Below the pieces are notes generated by a model. The model searched no databases, was not told the DNA's origin, and worked only from the letters and a program-made list of their open reading frames with translations. This document shows positions 1-53,245 of a DNA stretch of 53,245 nucleotides, one piece after another. The DNA lies in contig CAMZLS010000005.1 of the NCBI GenBank assembly GCA_947311765.1, positions 1 to 53,245 of the forward strand, in the 5' to 3' direction. Position 1 is the first letter of the stretch. Each line of letters starts with the position of its first letter. The translations under genes were made by a program, and so were the position numbers. Source of the DNA: an uncultured Helicobacteraceae bacterium (GTDB taxonomy: Bacteria; Campylobacterota; Campylobacteria; Campylobacterales; Sulfurimonadaceae).

Positions 1-1
1 A

Positions 2-160
2 AATAAATTTGAAGAAGAATTAAAAGATTTATCACATGAAGAACTTATTGAATATACCAAGAATCTAACGCAAGAGTGGCATAAACTACAAAAACCTAAG
101 AAAAATTCTACTAACTCTAGTATTCCAACTAGTAAAGAGACAGAGTCTCCTAAGCCGTAA
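2..160 (+). pseudogene. transposase N-terminal remnant (IS66-like), cut by window edge
   Basis: An open frame enters from the left edge and stops at 158-160. It is charged and helical, then carries the segment NSTNSSIPTSKE. A run of Asn/Ser followed by a P-x-S motif is typical of the N-terminal region of IS66-type transposases, just before the zinc-binding and catalytic parts. None of the catalytic domain follows: the frame ends and the next bases belong to a caspase-like frame. I infer a deletion junction that left only the transposase N-terminus. The start is outside the window, so the full fragment length is unknown. The family assignment rests on one motif. Confidence 0.4.
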
Positions 161-162
161 GC

Positions 163-451
163 GCAATAAAATCAATCACACAAAGTGGAAAAGGAGTCAT
201 TGTTGCGACAGCTTCAACGGGGAGTGGATACAGTTTAGAAAATAGTAATTGGGAACATGATGCTTTTACCTACTCGCTCATAGATGGACTAGGAAATTAC
301 AAAGCAGATTATGACAAAGATGGACAAATTAGTATAAAAGAGCTTGATTTGTATGTAACAAATAGAGTGAAAAAATTGACAAATTGTGAGCAAAAAACCA
401 ACAACAATCATTCCCGATTCTGTACCAGATTTTGCAATTGGAGTGAGATAA
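163..451 (+). pseudogene. caspase-like (peptidase C14) C-terminal remnant, frameshifted
   Basis: The frame starting near 163 reads VIVATASTGSGYS, then WEHDAFTYSLIDGL, then DYDKDGQISIKEL. These match the C-terminal half of bacterial caspase-like peptidases (the 'atas..e.s.e....HGvFTyaLleGL' region and the following D-x-D-x-G segment). After EQK, in an A-run near 394-399, the reading continues sensibly only one base over, as PTTIIPDSVPDFAIGVR, ending at 449-451. The N-terminal half with the catalytic His and Cys is missing. The remnant abuts the transposase fragment on its left, so it was probably truncated by the same event. It is a different caspase subtype from the gene at 11285. Confidence 0.65.
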
Positions 452-491
452 TGAAGAAAATAGCATAAAGATAGTTTGAGTATAAACAGAG

Positions 492-626
492 ATGTTTAAA
501 ATAGATACCGAAAAGTTTAATCTAACACTTGTTAGGTTAGCCTATCAAAACAAACTTGAGGTATTTGAATACTTATACATTCCCACGCGGAGCGTGGGAA
601 TGAGGGAAGCTTATGCAGAGTACTAA
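492..626 (+). other. small open frame spanning the REP-like hairpin, doubtful
   Basis: There is an ATG-initiated 44-codon frame (MFKIDTEKFNLTLVRLAYQN...) whose last third is encoded by the palindrome at 578-602, reading IPTRSVGM. There is no convincing ribosome binding site, and its end overlaps the 3' end of the opposite-strand gene by four bases. I do not recognise it. The hairpin inside suggests the frame is a by-product of a repeat insertion into a gene remnant rather than a functional gene. Confidence 0.15.
578..602. repeat. REP-like perfect hairpin
   Basis: CATTCCCACGC, a GGA loop, then GCGTGGGAATG form a perfect 11-bp stem. The CCCACGC/GCGTGGG stem is much more GC-rich than its surroundings. 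This type of hairpin recurs as a REP-like element in many proteobacterial genomes. Only one copy is in this window. It could also act as a bidirectional terminator between the debris on the left and the convergent minus-strand gene at 623. No U-tract follows. Confidence 0.5.
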
Positions 627-1360
627 AAATCGTCATCATTTTCAAACTCCTCTAAGGCTTCTTGATATTTTGCCTCCTCTTTTGCCTTAAGCTCTTCTTG
701 ACTCATCATCTTTTCTGCAATCATATTTCCAAAAAAAGTTCTATTTTCTAACTTGTAGAGATAGCTATAAAGTCCAAAACCTATAAGAAAAATCGTCACT
801 ATGAAAATACTCTTTTGTATCTTATTGAAAGTCTGTATCTTCTCTTTTTTTCGTATTTCACAGACACCACCTGGACAGTGACTCGCTTTTTGTGGCATTA
901 AGAGATTGTAAATCTTACATCCCAAGCAGATAGAAAAAGCTGACTCCATAATCAGTAAAACAAGACAGACAACGCAGATAAAGACTTTCATAGGGTTTGG
1001 TTGCCAGTTTATTACAAGATAGTAGAACATAGGCAAAGCGAGGAGCAACCCTATCCCCCAAGCAAACCTTTTTTGTGTAGCACCAACATACTCTGGAGTT
1101 TGGTTTTGTACAAAAAACCGTCCTAAAATCATACTTGGCGAATAGCTAGGGTTAATCACACGAATAAGAAAGTCTAAGGTAAAAAAGGCGATGAAAAAAC
1201 GCGTAACAGTTGTATGACCTAGCATTACTGCATTATTAAGACTCAAAATTCCAAAAGTAAATAAAATTCCTGCGGCAGCGCGTGCTTCACGCTCGTTGAC
1301 AACTCTCACATCATAACCATCAACTTTTTCACCATAAGTAAAAAATTCTTTTATATTCAT
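623..1360 (-). CDS. DUF4395 family membrane protein
   Basis: The product is 245 aa from the ATG at 1360. A longer frame opens with TTG at 1384, but an AAGGGA ribosome binding site sits just before the internal ATG (MNIKEFF), so the shorter start is preferred. The N-terminal two thirds hold four or five hydrophobic segments, with the pattern VDGYDVRVVNEREARAAAG followed by an integral membrane domain, as in DUF4395 proteins. A cysteine pair (ICLGCKIYNLL) and a second one (HCPGGVC) lie in the middle, and a last membrane segment precedes an acidic coiled-coil tail (EELKAKEEAKYQEALEEFENDDDF). The function is unknown. Such proteins often accompany thiol/redox genes, but none is adjacent here. Confidence 0.7.
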   Translation of the reverse strand: MNIKEFFTYGEKVDGYDVRVVNEREARAAAGILFTFGILSLNNAVMLGHTTVTRFFIAFFTLDFLIRVINPSYSPSMILGRFFVQNQTPEYVGATQKRFAWGIGLLLALPMFYYLVINWQPNPMKVFICVVCLVLLIMESAFSICLGCKIYNLLMPQKASHCPGGVCEIRKKEKIQTFNKIQKSIFIVTIFLIGFGLYSYLYKLENRTFFGNMIAEKMMSQEELKAKEEAKYQEALEEFENDDDF

Positions 1361-1442
1361 ATTACAATATCCCTTTTGAGCCAAATTTTTTGCTAGATTA
1401 TAGCATAAGTCTAAATGAGCTATCTTTTATGATGGAGCGCAA

Positions 1443-3206
1443 TCAAAGAAGGGAACTCAGACAGATATGTTGTGGCTCTTTTTTTGCAGATTTTTTTAGC
1501 TGGGATAAAATTAAATTTATCTCTTGTTTATATTGAGATTTATTAGCACTATTTACAAATAAAACAGCAGCACTAACACTCAAAAGTGCAAAATGCTTCT
1601 CTTTTGCTTCTCTGTCTTTGGAGATAATGTAACCTCTGTTTCTGTCTTCTACACTGTAAAGTTCTCTCGCATTATTTTCAAAGCGTGTTATAATATTTTT
1701 TAGTTCAACTGTATAATTTGTCTCTTTTTTATCTGGTCCTACTGCTACAAAAAAATCATCCCCACCGATGTGACCTTTAAAGTATTTTGAAGAGAGATTT
1801 TTATTGATGATATCAGCAAAGAGTTGTATAGCTCTATCTCCTAATCTAAAACCATAGACATCATTGAAGGCTTTAAAATTATCAAGATCAAAATAACAGA
1901 GAATATAAGCAGTTTTATCACTCTCTTGTACTTTTGAAAGATACTTTTCTACTACTCTGTTGCCAGGAAGCTTTGTTAGTGGGTTTTGGTCTCTTGCGAT
2001 AATAATATTCTCTTCATTCATAATACTAATAATATTATTGGCTGAGAGAAAACCGTAATATTTCGCATTTTTTGTAACGATAATGCCTTGTGCATTTGTA
2101 TTGCTTGAGAAGAGCTCAATAATTGTCTCTATATCGCTGTTGATATCTATAGACGGACAAGAGCGTACAAAAGACTTAAGACGAGATTTCATATCTGTTT
2201 CATTTGAAAGTATGGATATTCCATAGGGTGAGTAGAGATACTCTTTGATATCAGTTTCAAAAAAGAGCCCTATAGGCTCTTTGGCATCATTAACTACTGG
2301 AACAATCGCATTTTCTTGATATTTTTTAAAATATGCTAGTATCTCTCTCATAGAGTTATTTTTTTTGATAGGGTCAATTTTACTTATATATTTTTTGATA
2401 TTGCCTGTGTCTTTATCTCTTCTGGAGTGTTTCATGATTTTTACAATATCAGAGTAGTTTTGAAGTATCTCATGCGTTATCAATGTTGGTTTTTGTACAA
2501 AATAACCTTGCACAAAATGGCATCCAATATCCTTACATGTAAGATACTCCTCTTTTGTTTCAATCCCTTCGGCAACAACCTGTATCCCCAATTGAATGGC
2601 TAAATGAGTGATACTTTTTACCATCAATCTTTTTTTCATATCTTTTTGAATATCTTGCAAGAAGTATCTGTCAATTTTAATAACTTCAGGCGTAGCGTCA
2701 AAAAGAAGTTTATATCCAGCATAGCCTGTGCCAAAATCATCAATAGCTACAAGATAGTTCTCATTTTGATAATGTTGCAAAACCTTATCCATGCCACTTT
2801 GCTTTTCGAGCTCATGTCTTTCTGAGATTTCAAAACAGAGATTTTCTTTTTTTATATTAAATTCATTTAAAATTTCTAAAGTATTTCCAGTTGAAAAATT
2901 CTTTGTATTGAAGAGCCTATTGTCTAGGTTGTAAAAAAGTTTCATCTGTTCATACTCTTGTATCGTAGTAAATTTTTTAAAAACTTTTCTGCGTAATTCT
3001 AAATCGAAACAGTATAAAATATCCTCTTCATAAACAGCATCAAAAACATCAAAAATTGATTTGTATCCTATGGCTAAATGTTCTCTTAAGAGTGCTTCTA
3101 CAGCATATATACGCCCAGTATTAATGTTTATAATTGGCTGAAAAGCTATATCAAGTTTATCTATTTTTTTCTTCCAAGCAGGTGTTAAGCAAGAGTTTTT
3201 TTTCAT
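1443..3206 (-). CDS. EAL-CBS-GGDEF cyclic-di-GMP signalling protein
   Basis: The protein is 587 aa, cytoplasmic, with no signal peptide. The N-terminal EAL phosphodiesterase domain (about 10-250) shows EALLRE, FEIS, IDDFGTGYAG, IKIDRYF, VAEGIE and QGYFVQKP, i.e. the expected catalytic and Mg2+-binding residues. A CBS-pair region (about 265-400) follows, then a C-terminal GGDEF domain (about 410-570) with LDNFKAFNDVYGFRLGD and the active-site variant HIGGDDF. The D in place of E in GGDEF weakens the case for cyclase activity, and the RxxD product-inhibition site is missing. CBS domains usually bind adenine nucleotides, so the protein may link energy state to c-di-GMP turnover (inference). The RBS AAGGA is about 9 bases before the ATG. 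Confidence 0.88.
   Translation of the reverse strand: MKKNSCLTPAWKKKIDKLDIAFQPIININTGRIYAVEALLREHLAIGYKSIFDVFDAVYEEDILYCFDLELRRKVFKKFTTIQEYEQMKLFYNLDNRLFNTKNFSTGNTLEILNEFNIKKENLCFEISERHELEKQSGMDKVLQHYQNENYLVAIDDFGTGYAGYKLLFDATPEVIKIDRYFLQDIQKDMKKRLMVKSITHLAIQLGIQVVAEGIETKEEYLTCKDIGCHFVQGYFVQKPTLITHEILQNYSDIVKIMKHSRRDKDTGNIKKYISKIDPIKKNNSMREILAYFKKYQENAIVPVVNDAKEPIGLFFETDIKEYLYSPYGISILSNETDMKSRLKSFVRSCPSIDINSDIETIIELFSSNTNAQGIIVTKNAKYYGFLSANNIISIMNEENIIIARDQNPLTKLPGNRVVEKYLSKVQESDKTAYILCYFDLDNFKAFNDVYGFRLGDRAIQLFADIINKNLSSKYFKGHIGGDDFFVAVGPDKKETNYTVELKNIITRFENNARELYSVEDRNRGYIISKDREAKEKHFALLSVSAAVLFVNSANKSQYKQEINLILSQLKKSAKKEPQHICLSSLL
2532..2543. repeat. CTTACATGTAAG copy in the EAL-CBS-GGDEF gene
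   Basis: This is a full 12-bp palindrome, read as YLTCKD in the minus-strand gene, at the end of the EAL domain. Confidence 0.75.
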
Positions 3207-3231
3207 AATTTGTTTCCTTTTTAAATCGCAT

Positions 3232-3247
3232 AACCCCGCAAGGGGCT
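3232..3247 (-). terminator. possible hairpin between nucleotidase and EAL/GGDEF genes
   Basis: On the minus strand AGCCCC-TTGC-GGGGTT forms a four-G:C stem extended by a G:T and an A:T pair, five bases after the stop codon of the 5'-nucleotidase gene. No clear U-tract follows, so intrinsic termination would be weak. It may be an attenuator or an mRNA end stabiliser. Confidence 0.35.
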
Positions 3248-3251
3248 TTTC

Positions 3252-5066
3252 TTACTCTTTGTAGCTTTTTATACAGTGCTCGTTTGCTGGGAGTTTTGTG
3301 ATGCCTTCGCCTTTTTTATGAAGCGTTTTAACATATTCTACAAAGCTCTCTGCATAATCAAGATAGGTATCTATTGCTTTAGCACCACTCTCTTGAGCCG
3401 TCTTAAATGTCGTATAGCCATCTCGACCTTCAGCAATATAGTTGTTTGTAACTATGACATATGTTTTTGCCATATCTATATTGGAAAATTGTTTTGTTTT
3501 TCTATTCATCATCTCAAGATTGCTTATTCTACTATTTGCAGGTTTTGAGACATCTATATCGTATTTTAAACCGTAAGCGTAAGGGAAAGATCCGCTAGAG
3601 CCGCCATTGTCTTTATAGTTGATGATAGCATCTTCTAAAACCTGTTTAATTTGAGCACCTGTCATATCAATCTCAAAGAGAGTATTTGAAAATGGTAATA
3701 ATGTATAAGCATCACCATAGCTAATATTTCCAGCAGGAATACTTACTCTCACACCACCAGCATTTTGAATACAAGCATCAGCTCTTAAACTTGCTTCATA
3801 AAAAGCTTTTGAGACAAGAGGAGCTATATCACTCCCTAAAGGCATAGAAGCACCATCAACACCGCCATAAGTGTGTGTCGGAATACGGATATGATTAAGA
3901 GAGTCTGTTGCCACACCAATAGGGTCATTCTTTTTGGCATCTACTTGTGCTTTATAGTCTGATAGCTTTTCTTGAAGCTTACTATCTTTGGCAACTATAC
4001 TAAGATTGTCATGAGCATCTATGATATTAACTATCTCATTTCTTTTTGCGCCACTGAGCGTTACTTTTTCTCCAGAGGCATCTTTTTGTTTAAAGGTGTC
4101 TCCTATAAGTAGATGCGGTATACCCACACATTTTGTCAATTTTCCATCTTTACTAAAGCTAACATCCACTTCACCAAGTACCAATGAGTGTGCCCATGCT
4201 TGAGCGATACACATAGGCTCACCACTTTTTGAAGTGACAGATTTTGGATATACAGGAACTTGAGAAGTCAAAGATAGTGCAGAAAAATCACCCATAAGTG
4301 TATGCGAATCCCCATCTATAATAACATCAATTCCACTGACTTGCGAGGCTAAATTAAGGTCATTTTTGTATCCATAGTGGCTAAGAAGCACTATCTTGTT
4401 TACCCCTTTTGCTTTGAGTTCATCTGCATATTTTTGTACAGTTGTGACCTCATCTAAAAACTCTATAGCATCACTAGGTCTTGAGGAGACTTCTGTTTTT
4501 TGAGCTATTTCAAGCCCGATAATACCAAGTTTTGCCCCATCTATCTCCTTTATGATATAAGGAGTCCAAGCACCATCAAGAATGCTTCCTTTTTTTGCGA
4601 CAACATTGCCAGAGACGATAGGAAAATTTGCCTTATCTATAAACTTTTTAAGTGTTTCATCACCACCATCAAACTCATGATTTCCAAGCGTAAAAGCATC
4701 AAGCTGAAGACTATTCATCAGATCTACACTTGCTTGTCCTTGAAAAAGAGTATGATAAAGCGTACCGCTAAAAGCGTCTCCTGCACCCATAAAGAGCACA
4801 TTTTTTTTGCTAGCTTTGATCTCATTGGCTTTTTGTGCTATTCTAGGAAACCCACCTATTTGTGTATATACTTTTCCTATACTACCACCATAATTTAACT
4901 TTTTAACACTCTCATCTAAGTGTCCGTGATGGTCATTAAAATGTAAAATTGTACTTTCCAATGCAACCGAATCCATCTTTACAGAAGGGTTGCTATCCTC
5001 CCCGCATCCAGAAAAAAATAGTGCTGTACTAAAAAGCACTCCTGCGCTCACTATGCTTAATCTCAT
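3252..5066 (-). CDS. 5'-nucleotidase/UshA-type metallophosphoesterase lipoprotein
   Basis: The protein is 604 aa. A signal peptide ends in the lipobox FFSGC (Cys21), so it is probably an outer- or inner-membrane lipoprotein facing the periplasm. The N-terminal calcineurin-like domain has the metal-binding series LHFNDHHGH (42-49), GAGDAFSG (95-101), GNHEFDGG (128-135), LLSHYGY and DGDSHT. The last reads GDSHT where GHSHT is usual, so one conserved histidine of that motif is replaced. The C-terminal half is the 5'-nucleotidase substrate-binding domain (NAGGVR, DGYTTF). The family hydrolyses extracellular nucleotides to nucleosides plus phosphate. An AAAGG ribosome binding site precedes the ATG. 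The exact substrate is not predictable. Confidence 0.88.
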   Translation of the reverse strand: MRLSIVSAGVLFSTALFFSGCGEDSNPSVKMDSVALESTILHFNDHHGHLDESVKKLNYGGSIGKVYTQIGGFPRIAQKANEIKASKKNVLFMGAGDAFSGTLYHTLFQGQASVDLMNSLQLDAFTLGNHEFDGGDETLKKFIDKANFPIVSGNVVAKKGSILDGAWTPYIIKEIDGAKLGIIGLEIAQKTEVSSRPSDAIEFLDEVTTVQKYADELKAKGVNKIVLLSHYGYKNDLNLASQVSGIDVIIDGDSHTLMGDFSALSLTSQVPVYPKSVTSKSGEPMCIAQAWAHSLVLGEVDVSFSKDGKLTKCVGIPHLLIGDTFKQKDASGEKVTLSGAKRNEIVNIIDAHDNLSIVAKDSKLQEKLSDYKAQVDAKKNDPIGVATDSLNHIRIPTHTYGGVDGASMPLGSDIAPLVSKAFYEASLRADACIQNAGGVRVSIPAGNISYGDAYTLLPFSNTLFEIDMTGAQIKQVLEDAIINYKDNGGSSGSFPYAYGLKYDIDVSKPANSRISNLEMMNRKTKQFSNIDMAKTYVIVTNNYIAEGRDGYTTFKTAQESGAKAIDTYLDYAESFVEYVKTLHKKGEGITKLPANEHCIKSYKE

Positions 5067-5184
5067 ATATCAACCTTTAAAAAAATTGCTACATTGTACG
5101 AGAAGTGTGTTACATCTTGCACACAGATAAGCTACAATAAAGTTACATAAATAAATACGAGATGATGAATATCAATATAAAGCT

Positions 5185-6819
5185 TTATGAAATCGCTGAT
5201 AAGACAATCTCTTTTGCTTCTTCTTGAATTTGTCTCAAATGTTCTAGCGAAATAAAGCTCTCTGCATAGATTTTATAGATATCCTCTGTGCCTGATGGGC
5301 GCGCGGCAAACCAGCCATTTTTAGAGCTTACTTTCAGTCCACCTATCTTAGCACCATTGCCACTCGCTTTTGTAAAAACACCTTCTATAGCTTCACCTGC
5401 TAAGGTTTTCGAGGTGATATTTTCAGGAGATAGATTTTTCAAGATAGATTTTTGCTCTGGTGAGGCTGGGGCATCTATGCGCTCATAATACGCCTTGCCA
5501 AACTCTGCCTCAAATTCTTGATAAATCTGCCCTGGGTCTTTTTTCAATTTTGCGGTAATCTCAGCTGCAAGGAGATTTAAAATCACACCATCTTTATCCG
5601 TTGACCAGACTGAGCCATCTTTACGCAAAAATGAAGCCCCCGCACTCTCTTCACCACCAAAACCAAGCGCACTCTTATAAAGTCCATCCACAAACCATTT
5701 AAAGCCTACAGGAACTTCTATAACTTTTTTCCCTATAGAGTCCACAACACGATCAATCATCGAACTTGATACTAAGGTTTTTCCAATACCTAGCTCGCTG
5801 CTCCACATTTTTCTATGTGAATAGAGATACCAGATAGCTACTGAGAGGTAATGATTTGGGTTCATCAGTCCAACGCTAGGGGTTACAATCCCGTGACGAT
5901 CAAAATCGGGGTCATTTCCAAAGGCGATATCGTACTTATCTTTTAGACCAATCAGTGAAGCCATTGCAAAAGAAGAAGAGCAGTCCATACGAATTTTTCC
6001 ATCTTTATCACATGTCATAAAAGAAAATGTTGGATCAGCATATTCGTTGACAATATCCATATCAAGTTTATAAATCTCTTTTATTTTTTGATAGACTGCG
6101 ATACCTGAACCACCCATAGGATCGACTCCTATTTTCAGTCCTGAGGTCTGGATAGCTTCCATATCTACAACTTCTTTCAGAGCAAGCACATAAGGAGTGA
6201 TAAAATCATACTCTTGGACTAAATCACTCTGCAAGGCTTTGGCAACTGAAACCTTTTTCACTTCACTCAAGTTGTTTTTTAAAAGCTCGTTGGCACGCTT
6301 TTGAATGAAGTCAGCAACATCCGTATCGGCAGGTCCACCATTTGGGGGATTATACTTAAAGCCTCCATCACTTGGTGGGTTATGAGATGGCGTGATAACC
6401 ACTCCATCACATAATTTATTTGCCGTTTTATTTGCTTCTAAGATACTAAAAGAGATTACAGGTGTTGGAGTATATTCACCATTTGCAGCAATCCTACATG
6501 TAACGCCATTGGCAACACAAACTTGCAGTGTGCTTAATTGCGCTGGGGTCGAGAGGGCATGGGTATCTTTGCCTATAAAAAGCGTACCTGTAATACCTGC
6601 TGATAGGCGATACTCGCACATAGCTTGCGTAATTGCAAAAATATGATCTTCATTAAAACTACTTTTTGTAGCACAACCACGGTGTCCTGAAGTACCAAAA
6701 GCAACTTGTTGTGTGCTCTCAAAGACATCAGGTTTTTGCGTATAATACGAAGCAATTAACTGTGGAATATTTTCTAAAATACTTTTTGGGGCGATTTTTC
6801 CTGCGTAAGGGTGAGACAT
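5185..6819 (-). CDS. pgm: phosphoglucomutase (alpha-D-glucose phosphate-specific)
   Basis: The protein is 544 aa from the ATG at 6819, which has a strong AGAGGA ribosome binding site. An upstream in-frame extension of 13 codons lacks one. It interconverts glucose 1-phosphate and glucose 6-phosphate in the cytoplasm for glycogen or cell-wall sugar metabolism. Visible family motifs are FGTSGHRG near the N-terminus, the phosphoserine loop TPSHNPP (Ser145), the metal-binding DPDFDRHG, the sugar-binding GGEESAGASF, and the C-terminal phosphate-binding RPSGTEDIYKIYAES. The length fits the Pgm family. The gene is divergent from the accessory island at 6939 and marks the left boundary of conserved sequence before it. 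Confidence 0.95.
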   Translation of the reverse strand: MSHPYAGKIAPKSILENIPQLIASYYTQKPDVFESTQQVAFGTSGHRGCATKSSFNEDHIFAITQAMCEYRLSAGITGTLFIGKDTHALSTPAQLSTLQVCVANGVTCRIAANGEYTPTPVISFSILEANKTANKLCDGVVITPSHNPPSDGGFKYNPPNGGPADTDVADFIQKRANELLKNNLSEVKKVSVAKALQSDLVQEYDFITPYVLALKEVVDMEAIQTSGLKIGVDPMGGSGIAVYQKIKEIYKLDMDIVNEYADPTFSFMTCDKDGKIRMDCSSSFAMASLIGLKDKYDIAFGNDPDFDRHGIVTPSVGLMNPNHYLSVAIWYLYSHRKMWSSELGIGKTLVSSSMIDRVVDSIGKKVIEVPVGFKWFVDGLYKSALGFGGEESAGASFLRKDGSVWSTDKDGVILNLLAAEITAKLKKDPGQIYQEFEAEFGKAYYERIDAPASPEQKSILKNLSPENITSKTLAGEAIEGVFTKASGNGAKIGGLKVSSKNGWFAARPSGTEDIYKIYAESFISLEHLRQIQEEAKEIVLSAIS

Positions 6820-6886
6820 GCTTTTTCCTCTATGTGTTTGGATTACAGATTGTAACATTTATATCAAATCTTAAACATTAAGTCTG

Positions 6887-6892
6887 TACAAT
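6887..6892 (+). promoter_or_regulatory. possible -10 element upstream of the FecR-like gene
   Basis: TACAAT lies 46 bases before the ATG at 6939, inside the divergent gap between pgm and the accessory island. It is embedded in the near-palindrome ACAATAATTGT. No clear -35 is visible, which is usual for Campylobacterota sigma-70 promoters. Confidence 0.3.
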
Positions 6893-6938
6893 AATTGTTC
6901 AATTAAATGTCTCAAGATTAATCAAAAGGGAGTAAGAA

Positions 6939-7613
6939 ATGAAATTTATATTATTACTATTAAGCATTATTTCACTCTTACATGTAACACCAAACTATGC
7001 AAAAGAAAATGTAGGCCTAAAAGACTCTCCTCTTGCAAATATTATAAAAGTTGAAGGAAGAGTAAAGTTTTTATTACATTGGCAGATAAATCTAAGATAA
7101 TTTTAGATGAAAATTCCCAACTGAGCCTTATTAACTCTACTAAGCTAAAACAAACTTCAGGTGAAATTTACTATAAAATCAAAAAAACGCCACAAGGCAA
7201 GAGGTTTAAAGATAGAGACACCTTTTTCTATCATAGGCATAAAAGGGACGGAGTTTATTGTAAACTCTAGTGGAGATGGGAAGATTGCGCTTAATGAAGG
7301 CTTACTTGGGATAGAAGCCCTCCGTGCAAACTATGAGCTTCATAGAGAAAAAGTTTTAAGTGAGTTTGAAGAGTATGTTCGTAAACAAAATGAAGCTTAT
7401 GAAAACTATCTCAAACAGAGTCAAGATGATATTGTTACTTATGTTAAAGAGCTCAAGCTAAAACCAACAAAAATACTCAATTTCAAACATTCAGATAATT
7501 GTAAAAACGACTGTGATACAAAGAGGCGCTGCTTAAATTTAAAGAGTTTCAAAAAGAGGATGTCGTATGCGAATATTTCATTAAAAAGCTATCTTAATGA
7601 ATTTTTCATATGA
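6939..7613 (+). pseudogene. FecR-domain exported protein, broken by frameshifts
   Basis: An ATG with a good AAAGGGAG ribosome binding site opens a signal peptide (MKFILLLLSIISLLHV...) and the FecR start VEGRVK, then the frame stops at 7098-7100. Homology continues in a second frame from about 7079 (LADKSKIILDENSQLSL) and a third from about 7200 (RGLKIETPFSIIGIKGTEFIV), ending in a coiled coil (LSEFEEYVRKQNEAYENYLKQ). The last stretch also reads better in another frame (KEFQKEDVVCEYFIKKLS). Part of the usual FecR region between VKV and TLADKSK appears deleted. I infer a decayed gene for a periplasmic FecR-like ligand-binding protein. Its coiled coil resembles the N-terminus of the next gene. 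Confidence 0.7.
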
Positions 7614-7647
7614 CTTGGAATATACTTAAGCCATAAGGAGTAATACT

Positions 7648-8871
7648 ATGCGAACAAAATATTTAATTTTCTTGGTTTTTTCATTTTTACTTCATGCTGA
7701 AAGTTTTGAAGAGTTCAAAAAACAGCATAACACTACCATACAAAAAGAGCAAGACTCTTTTAAAATATATAAAAAAAATCTTAACGCAGAGTTTAATGCG
7801 TATGTCAAAGAGATTAATGAAGCTTATATTCAATACAAAAAAGAGCTCAATACCTACTGGAAAAATCCAAAACTTTCATCACAAAAAGATTGGGTCAAAT
7901 ATACAAAAGATAAAAAAACACGCACAACTGTAGGATTTGATACAAATACCATTGTTTTAGAAACAATAGCAACTTCTCCAAAAGAGGCAGAGCTACAACT
8001 GAAAAAAGCACTTGCAAGAGTTGCGGTTGACGATATGAAGAGTGCCATAAAAAGTGATGAACTCCAACAAAAAATAGCCAAAATAGAAAAGAAGAATAAA
8101 AAATTAACCATTGATGCACCACTTAAAAATGAGCTTATTCTTACTCCAATTCTCTTTAAAAAACCACCAACAAAAAAGAAAATTATCCAGTATGTTAATA
8201 AAAAAGTAAAACCAAAAAAAATTACAGTAAAAAAATCTAAAATTCATAATGCAAAAATCTATTCACTTACAGTAAAGTTGCCTTCTGACACTATGATTAA
8301 ACGCTCAAAAACCTATGAGAAAAATGTACGTCGTAATGCAAAAAGATTTGATTTACCTGTCGCCTTAGTTTTTGCAATTATGCACACGGAAAGTTCTTTT
8401 AATCCTTTTGCTAAATCACATATCCCAGCTTATGGACTTATGCAGATAGTACCACGCTCAGCGGGTATAGATAGCTATGTATTTTTACATAAAAAGAGAA
8501 AAATTCCTACTGCAAATTACCTTTACAATAGTGCTAACAATATAGAAATGGGAAGCGCTTACTTACATATACTCTATTATCGCTACCTCAAATCAGTGAA
8601 AGACCCAACGAGTAGGCTTTATTGCACTATTGCTGGATACAACACAGGAGCTGGCAATATTGCCTACGCTTTTATTGGTAACAATAATATAAAAAAAGCC
8701 TCTAAAAAAATCAATAAAATGTCCTCGCAAGAAGTTTATAACCATCTTTTACATCATTTAAAATACGAAGAAGCAAGAAACTACCTAAAGCGTGTAAGTA
8801 AAAGAATTAATTCGTATAAACAGGTCTATAAAACAAATGATTTTATTTTTTTCACTGCAAATAAAAGCTAA
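7648..8871 (+). CDS. MltC-like lytic murein transglycosylase
   Basis: The protein is 407 aa with an N-terminal signal peptide (MRTKYLIFLVFSFLLHA) and no lipobox. Residues about 20-75 are a coiled coil rich in aromatic and Glu/Lys residues (FEEFKKQ, EFNAYVKEINEAYIQYKKE), matching the MltC N-terminal domain. A basic linker follows. The C-terminal SLT domain (about 215-395) has the catalytic glutamate in HTESSFNPFAKS, then YGLMQIVP, AGYNTGAGN and the late Y-x-x-R pattern. It would cleave peptidoglycan glycan strands to 1,6-anhydro products in the periplasm. It is one of the few intact genes in this island. E. coli MltC is a lipoprotein; this one appears soluble or loosely anchored. Confidence 0.85.
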   Translation: MRTKYLIFLVFSFLLHAESFEEFKKQHNTTIQKEQDSFKIYKKNLNAEFNAYVKEINEAYIQYKKELNTYWKNPKLSSQKDWVKYTKDKKTRTTVGFDTNTIVLETIATSPKEAELQLKKALARVAVDDMKSAIKSDELQQKIAKIEKKNKKLTIDAPLKNELILTPILFKKPPTKKKIIQYVNKKVKPKKITVKKSKIHNAKIYSLTVKLPSDTMIKRSKTYEKNVRRNAKRFDLPVALVFAIMHTESSFNPFAKSHIPAYGLMQIVPRSAGIDSYVFLHKKRKIPTANYLYNSANNIEMGSAYLHILYYRYLKSVKDPTSRLYCTIAGYNTGAGNIAYAFIGNNNIKKASKKINKMSSQEVYNHLLHHLKYEEARNYLKRVSKRINSYKQVYKTNDFIFFTANKS

Positions 8872-8884
8872 AAAAGAGGATGCT

Positions 8885-9413
8885 ATGCTAACTGTTATTA
8901 CACTAGCCTTACTAAAAACATTGGCTTCATTTTTAATTTGAACAGAGTTTATATATGACGCTTGAGTATGATATAGAGGATGCACCTTATTGGTATTATC
9001 GAGAGGGAAGTGACGAGATGTGTAGTTTTACCTACAAAGAAGGTGGCTTAGAGAGCGTAGAAATTGCCAAAGAAAATGCCAATACCCTGATGAATAAACG
9101 CATTAAAACACTCACTACCAAAGTAGCCTATGAAAATTTTAGCAAGATAAACAATCCAAAAGAAAAATTACTCGTAGAGAGCTTTAAAAATGATCCTGAG
9201 TTAAATGTTTTTGTAGATAGTTATCTTGTGTATGAAAAAGTAAAACACGAGGACGATGCTGCGATTACCTTTGTAAAAGCCTGTATTGACAAAGAACGAA
9301 TCATGGCTTATGAATCTAAGCGTCTTAAATCTTTACAAAAAACAATTATGCTACATAGATCAGACGAGGCTCTCGATGAGCTTGATAAAGAGTTTCAAGG
9401 TGAAAATAATTGA
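8885..9413 (+). pseudogene. LPP20-like exported protein with disrupted N-terminus
   Basis: A strong ribosome binding site (AAGAGGA) precedes an ATG at 8885 that encodes only an 18-residue hydrophobic signal (MLTVITLALLKTLASFLI) and then TGA. The main body is open in another frame from 8955 (152 codons), with no ribosome binding site of its own. The body reads APYWYYREGSDEMCSF followed by a helical EIAKENANTLMNKRIKTL. This pattern of an aromatic strand, a Cys, then alternating Ala/Asn helices resembles the LPP20/LpoB-like fold (weak). I infer that a frameshift near 8935-8955 separated the export signal from the mature part. Its stop overlaps the next start. Confidence 0.5.
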
Positions 9414-9688
9414 GATATTTTACACTTTTACTCTTCACAATACTTATAAGCGCCTGTTCTCAACCTAAGCCTGTTGTTGATACAAGACCAGTTTGGATAA
9501 ACGCACCTTATATTGATAATGAAACCGCAGCAGTAGGCAGCGCTCATACTCACTACTATGGAAAAACCGCGCAACGAAAACTTGCAATTTCAAGAGCACT
9601 TGATGAACTAGCCTTACAACAAGGCGTTAAGGTTATGACGCAAACTCTGCGTCATAACAAAAAAGCAGGTAGATTTATCACTCTATAA
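9410..9688 (+). pseudogene. LPP20-family lipoprotein, shortened
   Basis: It starts with TTG overlapping the previous stop, with AAGG upstream. The signal peptide ends in a lipobox (LISACSQ, Cys16). The mature part VWINAPYIDNETAAVGSAH followed by AQRKLAISRALDELALQQGVKV matches the start of LPP20-type lipoproteins (PxWI...GxG.A, then A-rich helix). The frame ends after 92 codons, shortly after an inverted repeat and an A-run at 9659-9664. In the neighbouring frame the sequence stays open (KKQVDLSLYKNDYKEKG...) to 9734, overlapping the next start as coupled genes do. A frameshift in the A-run is therefore likely. Confidence 0.55.
9632..9658. repeat. perfect 10-bp inverted repeat inside the LPP20-like gene
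   Basis: GTTATGACGC, loop AAACTCT, then GCGTCATAAC, followed by six A residues. The stem is perfect. It encodes VMTQTLRHN in the gene frame. It could stall transcription or replication. The disrupted end of the host frame begins immediately after it. Confidence 0.6.
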
Positions 9689-9715
9689 AAATGATTATAA
9701 AGAGAAAGGTTTAAC

Positions 9716-10620
9716 ATGTCGTATCATCGCATAAAACTCTATGTTGGAATATTTATTACTCTTTTTTTATAAGTACGACAATACTCTTTTATATCATTAT
9801 GGATAAAAAAGGATTTTTTGACGATCACATAAACTTCTTCTTTACTACCTCTAATGCCAGCAGTTTTTTTGTAGGTATGCCTATAAACTTTTCAGGATTT
9901 GAGATAGGTGCCATCACTCATCTTGAACTCACAGATAAAGGTGAGGTAAAAATCACTTTTAGAATACAAGAACGCCATCATAAATGGATTTGTGAAGATA
10001 CACTATTGATGCTTGAAAAACCTCTCATCGGTTCACCTACAATTACCGCTATGACATCCTTAGGTTACAAAGAACTTAAAAAAGGCTCTGAACTTAAAAT
10101 TATCATACGAGATGATATTGTCATAAACCTCCAGCCAATACTAAGTGAAGTACAGCATATTGTCCACTCAATAAATATACTCACAGACAATCTCGCTTCC
10201 AAGGATGGACATCTTGAAAAAAGTCTTGCCAATATTGAGCATTTTAGTAATAAGTTAAATAAAGACAAGGCACTTCTTACTACTATCACTGGGGATAAAA
10301 ATAGCACCTACACACTCAATCAATCTTTACAAAAAACAGAAAAAATATTTCAAAATATCGAGCTTTTACTGCAAACAATACAGAGCAAAGTTGTTCTTCC
10401 AGCAGGTGATAGTGTCAAAACTCTTGATTTAATCTTCTTAGATATTAAAAAGAAACTCGACACACTCGATACAACTGTCAATACGCTTGGAACGTATGAC
10501 AAAGAGCTTCTACTCCTCAAAAAAGAGCTTCATCTTAATCTTGATAAAACGCATCAACTGCTTGAAAAAGTCAATACCTTGCTTTTAGATACCTCAAAAG
10601 AGGAGATTAAACTCCCATGA
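9716..10620 (+). pseudogene. MCE/MlaD-family lipid transport protein with a T-run frameshift
   Basis: The ATG at 9716 has an AAAGG ribosome binding site and encodes MSYHRIKLYVGIFITLF, the start of the single N-terminal membrane anchor. The frame then ends in a run of seven T (9762-9768). One more T would join it to the 273-codon frame that follows (ISTTILFYIIMDKKG...). The MCE domain reads FFVGMPINFSGFEIGAITHLEL, then LEKPLIGSPTITA, and is followed by long helices ending in a leucine zipper-like coil. MCE proteins form rings that move phospholipids between membranes. No MlaE/MlaF-type permease or ATPase gene is adjacent. It could be a real knockout, a phase-variable state or an assembly error. 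Confidence 0.7.
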
Positions 10621-11261
10621 AAATTTTCTTCTTCATTTCTCTATTTATATTTACAGCCTGTAGCACAAAAACTCCTATTAATAATTGGCAGTATCAAAGC
10701 GTTGCAAACCATAAAAGCTTCGAGCGTTACTATCTTGAGGGCAAGCTAGAACTAGCAAGTGTTGAACTAGACAATGCGCGTTCATACGCATCACAAAGTG
10801 CTGATTTTATACCTCTTGCGCGTATAGAACTCTCTTACTGTGCCTTGCGTGTTGCAATGCTAGAGACCTATTCTTGCCCTAAATACGAAGCACTCAAGCC
10901 TTTTATTCATTCAAAAAGTCTTGAGGCATATAGCTCTTTTTTATCAGGAACACTCAAGACAGAAAATATCAAAAATCTTCCGAGTCAATATCAAGAGTTT
11001 GCTAGCGCACAACTTCAAAAGAGCCCTCAAAAAATAGTGCAATCACTTCAAAAAATAAAACCTTTAATATCACAAATGATTGCTGCATCACTCTCTAAAA
11101 AGTATCTAAATGAAACTGTCATAGAAAGTATCATACAATCAGCCTCATTTCATGGTTACAAATATGCCCTCATCCAATGGCTAGAATTTCAACTTCAACA
11201 AACAAATGATACAAAAGCTCAAAAGCTTATTTTTCAAAAACTTAAAATAATTAAAAATTAA
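10617..11261 (+). CDS. lipoprotein of unknown function coupled to MCE gene
   Basis: The protein is 214 aa. The start overlaps the MCE stop by four bases (ATGA), implying translational coupling. The signal peptide carries a lipobox (FIFTACST, Cys15). The mature protein is almost entirely helical, with repeating amphipathic segments (LEGKLELASVELDNARSYA, then PLARIELSYCALRVAML) like a small TPR/HEAT-type solenoid. I do not recognise the family. Lipoproteins partner MCE proteins in several lipid transport systems (PqiC/YrbC style), but this one does not look like the PqiC fold. Confidence 0.6.
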   Translation: MKIFFFISLFIFTACSTKTPINNWQYQSVANHKSFERYYLEGKLELASVELDNARSYASQSADFIPLARIELSYCALRVAMLETYSCPKYEALKPFIHSKSLEAYSSFLSGTLKTENIKNLPSQYQEFASAQLQKSPQKIVQSLQKIKPLISQMIAASLSKKYLNETVIESIIQSASFHGYKYALIQWLEFQLQQTNDTKAQKLIFQKLKIIKN

Positions 11262-11284
11262 ATGAAAGAGAGAGATAATTTATA

Positions 11285-12809
11285 ATGCGTATTTTTATCT
11301 TAATACTTTTTTTCACTCTCACTCTTTTTGCAGATACAGATAGAGCTTTGCAACTTAAAAAAATGCAGCACGAAGGTCGTGTTGCCTTAGTTATCGGTAA
11401 CGCTGCATATAAAGAGCAGACCCTTAAAAATCCTATCCACGATGCTTCTGCTGTGAGAGACTCCCTAAAAAAGAGAAATTTTCAAGTCTTTTATATAGAA
11501 AACGGTTCTCGTCGCATTATGGTACAGACGATAGATCGCTTTATTCGCGCACTTAAACACTCAAGCATTGGTCTAGTCTATTACGCAGGGCATGGTGTTG
11601 AGGTGAATGGGGAAAATTTTCTTATCACTGTTGGAAGTACTATTGAAACTGAGATGGATGTAAAATATGAGGCTATCAGCATGAGTCGCCTTATCGCTGA
11701 TATGCAGAGGACACGAAGCCGTCTTAATATCTTCATTATGGACGCGTGTCGCAATAACCCTTACCGTGAGGCATCACGAGGTGGCACTAGTGGTGGCTTA
11801 GCAAATACAGAAGCAGAAGGTTTTTTTATCGCCTTTGCCACTGCGCCAAGCAAGGTTGCCAAAGATGGCTCAAGGTGAATATGGACTCTTTACAAAATAT
11901 TTCTTAAAATATATCAAAAAAGAGGGCATGCCTCTACGCGAAGTTTTTCATAATGTTCGTCAAAATGTCTATAAAGATAGCCGCAAAAAACAGCTACCAC
12001 TTGTACGCAATGGCATTGGAATGGGAGAGTTTTATTTTACACTTCCAAAGATTAATTTTCCATCAGAACCACTCAAAACATCTGTGGCACCGCCATTAAC
12101 ACAAAAACTTGCGACACCCACTAGCATCGTAAAAATCAAAGAAAAACCTAAAAAATATACTCTCTCTATAGATACAAATTGTAAATATTCACATATCTAC
12201 ATCACCAATATTAAACCAAAATACGAAAGAGGTATGCGCTTATCTCCAGGAATTTATAAATTAAAAATTGTAGTTTCTGGTTATAAAAAATTAAGATATA
12301 CACTTAATCTATTTCAAGATACTCATCTTCGTTTAGAATTAGAAAAAAAATCTACTGCTGTAGCAACCCACAAAGATAAAGGTTATTGGACTAATCCTAA
12401 AACAAGGCTTGCTTGGGAAGATAATATCCAAAAAACTTCTATGATTAACTGGAGTGACTCGGCTGCTCTCTCATGGGAGGATGCAAAAGAATATTGTAAA
12501 AATCTTGACTTAGGAGACTGCCATGATTGGCGACTTCCTAGTTTATACGAACTCTTTAGTATCGTGGATTATAAACGTTATCAGAGTGCCATAAAAAAAC
12601 CTATAAAAAATGTATCTGGTGGTTTTTACTGGACAAGCTCAACTGTTGTTCCCGATACAAGTGGTTTTTTCTCCAATATGTTTGGAGCCTCCAACGAAAA
12701 TATTGCACCTTCGCAAGCATGGGTTATCTACTTTCTTGATAGTAGTTCTGAAACAGCAACTTTTGCAACAGATGGGCATGTTCGTTGCGTAAGAGGGGCA
12801 CAAAGATGA
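11285..12809 (+). pseudogene. secreted caspase-PEGA-DUF1566 protein, one frameshift
   Basis: The first frame has a signal peptide (MRIFILILFFTLTLFA) and a peptidase C14 domain with VALVIGNAAY, catalytic His103 in YYAGHGVEV and Cys155 in MDACRNNPYR. It ends prematurely at 11878. Removing one A at 11872-11873 (CAAGGT to CAGGT) restores DGSGEYGLFTKYFLKYI, and the protein continues about 310 residues. These hold the end of the caspase fold, a PEGA-type beta domain (YERGMRLSPGIYKLKIVVSGYKK), and a C-terminal DUF1566 (Lcl) domain (TRLAWED, CHDWRLPSLYELFSIVD, FYWTSS, HVRCVRG). Intact, it would be an exported protease-like protein of about 507 aa. A disabled gene is the simplest reading; a sequencing error cannot be excluded. 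Confidence 0.75.
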
Positions 12810-13195
12810 TAAATTATATATGTATAAGCCTAGCACTCAGCATCTCTCTTTGTGCACAAAACTATAGAGCAGACTCTCTAATGTGGCAAGATAGCGAAAT
12901 TGTGGCAAGTCAAGAATACGATGTGCAAGAAGCAAAAGCGTATTGTGCACAACTGAGTTTAGACGGTTATAGCGATTGGCGTCTTCCAAAAATCGAAGAG
13001 CTTTTTACTCTTCTTGATATTTCAAAAAGAGCCCCTGCTGTTGTTGATGGCATACAAGTTTGTGTAAGCGATTACTATTGGAGTAGCACCATCTTTGCTG
13101 GTGATGCGTACTCTTATTGGAGTATAGATTTTACTACGGGGATAATTAAGAGCTTTAGCCCTGGAACATCTCTGTTTGTTCGTTGTGTACGATAA
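12806..13195 (+). CDS. exported DUF1566 (Lcl-type) domain protein
   Basis: The protein is 129 aa from the ATG at 12806, which overlaps the stop of the caspase gene (ATGA). The signal peptide is MINYICISLALSISLCAQ. The mature part is a single DUF1566 domain: LMWQDSEIV, EAKAYCAQLSLDGYSDWRLPKIEELFTLLD, DYYWSSTIF, SYWSIDFTTG and FVRCVR. It is paralogous to the C-terminal domain of the gene just upstream, sharing the DWRLP..eELF, YWSST and VRCVR landmarks. DUF1566 domains are C-type-lectin-like folds in exported proteins. The binding partner is unknown. Coupling suggests it acts together with the caspase-like product. Confidence 0.75.
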   Translation: MINYICISLALSISLCAQNYRADSLMWQDSEIVASQEYDVQEAKAYCAQLSLDGYSDWRLPKIEELFTLLDISKRAPAVVDGIQVCVSDYYWSSTIFAGDAYSYWSIDFTTGIIKSFSPGTSLFVRCVR

Positions 13196-13734
13196 TTATT
13201 TTGCTGTTGTAAAGAGCAACACTGCCTCACTTATCTCCTGTTTTTTACTTTTCTTGCGAATAAGCCCACGAGTTTTTGCAAGTCCCTCTTTTGGATTTTT
13301 GCCTATAAGATAATACCCACTCTTTTCATCATAATAGTGTTTTGGAAGCTTACTTATCTTCTTATTTGAAGCGATAAGTTGCAGACTCTCTATGCCAAAA
13401 GGTGCTTCAACGGTAAATGTCCCGATACTTATCCAGTGATTTGTATCATCAGCATTCACAAAACCCTTAAAACGCTCATCTCCTGCGCCCTCATTTAACT
13501 CAAGAAGTAGGCAAGTTTCGCATGGTCTGTCTGGGTGTAGCCTACGAGATAATAGTATCCCATCTTGTTGAGTTTTATCAAAAGTTCTATCTCTTCACCT
13601 TAGGTAAAAAGCAGATCTTCTGTCCCTTTATTTGTAGCGAGTGATGTTTTGAGTAAGCTTGATACAACAACCCCATCATGCAAGAGCGCATCAAAACTGA
13701 TATTTTTTGCTTTGACACGATACTGCTTATACAC
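13196..13734 (-). pseudogene. DUF4384-containing protein fragment, truncated by the IS
   Basis: The last 88 codons (from 13459) are open: DTNHWISIGTFTVEAPFGIESLQLIAS, then KSGYYLIG, TRGLIRKK and AVLLFTT. This matches the C-terminal end of DUF4384 domains. Upstream the homology continues in other frames (GYYYLVGYTQTDHAKLAY, then LLELNEGAGDERFKGF, joined by a frameshift near 13505) with an in-frame stop near 13600. It can be followed back to VYKQYRVKAKNISFDALLHDG, exactly where the insertion sequence begins. No matching N-terminal half lies on the other side of the IS, so DNA was also deleted or moved. The gene runs opposite to the rest of the island. DUF4384 is common in exported proteins, often beside caspases. 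Confidence 0.65.
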
Positions 13735-13753
13735 CTTAACTTTCGCACCTAAA
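13735..13753 (+). repeat. left terminal inverted repeat of the IS
   Basis: CTTAACTTTCGCACCTAAA is identical, inverted, to 15285-15303. It sits directly against the truncated DUF4384 reading frame. Confidence 0.9.
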
Positions 13754-13876
13754 ATCACTCTATCAAAAGCCTCAAAACACCAAAACTAAAGGGCTTATAA
13801 CAATAATCTTTATACTCTATACAAATAATAAAACTTATAATTTCTCTCTAAATGATTAAAGACAAAAAATCTTCAT

Positions 13877-13899
13877 AAAAGCCTATAAACAGGGCTTTT
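13877..13899 (+). promoter_or_regulatory. leader hairpin and -10 element of the transposase
   Basis: AAAAGCC, a nine-base loop, then GGCTTTT form a 7-bp stem ending in T residues, followed at 13904-13909 by TATAAT. The order suggests a small terminator that blocks read-through from outside the IS, then the IS's own promoter about 35 bases before the transposase ATG. This arrangement is known from other IS elements. Here it is inferred from sequence only. Confidence 0.45.
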
Positions 13900-13943
13900 A
13901 AGCTATAATTTCAGTACAAATTCACTTAACAAAAGAGCCTGAA

Positions 13944-15302
13944 ATGATAGCTTCTCAGCTAATAAATATACTCAACGACAAACTTCGTAATCCAATCTAT
14001 AAAACTATACAATTGATAAATATAAAAGACATTTTAGATAAAAGCAACTTCACAAAAAAAGAGGGAGTAGCGATACATTTAGTGGTGCTACATTTCGTTT
14101 ACATGCTTGTAATGAATAAAAAGATAGCAACCTTTATGAAACAAAGCGATGATAGTTTTAAGAAAGATGTCTATTACAGACTCTTGAAAAACAAAAGTTA
14201 TAATTGGAGGAAACTCCTCACTTTATCTTCGGTAAAATTGATTTCATTTCTTCAAAAACTACAAGATCCAAAGAGTGTCAAAGTCTTCATAATTGATGAT
14301 ACCGTAGAAGATAAAACAGGTAAGAAGATAGAAGGAAGTCGTGATAAATTATACTCAAATAAAGAAAAGAGATTCATAAGAGGTATCAATGTTTTATCCC
14401 TCAATTATAGTGATGGTCTTTCAAACTTTATGTTGGATTTTGCGATTAATATGGGTAATTACGCACGAGTAACAATTGAAGGGATGCTTGGAGAGTTAGA
14501 CCACAGAACCACTGCCTATAAACGAAGAGCGGAAATTATGAAAGGTAAGCATCAATTAGCAATAGATATGGTTAAAAGAGCCGTTAAAAGCGGAGTATAT
14601 GCTGATTACTTGCTTGTTGACAGTTGGTACTCTAAGCCTATATTTTTAAAAGAGATGAATGATTTAGGCATACGGGTAATCTCACGAATGGCAAACAATA
14701 AAAGTATCTGGAACTTTAAAGAAAAGACTAATACCCTTGATGCAATCTATGAGAAATTTAGACACCTTAGAAAAGCTAAATCTGGAGTGCATGGCAAGAT
14801 AAAATTTACCTATTTTTCAGTTTTAATGGAGCATAAAAAAGCTGGTAAGATTAGAATTGTTTTTATAAAAACAGCTAACAAATTAATTCCAATTGTATCA
14901 ACAGATATTGAGATAAGTGATAGTGAAATTATTGAGATTTATAAACGTAGATGGGATATTGAACAAGGCTATAAAGAACTTCGTCAACACTTTGGATTTG
15001 GTGAAGAAGAAAATAGAATATATGAAGCTTTGATAACAAGAATAACTCTTTCATTTTTTACATACAACCTTGTCAGTTATATTAATCGAATTAGTAATGA
15101 ACCTCAAACTATTGGAGGATTATTTAAAGATTTAGAGTGTGAACTCTCTACTCTGGCTATAGCTATGCAAACATTCATTGCTATTCTCGAAGAGATAGCT
15201 AAAGTTGAGGATATTGTAAATAGAAATGAAGATTTAACCTCTATTATCAGTGTATTGCAGGATGTTACACAGAAAATGCTTGGATTTAGGTGCGAAAGTT
15301 AA
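13944..15302 (+). CDS. IS4-type DDE transposase
   Basis: The protein is 452 aa. The RNase H-like catalytic core has the first Asp in FIIDDTVEDKTGKKIEGS (about 118-119), the second in YLLVDSWYS (Asp226), and the Glu in YKRRWDIEQGYKELRQHFG (Glu340). This is the Y-(2)-R-(3)-E-(6)-K signature of the IS4 superfamily. It would cut and rejoin the 19-bp ends. The gene fills the element: it starts 190 bases inside the left end and stops within the right repeat. No frameshift is needed for expression. The exact ISfinder family cannot be decided from motifs alone. Confidence 0.88.
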   Translation: MIASQLINILNDKLRNPIYKTIQLINIKDILDKSNFTKKEGVAIHLVVLHFVYMLVMNKKIATFMKQSDDSFKKDVYYRLLKNKSYNWRKLLTLSSVKLISFLQKLQDPKSVKVFIIDDTVEDKTGKKIEGSRDKLYSNKEKRFIRGINVLSLNYSDGLSNFMLDFAINMGNYARVTIEGMLGELDHRTTAYKRRAEIMKGKHQLAIDMVKRAVKSGVYADYLLVDSWYSKPIFLKEMNDLGIRVISRMANNKSIWNFKEKTNTLDAIYEKFRHLRKAKSGVHGKIKFTYFSVLMEHKKAGKIRIVFIKTANKLIPIVSTDIEISDSEIIEIYKRRWDIEQGYKELRQHFGFGEEENRIYEALITRITLSFFTYNLVSYINRISNEPQTIGGLFKDLECELSTLAIAMQTFIAILEEIAKVEDIVNRNEDLTSIISVLQDVTQKMLGFRCES

Positions 15303-15303
15303 G
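15285..15303 (-). repeat. right terminal inverted repeat of the IS
   Basis: TTTAGGTGCGAAAGTTAAG is the exact reverse complement of the left end. It includes the transposase stop codon. Confidence 0.9.
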
Positions 15304-15368
15304 TAAAGAAAAAAGAGTCTATAATTACGAAAAGTAAAAAAATATTATGGATGATTGGGATTAAAGAT

Positions 15369-15983
15369 ATGTATAAATTTATTCTTTTTTTTATAGTTGG
15401 ATTTTTTTTGAGTGCTTGTGATATAAATGATTTTATACCTAAAGAGCCAGACTCTGCTGAGGTGAGAAAAAAAGCCCTTGAACTAGAATATAAACAGCAT
15501 ATAGCGGCATTAGAAGCAAAAAAAGAGTTGGCAAATATAGACTTGCAAAAGCAGATTGAACTAGGAAAAATGGATAAAGATATTCGCCTTAAAACGCTTA
15601 AACTAGAAAATGCACAAGCGATGGAGAAGTTAAAATTACAGATACAAAGAGATGCAGCAGAGCGTGAGTATGCAATGAAGCGAGATTATCTACTTTTAGC
15701 TGCTGTGTTACTTGTTATCATTGCTATCGGTATTTACTTTTTATGGAAGCATCATCATGAAAACAAACTCCAAGCCTATAATGATAATCTGCAGAAATAT
15801 TTTTACCAAAAAGAGAATGAATCAAGAATGCGTTTAGCTGAAAAAATTATAGATTCTGTTGCCGAGGGAAAAGCTTCATCAGAACAAGAAGCAAAACTTT
15901 TAAATATACTCCAAGGCACAAATCAAAGCTCTGTTGATGGGAAAATAGAGACAGATTTTATTGATAATATAAAGAGAAATTAA
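15369..15983 (+). CDS. lipoprotein with coiled coil and internal membrane segment
   Basis: The protein is 204 aa from the ATG at 15369. That start gives a clean lipoprotein signal (MYKFILFFIVGFFLSAC, Cys17), whereas an ATG six codons upstream would bury it. A long charged coiled coil follows (about 28-105; repeats of LELEYKQHIAALEAKKELANIDLQ type), then one strong transmembrane helix (LLLAAVLLVIIAIGIYFLW) and a hydrophilic tail of about 75 residues. A lipid anchor at one end and a membrane span in the middle would hold the coil in the periplasm as a loop or bridge. I do not recognise the family. It lies just outside the right end of the IS and is intact. Confidence 0.65.
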   Translation: MYKFILFFIVGFFLSACDINDFIPKEPDSAEVRKKALELEYKQHIAALEAKKELANIDLQKQIELGKMDKDIRLKTLKLENAQAMEKLKLQIQRDAAEREYAMKRDYLLLAAVLLVIIAIGIYFLWKHHHENKLQAYNDNLQKYFYQKENESRMRLAEKIIDSVAEGKASSEQEAKLLNILQGTNQSSVDGKIETDFIDNIKRN

Positions 15984-16052
15984 TTTCTTATGAAAGAGAG
16001 GGGAGTGCGAGGCATATTCTGCTTAAAAGTAAATGAAATTTCTTAGCAAGTT

Positions 16053-16063
16053 TATACTATACT
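16053..16063 (+). promoter_or_regulatory. possible promoter of the UbiD-type gene
   Basis: Two overlapping TATACT elements (16053-16058 and 16058-16063) lie 32-42 bases before the ATG at 16095, preceded by T-rich sequence. No -35 is evident. Confidence 0.35.
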
Positions 16064-16094
16064 TTGATCAAAATATGAAAGAAGCTTTGAAAAT

Positions 16095-17939
16095 ATGAAT
16101 AAAACAGTATCACTTTTAAAACAAAATAATCTTTTACGAACTATAGATGATGAACTTGATATCTATCTTGAGATTCCACATATCGCCTATATAGAGGTGA
16201 AAAAACCTCAGAGCAAAGCACTGCTTTTTACCAATGTAGTTGGTAGAAAAAATAAGAAAAAATTTAGTGAACCTATTTTGATGAATGTTTTTTGCTCACC
16301 TAAAGCGGTGGAGTTGCTTATTGGTGATGGTGATGCGATTGGTGCGGAGATTTCTGCGCTTTTAAAGATGAAGCCACCAAGCAGTTTTATGGATAAGCTC
16401 TCACTGTTCAATAGACTTTTTCATCTCAAATCAGTTTTCCCAAAACGACTCAAAGGTAGAGGAGAGTGCCAAGAGATTATCAGATTAGGCAAAGATGCCA
16501 AGCTAAGCGACTTGCCTATTCTTACTACATGGGAACAAGATGGTGGACCTTTTATAACAATGGGGCAGGTTTATACAAAGTCACTTGATGGGAAAATGAG
16601 CAATCTTGGCATGTATCGTTTGCAAGTCTATGATGATCATACCTTAGGAATGCATTGGCAGATTCATAAAGATAGCAATCACTTCTTCCATGAGTATAAA
16701 AAAGCAGGCAAAAAGATGCCCGTTTCTATTGGAATCGGTGGTGACCCTATGTATATCTGGTGTGGGCAAGCGCCACTACCTATTGGAGTGTTTGAGCTTT
16801 TGCTTTATGGTTTTGTTAAAAAAGAGAATGCGCAGATAGTCAAGTCTATCACTAATGATATCTATATTCCTAGGGATGTGGATTATGTTATCGAAGGCTT
16901 GGTAGATGTTGATAATCTGAAAATAGAAGGGCCCTTTGGAGACCACACAGGCTATTATACGCTTGAGGAAGAGTACCCTTTTATGGAAGTAAGTGCTATT
17001 ACATGTAAGCAAAACCCCCTCTTTTGTGCAACAGTTGTTGGAAAGCCACCATTAGAAGATAAATATATGGGTCACGCGACTGAGCGAATCTTTTTACCAT
17101 TATTACAAACAACCGTGCCTGATTTGATAGATTATTATATGCCTGAAAATGGTGTGTTTCATAATCTTATTTTAGCAAAGATAAAAACATTCTATCCTGG
17201 GCATGCTCAACAGGTAATGCACGCCTTTTGGGGAGTCGGGCAGATGAGTTTTGTTAAACATGCTATCTTTGTAAATGCAGATGCACCTGATTTGACAGAC
17301 CATGAGGCGATTACAGAGTATATCTTAAATCGTATTGATATTAATGATCTTTTTATTAGTCGAGGTGTTCTTGATGCGCTTGACCATAGCTCACCAAGGT
17401 TTGCAATGGGTGGAAAACTAGGAATTGACTGTACGGGAGAGTGTGTTGATACTTTACAGGTAAATCTTTTAGATAATGCACTCTTGCTTGAGAAGATGCA
17501 AACAATATCCTTACACCCCAAGGGTACTTCCTCGTCCCTCACAGCGCATGTAAAGGATCTCAAACAGTACCATCTGCATACGCAAAACCCTATCTGTGTG
17601 ATAAGTGTCCATAAAGAGAGCTCACAAAAAGAGCTTTTTGAGGCACTGAAGCCTCTGTATAAGCATTTTAAAATTTTAGTAATTGTAGATGAGAAAAATA
17701 ACTATCTTGACAATGAGTATATGCTTATTTGGCGTGTAGTAAACAATATAGATGCAAACAGAGACTTATACTTTGGTGAAAACTGTATGATGATAGATGC
17801 AACAAACAAAAATGAGCTCGATGGTTTTACAAGACGCTGGCCTGATGATGTTGCTTGTACGCCTTCGGTGATAGCCTCACTCAAAGAGCGAGGTATTATT
17901 GATATAGATGAAACATTTGAGAAAGAATTTTTACTATAA
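16095..17939 (+). CDS. UbiD-family decarboxylase (menaquinone pathway type)
   Basis: The protein is 614 aa and belongs to the prenylated-FMN-dependent decarboxylases. Landmarks are ILTTWEQDGGPFITMGQ, GMYRLQVYDDHTLGMHWQIHKDS (the prFMN/metal-binding region), PVSIGIGGDP, the catalytic-acid segment EGPFGDHTGYY and FCATVVGKPP. The length is that of the larger Campylobacterota forms, which decarboxylate 1,4-dihydroxy-6-naphthoate or polyprenyl derivatives in futalosine-pathway menaquinone synthesis. That role is known for the family in this phylum; the specific step is inferred. It is followed closely by a small lipoprotein and dapE, so it may lead a three-gene transcript. The UbiX prenyltransferase partner is not in the window. 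Confidence 0.85.
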   Translation: MNKTVSLLKQNNLLRTIDDELDIYLEIPHIAYIEVKKPQSKALLFTNVVGRKNKKKFSEPILMNVFCSPKAVELLIGDGDAIGAEISALLKMKPPSSFMDKLSLFNRLFHLKSVFPKRLKGRGECQEIIRLGKDAKLSDLPILTTWEQDGGPFITMGQVYTKSLDGKMSNLGMYRLQVYDDHTLGMHWQIHKDSNHFFHEYKKAGKKMPVSIGIGGDPMYIWCGQAPLPIGVFELLLYGFVKKENAQIVKSITNDIYIPRDVDYVIEGLVDVDNLKIEGPFGDHTGYYTLEEEYPFMEVSAITCKQNPLFCATVVGKPPLEDKYMGHATERIFLPLLQTTVPDLIDYYMPENGVFHNLILAKIKTFYPGHAQQVMHAFWGVGQMSFVKHAIFVNADAPDLTDHEAITEYILNRIDINDLFISRGVLDALDHSSPRFAMGGKLGIDCTGECVDTLQVNLLDNALLLEKMQTISLHPKGTSSSLTAHVKDLKQYHLHTQNPICVISVHKESSQKELFEALKPLYKHFKILVIVDEKNNYLDNEYMLIWRVVNNIDANRDLYFGENCMMIDATNKNELDGFTRRWPDDVACTPSVIASLKERGIIDIDETFEKEFLL

Positions 17940-17949
17940 AGGGATGAAG

Positions 17950-18291
17950 ATGAAGAAGATATTTTTAGGCTTGGGTTTAGTGATGGTTTTGATGAGTGGC
18001 TGTACTCAAGAGACACAAAACAAGTTTAGTCACACTATGCAAAATTGGACAGGAACGAATGGTGTTTTAGATGCTTATGCAGGTGAGAAACTTATAAAAC
18101 GTTTTATTAAAGTAGATAAAATGAGTACAGGAAAAGGCACTGATGATGGAGAGGCGAGAGCGTATCGTTATGGCTATGGGTATGATGATAAAAATTTTAA
18201 TTTTATTGTAGACAAAGGTGAAAAGAAGATCTATTTTGAAGTAAGCACTTTTTCTACATATTTCTTTTATGAAAATACAGTAGATAAATAA
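17950..18291 (+). CDS. small lipoprotein of unknown function
   Basis: The protein is 113 aa. The ATG at 17950 is chosen because an AGGG site lies seven bases upstream and the signal MKKIFLGLGLVMVLMSGC then has a normal length with its lipobox (Cys18). Longer in-frame starts overlap the decarboxylase gene without a ribosome binding site. The mature part is a small beta-rich domain (KLIKRFIKVDKMSTGKGTDDGEARAYRYGYGYDDKNF...). The stop shares one base with the dapE start. I do not recognise a family. Confidence 0.7.
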   Translation: MKKIFLGLGLVMVLMSGCTQETQNKFSHTMQNWTGTNGVLDAYAGEKLIKRFIKVDKMSTGKGTDDGEARAYRYGYGYDDKNFNFIVDKGEKKIYFEVSTFSTYFFYENTVDK

Positions 18292-19385
18292 TGCAAGTGA
18301 TAGACTTATTTAAAAAGCTTATCTCTTCCAAGAGTGAAACTCCTGATGATGGAGGCTTACTAGATTTTATTGAAGAGTACCTTGATGATTATACGGCAAT
18401 TCGTCTTGATATTGAAGAGGTGAAAAATCTTTTTATTTATAAGAAGTTTTCTGAAGGTGAACATCTCTGTTTTGCTGGGCATGTTGATGTTGTTCCTGCT
18501 GGTGATGGTTGGGAATGTGAGCCTTATGAAGCTGTAGAAAAAGATGCTTATATATATGGGCGTGGTGCCCAAGATATGAAAAGTGGTGTAGCTGCTTTTA
18601 CACAAGCTTTAAAAGATACTAAGGGTTTTAATGGGACTCTTTCACTTTTATTAACCTCTGATGAAGAGGGGCCTGCTAAAAATGGCACAGTGAAAGTGTT
18701 GGAGTATCTGCAAAAACAAAATCTGCTTCCTGATAGTGTTATCGTTGCCGAACCAACTTGTGAAGAGGTTTTTGGCGATGCGATGAAAGTAGGGCGACGA
18801 GGTTCTATCAATGGAGTTATCGAAAAAATCGGTAAACAAGGTCACGCTGCTTATCCTGAAAAAGCTATCAATCCTATACACAAGGTAGCACAAGTCTTAC
18901 CATATATGGCAGGCATAAATTTAGATGAGGGAGATGAATTTTTCTCTCCAAGTCAATTTGTTATTACAGATATTCGTGCAGGTTTGGAAGTGACAAATGT
19001 CACACCTGGAAAATTAAAAATGATGTTTAATGTTCGAAATTCAACAAAAACAGGTCAAAAAGATATAGAAAAATTTGTGCATAAATATTTCAAGGAGTTT
19101 AACTACTCTTTAAAACTTGATCAATCTGCCTATCCTTTTATGACAGATGTTAATTCGAAGATCGTAAAGATATTGGATAGAGCTATCTTGCATGTAACAG
19201 ATATTACACCAAAGCATTCCACTGCTGGAGGGACTTCAGATGCACGCTTTATTGCACCTTATGGGATTGATGTTGTTGAATTTGGCGTAAAAAATGATAG
19301 AATTCATGCACCAAACGAATGTGTTGCAAAAAAAGAAGTTCAGAAACTTTGTGATATATTTAAAAAGGTTATTTTGGATTACTGA
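18291..19385 (+). CDS. dapE: succinyl-diaminopimelate desuccinylase
   Basis: The protein is 364 aa, M20-family zinc peptidase fold, cytoplasmic. It hydrolyses N-succinyl-LL-2,6-diaminopimelate to LL-DAP and succinate in the lysine/peptidoglycan pathway. Metal ligands and the catalytic acid are visible: GHVDVVP (His64, Asp66), GRGAQDMKSG (Asp95), LLTSDEEGPAKNGT (catalytic Glu near 125), a later glutamate in EPTCEE, and the C-terminal His in RIHAPNE. The dimerisation-domain landmark GRRGSINGV...GHAAYPEKAINP is present. The length is close to other DapE proteins. The start overlaps the preceding stop by one base. Confidence 0.93.
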   Translation: MQVIDLFKKLISSKSETPDDGGLLDFIEEYLDDYTAIRLDIEEVKNLFIYKKFSEGEHLCFAGHVDVVPAGDGWECEPYEAVEKDAYIYGRGAQDMKSGVAAFTQALKDTKGFNGTLSLLLTSDEEGPAKNGTVKVLEYLQKQNLLPDSVIVAEPTCEEVFGDAMKVGRRGSINGVIEKIGKQGHAAYPEKAINPIHKVAQVLPYMAGINLDEGDEFFSPSQFVITDIRAGLEVTNVTPGKLKMMFNVRNSTKTGQKDIEKFVHKYFKEFNYSLKLDQSAYPFMTDVNSKIVKILDRAILHVTDITPKHSTAGGTSDARFIAPYGIDVVEFGVKNDRIHAPNECVAKKEVQKLCDIFKKVILDY

Positions 19386-19433
19386 AAGCTTATGCTATTA
19401 TTATGCTAATTTAATAAGATGAAGAGGATATTT

Positions 19434-19862
19434 ATGAGTACGCCTGAATTTCAACATAGTGATAATAATCAAGATCTTCATCTTGTTCGTGTTCGACGAG
19501 ATATGAAAGAATATAAAAAACGTACACAGGAAAGTCGTAAAAACAAAGCTTCTTTTGGTTCTCAAGAAATGGATGTAAAAGATTTCATTATTTCACCTGA
19601 GGGCTGGGAAGGTATTATGTTCACCTTCTATTTTTTATCTATTCCTTATATTACAGGTATTGTTTTTCTTTTTCTTTTTATTGCTCGTGCAGATTTAGAA
19701 AATTTTTTAATCTTTGACTTAACTGCCTTTTTTGTAGTTTGGGCAATTGGCTATGAGATTGTTGCTTCACTGATTCTCATTGTTATTTTTATATCCTATA
19801 TAAAATATATGACTAAAGATAAACCAATAAAATCTAATCGAATTTCTAATAGACGCTATTAG
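19434..19862 (+). CDS. small two-helix membrane protein, unknown
   Basis: The protein is 142 aa from the ATG at 19434, which is served by AAGAGGA. A start five codons earlier is less likely. The N-terminal half is hydrophilic and basic (VRRDMKEYKKRTQESRKNKA), followed by two hydrophobic hairpin helices (about 70-90 and 103-124) and a basic tail. The overall form is that of a small inner-membrane protein with both ends inside. No known domain is recognised. It stands alone between dapE and a thioredoxin-like gene, with a hairpin at its stop codon. Confidence 0.6.
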   Translation: MSTPEFQHSDNNQDLHLVRVRRDMKEYKKRTQESRKNKASFGSQEMDVKDFIISPEGWEGIMFTFYFLSIPYITGIVFLFLFIARADLENFLIFDLTAFFVVWAIGYEIVASLILIVIFISYIKYMTKDKPIKSNRISNRRY

Positions 19863-19870
19863 AGCGTCTA
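19850..19870 (+). terminator. hairpin overlapping the stop codon
   Basis: TAGACGCT, loop ATTAG, then AGCGTCTA form a perfect 8-bp stem that includes the stop codon of the membrane protein gene. Only a short T-containing stretch follows (ATCTTGTG), so termination strength is uncertain. Confidence 0.5.
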
Positions 19871-19916
19871 ATCTTGTGAATAAACTCATCTTGAATAATT
19901 TAGTAGGCTACAAAAT

Positions 19917-20327
19917 ATGATACGAATTTCTCTTTTACTTATAAGTTTAGGACTATTTCTCAATGCAAATGTCATTGATTGGCAAGATAATTATGAGGAT
20001 GCACATGCAAAAGCGATACAAGAAAATAAGATATTTTATATTTTTATAGTGAGCGAAACTTGTCATTGGTGCCATAAAATGAAAAAGACAACTATGTCTG
20101 ATGAAGAGGTTGTAAATCGTCTAAACAAGGATTATGTAGCTGTAGAATTGATAAGAGATTTTGATGAGTATCCTGAGTTGCTTCATGCTAAAATGGTACC
20201 AAAGCACTATTTTTTAACTCCTGATGAGAAAAAAATTTATGCGATCCCAGGTTATTGGAGTAGTGAAGATTTTAGTTCAATTTTAGATGATGTAACAAAA
20301 AAATATAAAAAAATGAAGGCAAAATAG
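19917..20327 (+). CDS. periplasmic thioredoxin-fold protein (CHWC)
   Basis: The protein is 136 aa. An N-terminal signal peptide ([17 protein letters not shown]) exports it. The thioredoxin-like domain begins [23 protein letters not shown] and has the active-site pair Cys49-His-Trp-Cys52, then the structural cis-proline segment [14 protein letters not shown]. The domain resembles the thioredoxin_7/DUF255-type family of soluble periplasmic disulfide enzymes. The reductive or oxidative role is not predictable. Its stop shares one base with the GTG start of ridA. Confidence 0.82.
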
Positions 20328-20707
20328 TGAACTATGTTCAAACAATTCAAGCACCACAAGCGATAGGACCATATTCTCAAGCACTTAGTGTAAACGGTAT
20401 GGTTTATACATCAGGACAGATTGCATTAACTCCAGAGGGCGAGATGTGTGAAAATGATATTAGTATTCAAACACATCAAGTTATGAAAAATTTATCAGCT
20501 GTTTTGCAAGAGGCTGGGAGTTCGCTTTCTGGCGTAGTTAAAACAACTATATTTTTAGATAGTATGGATGATTTTGCTATTGTAAATGAAATTTATGCGC
20601 AATATTTTAAAGATCACAAGCCAGCTCGCGCAACAGTTGCCGTGCAGACACTTCCCAAAAATGCGCTTGTAGAGATAGATGCGATTGCAATTATTGAGAA
20701 AAAATAG
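20327..20707 (+). CDS. ridA: RidA family enamine/imine deaminase
   Basis: The protein is 126 aa and starts with GTG overlapping the previous TAG. RidA hydrolyses reactive 2-aminoacrylate and related imines made by PLP enzymes. Family landmarks are [13 protein letters not shown] at the start, [13 protein letters not shown], a central [23 protein letters not shown], the active-site Arg in [24 protein letters not shown]. The length matches the family (about 126-130). It is likely co-translated with the thioredoxin-like gene. Confidence 0.92.
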
Positions 20708-20737
20708 TCTTTAAACAAAACTTAAATCTATTTTCGG

Positions 20738-20743
20738 TAAAAT
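20738..20743 (+). promoter_or_regulatory. -10 element of the rplU-rpmA transcript
   Basis: TAAAAT in CGGTAAAATTGCGAAC lies 35 bases before the rplU ATG, after AT-rich sequence. It is the only good -10 in the 70-base gap between ridA and rplU. Confidence 0.5.
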
Positions 20744-20777
20744 TGCGAACTTTTTAAAGATATATAGAGGAAATGAA

Positions 20778-21086
20778 ATGTACGCAATTTTCAAAAATGG
20801 CGGTAAGCAGTATAAAGTTCAAGAGGGTGATGTCTTAGAATTAGACAAAATGAGTCTTGAAGCTGAAGCTACCGTAGAATTCACAGAAGTTCTTGCTGTA
20901 AATAACGGCGAACTTGTAATAGGTGCTCCATTTGTAGAAGGTGCTGTTGTTACTGCTGAGGTAGTTAACGAAGGCCGCGCAAAGAAAGTTATTATTTTCA
21001 AAAAACGTCGTCGTAAAGATAGTAAGGTAAAACGTGGTTTCCGTAGAGATTATACACGTGTTCGCATTACTAAAATCGCAGCGTAA
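20778..21086 (+). CDS. rplU: 50S ribosomal protein L21
   Basis: The protein is 102 aa. It starts [24 protein letters not shown] and ends with the rRNA-binding basic [22 protein letters not shown], both diagnostic of bL21. It binds 23S rRNA domain VI in the large subunit. The ribosome binding site is GAGGA, 7 bases upstream. It is followed by rpmA 18 bases later, the usual pairing. Confidence 0.97.
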
Positions 21087-21104
21087 TTATTAAAGGAAAG
21101 CATA

Positions 21105-21362
21105 ATGGCACACAAAAAAGGTCAGGGTAGTACACAGAATAACCGCGATTCAGCGGGACGTAGATTAGGTGTTAAGAAATTTGGTGGTGAATCTGTAGTT
21201 GCTGGTAACATTGTTATCCGTCAGCGTGGAACAAAAGTTCACCCAGGTAAAAATATGGGTATGGGAAAAGATCATACTCTTTATGCACTTGTTGATGGTG
21301 TTGTTGTTTTTGAACGTAAAGACAAAAAACGCAAACAAGTTTCAATTATACCTGCTTCTTAA
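21105..21362 (+). CDS. rpmA: 50S ribosomal protein L27
   Basis: The protein is 85 aa. It begins [28 protein letters not shown], with the family's exposed N-terminal tail that reaches the peptidyl transferase centre, then [26 protein letters not shown]. The ribosome binding site AAAGGAAAG lies just upstream. No N-terminal cleavage extension of the Firmicutes type is present. A 137-base gap with two TACATGTA palindromes separates it from obg. Confidence 0.97.
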
Positions 21363-21440
21363 TTTTTCTCTAAGACTTTGGCTTACGCCTTAGTCACTTT
21401 CAAATACAATTCATTAAATATTTAACAATACACTTATAAA

Positions 21441-21458
21441 ATCCTTACATGTAAGGAT
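21441..21458. repeat. 18-bp perfect palindrome, rpmA-obg gap
   Basis: ATCCTTACATGTAAGGAT is a perfect palindrome and the longest copy of the dispersed TTACATGTAA motif in the window. It lies 42 bases before the obg ATG, where it could serve as a protein-binding operator or a short transcript hairpin. Confidence 0.75.
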
Positions 21459-21481
21459 AAGTTTATCATTAAGTATTTCCA

Positions 21482-21491
21482 TTACATGTAA
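21482..21491. repeat. second TTACATGTAA copy upstream of obg
   Basis: TTACATGTAA lies eight bases before the obg start codon, 41 bases after the start of the first copy (centre to centre about four helical turns). In the ATTACATGTAAGG context its AAGG also serves as the obg ribosome binding site. Confidence 0.7.
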
Positions 21492-21499
21492 GGTTTTAA

Positions 21500-22603
21500 A
21501 TGTTTACAGATCACGTACAAATTACAGTATCATCAGGCAAAGGCGGAGCAGGTTGTGTTGCTTTTCGCCGTGAAAAATTCGTTGTTAATGGCGGACCAAA
21601 TGGTGGTGATGGTGGCAAAGGTGGCGATGTGGTTTTTCGTTGTGACAATAATACCCATACTCTTTCACATTTTAAAGGCAATAAAAATCTTAAAGCTGAA
21701 AATGGTCGCCCTGGATTAGGCTCAAATATGACAGGAAAATCAGGCGAGAAGCTTGTTGTTATCGTTCCACCAGGAACACAGGTAGTTGATCAAGAGAGCG
21801 GGGAAGTTCTATTTGACCTGCTTAAACATGGACAAGAAGAGTTATATCTCAAAGGTGGGCGTGGAGGCTTAGGTAACACTCACTTTAAATCTTCTACAAA
21901 TCAACAGCCTCGCTACGCACAACCAGGTGAAGCTGGCGAAACTAAAAAACTCAAACTTGACCTGAAACTTATTGCTGATGTTGGTTTAGTTGGTTTTCCA
22001 AATGTTGGTAAATCAACACTGATTTCTACTGTTTCAAATGCACGTCCTGAAGTGGCTAATTATGAATTTACAACATTAACACCAAAATTGGGTCAAGTTA
22101 ATATTGGCGATTTTGACTCTTTTGTGATGGCAGATATTCCTGGAATTATTGAGGGTGCTAGTGATGGTAAAGGCTTAGGTCTAAAATTTTTACGTCATAT
22201 TGAAAGAACAAAAACACTTTTATTTATGGTAGATATTGCTACTTATAGAGATTTAGAGACACAGTTTAAAACACTTAAAGAGGAGCTGCAGAAATTCTCT
22301 GAAAAATTAAGCATTACTAATTATGCTATTGCCTTAACACGAGTAGATACTATTCCGCCTGAAGAGGTCAAAGAGAAAGTAGAAGATTTTATCAAAATGC
22401 TTGGCTTAGAACCTTCTACTCAAAGTGTTTATGATTTTGATAATTTACTAGGTTTTTATGAACAAGGTGATATAGATGATGAACAGGTGGTTTATGACTC
22501 AAGCAAACCATTTTTTATAGCACCTATCTCTTCTGTAATGCGAACTAATATTGAACCTATTCGATATTCACTTTATAAGTTAGTTTCTCTGGCACGATCA
22601 TGA
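21500..22603 (+). CDS. obg: ribosome assembly GTPase Obg/CgtA
   Basis: The protein is 367 aa. The N-terminal glycine-rich Obg fold (1-158; [27 protein letters not shown]) is followed by the G domain with Walker [10 protein letters not shown] (165-173), the switch region TTLTP, DIPG (212-215) and TRVD. It acts in late 50S assembly and stringent response. The C-terminal OCT domain is short, as in other Campylobacterota. The ATG at 21500 has AAGG directly upstream, inside a TTACATGTAAGG repeat. Its stop overlaps proB by four bases. Confidence 0.96.
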
Positions 22604-23367
22604 AACGTATCGTCATTAAAGTTGGCAGTGCAGTTTTAACGCAAAAAGATTGTGTCGCTAAAGTGCGTATGCAAAATTTGGTTAATCTTATTGTTGATTT
22701 GAAGCCCCATTATGAAGTTATTTTAGTCTCATCTGGGGCTGTATCAGCTGGATATACTGAGTTGCAATTGGATAAAAATATTATTAAAAATAAGCAGGCA
22801 TTAGCTGCAATCGGTCAGCCTCTTTTGATGCGAAAATATAAGCGTAAATTTGAAGCGCACAATATTATAGTAGCGCAAATTCTAGTCACTTCAGCAAACT
22901 TTCATACCTTAGAGCAGGCGCAGCGTGTGAAAGGTGTGATTGATAGTTTGCTTGAAAGTGGGGTCGTTCCTATTGTTAATGAAAATGATGCTACTGCAAC
23001 AGAAGAACTTGAATTAGGAGATAATGACCAGCTTTCTGCTTACGCTGCACACTATTTTGATGCAGAACTTTTGGTTATTCTTTCAGATATTCAAGCCTAT
23101 TACGATAAAGATCCAAATGAAAATGATGATGCTCAAATACGCTTACATGTAAAGAGTATAGACAAAGAAGAGCTTTCTCGTGAGGTCACACCAAATAGTG
23201 AGTTTGCAACAGGTGGTATTGTGACAAAGCTTAAGGCTGCTGATTATCTCTTGCAGCGTGGAAAATCAATGTATTTAGCTAGCGGTTTTGATTTAAGCGA
23301 TGTAAGAGCTTTTTTACTTGACAATAGACATCAATGTGGAACACTTTTTTCAAAGGATAGCGTGTGA
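22600..23367 (+). CDS. proB: glutamate 5-kinase, PUA-less
   Basis: The protein is 255 aa. The amino-acid kinase fold carries [12 protein letters not shown] at the start, [33 protein letters not shown] and the nucleotide-binding [12 protein letters not shown]. It phosphorylates glutamate in the first step of proline synthesis. The C-terminal PUA domain of longer (about 367 aa) enzymes is absent, as in other short bacterial forms. It overlaps obg and fmt by four bases each, so the three are translationally coupled. Confidence 0.94.
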
Positions 23368-24272
23368 AAATTATTTTTATGGGAACACCTGATTATGCCT
23401 TAAGTATTCTTCAAAGTTTAATTGATGATGAAGATATGGATGTAGTCGCTGTTTACACTCAGCCTGATAAACCTGTAGGGCGAAAAAAAGTGATGACATC
23501 TCCTAATGTAAAAGTTTTAGCTGAAAAAAATAGTATCCCTATCTATCAGCCAAAGAGACTTCGTGATGAAGATGTGGTGAAGGAGCTTTTGCAAATAGAG
23601 TGTGATTATATCGTTGTAGCTGCTTATGGACAGATTCTTCCAAAAGCCATATTAGATCATGCACCATGCATAAATCTACACGCTTCTATACTGCCTCAAT
23701 ACCGTGGAGCAAGCCCGATTCAGCAATCTCTTCTTAATGGTGACGAAGAGAGTGGTGTAACAGCAATGCTTATGGATGTAGGATTAGATACGGGAGATAT
23801 TTTACAGATTGAACGCATCTCAATAGATAAAAATGAGATGCTAGAATCACTTTTTAATCGCTTAACTGATACTGCATCCGCGTTAATACTCGAAGTATTA
23901 AAAAATTTCAATCAATTAAAAGCTGTCAAACAAGATGACAAAGAAGCAACGCACTGTTGCAAGATATCTAAAGCAGATGGTGAAGTGCAATTTGACAATG
24001 CCCTTTCGTTGTATAACCGTTACCGTGCTTTTACCCCATGGCCAGGAATTTATTTACAAAGCGGTCTGAAATTGAAAAAGATAAGACTAGAAAATTCAAA
24101 AATATATACAAGTGCTGGAAAAATTTTGAGTGTAGATTCAGATAGTATTGTCGTAAGTACTCTTAAGGGAGCAATACGTATTTATACAGTCCAACCACCT
24201 TCAAAAAAAGAGATGAAAATTCTTGATTATCTTAATGGTGCAAGATTGAGTTGTGACGATATATTGGCTTAA
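23364..24272 (+). CDS. fmt: methionyl-tRNA formyltransferase
   Basis: The protein is 302 aa and starts with GTG in a GTGA overlap with proB. It formylates Met-tRNAfMet for initiation. The 10-formyl-THF-dependent transferase core has IIFMGTPDYALSIL, PDKPVGRKK, VVAAYGQILP, and the catalytic Asn-His-Asp set in INLHASILPQYRGASPIQ and MDVGLDTGDIL. The C-terminal OB-like domain contains RAFTPWPGIYL. The length is typical. The end overlaps the start of birA by 20 bases. Confidence 0.95.
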   Translation: MKIIFMGTPDYALSILQSLIDDEDMDVVAVYTQPDKPVGRKKVMTSPNVKVLAEKNSIPIYQPKRLRDEDVVKELLQIECDYIVVAAYGQILPKAILDHAPCINLHASILPQYRGASPIQQSLLNGDEESGVTAMLMDVGLDTGDILQIERISIDKNEMLESLFNRLTDTASALILEVLKNFNQLKAVKQDDKEATHCCKISKADGEVQFDNALSLYNRYRAFTPWPGIYLQSGLKLKKIRLENSKIYTSAGKILSVDSDSIVVSTLKGAIRIYTVQPPSKKEMKILDYLNGARLSCDDILA

Positions 24273-24888
24273 GTCTGTTGATTCAACACAGAGTTATTTA
24301 AAAGAGGCACTTAAATCTGGAAAGTATAAAACTCCTTGTGCTATTGCAACACTAAAACAGACAAATGGCACTGGAAGCAGAGGAAATAAATGGATAAGTC
24401 TTGAAGGAAATTTATTTTTTTCTTTTGCGATAAATAAATCAAAACTTCCAAATGATTTAAAGCTTGAATCAGCATCAATCTATTTTATGTATTTATTAAA
24501 AGAAGTTCTAGAGTCTCAAGGCTCAAATCTTTGGCTTAAATGGCCCAATGATTTTTACTTGAAAGATAAAAAAATAGGAGGTTGCATTACTAATGTCCAA
24601 GGAGATATTCTTATTTGCGGTATTGGCATTAATGCTCAAAAAGCTCCTGAGAACTTTGGGGTAATTGATATTAGTTTTGAACCCTATAAAATATTGCAAA
24701 TGTATCTGAAATCTATTGAAAAAAGAATTTCATGGAAGCAAGTTTTTAGTAAATATAAGCTAGAATTTGAAAATAATATAAGCGTAGTGCCATATGTAAG
24801 CAATAAGGACTTTTCATTTTTAGATGCAAAAATGATGAATGATGGTTCTTTGATGTGCAATGGGAAAAGGATATATAGTCAACGATGA
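24253..24888 (+). CDS. birA: biotin protein ligase, catalytic domain only
   Basis: The protein is 211 aa and starts at a GTG inside the end of fmt; no ATG is available before the conserved [15 protein letters not shown]. It adenylates biotin and attaches it to the carboxylase carrier protein. Motifs: the GSRGNKW loop (variant of GRGRxGR), [19 protein letters not shown], and ICGIGINAQ. The N-terminal DNA-binding domain of E. coli BirA is missing, so it is unlikely to be a repressor. It overlaps parA by four bases. Confidence 0.88.
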
Positions 24889-25667
24889 GTGAAATTATAG
24901 TAATCGCCAATCAAAAAGGTGGAGTGGGTAAAACAACAACAGCTGTCAATTTAGCCGCTTCATTAGCTGTGGCAGAAAAAAAAGTTTTACTCATAGATGG
25001 TGATCCACAAGCCAATGCAACTACATCTCTAGGGCATAGTCGTAATGATTATGAATTTAATATCTATCATGTTCTTATAGGTACAAAAAAACTTAATGAT
25101 GTTATTTTAAAAACTGCACTTCCAACTCTTAGCCTGGCGCCTTCAAATATAGGTCTTGTAGGGGCTGAAAAAGAGTATTATGATGCAGGAAACTCTAAAG
25201 GTCGCGAGCTGATACTAAAAAAAGCCATATCACAGGTTAAAAAAGATTATGATTATATTATTATAGACTCTCCTCCAGCACTTGGACCAATGACTATTAA
25301 TGCTTTGGCCGCATCAAATTCAGTTATCATTCCTATACAGTGTGAATTTTTTGCACTAGAAGGATTAGCGCAACTTTTAAATACGGTAAAGCTTGTACGA
25401 AAAACTATAAATCCTAAGCTAGCCATTAAAGGGTTTTTGCCTACAATGTATAGCTCTCAAAATAATCTCTCAAAGCAAGTTTTTGCAGATTTACGGCAGC
25501 ATTTTAAAGGAAAATTATTTAAAGATATCGATAATAAATTTATTGTTATCCCTCGAAATGTTAAGCTAGCAGAGAGTCCAAGTTTTGGAAAACCAGCAAT
25601 TTTATATGATGTAAAATCAAGCGGTTCTATCGCATATCAAAATTTAGCATACTCAATATTGGCATAA
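24885..25667 (+). CDS. parA: chromosome partitioning ATPase ParA/Soj
   Basis: The protein is 260 aa. The deviant Walker A motif [15 protein letters not shown] (about 10-24), [12 protein letters not shown] and the Walker B-like [13 protein letters not shown] are all present. With ParB it positions chromosome origins. The start lies in an ATGA overlap with birA, and parB follows one base after the stop. A TSGC-like small ParA of chromosomal type, without an N-terminal DNA-binding extension. Confidence 0.94.
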
Positions 25668-25668
25668 T

Positions 25669-26514
25669 ATGGCAAAAGAAGCTTTAGGAAGAGGACTGGG
25701 TGCGCTCTTAGGTGAAATTGAAGAGGCTTATGAAAATGAGATGCCAATAAGTCATCATGATATTCAAGAGATTTCTCTTTTGGATATAAAACCCAATCCC
25801 TTCCAGCCACGTAAAACATTTGATTCTGAGAATCTTGCACAATTGGCCGAGTCGATTAAAGACCATGGGCTTATTCAGCCTATTATTGTTGTTAAAGAAG
25901 ATGATAAATATATTTTAGTTGCTGGTGAGCGTCGTTGGAGAGCAAGTAAGTTAGCAAAAACTAAAACCATCAAAGCTATTGTAGTTCATATTTCAAAAGA
26001 AGAGATGCGCGAACATGCCTTAATTGAAAACATTCAGCGCGAAGAACTCAATGTGGTTGAGCTGGCACTTGCCTATGAAGAGTTGATTAAAGTACATGAT
26101 TTAACACACGAAGAACTCGGAAAAATGATTCATAAGAGTCGAACCCATATAACGAACACTCTGCGTCTTTTGCAGTTAAATAAAAAAGTACAAAAGGCAC
26201 TTGTTGATGGAAAGATAACAATGGGACATTCTAAAGTTATGATTGGTCTTTCTGATAAAAATCAAGTACTTATAATGAATTCAATAATTGGGCAAAAATT
26301 AAGTGTTCGAGAAGTTGAAGGTATAGTAAAAAATTTAAAAAATGAGCCAAAGACAGAAACTGTAAATTTAAAACAGACAAAAGAGTATGACTATTCTGGG
26401 CTTTTTGAAAAATTATCACAAATAGGTCTTGTCGTTAATGCGAAAAATAATAAACTAACCATAAATTTCAAATCAATGCAAGATGTTGAGCTTCTAATTC
26501 AAGCACTAAAGTAG
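25669..26514 (+). CDS. parB: chromosome partitioning protein ParB/Spo0J
   Basis: The protein is 281 aa. The N-terminus (GRGLGALLGEIEEA) carries the ParA-stimulating peptide. The ParB/CTPase domain shows IKPNPFQPRKTFD, YILVAGERRWRASKLA (CTP-binding box) and HALIENIQREELNVVELA. The central helix-turn-helix reads THEELGKMIHKSRTHITNTLRLL, with a C-terminal dimerisation domain. I did not find a standard parS palindrome nearby. A weak hairpin (AAAGTA/TACTTT) follows the stop. Confidence 0.94.
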   Translation: MAKEALGRGLGALLGEIEEAYENEMPISHHDIQEISLLDIKPNPFQPRKTFDSENLAQLAESIKDHGLIQPIIVVKEDDKYILVAGERRWRASKLAKTKTIKAIVVHISKEEMREHALIENIQREELNVVELALAYEELIKVHDLTHEELGKMIHKSRTHITNTLRLLQLNKKVQKALVDGKITMGHSKVMIGLSDKNQVLIMNSIIGQKLSVREVEGIVKNLKNEPKTETVNLKQTKEYDYSGLFEKLSQIGLVVNAKNNKLTINFKSMQDVELLIQALK

Positions 26515-26597
26515 CTTTTTTACTTTCTTATTCACGATTGTCTAAATTTCTTTATCATTTTGCATTATTTTTAACTATCGTTTTAATTTATAAATAG

Positions 26598-26603
26598 TAT
26601 AAT
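26598..26603 (+). promoter_or_regulatory. -10 element of the ATP synthase cluster
   Basis: TATAAT lies 22 bases before the stronger start of atpF', after a T-rich, roughly periodic upstream region typical of Campylobacterota promoters. It follows the only sizeable gap (110 bases) between parB and the atp genes. Confidence 0.6.
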
Positions 26604-26625
26604 TTTGAAACTTTTAGGAGGTGAT

Positions 26626-27048
26626 ATGTTAGATATTAATCCAATTCTGCTTGCTGGCACAATAATTGTATTTCTCGCGCTTATTGCTGTGCTAAATAGT
26701 TGGCTCTATAATCCTCTTTTTTCTTATATGGAAAAGCGTGATGCAGATATTCAAAAAGATTTGAGTGAAGTTGGAAACAATGACGCTGAAATTGCAGAAT
26801 TAGAAGCGAAAGCGCAGAAGATTATTAGCGATGCTAAACTAGAAGCAGCGGCTACACGAGAAAAAGTTATTGCAGATGCTAAAGTATTAGCAGAGAGCAA
26901 GATGGAAGCTAAACGTGCTACGATGGCTAAAGAGTATGAAGAATTTGAGGCATCTCTTGCAAAAGAGAAAGAAGAATTAAACACAACTCTATTGTCACAG
27001 GTTCCACTGTTTAAAGAAGCTGTAAAAGCTAAATTTGCGCAGATATAG
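26626..27048 (+). CDS. atpF': F0F1 ATP synthase subunit b'
   Basis: The protein is 140 aa from the ATG at 26626, which follows a near-ideal GGAGGTGAT. A TTG seven codons earlier is less likely. One N-terminal membrane helix (PILLAGTIIVFLALIAVLNSWLY) is followed by a long Ala/Glu/Lys coiled coil. It pairs with subunit b to form the peripheral stalk. Two different b-type genes side by side are typical of Campylobacterota, phototrophs and chloroplasts. Confidence 0.9.
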   Translation: MLDINPILLAGTIIVFLALIAVLNSWLYNPLFSYMEKRDADIQKDLSEVGNNDAEIAELEAKAQKIISDAKLEAAATREKVIADAKVLAESKMEAKRATMAKEYEEFEASLAKEKEELNTTLLSQVPLFKEAVKAKFAQI

Positions 27049-27056
27049 GGGTTTCG

Positions 27057-27569
27057 ATGGGTAAAATTCTACTTACATTAGTAACGATGTCGGTTTTTGC
27101 TTTTGCTTCTGATGGAGGCGAAGGCGGGACTGATATTGTTCAACGCAGTGTTAACTTTATTATTTTTGCGGGGATACTTTACTATCTTCTTGCAGATCCA
27201 ATAAAAAACTTTTTTCAAGGTCGTACAGCTGGCATAAGAGCTGAACTAGACCGTGTACAAGAGAAGATGAAAGAGTCAAAAACTGCAAAAGAGGTGGCTC
27301 TTCAGAAAATTGAAGATGCTGAAAAATTTGTAGCAGACCTTATTGAGTCTTCAAAAAAAGAGAACAGAATCTTAAATGATCATATCATGAAACAATGTGA
27401 TGCTGATCTTGAGAATATTGAAAAACAAAATGCTTCATTAATGAATCTTGAGCAGAGAAAAATGCTTAGAAATCTTGTTGATAGTGTAATGAGTGATCTT
27501 TTAGATGAAGAGACTGCAAGTTTTAATCAAAAAGCTATGGCACAACTTATTATGAAGAAGGTAGCATAG
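27057..27569 (+). CDS. atpF: F0F1 ATP synthase subunit b
   Basis: The protein is 170 aa. An N-terminal hydrophobic, signal-like segment (MGKILLTLVTMSVFAFAS) is followed by a second membrane helix (VNFIIFAGILYYLLADPI) and a long charged coiled coil. This two-hydrophobic-segment form is normal for the b subunit in this phylum. It is eight bases after atpF' and one base before atpH. Confidence 0.9.
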   Translation: MGKILLTLVTMSVFAFASDGGEGGTDIVQRSVNFIIFAGILYYLLADPIKNFFQGRTAGIRAELDRVQEKMKESKTAKEVALQKIEDAEKFVADLIESSKKENRILNDHIMKQCDADLENIEKQNASLMNLEQRKMLRNLVDSVMSDLLDEETASFNQKAMAQLIMKKVA

Positions 27570-27570
27570 T

Positions 27571-28104
27571 ATGGAAGAGCTAGTTGCAAAACGTTATATA
27601 AAAGCGATGCGTGAAAGTACTGATGGTTCTGATTTTGAATCAATGACTGAGGTATTTGATGCACTTGCTTTATCATTTAAAAATGACAAGTTTATTCAAA
27701 TTGTCTCTAGTCCTGATGTTTCACTTGAAGAGAAAAGAGATCTCTTAGTTGATTCAGTAAAAAATATTAAAAATCAGAAAATTGAAAACTTTCTCTCTCT
27801 ATTGGCAGAAAATGGGCGAATTGATATTATTCCTGCAATTGCTATTGAGATGAAAAAAGAGCTTGCTCGTGAAAAAAATTCATTTGTAGGTAAAGTTTTT
27901 AGCAATGGAAATATTACGAAAAAAGTCATTCAAGATCTTGGTTCTGGATTAGGTAAAAAAGTTGGATCAACAATAATGCTTGAATTTATCAAGTCTGACT
28001 ATGATGGCGTCAAAGTGGAAGTAGATGATTTAGGAATTGAGATTAACTTTTCAAAAAATCGTCTAAATTCACAAATGATAGATCATATATTAAAAGCAAT
28101 TTAA
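27571..28104 (+). CDS. atpH: F0F1 ATP synthase subunit delta
   Basis: The protein is 177 aa with the OSCP/delta fold: an N-terminal helical bundle beginning VAKRYIKAM, FLSLLAENGRIDIIPAIAIE in the middle, and the C-terminal GLGKKVGSTIMLEFIKSDYDGVKVEVDDLGIE. It joins the peripheral stalk to the top of the F1 alpha3beta3 head. The family's usual length is about 175-180. It precedes atpA with a 21-base gap containing AGAGGAG. Confidence 0.92.
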   Translation: MEELVAKRYIKAMRESTDGSDFESMTEVFDALALSFKNDKFIQIVSSPDVSLEEKRDLLVDSVKNIKNQKIENFLSLLAENGRIDIIPAIAIEMKKELAREKNSFVGKVFSNGNITKKVIQDLGSGLGKKVGSTIMLEFIKSDYDGVKVEVDDLGIEINFSKNRLNSQMIDHILKAI

Positions 28105-28125
28105 GCTTATGAGAGGAGAAAAGTA

Positions 28126-29643
28126 GTGGTAGCAAAAATAAAAGCTGATGAAATTAGTTCAATTATCAAAGAACGTATTGAAAATTTTGAGTTGAGCGTT
28201 GATATTAATGAAACAGGTAAGGTCGTCACATATGCTGATGGTGTTGCACAAGTTTATGGTCTTAATAATGTTATGGCCGGAGAAATGGTTGAATTTGAAG
28301 AGGGGACTCAGGGTCTCGTTCTTAACCTTGAAGAGAGTAGCGTAGGTGTTGTTATTCTTGGTGGTGGTAAAGAGATTCGTGAAGGTATGAGTGTAAAGCG
28401 TCTTAATAAACTGCTTAAAGTTCCTGTCGGTGATGCAATGCTTGGTCGTGTCGTGAATGCTCTTGGTGAGCCTATAGATGGTAAAGGTCCTATTGAAGCT
28501 ACTGAAACTCGTTTTGTAGAAGAGAAAGCGCCTGGTATTATGGAGCGTAAATCGGTTCATGAGCCAATGGCTACAGGTATTAAGGCAATTGATGCACTCG
28601 TTCCTATCGGTCGTGGTCAGCGTGAGCTTATTATTGGTGACCGCCAAACTGGTAAGACTACAGTTGCACTAGACACTATCATTAACCAAAAAGGTAACGG
28701 TGTTGCATGTATCTATGTGGCTATTGGTCAAAAAGAGTCAACAGTTGCTCAAATTATCCGTCGTCTTGAAGAGCACGGAGCATTAGAATATACTATCATT
28801 GTTTCTGCTACTGCTGCAGAAGCTGCTGCACTTCAATTCCTTGCGCCATATACTGGTGTAACTATGGGTGAATATTTTCGTGACAATGCACGTCATGGCC
28901 TGATTGTTTATGATGATTTATCTAAACATGCGGTAGCGTATCGTGAGATGTCACTTATACTTCGTCGTCCTCCAGGTCGTGAAGCGTATCCTGGTGATGT
29001 TTTCTATCTACACTCTCGTCTTCTTGAGCGTGCTGCAAAAGTTAACGATGATGAGGGCGGCGGATCATTAACTGCTCTTCCAATTATTGAAACACAAGAG
29101 GGTGATGTTGCGGCATATATTCCGACAAATGTTATCTCAATTACAGATGGTCAAATTTTCCTTGAGACAGAACTGTTTAACTCAGGTATCCGTCCAGCAA
29201 TTAATGTCGGTCTTTCAGTATCTCGTGTTGGTGGGGCTGCTCAGATTAAAGCAACAAAACAAGTAGCTGGTACACTGCGTCTTGATCTTGCTCAGTATCG
29301 TGAACTTCAAGCGTTTGCTCAGTTTGCATCTGATCTTGATGAGACAAGTCGTAATCAGTTAGAGCGTGGTCAGCGTATGGTTGAAGTATTAAAACAGCCT
29401 CCATTCTCTCCTCTTACGGCAGAGAAGCAAGTTCTTATTATCTTTGCTGGAAATCAAGGTTTCTTGGATGATATGGATGCAAGCAATGTTGTTCGTTTCG
29501 AAGCAGAACTTTATCCATTTATTGAAGCATCGTATCCTCAAATTTTTGAGAATATTAGAAGCGCATCAAAAGTTGATGATGACACAAGTGCTCTTATGAA
29601 AAAAGCACTTGAAGAGTTTAAAGCAACTTTTGTAGCTAACTAA
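28126..29643 (+). CDS. atpA: F0F1 ATP synthase subunit alpha
   Basis: The protein is 505 aa and starts with GTG ([22 protein letters not shown]) after GAGAGGAG. It holds the non-catalytic nucleotide site. Walker A is [12 protein letters not shown] (about 170-181), and the family signature [17 protein letters not shown] is present. It is co-transcribed with atpH and atpG. The length and residues are fully conventional. Confidence 0.97.
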
Positions 29644-29651
29644 GGACTAAT

Positions 29652-31954
<2,303 letters not shown>

Positions 31955-31978
31955 TTCGGTAGCTTTTAAAGGACAAAT

Positions 31979-32371
31979 ATGGAAACTTTAAAACTCGAAG
32001 TTATTACTCCAAGTGGCGCCATCTATGATGGTTTGGCACTGAGTGTAACTTTACCTGGTGATGAAGGTGAATTCGGAGTGCTTCCGCATCACGCTACATT
32101 AACGACACTGCTTAAAACTGGTGTTATAGATATAGAAAAAGAAGATAAAACTGTTGAATCAGTTGTGGTTAATTGGGGTGTTGTTCAAGTTGATGAAGCT
32201 AAAGTTGTAGTTCTCGTAGATGGTGCAGTAGCAATTCGTGGTGAAAATGAAAGTGATATTGCTCAAGCTCTTGATGAGGCTAAGACTTTAATTCATGATA
32301 TTTCTGATTCTAATATTGCTATTGCTTCAGTATCAGCAAAACTTGAGTCAGCAGCACAAAAACTCTTTTAA
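31979..32371 (+). CDS. atpC: F0F1 ATP synthase subunit epsilon
   Basis: The protein is 130 aa. The N-terminal beta-sandwich (TLKLEVITPSGAIYDG, LPGDEGEFGVLPHHATLTTLL) and short helical C-terminus match subunit epsilon, which couples and can inhibit the motor. The gene is followed by tolQ after only three bases, so the ATP synthase and Tol genes probably share a transcript. Confidence 0.93.
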   Translation: METLKLEVITPSGAIYDGLALSVTLPGDEGEFGVLPHHATLTTLLKTGVIDIEKEDKTVESVVVNWGVVQVDEAKVVVLVDGAVAIRGENESDIAQALDEAKTLIHDISDSNIAIASVSAKLESAAQKLF

Positions 32372-32374
32372 TAT

Positions 32375-32935
32375 ATGTTAGATTTCTTCATAGATTTTTA
32401 TCTTAAAAGTCATCCTGCGACAATTTTTGTCTTGGGATTACTTTGCGTATATTTTATAGCTTTGGTGTGGATTTTTATATACCGTTATTTTTCCTTAAAA
32501 CAGTGGATTTCTAAAGAGACAGCTTCTTTGGAGGCTTTGCTTCTTGGTGCACCAACGGTGTCTGAACTCTCCTATCTTAGCCATTTTATAAAAACCTCTT
32601 CTAAAATTAAGCGTGAAATTTTTGATTTAAGTACCTTTTCTGCTACAAAAGATGCAACTAGGGGTCTCTCTTTTCTCTCTATTGTAGCTTCGACTGCACC
32701 TTTTATAGGTCTTTTTGGAACTGTTGTCTCTATTTTAGATACTTTCTCTCATATAGGACAAGCTAGTGGAACGATGAGTGTTATTGCTGCAGGTGTTTCT
32801 GATGCTCTTGTCGCAACTGCTAGTGGTATTTTTGTAGCAATTTTTGCATATACTTTTCATCAAGTTTTAAAGCGTCAATCTTTTGATCTTATCGGTTTGA
32901 TTCGTATGCAGAGTGACGCACTCTTAGCGCGTTAG
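32375..32935 (+). CDS. tolQ: TolQ/ExbB-family proton channel protein
   Basis: The protein is 186 aa with three predicted membrane helices: one near the N-terminus (PATIFVLGLLCVYFIALVW), two later (FLSIVASTAPFIGLFGTVVSIL and ALVATASGIFVAIFAY). The segment STAPFIGLFGTV is the family's conserved pore region. With TolR it forms the proton-driven motor that energises TolA. It is called TolQ because tolB and pal follow; ExbB is the alternative by sequence alone. It starts three bases after atpC. Confidence 0.85.
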   Translation: MLDFFIDFYLKSHPATIFVLGLLCVYFIALVWIFIYRYFSLKQWISKETASLEALLLGAPTVSELSYLSHFIKTSSKIKREIFDLSTFSATKDATRGLSFLSIVASTAPFIGLFGTVVSILDTFSHIGQASGTMSVIAAGVSDALVATASGIFVAIFAYTFHQVLKRQSFDLIGLIRMQSDALLAR

Positions 32936-32943
32936 GTTTTATT

Positions 32944-33336
32944 ATGTATTATGATTGGGATGAAAAGCCTGAGTTAAACATAACACCACTTGTGGATGTT
33001 ATGTTAGTCTTATTGGCTATTTTAATGGTGATTGCTCCCAATATTGTCTATGAAGAGCTTATAAACTTACCTCAAGGTTCCGCGCAAAAAGTCGTATCAA
33101 AAGCCCGTTCTATTCATATTAGTATTAATGAAAAAAAAGAGCTGAAGGTCAATAATAATAATTTTGAACTCCTTGGCTTTGAAGATAATTTTTACGGGTA
33201 TTCTCAAAAATTGAATAAAAAATCTTCAGTGATGATTAGTGCAGATAGAAGCTTGGATTATGGGCTTGTTATGTCTATTTTAGCTGCTGTAAAGCATGCT
33301 GGTTTTAGTGAAGTCTCTTTAGCAACCAATGGTTAG
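32944..33336 (+). CDS. tolR: TolR/ExbD-family motor protein
   Basis: The protein is 130 aa: a short cytoplasmic start, one membrane helix with the essential acidic residue in LNITPLVDVMLVLLAILMV (Asp18), and a periplasmic domain (ISADRSLDYGLVMSILAAVKHAGFSEVSLAT). This is the normal ExbD/TolR size. It overlaps the next gene by eight bases. Confidence 0.88.
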   Translation: MYYDWDEKPELNITPLVDVMLVLLAILMVIAPNIVYEELINLPQGSAQKVVSKARSIHISINEKKELKVNNNNFELLGFEDNFYGYSQKLNKKSSVMISADRSLDYGLVMSILAAVKHAGFSEVSLATNG

Positions 33337-34084
33337 AAACGACTCACTTTTTTACCTAAGCGGATTTATTTCGTTTTTACTTTTTTTTTCTGTTACAGCA
33401 CCTTTTGGATATATGCTTGTTATAGATAAAACTCCTAAGAGTTTTGCATTAAAAAAAGATACTTATATAAAAGTATCGATTGATTTGACAGAAGATAAAC
33501 CTGTCAAGAAACAGAAAAAACAAGTGAAAAAGATAAAAAAAAATATTGTAAAAAAACAGGAAATTCAGAAGAAAAAAACTGCAAAACCTGCTGACTTTTC
33601 ATCTCTTTTTTCAAATGTAAAAGCACAAAAAATTGTGTATAAAAAACATAAGCCTGAAGAGAAAAAGATTGATACTGCACGGATTAAACAGATTCAAAAG
33701 CGTATCAAGACAAGTTCTAAAAGAGACTCAAGTGCAAGTAAAGCAATAGAATCATTGAAAATATCAAAATCATCTGATAGTGATAATTCAAAATCATTCT
33801 CTACTGCGGCGCAAATCAATGTATTAAAAGCAAAAATTACCGAAATTATCCATAGTCGTTTTATTGTTGATACTACGATGTTAGGAAATGTCGTTACAAT
33901 ACGCATTGCAATTGATGCTAATGGCAAAATGACTTCTTATAAAATATTGCGAACATCAGCAAGTGAAGCGCTTAATGAAGAAGCGCATAAGTTAGAACAA
34001 AGATTGTTACATGTAACATTTCCAATTACAAAAGATTATAAGCCTTATAGTCTAAATTTTAATCTAATACCTGAGGAAAAATGA
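33329..34084 (+). CDS. tolA: TolA/TonB-like energy transducer
   Basis: The protein is 251 aa. An N-terminal membrane helix (LFYLSGFISFLLFFSVTAPFGYML in part) is followed by a Lys-rich periplasmic linker (KKQKKQVKKIKKNIVKKQ), and a C-terminal TonB-like domain (VVTIRIAIDANGKMTSYKILRTSASEALN in part). Position between tolR and tolB argues for TolA. The C-terminal domain belongs to the TonB/TolA C-terminal superfamily and could equally be called TonB. It overlaps tolB by four bases. Confidence 0.8.
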   Translation: MVRNDSLFYLSGFISFLLFFSVTAPFGYMLVIDKTPKSFALKKDTYIKVSIDLTEDKPVKKQKKQVKKIKKNIVKKQEIQKKKTAKPADFSSLFSNVKAQKIVYKKHKPEEKKIDTARIKQIQKRIKTSSKRDSSASKAIESLKISKSSDSDNSKSFSTAAQINVLKAKITEIIHSRFIVDTTMLGNVVTIRIAIDANGKMTSYKILRTSASEALNEEAHKLEQRLLHVTFPITKDYKPYSLNFNLIPEEK

Positions 34085-35331
34085 TGCGTTATATTTTATT
34101 ACTATGTTTTGTGATTTTCAATCTAAATTCGGCTGACTTAACACTTGATATATCAAAGCAGGTAGATTCTTTACCCTCTTTAGTTATTGAAAATAGTAGT
34201 GGAGTTAATACTACTCTTAATAAAAGATTCTTGCGTTCACTTATTAGTGATATGAATGTTTTGAGTATTTTTAATGTTGATAGACATTCACTAATAGTAG
34301 ATTTTGATGATACAGATATAAGTCGTGAGGCTAGAAAAAGTAATTATGTCTTACGCTTTAAGATTGAATCTTTAGATGATTCTTCATATAGAACTGAAAT
34401 TAAGTTTTTTGAGTACAACAAAATGGTTTTGCAAAAGAGCTACACTATTCATAAAGAAAATCTCTACGTTTTTGTTGCCCATGCTATCGCTTATGATGTG
34501 AATAAGGTTATGGGTGAAGAGAGTGTAGAGTGGATGAAAAATAAAGTCATCATTGCGAAACTTTCAGCACGCAATGAGAGTGAAATCGTAATTACAGACT
34601 ACACACTTACTTATCAACATACAGTCATCAAAGGAGGGCTTAATGTATTTCCTCAGTGGGCTAATAAGGCACAAGATGCTTTTTACTATACATCATTAGG
34701 TGGTTTTAAGCCTACCTTGTATCGTCTTGATACAAGAACAGGTAAAAAAAGAAAAATTATCTCATCTGACGGTATGATGATCTGTTCTGATGTAAGTGCA
34801 GATGGTGAAAAGCTTTTGCTTACTATGGCGCCTAGTGGACAACCTGATATCTATTTATATGATGTTCGTAGCGGTAGATATCAAAGAGTGACTAAATATC
34901 GTGGTATAGATGTTAGTGGACAGTTTATGGATAAGGAAAATATTGTATTTATCTCCAATAGAATGGGCTATCCAAATGTTTTTTCTAAAAAGATAGGTGC
35001 TAAGAGTGTTGAGCAGATGGTCTATTATGGAAAAAATAATGTAGCGTGTAGTGCTCATAAAGAGTATATAGTTTACAAATCTCGTGAAACATCTAATGCT
35101 TTTTCCCCCAACACCTTTAATTTACATCTTATTTCTACTAAAACAGATTTTATTCGTCGCTTAACTGCAACAGGTGTTAATGAATTTCCTCGTTTCTCTG
35201 AAGATGGAAGTGTGATTCTATTTATAAAAAATTATAAAAATCAGAGTTCAATAGGTGTCGTACGTTTAGCATATAACAAAAACTATCTTTTTCCTTTAAA
35301 AATGGGAAAAATTCAATCTTTAGATTGGTAA
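34081..35331 (+). CDS. tolB: Tol-Pal system protein TolB
   Basis: The protein is 416 aa. A signal peptide (MMRYILLLCFVIFNLNSA) exports it to the periplasm. The N-terminal domain leads into a six-bladed beta-propeller with WD-like repeats (PQWANKAQDAFYYTS, SSDGMMICSDVSADGEKLLLTMAPSG in part, RGIDVSGQFMDKENIVFIS, GVNEFPRFSEDGSVILFI). TolB docks on Pal. The two successive ATG codons overlap the tolA stop. An 85-base gap with a new promoter separates it from pal. Confidence 0.9.
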   Translation: MMRYILLLCFVIFNLNSADLTLDISKQVDSLPSLVIENSSGVNTTLNKRFLRSLISDMNVLSIFNVDRHSLIVDFDDTDISREARKSNYVLRFKIESLDDSSYRTEIKFFEYNKMVLQKSYTIHKENLYVFVAHAIAYDVNKVMGEESVEWMKNKVIIAKLSARNESEIVITDYTLTYQHTVIKGGLNVFPQWANKAQDAFYYTSLGGFKPTLYRLDTRTGKKRKIISSDGMMICSDVSADGEKLLLTMAPSGQPDIYLYDVRSGRYQRVTKYRGIDVSGQFMDKENIVFISNRMGYPNVFSKKIGAKSVEQMVYYGKNNVACSAHKEYIVYKSRETSNAFSPNTFNLHLISTKTDFIRRLTATGVNEFPRFSEDGSVILFIKNYKNQSSIGVVRLAYNKNYLFPLKMGKIQSLDW

Positions 35332-35380
35332 GTGTTGATATATTGTTTTTTTATTTCTTATTCATTAAAGAAAAATTTGA

Positions 35381-35386
35381 TACAAT
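35381..35386 (+). promoter_or_regulatory. -10 element upstream of pal
   Basis: TACAAT in TTTGATACAATAGCAC lies 31 bases before the pal start codon, after T-rich sequence. It would allow separate, stronger expression of the abundant lipoprotein Pal. Confidence 0.5.
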
Positions 35387-35416
35387 AGCACTAATTTAAA
35401 TCAAGGGTATCTGATA

Positions 35417-35965
35417 ATGAAAAAAGTTTTACTTTCTAGCGCTATCGTAGCAGCTTTATTATTCACGGGTTGTAGTTCTAAGGATCCATCAATTGATGCA
35501 ACAAATGGTGCAGGTTCTGGGCAAAATGCTAACAATAATGCAAATACTGAAGCTGTTAATGCTACAGACATCATGGTAAATGAAAATAACACCGCCGATA
35601 GCAATGAGATGAGTATGAGTGCTCTGGAGTCTCAAATGCAATCAGTATACTTTAATTTTGATCAATTTTCGCTTTCAAATTCAATGAGCGAAAAAGTAAG
35701 TGATAATGCAGCTTTAGCAACTACAAAAGCTAGCGCTTACATGATAAAAGTAGAAGGCAATTGTGATGAGTGGGGTAGTGACGAGTATAATTACGCATTA
35801 GGACTTAAGCGTGCTAATAATGCAAAAGCAATGCTTATTGAAAATGGTGTCTCTTCAGAGCGTATTTCAATGGTAAGCTATGGTGAAAGCAATCCAGTAT
35901 GTAATGATAAAACAAAAGAGTGTTGGGCTGAGAACCGTCGCGTAGATTTTAAACTTCTTCCGTAA
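35417..35965 (+). CDS. pal: peptidoglycan-associated lipoprotein Pal
   Basis: The protein is 182 aa. The signal peptide ends in lipobox FTGCSS (Cys19). A low-complexity Asn/Ala/Glu linker is followed by an OmpA-like peptidoglycan-binding domain: VYFNFDQFSLS, VEGNCDEWGSDEYNYALGLKRA and SYGESNPVCNDKTKECWAENRRVDF. The OmpA-family DAP-contact residues Asp and Arg are present. It anchors the outer membrane to the wall together with TolB. cpoB starts directly after the stop. Confidence 0.94.
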   Translation: MKKVLLSSAIVAALLFTGCSSKDPSIDATNGAGSGQNANNNANTEAVNATDIMVNENNTADSNEMSMSALESQMQSVYFNFDQFSLSNSMSEKVSDNAALATTKASAYMIKVEGNCDEWGSDEYNYALGLKRANNAKAMLIENGVSSERISMVSYGESNPVCNDKTKECWAENRRVDFKLLP

Positions 35966-36871
35966 ATGTATCTAAGACTTTTTCTACTTTTTACTCCTTT
36001 TCTGCTATCAGCTGCTGAACCTTCGGTGTTTGGAGCTGGTAACTTAGATTCTCAGAACCCTTATGGTTTAACAGAGACCGAAAAGCATATTCTCTCCAAT
36101 AAAAAAGTTCTTGATACTATTGAGAAAAAAACTTTTAATCAAATTAGTCGTGTAGAATCCATTCAAGAACGCCTTGATGGTCTTCAAACTATTGTTGAAG
36201 GTTTGAATCAAAAAAGTCAATCTAATAAAATTGAATTAAAAAAACTTCAAAGTAGCACTGAAATGAGTGTGCTCCAAGCAGATGAGCGAGAGAAACTACT
36301 TTCTGATAAGATAAATACTAATGAGGCAAGTATTCTTCAGCTCAAAGAAGTTTTAACAGAATTTTCTTCAATGATTGATACTATAAATACAAATTATGTT
36401 TCAAAAGAAGAATTTAATGCCGTTATAAAAGATATCAATACTTTTAAAACGAGTGTGGCGAAAAGTCTAAAAGGGAAGTCAAAAAGTAAAAATTCAACTT
36501 ATAAGGGTATGAGTAAAGCTGAAATAGCTAAAAAAGCAGAGCAACTTTATCGTGAGAAATTTTATACAAAGGCAATTGAGTATTATACTTATCTTATAGA
36601 AAACAATTATAAACCTGCGCGTGCACATTATATGATCGCAGAAATGTGGTATTATCGTAAAAATTATAAAAAAGCTATCGCTTATTTTAAAGAGAGTGCG
36701 AGACGTTATGATAAGGCTTCATATATGCCAACGCTTCTTTTACATAGTGCAGTCGCAATGGAAAAAACAGGTGACATAGCTAATGCGAAAGCATTTTTGA
36801 ATGCGCTCATTTCATCATATCCAGATAGCAAGTTAGCGGATGATGCTGAAGTAAGATTGTCTAAGCTCTAA
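35966..36871 (+). CDS. cpoB: Tol-Pal system protein CpoB/YbgF-like
   Basis: The protein is 301 aa. A signal peptide (MYLRLFLLFTPFLLSAA) precedes a long trimerising coiled coil (about 35-140) and a C-terminal TPR region (MSKAEIAKKAEQLYREKFYTKAIEYYTYLIENN, ARAHYMIAEMWYYRKNYKKAIAYFKESARRY, each in part). This is the YbgF/CpoB architecture. It coordinates Tol-Pal with wall synthesis in E. coli. It follows pal without a gap and ends the operon at a small hairpin. Confidence 0.85.
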   Translation: MYLRLFLLFTPFLLSAAEPSVFGAGNLDSQNPYGLTETEKHILSNKKVLDTIEKKTFNQISRVESIQERLDGLQTIVEGLNQKSQSNKIELKKLQSSTEMSVLQADEREKLLSDKINTNEASILQLKEVLTEFSSMIDTINTNYVSKEEFNAVIKDINTFKTSVAKSLKGKSKSKNSTYKGMSKAEIAKKAEQLYREKFYTKAIEYYTYLIENNYKPARAHYMIAEMWYYRKNYKKAIAYFKESARRYDKASYMPTLLLHSAVAMEKTGDIANAKAFLNALISSYPDSKLADDAEVRLSKL

Positions 36872-36889
36872 GAGTTAAAAGACTCTTTT
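36870..36889 (+). terminator. short hairpin after cpoB
   Basis: AAGAGT, loop TAAAAG, ACTCTT and then further T residues lie directly at the cpoB stop codon. The stem is only 6 bp and AT-rich, so this is a weak terminator candidate. Confidence 0.4.
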
Positions 36890-36913
36890 CAGCGTCATCA
36901 TAATTTTATATGA

Positions 36914-36919
36914 TAAAAT
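36914..36919 (+). promoter_or_regulatory. -10 element upstream of slyD
   Basis: TAAAAT in ATGATAAAATCCCG lies 32 bases before the slyD start. It is the likely start point of the slyD-fis-fabD-amidase transcript. Confidence 0.45.
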
Positions 36920-36949
36920 CCCGAAAATTTAAAATAAAAAGGTAAAAAA

Positions 36950-37468
36950 ATGGCAATAACAGAAAATCAAGTAGTATCAATTGAGTATGAGGTTCGTGAC
37001 GGACAAGAGGTTGTTGATAGTAATGTAGGCGGAGCGCCACTCGTATTTATGTTTGGCAAGGGTCAAGTTATTCCTGGTTTAGAAAATGGAATTGCTGATA
37101 TGAATGTTGGTGAAAAATCTGATCTTCTTGTAAAATCTGCTGATGCTTATGGTGAGTATAATGAAGAAGCACAACAAGAACTTCCAAAAGAGCAATTTGC
37201 TGGAATTGACTTAAATGTTGGTATGACTCTTTATGGTCAAGGTGAAGATGGCGGAACTGTTCAAGTTACTGTTAAAGAAATTAAAGATGAAAATATTATT
37301 ATTGATTTCAATCATCCTCTTGCAGGAAAAGATTTAATGTTCTCAGTAACACTTAATTCTGTGCGTGATGCTTCAGAAGAAGAGAAAATGACAGGTATTC
37401 CTGAAGAAAATAAAGTTGATGATGGATGTTGTGGCACGAATGGCGGCAGCGGCTGTGGATGTCACTAG
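36950..37468 (+). CDS. slyD: FKBP-type peptidyl-prolyl isomerase SlyD
   Basis: The protein is 172 aa. The FKBP fold with its IF insert domain reads VSIEYEVRDGQEVVDSN, FMFGKGQVIPGLENGIADMNVGEKSDL and FNHPLAGKDLMFSV. The C-terminus is a metal-binding tail rich in Cys and His (DDGCCGTNGGSGCGCH), which in SlyD binds nickel. It catalyses prolyl isomerisation and acts as a chaperone. It ends 10 bases after the start of the regulator gene. Confidence 0.93.
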   Translation: MAITENQVVSIEYEVRDGQEVVDSNVGGAPLVFMFGKGQVIPGLENGIADMNVGEKSDLLVKSADAYGEYNEEAQQELPKEQFAGIDLNVGMTLYGQGEDGGTVQVTVKEIKDENIIIDFNHPLAGKDLMFSVTLNSVRDASEEEKMTGIPEENKVDDGCCGTNGGSGCGCH

Positions 37469-38217
37469 TTTTTTTAACATCCTCTGTAGCTTCTAAAGAA
37501 GCATTTAAAACTGCAAATCTACTCAAAAGTCTTGGCGTTAATGCACTTATTAGCGGCGAGCACGGCACAGGGAAACGCTCCCTTGCTAAATATATTCTTC
37601 CTGAGGCTACAGTTTTTGATGCCTTAGACTACGAAGAGATTATCTCTTCACTCCCTAGTTGCAAATCTATTATCATTTATAAAATAGAAAATTCTCCAAA
37701 CATCGAACAACTTTTTGAGCTTATTGTTAAATATCAAGTGCGTATTATTGCTACGACGTGTTTATTGGATCATAGTGAACGTTTTGAAGACCAATTTAGT
37801 ATTAAAATTCCACTTCCTCCACTCCAAGAGCGCGCAGAAGATATCTGTATGCTTCAAGAAGTTTTTGCAAAAGAAGCGAAAACTATTTTTGGGATTGAAC
37901 ATAATTTTGATTTGTCAAAACATGATCCAGACCTCTCAAAAAATGCCTATTCGCTAAGACGTCAGATTATGATGAATTATCTCTTAGATGATATTAACGA
38001 AGCTGAACTTATGGTTATTATAGAAAATTTTCTAAGTGATAAATTAGGTTCAAACAATGACTATAGAAATTTTTTGCATCTTTTTGAAGTGCCACTCATT
38101 CAAGCAGGAATGAAGCGCTTTAAATCACAACTACAACTATCAGAACGATTAGGACTCAATAGAAATACATTACGCAAGAAAATTGCCGAAAATGAAGCTT
38201 TCGGTTTAAAAACATAA
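37459..38217 (+). CDS. Fis-type regulator with reduced AAA+ domain
   Basis: The protein is 252 aa from the ATG at 37459, which overlaps the slyD stop. A longer frame begins inside slyD. The N-terminal half resembles a stripped-down sigma-54 activator AAA+ domain: a Walker A-like GEHGTGKRSLAKYI and the late PLPPLQERAEDI motif are visible, but the GAFTGA sigma-54 contact loop and a proper Walker B are absent. The C-terminus has a Fis helix-turn-helix (LQLSERLGLNRNTLRKKIAE). I infer a DNA-binding regulator that no longer drives sigma-54. The target is unknown; it sits between slyD and fabD. Confidence 0.75.
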   Translation: MSLVFLTSSVASKEAFKTANLLKSLGVNALISGEHGTGKRSLAKYILPEATVFDALDYEEIISSLPSCKSIIIYKIENSPNIEQLFELIVKYQVRIIATTCLLDHSERFEDQFSIKIPLPPLQERAEDICMLQEVFAKEAKTIFGIEHNFDLSKHDPDLSKNAYSLRRQIMMNYLLDDINEAELMVIIENFLSDKLGSNNDYRNFLHLFEVPLIQAGMKRFKSQLQLSERLGLNRNTLRKKIAENEAFGLKT

Positions 38218-38225
38218 GGAATACA

Positions 38226-39158
38226 ATGAAAAAAATAGCAATGATTTTCCCAGGTCAGGGAAGCCAAACAGTAGGTATGGGAAAAAGCTTTTACGAAGAG
38301 AGTGAGATAGCTAGAGAGATGATCGATAGTGCCTCCAAGCATACAGGAATTGATTTTAAAGCTCTTTTGTTTGAAGAGAATGAGACAATTAATGAAACAG
38401 CTTATACACAACCAGCAATTTTATTAGTCTCATTAGTAGCTTATCGTCTTTTTCAAGAGGCGATGCCGACAGAGGCAAGACTCTTTTTAGGTCACTCTTT
38501 GGGAGAATTTAGCGCGGTGAGTGCTTCGGGTGCGCTGAACTATCTTGACGCAGTTTCTCTAGTGCATAAGCGTGGTAGTTTAATGCAAGAGGCGTGTGAA
38601 AATATCAATGCTGGCATGATGGTTCTTGTTGGTCTTACAGATGATGTTGTAGAGTCTCTTTGTCAAGATGCACAAAAGGCAGGAAAAAAAGTATGGCCTG
38701 CAAACTATAATCAAGATGGACAACTTGTTGTTGCAGGCTTGCAAGAAGATTTGCAGTCGCTTCAAAGCACTTTTAAAGAAGCTGGTGCAAAACGAGCCCT
38801 GCTTTTAAATATGTCAGTGGCAAGTCACTGCCCCCTTCTTGAGAGTGCTCAAGCTCCACTTCGTGCAGAGATGCAGAAAGTTTTAAGTGATGACTTTGCA
38901 GCTCCAGTGATCTCTAATGTGACAGCAGCTCCTTACAACTCCAAGGCACAAGCCTTAGAGCTTTTAAGCGATCAGTTAGTAAAACCAGTGAAATACAAGC
39001 AATCTATCTTAGCAGTAGCAGCTGATCTGGATATGGCCATAGAGTTTGGAAATGGAAAAGTTCTTAGTGGCTTAAATCGTCGTATCGCTAAAGAGCTACC
39101 AACACTCAATATCTCAGATATGGATTCATTAAACAAGGCTATTGAAACTCTCTCATGA
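38226..39158 (+). CDS. fabD: malonyl CoA-ACP transacylase
   Basis: The protein is 310 aa. It transfers malonyl groups to acyl carrier protein in fatty acid synthesis. Active-site landmarks are IFPGQGSQTVGMG at the start, FLGHSLGEFSAVSA (nucleophile Ser), the His in NMSVASHCPLLES and the late GNGKVLSGLNRR. The length is typical. It overlaps the amidase gene by four bases. Confidence 0.95.
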   Translation: MKKIAMIFPGQGSQTVGMGKSFYEESEIAREMIDSASKHTGIDFKALLFEENETINETAYTQPAILLVSLVAYRLFQEAMPTEARLFLGHSLGEFSAVSASGALNYLDAVSLVHKRGSLMQEACENINAGMMVLVGLTDDVVESLCQDAQKAGKKVWPANYNQDGQLVVAGLQEDLQSLQSTFKEAGAKRALLLNMSVASHCPLLESAQAPLRAEMQKVLSDDFAAPVISNVTAAPYNSKAQALELLSDQLVKPVKYKQSILAVAADLDMAIEFGNGKVLSGLNRRIAKELPTLNISDMDSLNKAIETLS

Positions 39159-39913
39159 AAGTAGCATTAATTCAGCACGCTCCGCGTCTTAATCGAAGTA
39201 ATTTAAAATCCGTTCTCGATTTTGTGCATATTCATAAAGAAAACAAGGTTTTAGTTTTTCCTGAACTAGCCCTCAATGGCTATATGCTACAAGATAAACT
39301 TTATGAAGATGCTTGGAGTCTTGAGGAGTTAGATTCACTCAAAGCGGCGAGTGTTGATGTTGATATTGCTATTGGTGCAGCAATAAGAGAAGAGGGGCGT
39401 ATATATAACTGCGCTCTGTATTTTTCTAAAGGAAAACTCTTACATGTACACCGAAAAATGCACCTACCAAATTATGGGATGTTTGAAGAGGCACGATATT
39501 TTTTTAAAGGTGACTCCATAGAACTTTTTGAGTCCCAGTTTGGTCAAAGTGCAATGCTTGTGTGTGAAGACCTTTGGAGAGCTGATACTATTGCAAGATT
39601 GGCACAGTTGAAGCCAGATATTATTTTCTTACATGTAGCGTCTCCCGCAAGAGATTTTAGTGATGAGGGTATCTTGATAGAGTCTCAATGGGATGCCTTA
39701 ATAAAATCAACAGCTATCCTTTGTAGCGCATATCTTATTTTTGTAAATCGTGTAGGATTTGAAGATGGCATAGGTTTTTGGGGTGGCAGTCGTATAGTCA
39801 CACCTCGTGGAGAGATAGAACACCGTTTAGATCATTTCAAAGAAGATGTTTTAAGTGCCAAACTTAATCATCGTCTTCATAGTGTACAAAAATGGATTGC
39901 TAAAAAGGATTAA
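39155..39913 (+). CDS. nitrilase-superfamily carbon-nitrogen hydrolase
   Basis: The protein is 252 aa. The Glu-Lys-Cys triad is visible in VFPELALNGY, HRKMHLPNYGMFEE and AMLVCEDLWRAD. The segment ARYFFKGDSIELFES follows the lysine, as in amidases of this family (N-carbamoylputrescine amidase, beta-ureidopropionase and others). The natural substrate is not predictable. It contains two TACATGTA copies, both read as LHV. It converges with the permease gene 17 bases away. Confidence 0.85.
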   Translation: MKVALIQHAPRLNRSNLKSVLDFVHIHKENKVLVFPELALNGYMLQDKLYEDAWSLEELDSLKAASVDVDIAIGAAIREEGRIYNCALYFSKGKLLHVHRKMHLPNYGMFEEARYFFKGDSIELFESQFGQSAMLVCEDLWRADTIARLAQLKPDIIFLHVASPARDFSDEGILIESQWDALIKSTAILCSAYLIFVNRVGFEDGIGFWGGSRIVTPRGEIEHRLDHFKEDVLSAKLNHRLHSVQKWIAKKD

Positions 39914-39930
39914 ATCTACGCAACATTAAT

Positions 39931-41219
39931 CTAAAATACAAAGAAGATAAGCACTCCAATAAGGCTCAATAAGCCCATAGCACCGCTTGCCTTCTTGAAA
40001 TTTCCTTGAATCAATTCCACTAAAACATATACAAAAGCACCAAGCATTAAGCCATTGGTGATAGAGCAGGTGAGTGGCATCATCATAACTATAAAAAAGA
40101 TACTAAACATTACGGCTGGATCTGAGTAGTCTATAGATTTTAACTCACTAAACATTAAGGCTCCGACGATAACTAAGGTAGGATAGATTGCGTTGGTATG
40201 AATCGCTTCAAAAAATGGCAACATAAAAAGAGGCAATATAAAAAGCAGTCCCGCAATAACAGCAGTCAGTCCCGTTCGTCCTCCCGCTTCAACACCTGCA
40301 GCGCTCTCAATAAAAGAGGTGGTGCTTGTAACCCCAGCAAGAGCGCTTACTGCCGTTGCTAGACCATCGGCTTGAATAGTTTTTTCTAGCTCTGGTGAGC
40401 GTTTTTCTTGAAACATTTTTGCTCTGAGTCCTATGCCTGTTAGGGTGCCTAGCGTATCAAAAAGATCAGTCACTAAAAAAGTGACAATGAGAGGAATAAA
40501 CGCCAAAGAAAAGGCTGAAGCAATATCTACATGTAAGGCAATAGGCATAATAGATGCTGGCATGGAAAAAAATGTATCAGGCAACTCTTTTAAGCCAAAA
40601 ATCCAAGCTACAACAGCGGTGATAAAAATAGATATAATGAGTGCCCCACGGTACTTTTTAATACTCAGTATAAGTCCAAGCACTAATCCAAAAAGACCAA
40701 GCAAAATGGCAGGATCTTTGAGATTCCCAAGAGTCACAAGTGTCGCTTCAGACCCAACGATAATACCCATCTCTTTAAGACCAATAAAGGCAATAAAAGC
40801 TCCAATACCAGCGCTCACAGCACGTTTAATATCGATAGGAATGGTATCTATCATCCAGCGACGAAGAGGTGTGATACTGATGAGAATATAAAGAATTCCA
40901 GAGATAAATACAATCCCAAGTGCACTCTCCCAAGGAATCTTCATAGCATTTACGAGAACAAAAGAGAAGTAAGCATTCAAGCCCATTCCAACACTCTAGC
41001 AACAGGGGTATTTGCCCACAAACCATTGAAGATAGACGCAAAGATACTCATCAAAGCAGTAGCCGTGACTAGCGCACCAAAAGGCATTCCAGATGCACTC
41101 ATGATTGAGGCATTGACAGGGATGATGTAAAGCATAGTAAAAAAAGTTGTTAACCCTGCGATTAACTCCGTTTTTATGGTGGTGTTATTTTCTTTGAGTT
41201 TAAATAATTGCATCATCAT
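39931..41219 (-). pseudogene. AzgA-type purine permease (NCS2), frameshifted
   Basis: The start at 41219 follows AGGAG. The first frame reads [29 protein letters not shown] then [15 protein letters not shown] and stops near 40977. The rest of the protein ([24 protein letters not shown] to the end) continues in a shifted frame. Homologues read [18 protein letters not shown], so one base is missing around 40985-41000. Twelve or so membrane helices follow and are otherwise intact, with the family motif TSTTSFIESAAGVEAGGRTGL. AzgA proteins import guanine, hypoxanthine or adenine. As sequenced, the transporter is not made in one piece. Confidence 0.8.
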
Positions 41220-41241
41220 AATTAATCTCCTATAATAACGC

Positions 41242-41247
41242 TATAAT
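41242..41247 (+). promoter_or_regulatory. -10 element of the M23 peptidase-mfd transcript
   Basis: TATAAT in GCTATAATATCAT lies in the 74-base divergent gap, 27 bases before the leader frame at 41274. The region is AT-rich and may hold a second promoter in the other direction. Confidence 0.45.
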
Positions 41248-41273
41248 ATCATAAATATAATAGGAAAAAATTG

Positions 41274-41294
41274 ATGCAACCAAAAGTATTGTAA
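41274..41294 (+). CDS. six-codon leader frame MQPKVL coupled to M23 peptidase
   Basis: An AGGAAAAAATTG ribosome binding site precedes ATG CAA CCA AAA GTA TTG TAA, whose stop overlaps the peptidase start as TAATG. The peptidase itself has no clear ribosome binding site. The simplest reading is re-initiation after a mini-frame. The alternative is that it is the relic of a longer N-terminus. Confidence 0.4.
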   Translation: MQPKVL

Positions 41295-42220
41295 TGTCAA
41301 AAAAGTTTACTGTTTCAATTCATGGAGAGAAACATCTTTCTCGTCATTATGAGGTTGATGGAAGTCTTAAAAAACTTCTCTATATGGGGCTTTTTTTAAT
41401 CTTATTTTTTCTTTCAGCTATCTTTTTTGTGATTGTTTACTTGAGTGAATCTTTAGATGTGAGCCGTAATGAAGAGTATTTTGCACGGAGTGAATATGAG
41501 AAGATGAAAGAGTCACATAATGCACTTTATGAGAGTATGTCTCAGGTTCAAACAGATCTTTTAGAAAAAGAAAAAGCACTCGAAGATGCCAATATTCGTA
41601 TGAATCAGATAGAGATGCAGATGGGAATGAAGCCCCCTTTGCAAGAGCCTCTTGAAAAAAAGCTAGAAAATGTGGAGCTGACTTTAGAGCAGATACTTCC
41701 TATGATGCAGTATATTCCGAATGGCTCACCTATAGAGTATAAAGGAATTACTAGCAGGTATGGTTATAGAACCCATCCAAAGTTAAAAAAGCGAGAATTT
41801 CATCGTGGAAGTGATATGAAAGCGAGTATGAAAACACCTATCTATGCCACGGCTGACGCTGTTGTAGAATTTGCTGGATATCATAAGCGTAGCGGGCTTG
41901 GGAATCTTATTATTCTTATTCATAACTATGGATTTAAGACCTATTTTGCACATCTAAACAAGGTTACTGTCAAAATGGGTGACTTTATAAAAAAAGGTGA
42001 CTTGATTGGCTATACGGGAAATAGTGGCTTAAGTAGTGGTCCTCATCTGCATTATGAGGTGCGTTATATTCAAAATACACTCAATCCTTATTGGTTTATA
42101 AAGTGGACAATTGAAAATTATAAAGAGATTTTTACGAAGATAAAAAGAGTTCCTTGGGAGACCTTGGTAGAAACAATTAATCCGAAAAAAACAAAAGTGA
42201 GTTTATTTGATTCAGAGTAG
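41294..42220 (+). CDS. M23-family peptidoglycan endopeptidase, membrane anchored
   Basis: The protein is 308 aa. One N-terminal membrane helix (LLYMGLFLILFFLSAIFFVIVYL in part), a coiled coil (about 65-145), and a C-terminal LytM domain follow. Zinc ligands are in FHRGSDM (His-x3-Asp) and HLHYEV. It would cut cross-links in the periplasm; M23 proteins of this type (Csd family) help set helical shape in Helicobacter. No bactofilin gene is adjacent. The stop region overlaps mfd by 14 bases. Confidence 0.88.
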   Translation: MSKKFTVSIHGEKHLSRHYEVDGSLKKLLYMGLFLILFFLSAIFFVIVYLSESLDVSRNEEYFARSEYEKMKESHNALYESMSQVQTDLLEKEKALEDANIRMNQIEMQMGMKPPLQEPLEKKLENVELTLEQILPMMQYIPNGSPIEYKGITSRYGYRTHPKLKKREFHRGSDMKASMKTPIYATADAVVEFAGYHKRSGLGNLIILIHNYGFKTYFAHLNKVTVKMGDFIKKGDLIGYTGNSGLSSGPHLHYEVRYIQNTLNPYWFIKWTIENYKEIFTKIKRVPWETLVETINPKKTKVSLFDSE

Positions 42221-45197
42221 ATTTTATGAGTATCTAAAAAATGAGAAAAAAGGAGCCTTAGAAGTTCTTATCTGTGAAGACACTAAAGAGGCAAATGAAC
42301 TGAGAGATGTTGCTAACTTTTTTGAATGCGATGTTCTTGTGTTTCCTGATTTACGCGCTGTGTATCTTGATGACTTGCGCTCTTATAGAGAAGAACTTTC
42401 TCAGCTTTTTAATGCCTTGCGAGACTATTATAGTGCGGATGTGAAACCTTTAGTTATTGCACCGTTAAGAACCTTACTTTTTCCTCTTCCTAAGGCAGAG
42501 TTACTTGAAGGTATGGAGCTTGAATTTGGTGCTAGTATTGATCTTCAATCTTTTAAAGAGCAAATGCTTCAGTGGGGTTATACTTTTGTTGATATCGTTC
42601 AAGTTGAGGGTGAAATCTCTTTTCGTGGGGATATCTTTGATATATTTGTCCCCTCTCAGCCTCACCCTTTTCGCGTGTCACTTTTTGATGTTGAGATAGA
42701 GGAGATAAAACCTTTTATCACCGAATCACAAAGAACGACGGGCGAAGAGTGCGATTTATTGAAGATTGTTCCTGCTTTTTATGCTTTGGATGAGAGCTCT
42801 TTTGAGCGTATAAATACTCTTATTGACTCAAGTGAGAGTGATAGTTTTGTAAAAGATATCGCCTCTTTGGGTTTTTGGTACCTTGAAGAGAAGGCAGAGA
42901 GATTTTTAGCAGATAAAAAAGCACTTTTGATTAAGCCAATGTCTGAGCAGATAAAAGAGTCTTTTGCTCTCAATGAGGTTCTTCCAGATCAAGAGTATTT
43001 TGAAACCTTACATGTAATCGCTGAAGCTAGCCATCACCTCTGCTTAGCTGTTACAGATATTCCAACACTCCTAAAGGTTCATAAAAAGAAAAAAATCACT
43101 CTTATTGCCATCAATGAAGCCCAGATTAAAGCTGCTGGTATCTACGAGACGCAAGGCTTACATGTAAAGAAGTCACCGTTAATCTTAAACATCATTAGTG
43201 ATGATGAGGTCGTTATATCTTTGAATAAGCCCGCAAAGAAGAGACGTCGCCGTAAAAGTTCCATCATACTTGATGACTTAAAACCTGGTGATTATGTGGT
43301 GCATGAAGAGTATGGTGTTGGTATATTTGAGAAGATAGAGCAAGCTGAGATTTTAGGTGGGGCAAAAGACTTTGTAAAGATACGCTATCAAGGTGATGAT
43401 AGAGTTTTGCTTCCTGTAGAAAACTTAGATACGATTGATAGATATATCGCTTCTGGGTCTCTGCCTGCACTAGACCGCTTAGGTAAAGGTGGTTTTGGGA
43501 AATTAAAAGAGAAAGTAAAAAAACGTCTCTTTGAGATAGCAGGCGAGATTATCAATACTGCCGCTGCTCGTGCACTTATCAAAGCACCTATTATTACTAC
43601 AAATAAAAATGATTTAAAAGCTTTTCAAAAATTGGCAGGCTTTGAATATACCGCAGACCAGAGTGAGTCTATCAATGAGATTATTGCCAACTTAGGCTCA
43701 GGTCAGATTATGGATAGGCTCTTAAGTGGTGATGTTGGTTTTGGAAAAACAGAAGTAGCGATGAATGCTATCTTTGCCACAGTCAGAGCAGGGTATCAAG
43801 CCGCACTTATCGTTCCAACAACGCTTTTGAGTTCACAGCACTTTGCCTCACTCTCCGAACGTTTTGCAGATAGTGGCATAGGAATTGCCAAACTTGACCG
43901 TTTTGTAACACCAAAAATGAAAAAGGCAACTCTAGCGGCACTAAGTGATGGCTCGGTGCAAGTCGTCGTAGGAACGCACGCGCTTTTTGGAACAACTTTT
44001 AATAAACTCGGTCTTGTTATCATTGATGAAGAGCATAAGTTTGGAGTAAAACAGAAAGAGAAACTTAAGCACCTTTATGAGCGTGTGCATCTACTGAGTA
44101 TGAGCGCGACACCAATTCCGCGAAGCTTGAACCAAGCACTGAGCTCTATCAAAACTATGAGTCAGCTACTGACCCCTCCAAGTGAGCGTCAAGGTGTGCG
44201 CACTTTTGTGAAGTCTTATGAAGAGAAGCTTATAAAAGAGGTTATTATGCGTGAACTTCGCCGTGGAGGGCAAGTGTTTTATGTACACAACTCTATCGCA
44301 CATATGCCTATAAAAGAGGGTGAACTTAAAAAGATTTTACCAAATCTACGTATAGTGATGATACACTCCAAAACAGGTGCAAGTGAGACCGAAAAAGAGC
44401 TTATAAAGTTTGCAGCAGGAGAGTATGACTTGATGATTGCCACATCTATTATCGAATCAGGTATCCATATGCCAAATGTAAATACGATGATAATTGATGG
44501 AGCAGATAGGTTCGGTATCGCAGATTTGCATCAACTTCGTGGACGCGTAGGAAGAGGACATGTAGAAGGTTTTGCTTACTTTATCGTTGAAGATAGAGAA
44601 AAACTCACCGATGAGTCTAAAAAGCGTCTTGTTGCCTTAGAATCAAACTCATTTTTAGGTTCTGGTTCAGTCTTGGCGTATCACGACCTTGAGATTCGTG
44701 GTGGTGGAAACTTAGTAGGCGATGCACAAAGCGGACATATAAAAAATATCGGCTATTCGCTCTATCTAAAGATGCTAGAAGATGCGATAAAAGAGCTCAG
44801 CAATACTCAAGAAAGCGTTAAAGCCAAGGTGGATATAAAACTTACTATCTCAGCCTACTTATCAGATGAAATTATCAATACTGACCGCTTGCGACTAGAG
44901 CTATACCGCCGTCTAAGCCAATGCGAAGAGCCTGTAGAGATATACGAGATAGAAGAGGAGACGATAGATCGTTTTGGAAAACTAGACACGCCTACAAAGC
45001 AATTTTTTGAACTGATGGTTATCAAACTCTTAGCCTTAGATAAAAAGATAAAAACAGTCAGCTCTTATGGACAAAATATCTCCATAGAGTACGCCAATGG
45101 CGAAAAAGAGCAGCTTAAAAGTGCGAGCAAAGATGATGATGACATTATCAAAGAGGTCTTGAGTCATCTGCGAAATGCTAAACCTAAACAGTTATAA
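42207..45197 (+). CDS. mfd: transcription-repair coupling factor
   Basis: The protein is 996 aa and starts with TTG inside the end of the M23 gene (IQSRFYEYLKNEKKG). It removes stalled RNA polymerase at lesions and recruits UvrA. Visible are the UvrB-like N-terminus (GEISFRGDIFDIFVPS), the RNA polymerase-interacting domain (LKPGDYVVHEEYGVGIFEK), and the RecG-like helicase motor (LLSGDVGFGKTEVAMNAIF, VIIDEEHKFG, SMSATPIPRSL, QLRGRVGRG). The length is at the short end for Mfd, as in Campylobacterota. Two TTACATGTAA copies lie in the N-terminal third. Confidence 0.95.
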   Translation: MIQSRFYEYLKNEKKGALEVLICEDTKEANELRDVANFFECDVLVFPDLRAVYLDDLRSYREELSQLFNALRDYYSADVKPLVIAPLRTLLFPLPKAELLEGMELEFGASIDLQSFKEQMLQWGYTFVDIVQVEGEISFRGDIFDIFVPSQPHPFRVSLFDVEIEEIKPFITESQRTTGEECDLLKIVPAFYALDESSFERINTLIDSSESDSFVKDIASLGFWYLEEKAERFLADKKALLIKPMSEQIKESFALNEVLPDQEYFETLHVIAEASHHLCLAVTDIPTLLKVHKKKKITLIAINEAQIKAAGIYETQGLHVKKSPLILNIISDDEVVISLNKPAKKRRRRKSSIILDDLKPGDYVVHEEYGVGIFEKIEQAEILGGAKDFVKIRYQGDDRVLLPVENLDTIDRYIASGSLPALDRLGKGGFGKLKEKVKKRLFEIAGEIINTAAARALIKAPIITTNKNDLKAFQKLAGFEYTADQSESINEIIANLGSGQIMDRLLSGDVGFGKTEVAMNAIFATVRAGYQAALIVPTTLLSSQHFASLSERFADSGIGIAKLDRFVTPKMKKATLAALSDGSVQVVVGTHALFGTTFNKLGLVIIDEEHKFGVKQKEKLKHLYERVHLLSMSATPIPRSLNQALSSIKTMSQLLTPPSERQGVRTFVKSYEEKLIKEVIMRELRRGGQVFYVHNSIAHMPIKEGELKKILPNLRIVMIHSKTGASETEKELIKFAAGEYDLMIATSIIESGIHMPNVNTMIIDGADRFGIADLHQLRGRVGRGHVEGFAYFIVEDREKLTDESKKRLVALESNSFLGSGSVLAYHDLEIRGGGNLVGDAQSGHIKNIGYSLYLKMLEDAIKELSNTQESVKAKVDIKLTISAYLSDEIINTDRLRLELYRRLSQCEEPVEIYEIEEETIDRFGKLDTPTKQFFELMVIKLLALDKKIKTVSSYGQNISIEYANGEKEQLKSASKDDDDIIKEVLSHLRNAKPKQL

Positions 45198-45236
45198 GGA
45201 AAAATAGATGAATACAGATGAAGAAGCAACAAAAAA

Positions 45237-46046
45237 ATGAAAATAGCATTTATAGGTGATATCATAGGTCGCCCTGGACGGGCTATGTTAAGAGAGCATC
45301 TCTCACGTCTCAGACAAGAACATAAGCTTGATTTTGTCATTGCCAATTATGAAAATGCCTCACACGGTTTTGGTCTCACTCCCAAAAATGCCAAAGAGCT
45401 TTTTAACACTGGTATAGACACTATGACAGGCGGTAATCACACATGGGATAAAAAAGAGATCAAAGGCATGTTTGATAGTTTTGAGCTCTTACGTCCACAT
45501 AATTACCCTGCGGGTGTCCCTGGAACGGGTTTGAAAATTTATGATGTTTGTGGGGAGCAATTGGCTGTTTTAAATCTTTTAGGACACTACTCAATGCCAA
45601 TGGTAGAGAACCCTTTTTTATGTGCAAAAAAAGAGATAGAAGCCTTACATGTAAGGGGAATTAAAAATATCTTTATAGATATGCACGCAGAAGCAACAAG
45701 CGAAAAGCGTGCACTTATGATGATGTTTCAAGGGCAGGTGAGTGCCATTATCGGAACGCATACTCATGTAGGTACTGATGATTTTCAGATTGCTGAGGCT
45801 ACGGCTTATATGAGTGATATAGGGCTTACAGGATGTCGTGACAATGTTATAGGGATGGATAAAAAAGTACCGATAGAGAGATTTTTAACAGGACTCCCTG
45901 GTCGTTTTGACGTACCTACAAAGTGTAAGAAAATTTTACAGATGGCAGTCATGGAGCTAGAAGAGGGCAGATGTATCAATGCCTATAAGATTAAAACCTT
46001 TGATGATGGACGAGAGTTTATCACCGAGGCGTGGAAAGAGATATAA
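45237..46046 (+). CDS. ymdB: YmdB-family metallophosphoesterase
   Basis: The protein is 269 aa with the metal-binding set GDIIGRPGRAML at the start, NYENASHGFG, MTGGNHTWDKKE, DMHAEATSEK and IGTHTHVGTDD. It is the TIGR00282 family, of which B. subtilis YmdB hydrolyses 2',3'-cyclic nucleotides. The cellular role in this phylum is not settled. A CCTTACATGTAAGG copy lies at 45643-45656. It begins 40 bases after mfd. Confidence 0.9.
   Translation: MKIAFIGDIIGRPGRAMLREHLSRLRQEHKLDFVIANYENASHGFGLTPKNAKELFNTGIDTMTGGNHTWDKKEIKGMFDSFELLRPHNYPAGVPGTGLKIYDVCGEQLAVLNLLGHYSMPMVENPFLCAKKEIEALHVRGIKNIFIDMHAEATSEKRALMMMFQGQVSAIIGTHTHVGTDDFQIAEATAYMSDIGLTGCRDNVIGMDKKVPIERFLTGLPGRFDVPTKCKKILQMAVMELEEGRCINAYKIKTFDDGREFITEAWKEI
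45643..45656. repeat. CCTTACATGTAAGG palindrome copy in ymdB
   Basis: This is a 14-bp perfect palindrome, a full copy of the dispersed motif. It is read in the ymdB frame as ALHVRGI. Confidence 0.75.
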
Positions 46047-46062
46047 TTTAAACTTTTTACTC

Positions 46063-46068
46063 TATAAT
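46063..46068 (+). promoter_or_regulatory. -10 element upstream of the AhpD-like gene
   Basis: TATAAT in CTCTATAATTTAAAA lies 28 bases before the start at 46096. It is the nearest good promoter ahead of the jet operon, which starts 27 bases after the AhpD-like gene ends. Confidence 0.5.
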
Positions 46069-46095
46069 TTAAAATTATTTTATAAAAGGAAGAAA

Positions 46096-46626
46096 ATGGC
46101 ACATATAGATTTACCAGAATTTGAAGAGATGGCTCCTGCTATTCAGGAGAAAGCAAAACCGATTTTAGAAAAAACAGGGAAATTAGGTGATATATTTAAG
46201 CTTTTAGCTGTTGATGAAAAAGTATATTTTGCAACAGACGCTATGATACAAAAATACCTTCTTGATGAAACCTCACTCTCTTATGATATTAAAGAATCCA
46301 TAGCACTTCTTATCTCCATAGAAAATGGCTGTAAAATGTGTGTTGATGTCCATAAAAGCATCGCTATTATGCTTGGTCTTTCACAAGAGAGAGTTGAAGC
46401 AGTTTTGCAAGGTGTTGATGCTATTGATACAGATGAAAAAGAGAAAGCACTTTTAAGATTTTGTATCAAAGCCTCACAAAAAGAGAATTATAAAATCCTC
46501 AAAGAGGAGATTGATGCACTCAAAAGTATGGGTTACAGTGATGTACAGATTATCGAAGCAGTAGCAATCACAGGATATTTTAATTATATCAACACGCTCT
46601 CTAATGTTTTTGGCTTAGGTGCTTAA
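46096..46626 (+). CDS. AhpD/carboxymuconolactone decarboxylase-like protein
   Basis: The protein is 176 aa from the ATG at 46096, preceded by AAAAGGAAG. A frame open further upstream overlaps ymdB and is not used. The AhpD-like fold has the Glu-x2-Cys-x2-Cys-x3-His proton-relay motif ENGCKMCVDVHKS (about 78-87). Family members are thiol peroxidases or their reductants, protecting against peroxides. The substrate is unknown. It may share a transcript with jetABCD, but there is no functional link known. Confidence 0.82.
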   Translation: MAHIDLPEFEEMAPAIQEKAKPILEKTGKLGDIFKLLAVDEKVYFATDAMIQKYLLDETSLSYDIKESIALLISIENGCKMCVDVHKSIAIMLGLSQERVEAVLQGVDAIDTDEKEKALLRFCIKASQKENYKILKEEIDALKSMGYSDVQIIEAVAITGYFNYINTLSNVFGLGA

Positions 46627-46653
46627 AAAAAGTTCTTGGAGTAGCCATAAAGC

Positions 46654-48096
46654 ATGACCTACGAATATCTCAAAAACCTTAAAGCCACGCATCAGACACT
46701 GAAGCTACTCAATAGCGATAATTTTGCTATGAGTGTGGCATTTTTTCATTTTGCTTTTATACAAAAGAGAAATATCACACTCACTCACTCTGCTATCTTG
46801 CTCTATCTTGATGACTTTTTATATGATATCAATGAGACCTATAAAGGTGCCTTTCCTAAAGAAGCAAAGGCGTATTTAGAAGATTTTTCACATGATAAAA
46901 GTGCTTATTTGCGAAAATATCATGGGAGTGAAGATGAGGCACTCTACGAATTGACACCGCAGGCGCAAAAGGTTTTAGAGTTTATAGAGAGCTTAAAGAA
47001 GAGAGAGTTTATTGGAAGTCGTTCTAAGTTTAACATCATTTTTGAGCTTTTAGAAGAGTTGGAGTTTGAGACAAATTTAAGCGATAGAGAGCGTATAAAA
47101 AAACTAGAAAATGAGAAAAAAGTACTTGATATGCAGATAGAAGCTATCAAGGCAAAAGAGGATTTGCGATTTGATGAGAGTCGTATCAAAGAGCATTTTA
47201 TGCAGATAGATGAGATGGTTCGTAAACTCAAGTATGACTTTAGTGAGATGGAGTACAATTTTAGAAACTTAAACACCCTTGCAATGGAGCAAATCGCACT
47301 CAGAGATGATGGTAAGGGTGATATTTTAGGCTCTATTTTTGATATTGAAGATAGTATCAGACAGAACGATCAGGGAAAAAGTTTTTTTGCATTTTGGCAA
47401 CTGCTCACAGATGCTTCAAGAAGCCAAAAGCTGACAAGTCTTTTAGAAAATCTCTATAAAATTCCAACAATCTCACGGCTTGATAGCGATAAAAAGCTAC
47501 AAAATGTCAAGTATAATCTTCTCCAAAGTGGAGAAAAAATCTATAATGTCTCTGCTAAGCTCATAGAGCAGTTACGACGTTTCTTAGATGATAGAGTCTG
47601 GATAGAAAATAGAAGAATTTTAGAACTCTCTAAGGCTATTGAAAAAAATGCTATCGAGGTAAAAGAGACAACGCCAACAAAGAGAGATTTTATGCTGATG
47701 AAAGGTGATAGAGTCACGCTAGAGCTCCCTTTTTCAAGATCACTCTACACCATCAAGCAAGAGAGCGAATTTAAAAAAGAGCTTCAAGAGCTTGATATAG
47801 AGATAGATTTAGAGAGTTTTTATCATCAGTTTTTTATAGATGAGCAAGAACTCAAACGAAATATAGCACACACACTTTTGCACCAACCCCAATGCAGTAT
47901 TGCTGATATTGTGAAAAAATTTCCTCTCAAAAAAGGGGTAGCCGAACTCGTTGGCTATATATCTATCGCTAAAAATTCTCAAGATACAATCATAAACGCT
48001 AAACTGACAGAGAAAATTCTCACAAGCGATGAAGAGGGAGCGCAAAAATTGGTACAGATTCCAAAAATACTTTTTGTTAAAGGGACTCAATTATGA
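46654..48096 (+). CDS. jetA: Wadjet type I protein JetA (DUF3375, MukF-like kleisin)
   Basis: The protein is 480 aa. It begins MTYEYLKNLKATHQTLKLLNSDNFAMSVAFFHFAF in part, with helical DNA-binding-like segments, long coils (about 145-190) and a C-terminal winged-helix-like part (QCSIADIVKKFPLKKGVAELVGYISIA in part). This is the DUF3375 pattern, the kleisin of type I Wadjet. It bridges JetC heads and binds JetB. The length is typical. GGAG lies rather far (about 14 bases) upstream of the ATG. Its stop overlaps jetB by four bases. Confidence 0.88.
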   Translation: MTYEYLKNLKATHQTLKLLNSDNFAMSVAFFHFAFIQKRNITLTHSAILLYLDDFLYDINETYKGAFPKEAKAYLEDFSHDKSAYLRKYHGSEDEALYELTPQAQKVLEFIESLKKREFIGSRSKFNIIFELLEELEFETNLSDRERIKKLENEKKVLDMQIEAIKAKEDLRFDESRIKEHFMQIDEMVRKLKYDFSEMEYNFRNLNTLAMEQIALRDDGKGDILGSIFDIEDSIRQNDQGKSFFAFWQLLTDASRSQKLTSLLENLYKIPTISRLDSDKKLQNVKYNLLQSGEKIYNVSAKLIEQLRRFLDDRVWIENRRILELSKAIEKNAIEVKETTPTKRDFMLMKGDRVTLELPFSRSLYTIKQESEFKKELQELDIEIDLESFYHQFFIDEQELKRNIAHTLLHQPQCSIADIVKKFPLKKGVAELVGYISIAKNSQDTIINAKLTEKILTSDEEGAQKLVQIPKILFVKGTQL

Positions 48097-48665
48097 ATGA
48101 AAATGCGAAAATTGCCATTATCTTACTTTTAAAAGGGCTTTTTTATAAGGCTGATAATGAGAAAGCATGGGCTGAGCTAGTAGAGAGTAGTTTTGGGGTC
48201 ATTAAGGAGCATTTTAAAGTGATGGGACTGGATGTTATGATAGATGAAAATGAGGCATATGCCTATCTGCAAAATAGAGTTTATGAAGATGATGAGACCC
48301 CCTTGCCTAAACTAGTGCAAAGTAGAGAGTTAAGCTATAAAGTTTCGCTTATCTGTGTTTTACTGAGAAAAAAGATGGCAGATTTTGATATGCAAAATGA
48401 GAATACAAAGGCAGTTGTCTCCGCTGAAGATATTAAAGCAGAGGTTTTACTCTTTTTGGCTCAAAAATCAAATGAGGTAAAACTTCTCAAAGAGATAGAG
48501 AGTAGTATCAAAAAAGTCCAAGAGCTTGGATTTTTGAAAAAATTAAAAAATGATGAAAATCTTTTTGAGATAAAACGCTCTATCAAAGCCTTTGTGGATG
48601 CCTCTTGGCTGGATGATTTTAATAAGCGTCTTGAAGAGTATAAAAAGGCTACTGCATGGAATTAA
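48093..48665 (+). CDS. jetB: Wadjet protein JetB (DUF4194, MukE-like KITE)
   Basis: The protein is 190 aa with an N-terminal helical/winged-helix segment (IAIILLLKGLFYKADNEKAWAELVES in part), the DUF4194 landmarks EAYAYLQNR and LPKLVQSRELSYKVSLICVLLRKKM in part, and a C-terminal winged helix. It dimerises and binds the JetA kleisin. ATGA overlap with jetA and a 10-base overlap with jetC indicate strict co-translation. Confidence 0.87.
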   Translation: MNENAKIAIILLLKGLFYKADNEKAWAELVESSFGVIKEHFKVMGLDVMIDENEAYAYLQNRVYEDDETPLPKLVQSRELSYKVSLICVLLRKKMADFDMQNENTKAVVSAEDIKAEVLLFLAQKSNEVKLLKEIESSIKKVQELGFLKKLKNDENLFEIKRSIKAFVDASWLDDFNKRLEEYKKATAWN

Positions 48666-51600
48666 GATTTGATTTTTCGGACGAAACTGCGCTTAGCGGA
48701 TTTCGATTGAGCCATTTTGAACTTTATAACTGGGGAACTTTTGATAAATCTATCGTCTCTTTGGATTTAGATAAAGAGAACGGACTCCTAACAGGAGATA
48801 TAGGCTCTGGCAAATCAACTATTGTCGATGCACTCACCTCTTTGCTTGTGCCTCATCAGCGCATTGTTTACAATAAAGCAGCAGGTGCAGAGGGGAAAGA
48901 GCGCTCCTTGTACTCCTATGTTGTTGGTGAATACAAAAGTGCCAAAGATGAAAATTTTTCACGTTCAAAAGCGGTAGCACTGCGAGATGCTAGCAATTTT
49001 AGTGTTCTTTTAGCAAGATTTGAAAATGAGGGCTTTGAAGAGAGTGTTACTTTGGCACAATTTTTTCATATCAATGCCAATCAAGTCAATAAATTTTTTC
49101 TTGTCTCACAAAATAGCCTCTCTATTAAAGAGAATTTTTTTGATTTCAAAGATATAAGAGCCTTAAAAAAAACGCTTAGAGCCGTAGCACACACTTCTGT
49201 TTATGAAAGTTTTAAGGAGTATTCAAGAGATTTTAGACGAAAAATGGGGATAAAAAACTCCCAAGCACTCAACCTTTTTTATCAGACCGTTTCACTCAAA
49301 GCCATAGGAAATCTCACCTCTTTTATCCGCAATCATATGCTAGAAAAGAGTGATATTGACGAGAAGATTGATGCACTGTGTCAAAACTTTAGCGAGCTTA
49401 ATCATACGCACACTTTAGTTATTCGCGCAAAAGAGCAGATAGAGCTACTCTCTCCCATAGATAAAGAGGGCAAGCAGTATGAGAAGCATTTTCAAGAGAA
49501 GCGACTTTTTGAGCAGATGAGAGAGAGTTTAACGCTCTATTTTGCAAGATTTAAAGTCGATTTACTACAAAGCAAACTTCAAGAATTTGATATAGAACTC
49601 CAAAAAAATAGCTTCCATAAAAAAGAGTCAAATGAGATATACGAACGCTTAAAAGAGCAGGAGATAAGCTTAAAAATAGAGCTAGAAAACAGCGGAGGCA
49701 ACAGACTCACTGCCATCGCCAATGAGATAAAACAGTTTGAAAAAGAGCTGCGTACAAGAAAAGAGCGCCACAGCAGTTACAATCAACTAGCCAAGAACCT
49801 TGATTTGCCAAATGTCTCTAATGAGCACCGTTTTTTACTCAATGCCAAAGAGTCCAAGGAGCGCTTTGAGAGCATAGAAGATGAGTCAGATAAGCTACAA
49901 AACGATAGAGTCCTTATCGGAGTGAGGGAAAAACGCTATGAAGAGCGAGCCAAGGAGCTCAACAGCGAGATAATCTATCTTGAAGATAACCGCTCAAATA
50001 TCCCAAAACGTATCGCACAAATACGAGATGATATGCTTGATGACTTAGGCTTAGAAGAGGATGCGCTTGTTTTTGCAGGTGAGTTGATAGAGGTTATTGA
50101 TAAGAGATGGGAGGGAGCTATAGAGAGGGTTTTGCATAGTTTTTCACTCTCTTTGCTTGTTGAGAGTCGATACTATGAGGCAGTGAGCGAATATGTTGAG
50201 CGGACAAATCTCAAAGGCAAGCTTGTGTATCTTAAAGTCGATAGCAAGCGAAAAAAAGAGTATTTTCAAGAGCCAGCGCTGAACTCTTTGATGCGAAAAA
50301 TAGAGATAAAAGCTGATACTCCACTCTTTGATGCTCTTGAAGCTATGTTGTATGAGCGGTTTAATATCGCTTGCGTTGAGACTATGGATGATTTTCGACG
50401 TTTTAAAAAGGCACTTAGCATTAACGGACAGTTTAAAAGCAGTTTGGTGCGACATGAAAAAGATGATAGATATGATATCACCAATCGCTCACGCTGGGTA
50501 CTTGGCTGGGATAACCTTCAAAAACTTAAAAAGCTTCAAGAAGATTATGACAAAGAGATGGAGGAGATAGAATCTTTGCACTCTAAACGTAAGGCGATTG
50601 AGTTAAGAGAGCAGAAGATAAAAGAGAGCCGTGATAACTTGCGCGATATTCTTAAGTTTGAGCATTTTGAGATGATAAACTGGTACCAAAGCAGTAAAAT
50701 TATCCAAGATTTACAAAAAGAGAGTCAAGAGCTAGAGAAAAGTTCAGATATTATCCGCTCCTTGCAAACACAGATAGAAGCTGTTATCATCCAAGCTAAA
50801 GAGGAGAAGAGTCGCTCAGATATCCTCTCACAAAAGATTGGAGAGCTAGAGACAAAGATAGATGACAGAGGTTCTGAGCTCAATGAGGCAAAATTACTTA
50901 TCGCAAATGCTCAGAGTATTGAGCTGGTAGAAAAAGAGTTAGAAGCGCTTTTTCAAGAGCGTATCAATGAAAAATTACATCTTAATAATATCAAATCTTC
51001 CGAGAGACTTTTGCGTGAAACTATCCAATCAAAACTAGGAAATAGTAACGATAGCATCTTAAGAAGTAGTGAGAAAATTATCAAAAATATGAGTGCTTAT
51101 ATCAGTAGATTTCCTGTAGAGTCTCAAGAGTTTGATGCTTCTATCGAGTCTTTAGAAGAGTTTCGAGTCAAGTTAAAAGCCTTAAAAAAAGATGACCTTC
51201 CAAAGTGGCAAAAACGCTTTAAAGCACTCTTTAAAGAGAAGATGATTCAAAATATTGTCATAGTACAAACTACGCTAGAGCATCAAAGTAGCGAGATAAA
51301 ATCAAAAATAGATGCCATCAATCTCTCACTCAAAGATATAGAGTATAACGAGGGAACTTTTATAAAACTTATCGCAGAGCACTCCATTTCTCAAGAGGTG
51401 AGAGAGTTCCAACAGAGCCTCAAATCTTCTATCTCTGGAGCTATTGGGGATGATAATAGCTACAATGAGCAGAAGTTTTTACAGATAAAAGAGATGATAG
51501 AGCGATTTAACGGTAGAGAGGGTTTTGTAGATATAGATAAAAAGTGGCGACGCAGTGTAACGGATGTGAGAAACTGGTTCGATTTTAGTGCTTCTGAGCG

Positions 51601-51991
51601 TTATGTGAGTGATGGCAGTGAAAAAGAGTATTATGCCCACAGTGGTGGAAAATCAGGAGGGCAAAAAGAGAAACTCGCCTATACAGTTTTAGCTTCTTCT
51701 TTGGCATATCAGTTTGGTCTGGAGTACAAAAAGAAGCAGAGCCGATCTTTTCATTTTGTGATGATAGATGAGGCTTTTGGAAGAGGAAGTGATGAGAGTA
51801 CACGCTACGCCTTAAAACTTTTTAAGACGCTTGATTTGCAACTACTAGTTATCACACCAAAACAGAAGATAAATGTTATAGAACCCTTTGTGAAAAGTGT
51901 CCATTTTGTGCATAATCAAGACGGTATCAATTCCACGCTTCTCTCTATGAAGATACAAGAGTATCAGAAAAAGAAAAGTGAAAATGGCTAA
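48656..51991 (+). CDS. jetC: Wadjet protein JetC (SMC-like ATPase)
   Basis: The protein is 1111 aa. The N-terminal head has Walker A GDIGSGKST (47-55). Long coiled coils (about 270-490 and 640-900) flank a hinge region. The C-terminal head has the ABC signature HSGGKSGGQKEKLAY (about 995-1008) and Walker B HFVMIDEAFGRGSDES (about 1032-1047). It is the MukB/SbcC-like motor that extrudes DNA loops so that small circular plasmids are recognised. All ATPase motifs are intact, so the system should be functional. Confidence 0.93.
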   Translation: MELRFDFSDETALSGFRLSHFELYNWGTFDKSIVSLDLDKENGLLTGDIGSGKSTIVDALTSLLVPHQRIVYNKAAGAEGKERSLYSYVVGEYKSAKDENFSRSKAVALRDASNFSVLLARFENEGFEESVTLAQFFHINANQVNKFFLVSQNSLSIKENFFDFKDIRALKKTLRAVAHTSVYESFKEYSRDFRRKMGIKNSQALNLFYQTVSLKAIGNLTSFIRNHMLEKSDIDEKIDALCQNFSELNHTHTLVIRAKEQIELLSPIDKEGKQYEKHFQEKRLFEQMRESLTLYFARFKVDLLQSKLQEFDIELQKNSFHKKESNEIYERLKEQEISLKIELENSGGNRLTAIANEIKQFEKELRTRKERHSSYNQLAKNLDLPNVSNEHRFLLNAKESKERFESIEDESDKLQNDRVLIGVREKRYEERAKELNSEIIYLEDNRSNIPKRIAQIRDDMLDDLGLEEDALVFAGELIEVIDKRWEGAIERVLHSFSLSLLVESRYYEAVSEYVERTNLKGKLVYLKVDSKRKKEYFQEPALNSLMRKIEIKADTPLFDALEAMLYERFNIACVETMDDFRRFKKALSINGQFKSSLVRHEKDDRYDITNRSRWVLGWDNLQKLKKLQEDYDKEMEEIESLHSKRKAIELREQKIKESRDNLRDILKFEHFEMINWYQSSKIIQDLQKESQELEKSSDIIRSLQTQIEAVIIQAKEEKSRSDILSQKIGELETKIDDRGSELNEAKLLIANAQSIELVEKELEALFQERINEKLHLNNIKSSERLLRETIQSKLGNSNDSILRSSEKIIKNMSAYISRFPVESQEFDASIESLEEFRVKLKALKKDDLPKWQKRFKALFKEKMIQNIVIVQTTLEHQSSEIKSKIDAINLSLKDIEYNEGTFIKLIAEHSISQEVREFQQSLKSSISGAIGDDNSYNEQKFLQIKEMIERFNGREGFVDIDKKWRRSVTDVRNWFDFSASERYVSDGSEKEYYAHSGGKSGGQKEKLAYTVLASSLAYQFGLEYKKKQSRSFHFVMIDEAFGRGSDESTRYALKLFKTLDLQLLVITPKQKINVIEPFVKSVHFVHNQDGINSTLLSMKIQEYQKKKSENG

Positions 51992-53147
51992 ATATTTTGA
52001 TAAAAATGCGATAGTAGCAAAGATACAAAAGCTTTATGAGAGTGGAAAAGTATTTGAAGATTTTATGCAAGATGCAGACCTGTTTCCTCTTGAAATAGGG
52101 CTCAAAAAGCTAAAGCAAAAGGAGCTTCAGAGTGATTTTACTCAAGTTTTAAGAGAGTCACAGCTCCTTTTAGATTCAGATATACCCCTTACATGTAAGG
52201 ATTTTGAGTTTAAAAACATAGGCAGACAGACCCTTCCCGTCTCTGCAAATTTCAGATCAAGAAGTGCTCTTTTGTCTTTGATACACAAAGAACAAGAGTT
52301 TGCCGATTTTACACTGCTTTATAAGAGGCTTACATGTAAGTATCCAGCCTTAAAGTTTTTATTTTTACAAAAAACAAATCTTATAGTTCGAAACCTCTCT
52401 CTTTGGGATAAACTTATCAAGATTTGTGACTTTTTTGTGAAAAATCCACAGCCTCGTATCTATATTCGAGAGTTAAGTATCGAAGGTATAGACACAAAGT
52501 TTGTAGAAAAAAACAGAAAAATTCTTGATCTACTCTTAGCACAGATACTCTCTGATTTTGATAAAAATATCACTAGCTTGAGCGAGTATGGTTTTGAGAA
52601 AAAGTATCACTTAAGATACCCACTGCCTCAGGTAAGATTTCGTATTCTTGATGAAAATATCTTTATTTCAGGCCTCAGTGATATCACTATCAGCATTGAA
52701 GATTTTCAAAAATTAAAGCTTACATGTAAGCATATCTTTATTGTTGAAAATAAAATCACAACGCTCTCTTTTCCTGTGTTAAAAGACTCTATCGTAATAT
52801 TTGGTAGCGGGTATGGGGTGCAGGTGCTTAAAGATGTGGGCTGGTTTGAGGGAAAAAATCTCTATTATTGGGGTGATATAGATACAGACGGCTTCGCAAT
52901 ACTCTCACAAATACGAGGCTATTTTCCTGATATAAAGTCACTCTTTATGGATAAAAAAACAGTAGATAATTTTCAAGAATTTAGCGTCAAGATAGAGACA
53001 AAAAAAGCTTTTAAGGTTTTAGAAAATCTCCATCAAGATGAGTATAAATTGTATCAAGAGGTCTATCAAGAAGGTTTGAGATTAGAGCAAGAACGTATCA
53101 ATTTTAGCTATATTAAAGAGGAATTATATGCTAGTGTCAGACTCTGA
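51984..53147 (+). CDS. jetD: Wadjet nuclease JetD (DUF3322-DUF2220, Toprim-like)
   Basis: The protein is 387 aa from the ATG at 51984; a GTG two codons upstream is also possible. The N-terminal DUF3322 arm is followed by the DUF2220 Toprim-like nuclease core with the acidic series IFIVENK (about 252-258), GSGYG and YYWGDIDTDGFAIL (about 295-308). It cleaves the extruded plasmid. It overlaps jetC by eight bases and the downstream glycosylase by 20. Three CTTACATGTAAG copies lie in this gene, all read as LTCK. Confidence 0.92.
   Translation: MAKYFDKNAIVAKIQKLYESGKVFEDFMQDADLFPLEIGLKKLKQKELQSDFTQVLRESQLLLDSDIPLTCKDFEFKNIGRQTLPVSANFRSRSALLSLIHKEQEFADFTLLYKRLTCKYPALKFLFLQKTNLIVRNLSLWDKLIKICDFFVKNPQPRIYIRELSIEGIDTKFVEKNRKILDLLLAQILSDFDKNITSLSEYGFEKKYHLRYPLPQVRFRILDENIFISGLSDITISIEDFQKLKLTCKHIFIVENKITTLSFPVLKDSIVIFGSGYGVQVLKDVGWFEGKNLYYWGDIDTDGFAILSQIRGYFPDIKSLFMDKKTVDNFQEFSVKIETKKAFKVLENLHQDEYKLYQEVYQEGLRLEQERINFSYIKEELYASVRL
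52187..52200. repeat. CCTTACATGTAAGG copy in jetD (1 of 3)
   Basis: This is a 14-bp perfect palindrome, read as PLTCKD in jetD. Confidence 0.75.
52329..52340. repeat. CTTACATGTAAG copy in jetD (2 of 3)
   Basis: This is a full 12-bp palindrome, read as RLTCKY. Confidence 0.75.
52718..52731. repeat. GCTTACATGTAAGC copy in jetD (3 of 3)
   Basis: This is a 14-bp perfect palindrome, read as KLTCKH just before the Toprim glutamate strand. Confidence 0.75.
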
Positions 53148-53245
53148 TGAGCTCTATAATGCTCTGCTTACATGTAAGCTTTTAGAAAACTCTCCTGAGT
53201 ATTGGTGGCCAGGGTATGGGACGATTGAAGTCGTATTTGGTGTCA
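53128..53245 (+). CDS. HhH-GPD DNA glycosylase, MagIII/endonuclease III-like (cut by window edge)
   Basis: The ATG at 53128 lies 20 bases inside the end of jetD and has AGAGGA upstream. The visible 39 residues, including ELYNALLTCKLLENSPEYWW and GYGTIEVVFGV, match the N-terminus of the MagIII group of 3-methyladenine DNA glycosylases in Helicobacter and relatives, where the next motif is LTQNT. The catalytic Asp and the helix-hairpin-helix lie beyond the window. The overlap implies co-translation with jetD. Confidence 0.65.
   Translation, partial: MLVSDSDELYNALLTCKLLENSPEYWWPGYGTIEVVFGV
53166..53179. repeat. GCTTACATGTAAGC copy in the glycosylase gene
   Basis: This is a 14-bp perfect palindrome, read as LLTCKLL. 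It is the fourth full copy in about 1 kb. Confidence 0.75.

Follow-up and report, generated by a model that had tools for sequence, protein, structure and literature searches.

An aromatic hendecad helix common to FecR-like and MltC-like envelope proteins, with a possible role in docking

A decayed gene cluster and its intact counterpart

The window analysed here is a stretch of 53,245 nucleotides from an uncultured Helicobacteraceae bacterium. It carries the remains of a FecR-like gene next to an intact gene for an MltC-like lytic transglycosylase, both with a coil of three 11-residue units. The features of the locus are listed below.

6939-7516, + strand: FecR-like pseudogene, delimited by open reading frames and by alignment with an intact 233-aa sister gene (L060:77-778)
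6939-7100 and 7161-7613, + strand: the two pseudogene pieces seen as open reading frames, namely a signal peptide piece and the frame with the FecR domain and the coil
7329-7427, + strand: FecR coil, NYELHREKVLS EFEEYVRKQNE AYENYLKQSQD (coil profile E 6.7e-13)
7541-7597, + strand: remnant of a CHASE2-cyclase gene, the last 18 codons (KEFQKEDVVCEYFIKKLS) and the stop, matching the end of L060:782-2731
7648-8871, + strand: intact MltC-like lytic transglycosylase gene, 407 aa, with a Sec signal peptide, Pfam SLT and Mltc_N domains and a fold match to 4c5f
7756-7854, + strand: N-terminal coil of the MltC-like protein, SFKIYKKNLNA EFNAYVKEINE AYIQYKKELNT (coil profile E 1.4e-14)
9410-9688, + strand: truncated LPP20-like lipoprotein gene, identified from the L060 gene order and the junction of window 9628/9670 with L060 4743/6105

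The sister genome sequence L060 (WFND01000103.1) belongs to a metagenome-assembled genome (MAG) named 'Helicobacteraceae'. Its gene order is FecR (77-778), CHASE2 plus nucleotide cyclase (782-2731), MltC (2761-3984) and a 173-aa gene, followed by an LPP20-like lipoprotein gene, MlaE, a further gene and MlaD. Three blocks of the window, 7064-7448, 7549-9628 and 9670-11209, were aligned with L060 248-631, 2686-4743 and 6105-7639, respectively. The FecR-like gene was broken near its start by an internal deletion of ~100 bases and a frameshift. The FecR domain (PF04773) scored 41.4 bits (E 2e-10) in the sister gene and 18.1 bits, below the cut-off, in the window fragment. Behind the break, ~2 kb with the CHASE2-cyclase was gone from the window, blastn similarity resuming at 7549 (L060 2686), and the cyclase was not found by a search of the rest of the window's genome. 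An intact FecR gene with an adjoining CHASE2 gene, as found in L060, is thus absent from this genome. The original prediction had taken the FecR-like and MltC-like genes as neighbours. They do lie side by side in the window, but only because the CHASE2-cyclase gene that separates them in L060 was deleted. A second deletion of ~1.36 kb behind the LPP20-like gene took out the MlaE permease gene together with most of the gene that follows it.

The envelope cluster at 6939-13459 looks decayed, and most of the remaining reading frames of the window look intact. The 173-aa gene is frameshifted near its start (about 8885-8955), a caspase-like gene (Peptidase_C14, with Lcl_C at the C-terminus) at 11285-12809 lies in two overlapping frames split at 11835-11878, and a short DUF4384-like remnant occupies 13196-13459. 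Outside the cluster, a permease-like gene at 39931-41219 is divided between frames of 351 and 80 aa, possibly by a frameshift. In L060, the gene at 5681-6169 between MlaE and MlaD had no Pfam match, though the ATPase MlaF is expected there. Random sequencing error in this draft genome is a less likely source of the broken genes, since they are clustered at 6.9-13.5 kb and most other reading frames are intact.

The MltC-like protein

The protein encoded at 7648-8871 matched Pfam SLT (75.9 bits, E 2.4e-21) and Mltc_N (27.7 bits against a cut-off of 22.6, E 2.7e-6). It scored 187.5 bits against an NCBIfam MltC equivalog cut-off of 375 bits, with PRK11671 as the best model, and is by these scores a relative of MltC and not the curated equivalog. 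Its structure model (mean pLDDT 89.9) matched E. coli MltC (4c5f) with an E value of 7e-23 and a TM score of 0.84 by target length. Glu248, within an HTES motif, was invariant in 37 aligned sequences, and lytic transglycosylase activity is predicted from this residue and the active-site motif. In the model, the coil lay within a single helix, residues 20-68, directly behind the signal peptide.

Homology and specificity of the coil

The original prediction had singled out the FecR peptide EFEEYVRKQNEAYENYLKQ and the MltC peptide EFNAYVKEINEAYIQYKKE, which were located at 7362-7418 and 7789-7845, as claimed. The two were identical at 10 of 19 positions with a BLOSUM62 score of 52, a value reached by none of 20,000 shuffles, so that the likeness goes far beyond composition, as predicted. 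Among the 15,458 19-mers from the window's long reading frames, each was the other's sole strong match. The alignment of the two coils covered 33 residues without gaps, corresponding to three hendecad units with the pattern [FY]xx[FY]-x7 three times. Aromatic residues occupied the same six positions (2, 5, 13, 16, 24 and 27) in 29 FecR and 38 MltC sequences, with shares of 69-100% and 79-97%, respectively. Reciprocal profiles, built without genus g1 (the window's genus) against circularity, found the coil of the other family in the window: the MltC-only profile matched the FecR coil at E 4.3e-7, and the FecR-only profile matched the MltC coil at E 1.5e-7. A comparison of the full FecR and MltC families by hhalign gave a probability of 91.5% and an E value of 8.7e-7 over 68 columns, mainly the coil.

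The window's own pair was unexceptional, as 56 of 1,344 FecR x MltC pairs scored equal or higher. The coil DNA of the two genes was identical at 35 of 57 bases, with a common run of 12. FecR and MltC coils from the same genome were only slightly more alike than those from different genomes (p 0.007, uncorrected).

The coil profile was also searched against the whole 1.98-Mb genome, and no matches at E<=10 were found beyond the FecR and MltC coils; a pattern common among unrelated coils of this genome would have refuted the original prediction, and none was seen. In 60 relatives, nearly all coil matches fell in three exported families, namely FecR-like (~230-290 aa), MltC-like (~400 aa) and a third protein of ~500 aa. 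Among 200 genomes of a Betaproteobacterial order, coil matches occurred in two only, at FecR or transglutaminase-like genes. On the strength of the two own-genome matches, the three families in relatives and the Betaproteobacterial scan, we read the coil as a single homologous module rather than a widespread type of coil. Chance or composition as the source of the likeness was rejected on the shuffles, the genome scan and the reciprocal profiles. The related idea that charged coils of alike composition have converged draws on the shortness and charge of the segment, and on the finding that NEAY and similar extras of the window's own pair are missing in the sister species. Set against the shuffles, the reciprocal profiles and the genome-wide uniqueness, it is very improbable.

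The third carrier has the coil at its N-terminus. It matched no Pfam family at E<=0.01, and the name transglutaminase-like comes solely from a Cys (CEDR) - His - Asp (ADPTY) pattern picked out by visual inspection. The protein was seen at loci L074-L077 and L133-L162, and its gene stands beside flgH in genus g16; the gene was not found in the window's genome and is present in the sister genome (G001:C167). The coil common to these three families appears undescribed, as no description was found in the open-licence literature searched.

Position of the coil in the two folds

The FecR coil had been described as C-terminal. The structure model (mean pLDDT 81) places it elsewhere, as a weakly predicted helical insert (pLDDT <50 in parts) that separates two FecR-fold strands, and a free C-terminal tail was ruled out by this predicted structure. 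The claim of one module common to both proteins held, the two coils being homologous 33-residue hendecad helices. The accompanying suggestion of a duplication is unsupported, as is gene conversion between the two genes, because the coil occupies different places in unrelated folds, inside FecR and at the N-terminus of MltC, and is also present in a third family. FecR-MltC fusions, sought among the matching reading frames, were not found.

E. coli MltC is anchored by an N-terminal cysteine. The MltC of A. baumannii likewise has an N-terminal membrane-linking cysteine (PMC12861720). Both share the fold and the Mltc_N (DUF3393) and SLT domains of the window protein, whereas the latter has an N-terminal aromatic-hendecad helix of ~49 residues in place of the lipidated N-terminus, and has neither a lipobox nor an N-terminal lipidated cysteine by sequence. 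Among the MltC relatives fetched, a lipobox was present in 12 of 18 coil-less proteins and 4 of 42 coil-bearing ones (p 1.5e-5, lineage effects included). By these counts, the coil occupies the position of the lipid anchor of other MltCs, and the split may reflect just a few lineage events. On visual inspection, at least some of the four lipobox sequences in coil-bearing proteins look like normal signal peptides whose core contains a cysteine. In genera g10 and g12, the relatives of MltC (L167-L169) have neither feature and carry another N-terminal helix with IHxENVDI(V/I).

Genomic co-occurrence and neighbourhood

To what extent the three carriers occur together was assessed in 120 genomes of the same family. 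MltC was present in 25 of 27 FecR genomes (Fisher 3e-12, ignoring phylogeny). As for the other two, one has the end of an MltC gene at a contig edge and one is 56% complete. The transglutaminase-like gene was found in 23 of the 27 (Fisher 1e-6, ignoring phylogeny). Conversely, 18 of 43 MltC genomes had no FecR, and FecR therefore cannot be an obligatory partner of MltC. A comparison of coil decay in genomes without FecR gave p 0.47 for MltC, where a narrow motif filter had reduced the number of sequences, and p 0.016, uncorrected, for the transglutaminase-like protein.

Conservation of the FecR-MltC pair in other genomes thus extends to co-occurrence and mostly not to adjacency. The two genes lay apart in nearly all other genomes (at 1.55 and 2.28 Mb of the single contig of G088), by which conserved adjacency was ruled out for most. 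At the Campylobacterota FecR loci examined, the next gene was a CHASE2-cyclase, with a second FecR-like gene between in L049. A Sideroxydans MAG has coil-bearing MltC and FecR genes as direct neighbours, their reading frames overlapping by 14 bases. Three other Betaproteobacterial genomes have FecR clustered with LPP20-like genes and a coil-bearing transglutaminase-like gene; in one of them the profile found the FecR and third-protein coils <1 kb apart. A Bacteroidales MAG has the transglutaminase-like gene near MltC. In L004, L060, L080, L081 and L085, LPP20-like genes are found directly beside MltC or in its vicinity.

These data bear on how the coils might act. If FecR and MltC were direct partners, as the original prediction proposed, their coils would pair in register and the FecR-CHASE2 sensor would hold or recruit the hydrolase, consistent with the identical hendecad phase, with the occurrence of FecR almost only alongside MltC and with operon neighbourhood in genus g1 and Sideroxydans. 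The MltC coil is nevertheless kept in genomes without FecR and, in the window, next to a FecR gene that is broken; a third protein bears the same coil, and the excess likeness of same-genome coils is small. The proposal of direct partnership is partly supported, and direct pairing is rather doubtful. Alternatively, the three coils might bind one envelope component, such as an LPP20-type lipoprotein or the wall, with no contact among themselves, as an address tag that replaces the lipid anchor. The near mutual exclusion of coil and lipobox in MltC, the persistence of the coil without FecR, and the LPP20-like genes near MltC and in the Betaproteobacterial clusters all point this way. LPP20-like genes are, however, common and widespread, and the receptor is a candidate only; we hold a common receptor to be a serious possibility at somewhat below even odds. 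An old helical segment could also have been reused as a rigid spacer, homologous but with no common partner: the coil is a simple amphipathic helix, and the low-confidence insert in the FecR model could be mere elaboration. Aromatic conservation of ~90% in both families, together with the strong co-occurrence, exceeds what a spacer needs, and this explanation is unlikely.

Discussion

In our main reading, to which we assign a probability of about one half, the coil acts in docking and would hold soluble wall enzymes and a FecR sensor at one envelope site. One homologous three-hendecad helix with a straight aromatic stripe would serve three sorts of exported protein that are not lipidated: FecR-type sensors that act with a CHASE2-cyclase, lytic transglycosylases of the MltC type and transglutaminase-like proteins. 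Docking could proceed either by in-register coil pairing or via a common receptor, the leading candidate being an LPP20-type lipoprotein, whose gene is frequently a neighbour. The FecR-CHASE2 pair could in that case signal changes to the wall, or lost contact with the hydrolase, by way of a cyclic nucleotide. In the window's genome the signalling half is dead, with FecR broken, the cyclase deleted and the transglutaminase-like gene not found; the transglycosylase and its coil remain.

Known systems offer partial parallels. In Burkholderia, a FecR protein with a wall-binding LysM domain is encoded in an operon with a CHASE2 kinase (PMC5192318). In Sinorhizobium, CHASE2 cyclases take part in the perception of envelope signals (PMC13001267). 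By analogy with these arrangements, a wall-linked FecR-CHASE2 sensor is plausible. As in the Burkholderia operon, FecR lies directly upstream of the CHASE2 gene in relatives of the window's genome, whereas their output domain is a nucleotide cyclase, LysM is absent and the coil lies within the FecR fold; in the window itself the pair is destroyed. The FecR/PupR anti-sigma regulators of cell-surface signalling have the same FecR Pfam domain, and a weak fold match was obtained to the PupR C-terminal domain (6ovk). In contrast to these regulators, no sigma factor link and no anti-sigma domain were seen, and the partner is a CHASE2 cyclase. Hendecad coils as a motif common to co-working proteins are also described for DivIVA, GpsB, FilP and Scy (PMC9858780); these are Gram-positive division proteins, and the likeness is one of description.

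In its fullest form, the docking reading would have an undescribed aromatic hendecad helix replace the lipid anchor on soluble wall enzymes and couple them, in a single place in the envelope, to a wall-monitoring FecR-CHASE2 cyclic-nucleotide sensor, a tentative proposal that we regard as improbable in its entirety. The common coil offers a concrete and testable physical link from the FecR-CHASE2 signalling pair to wall remodelling. It also points to a way in which lytic transglycosylases lacking a lipid anchor could be held in position.
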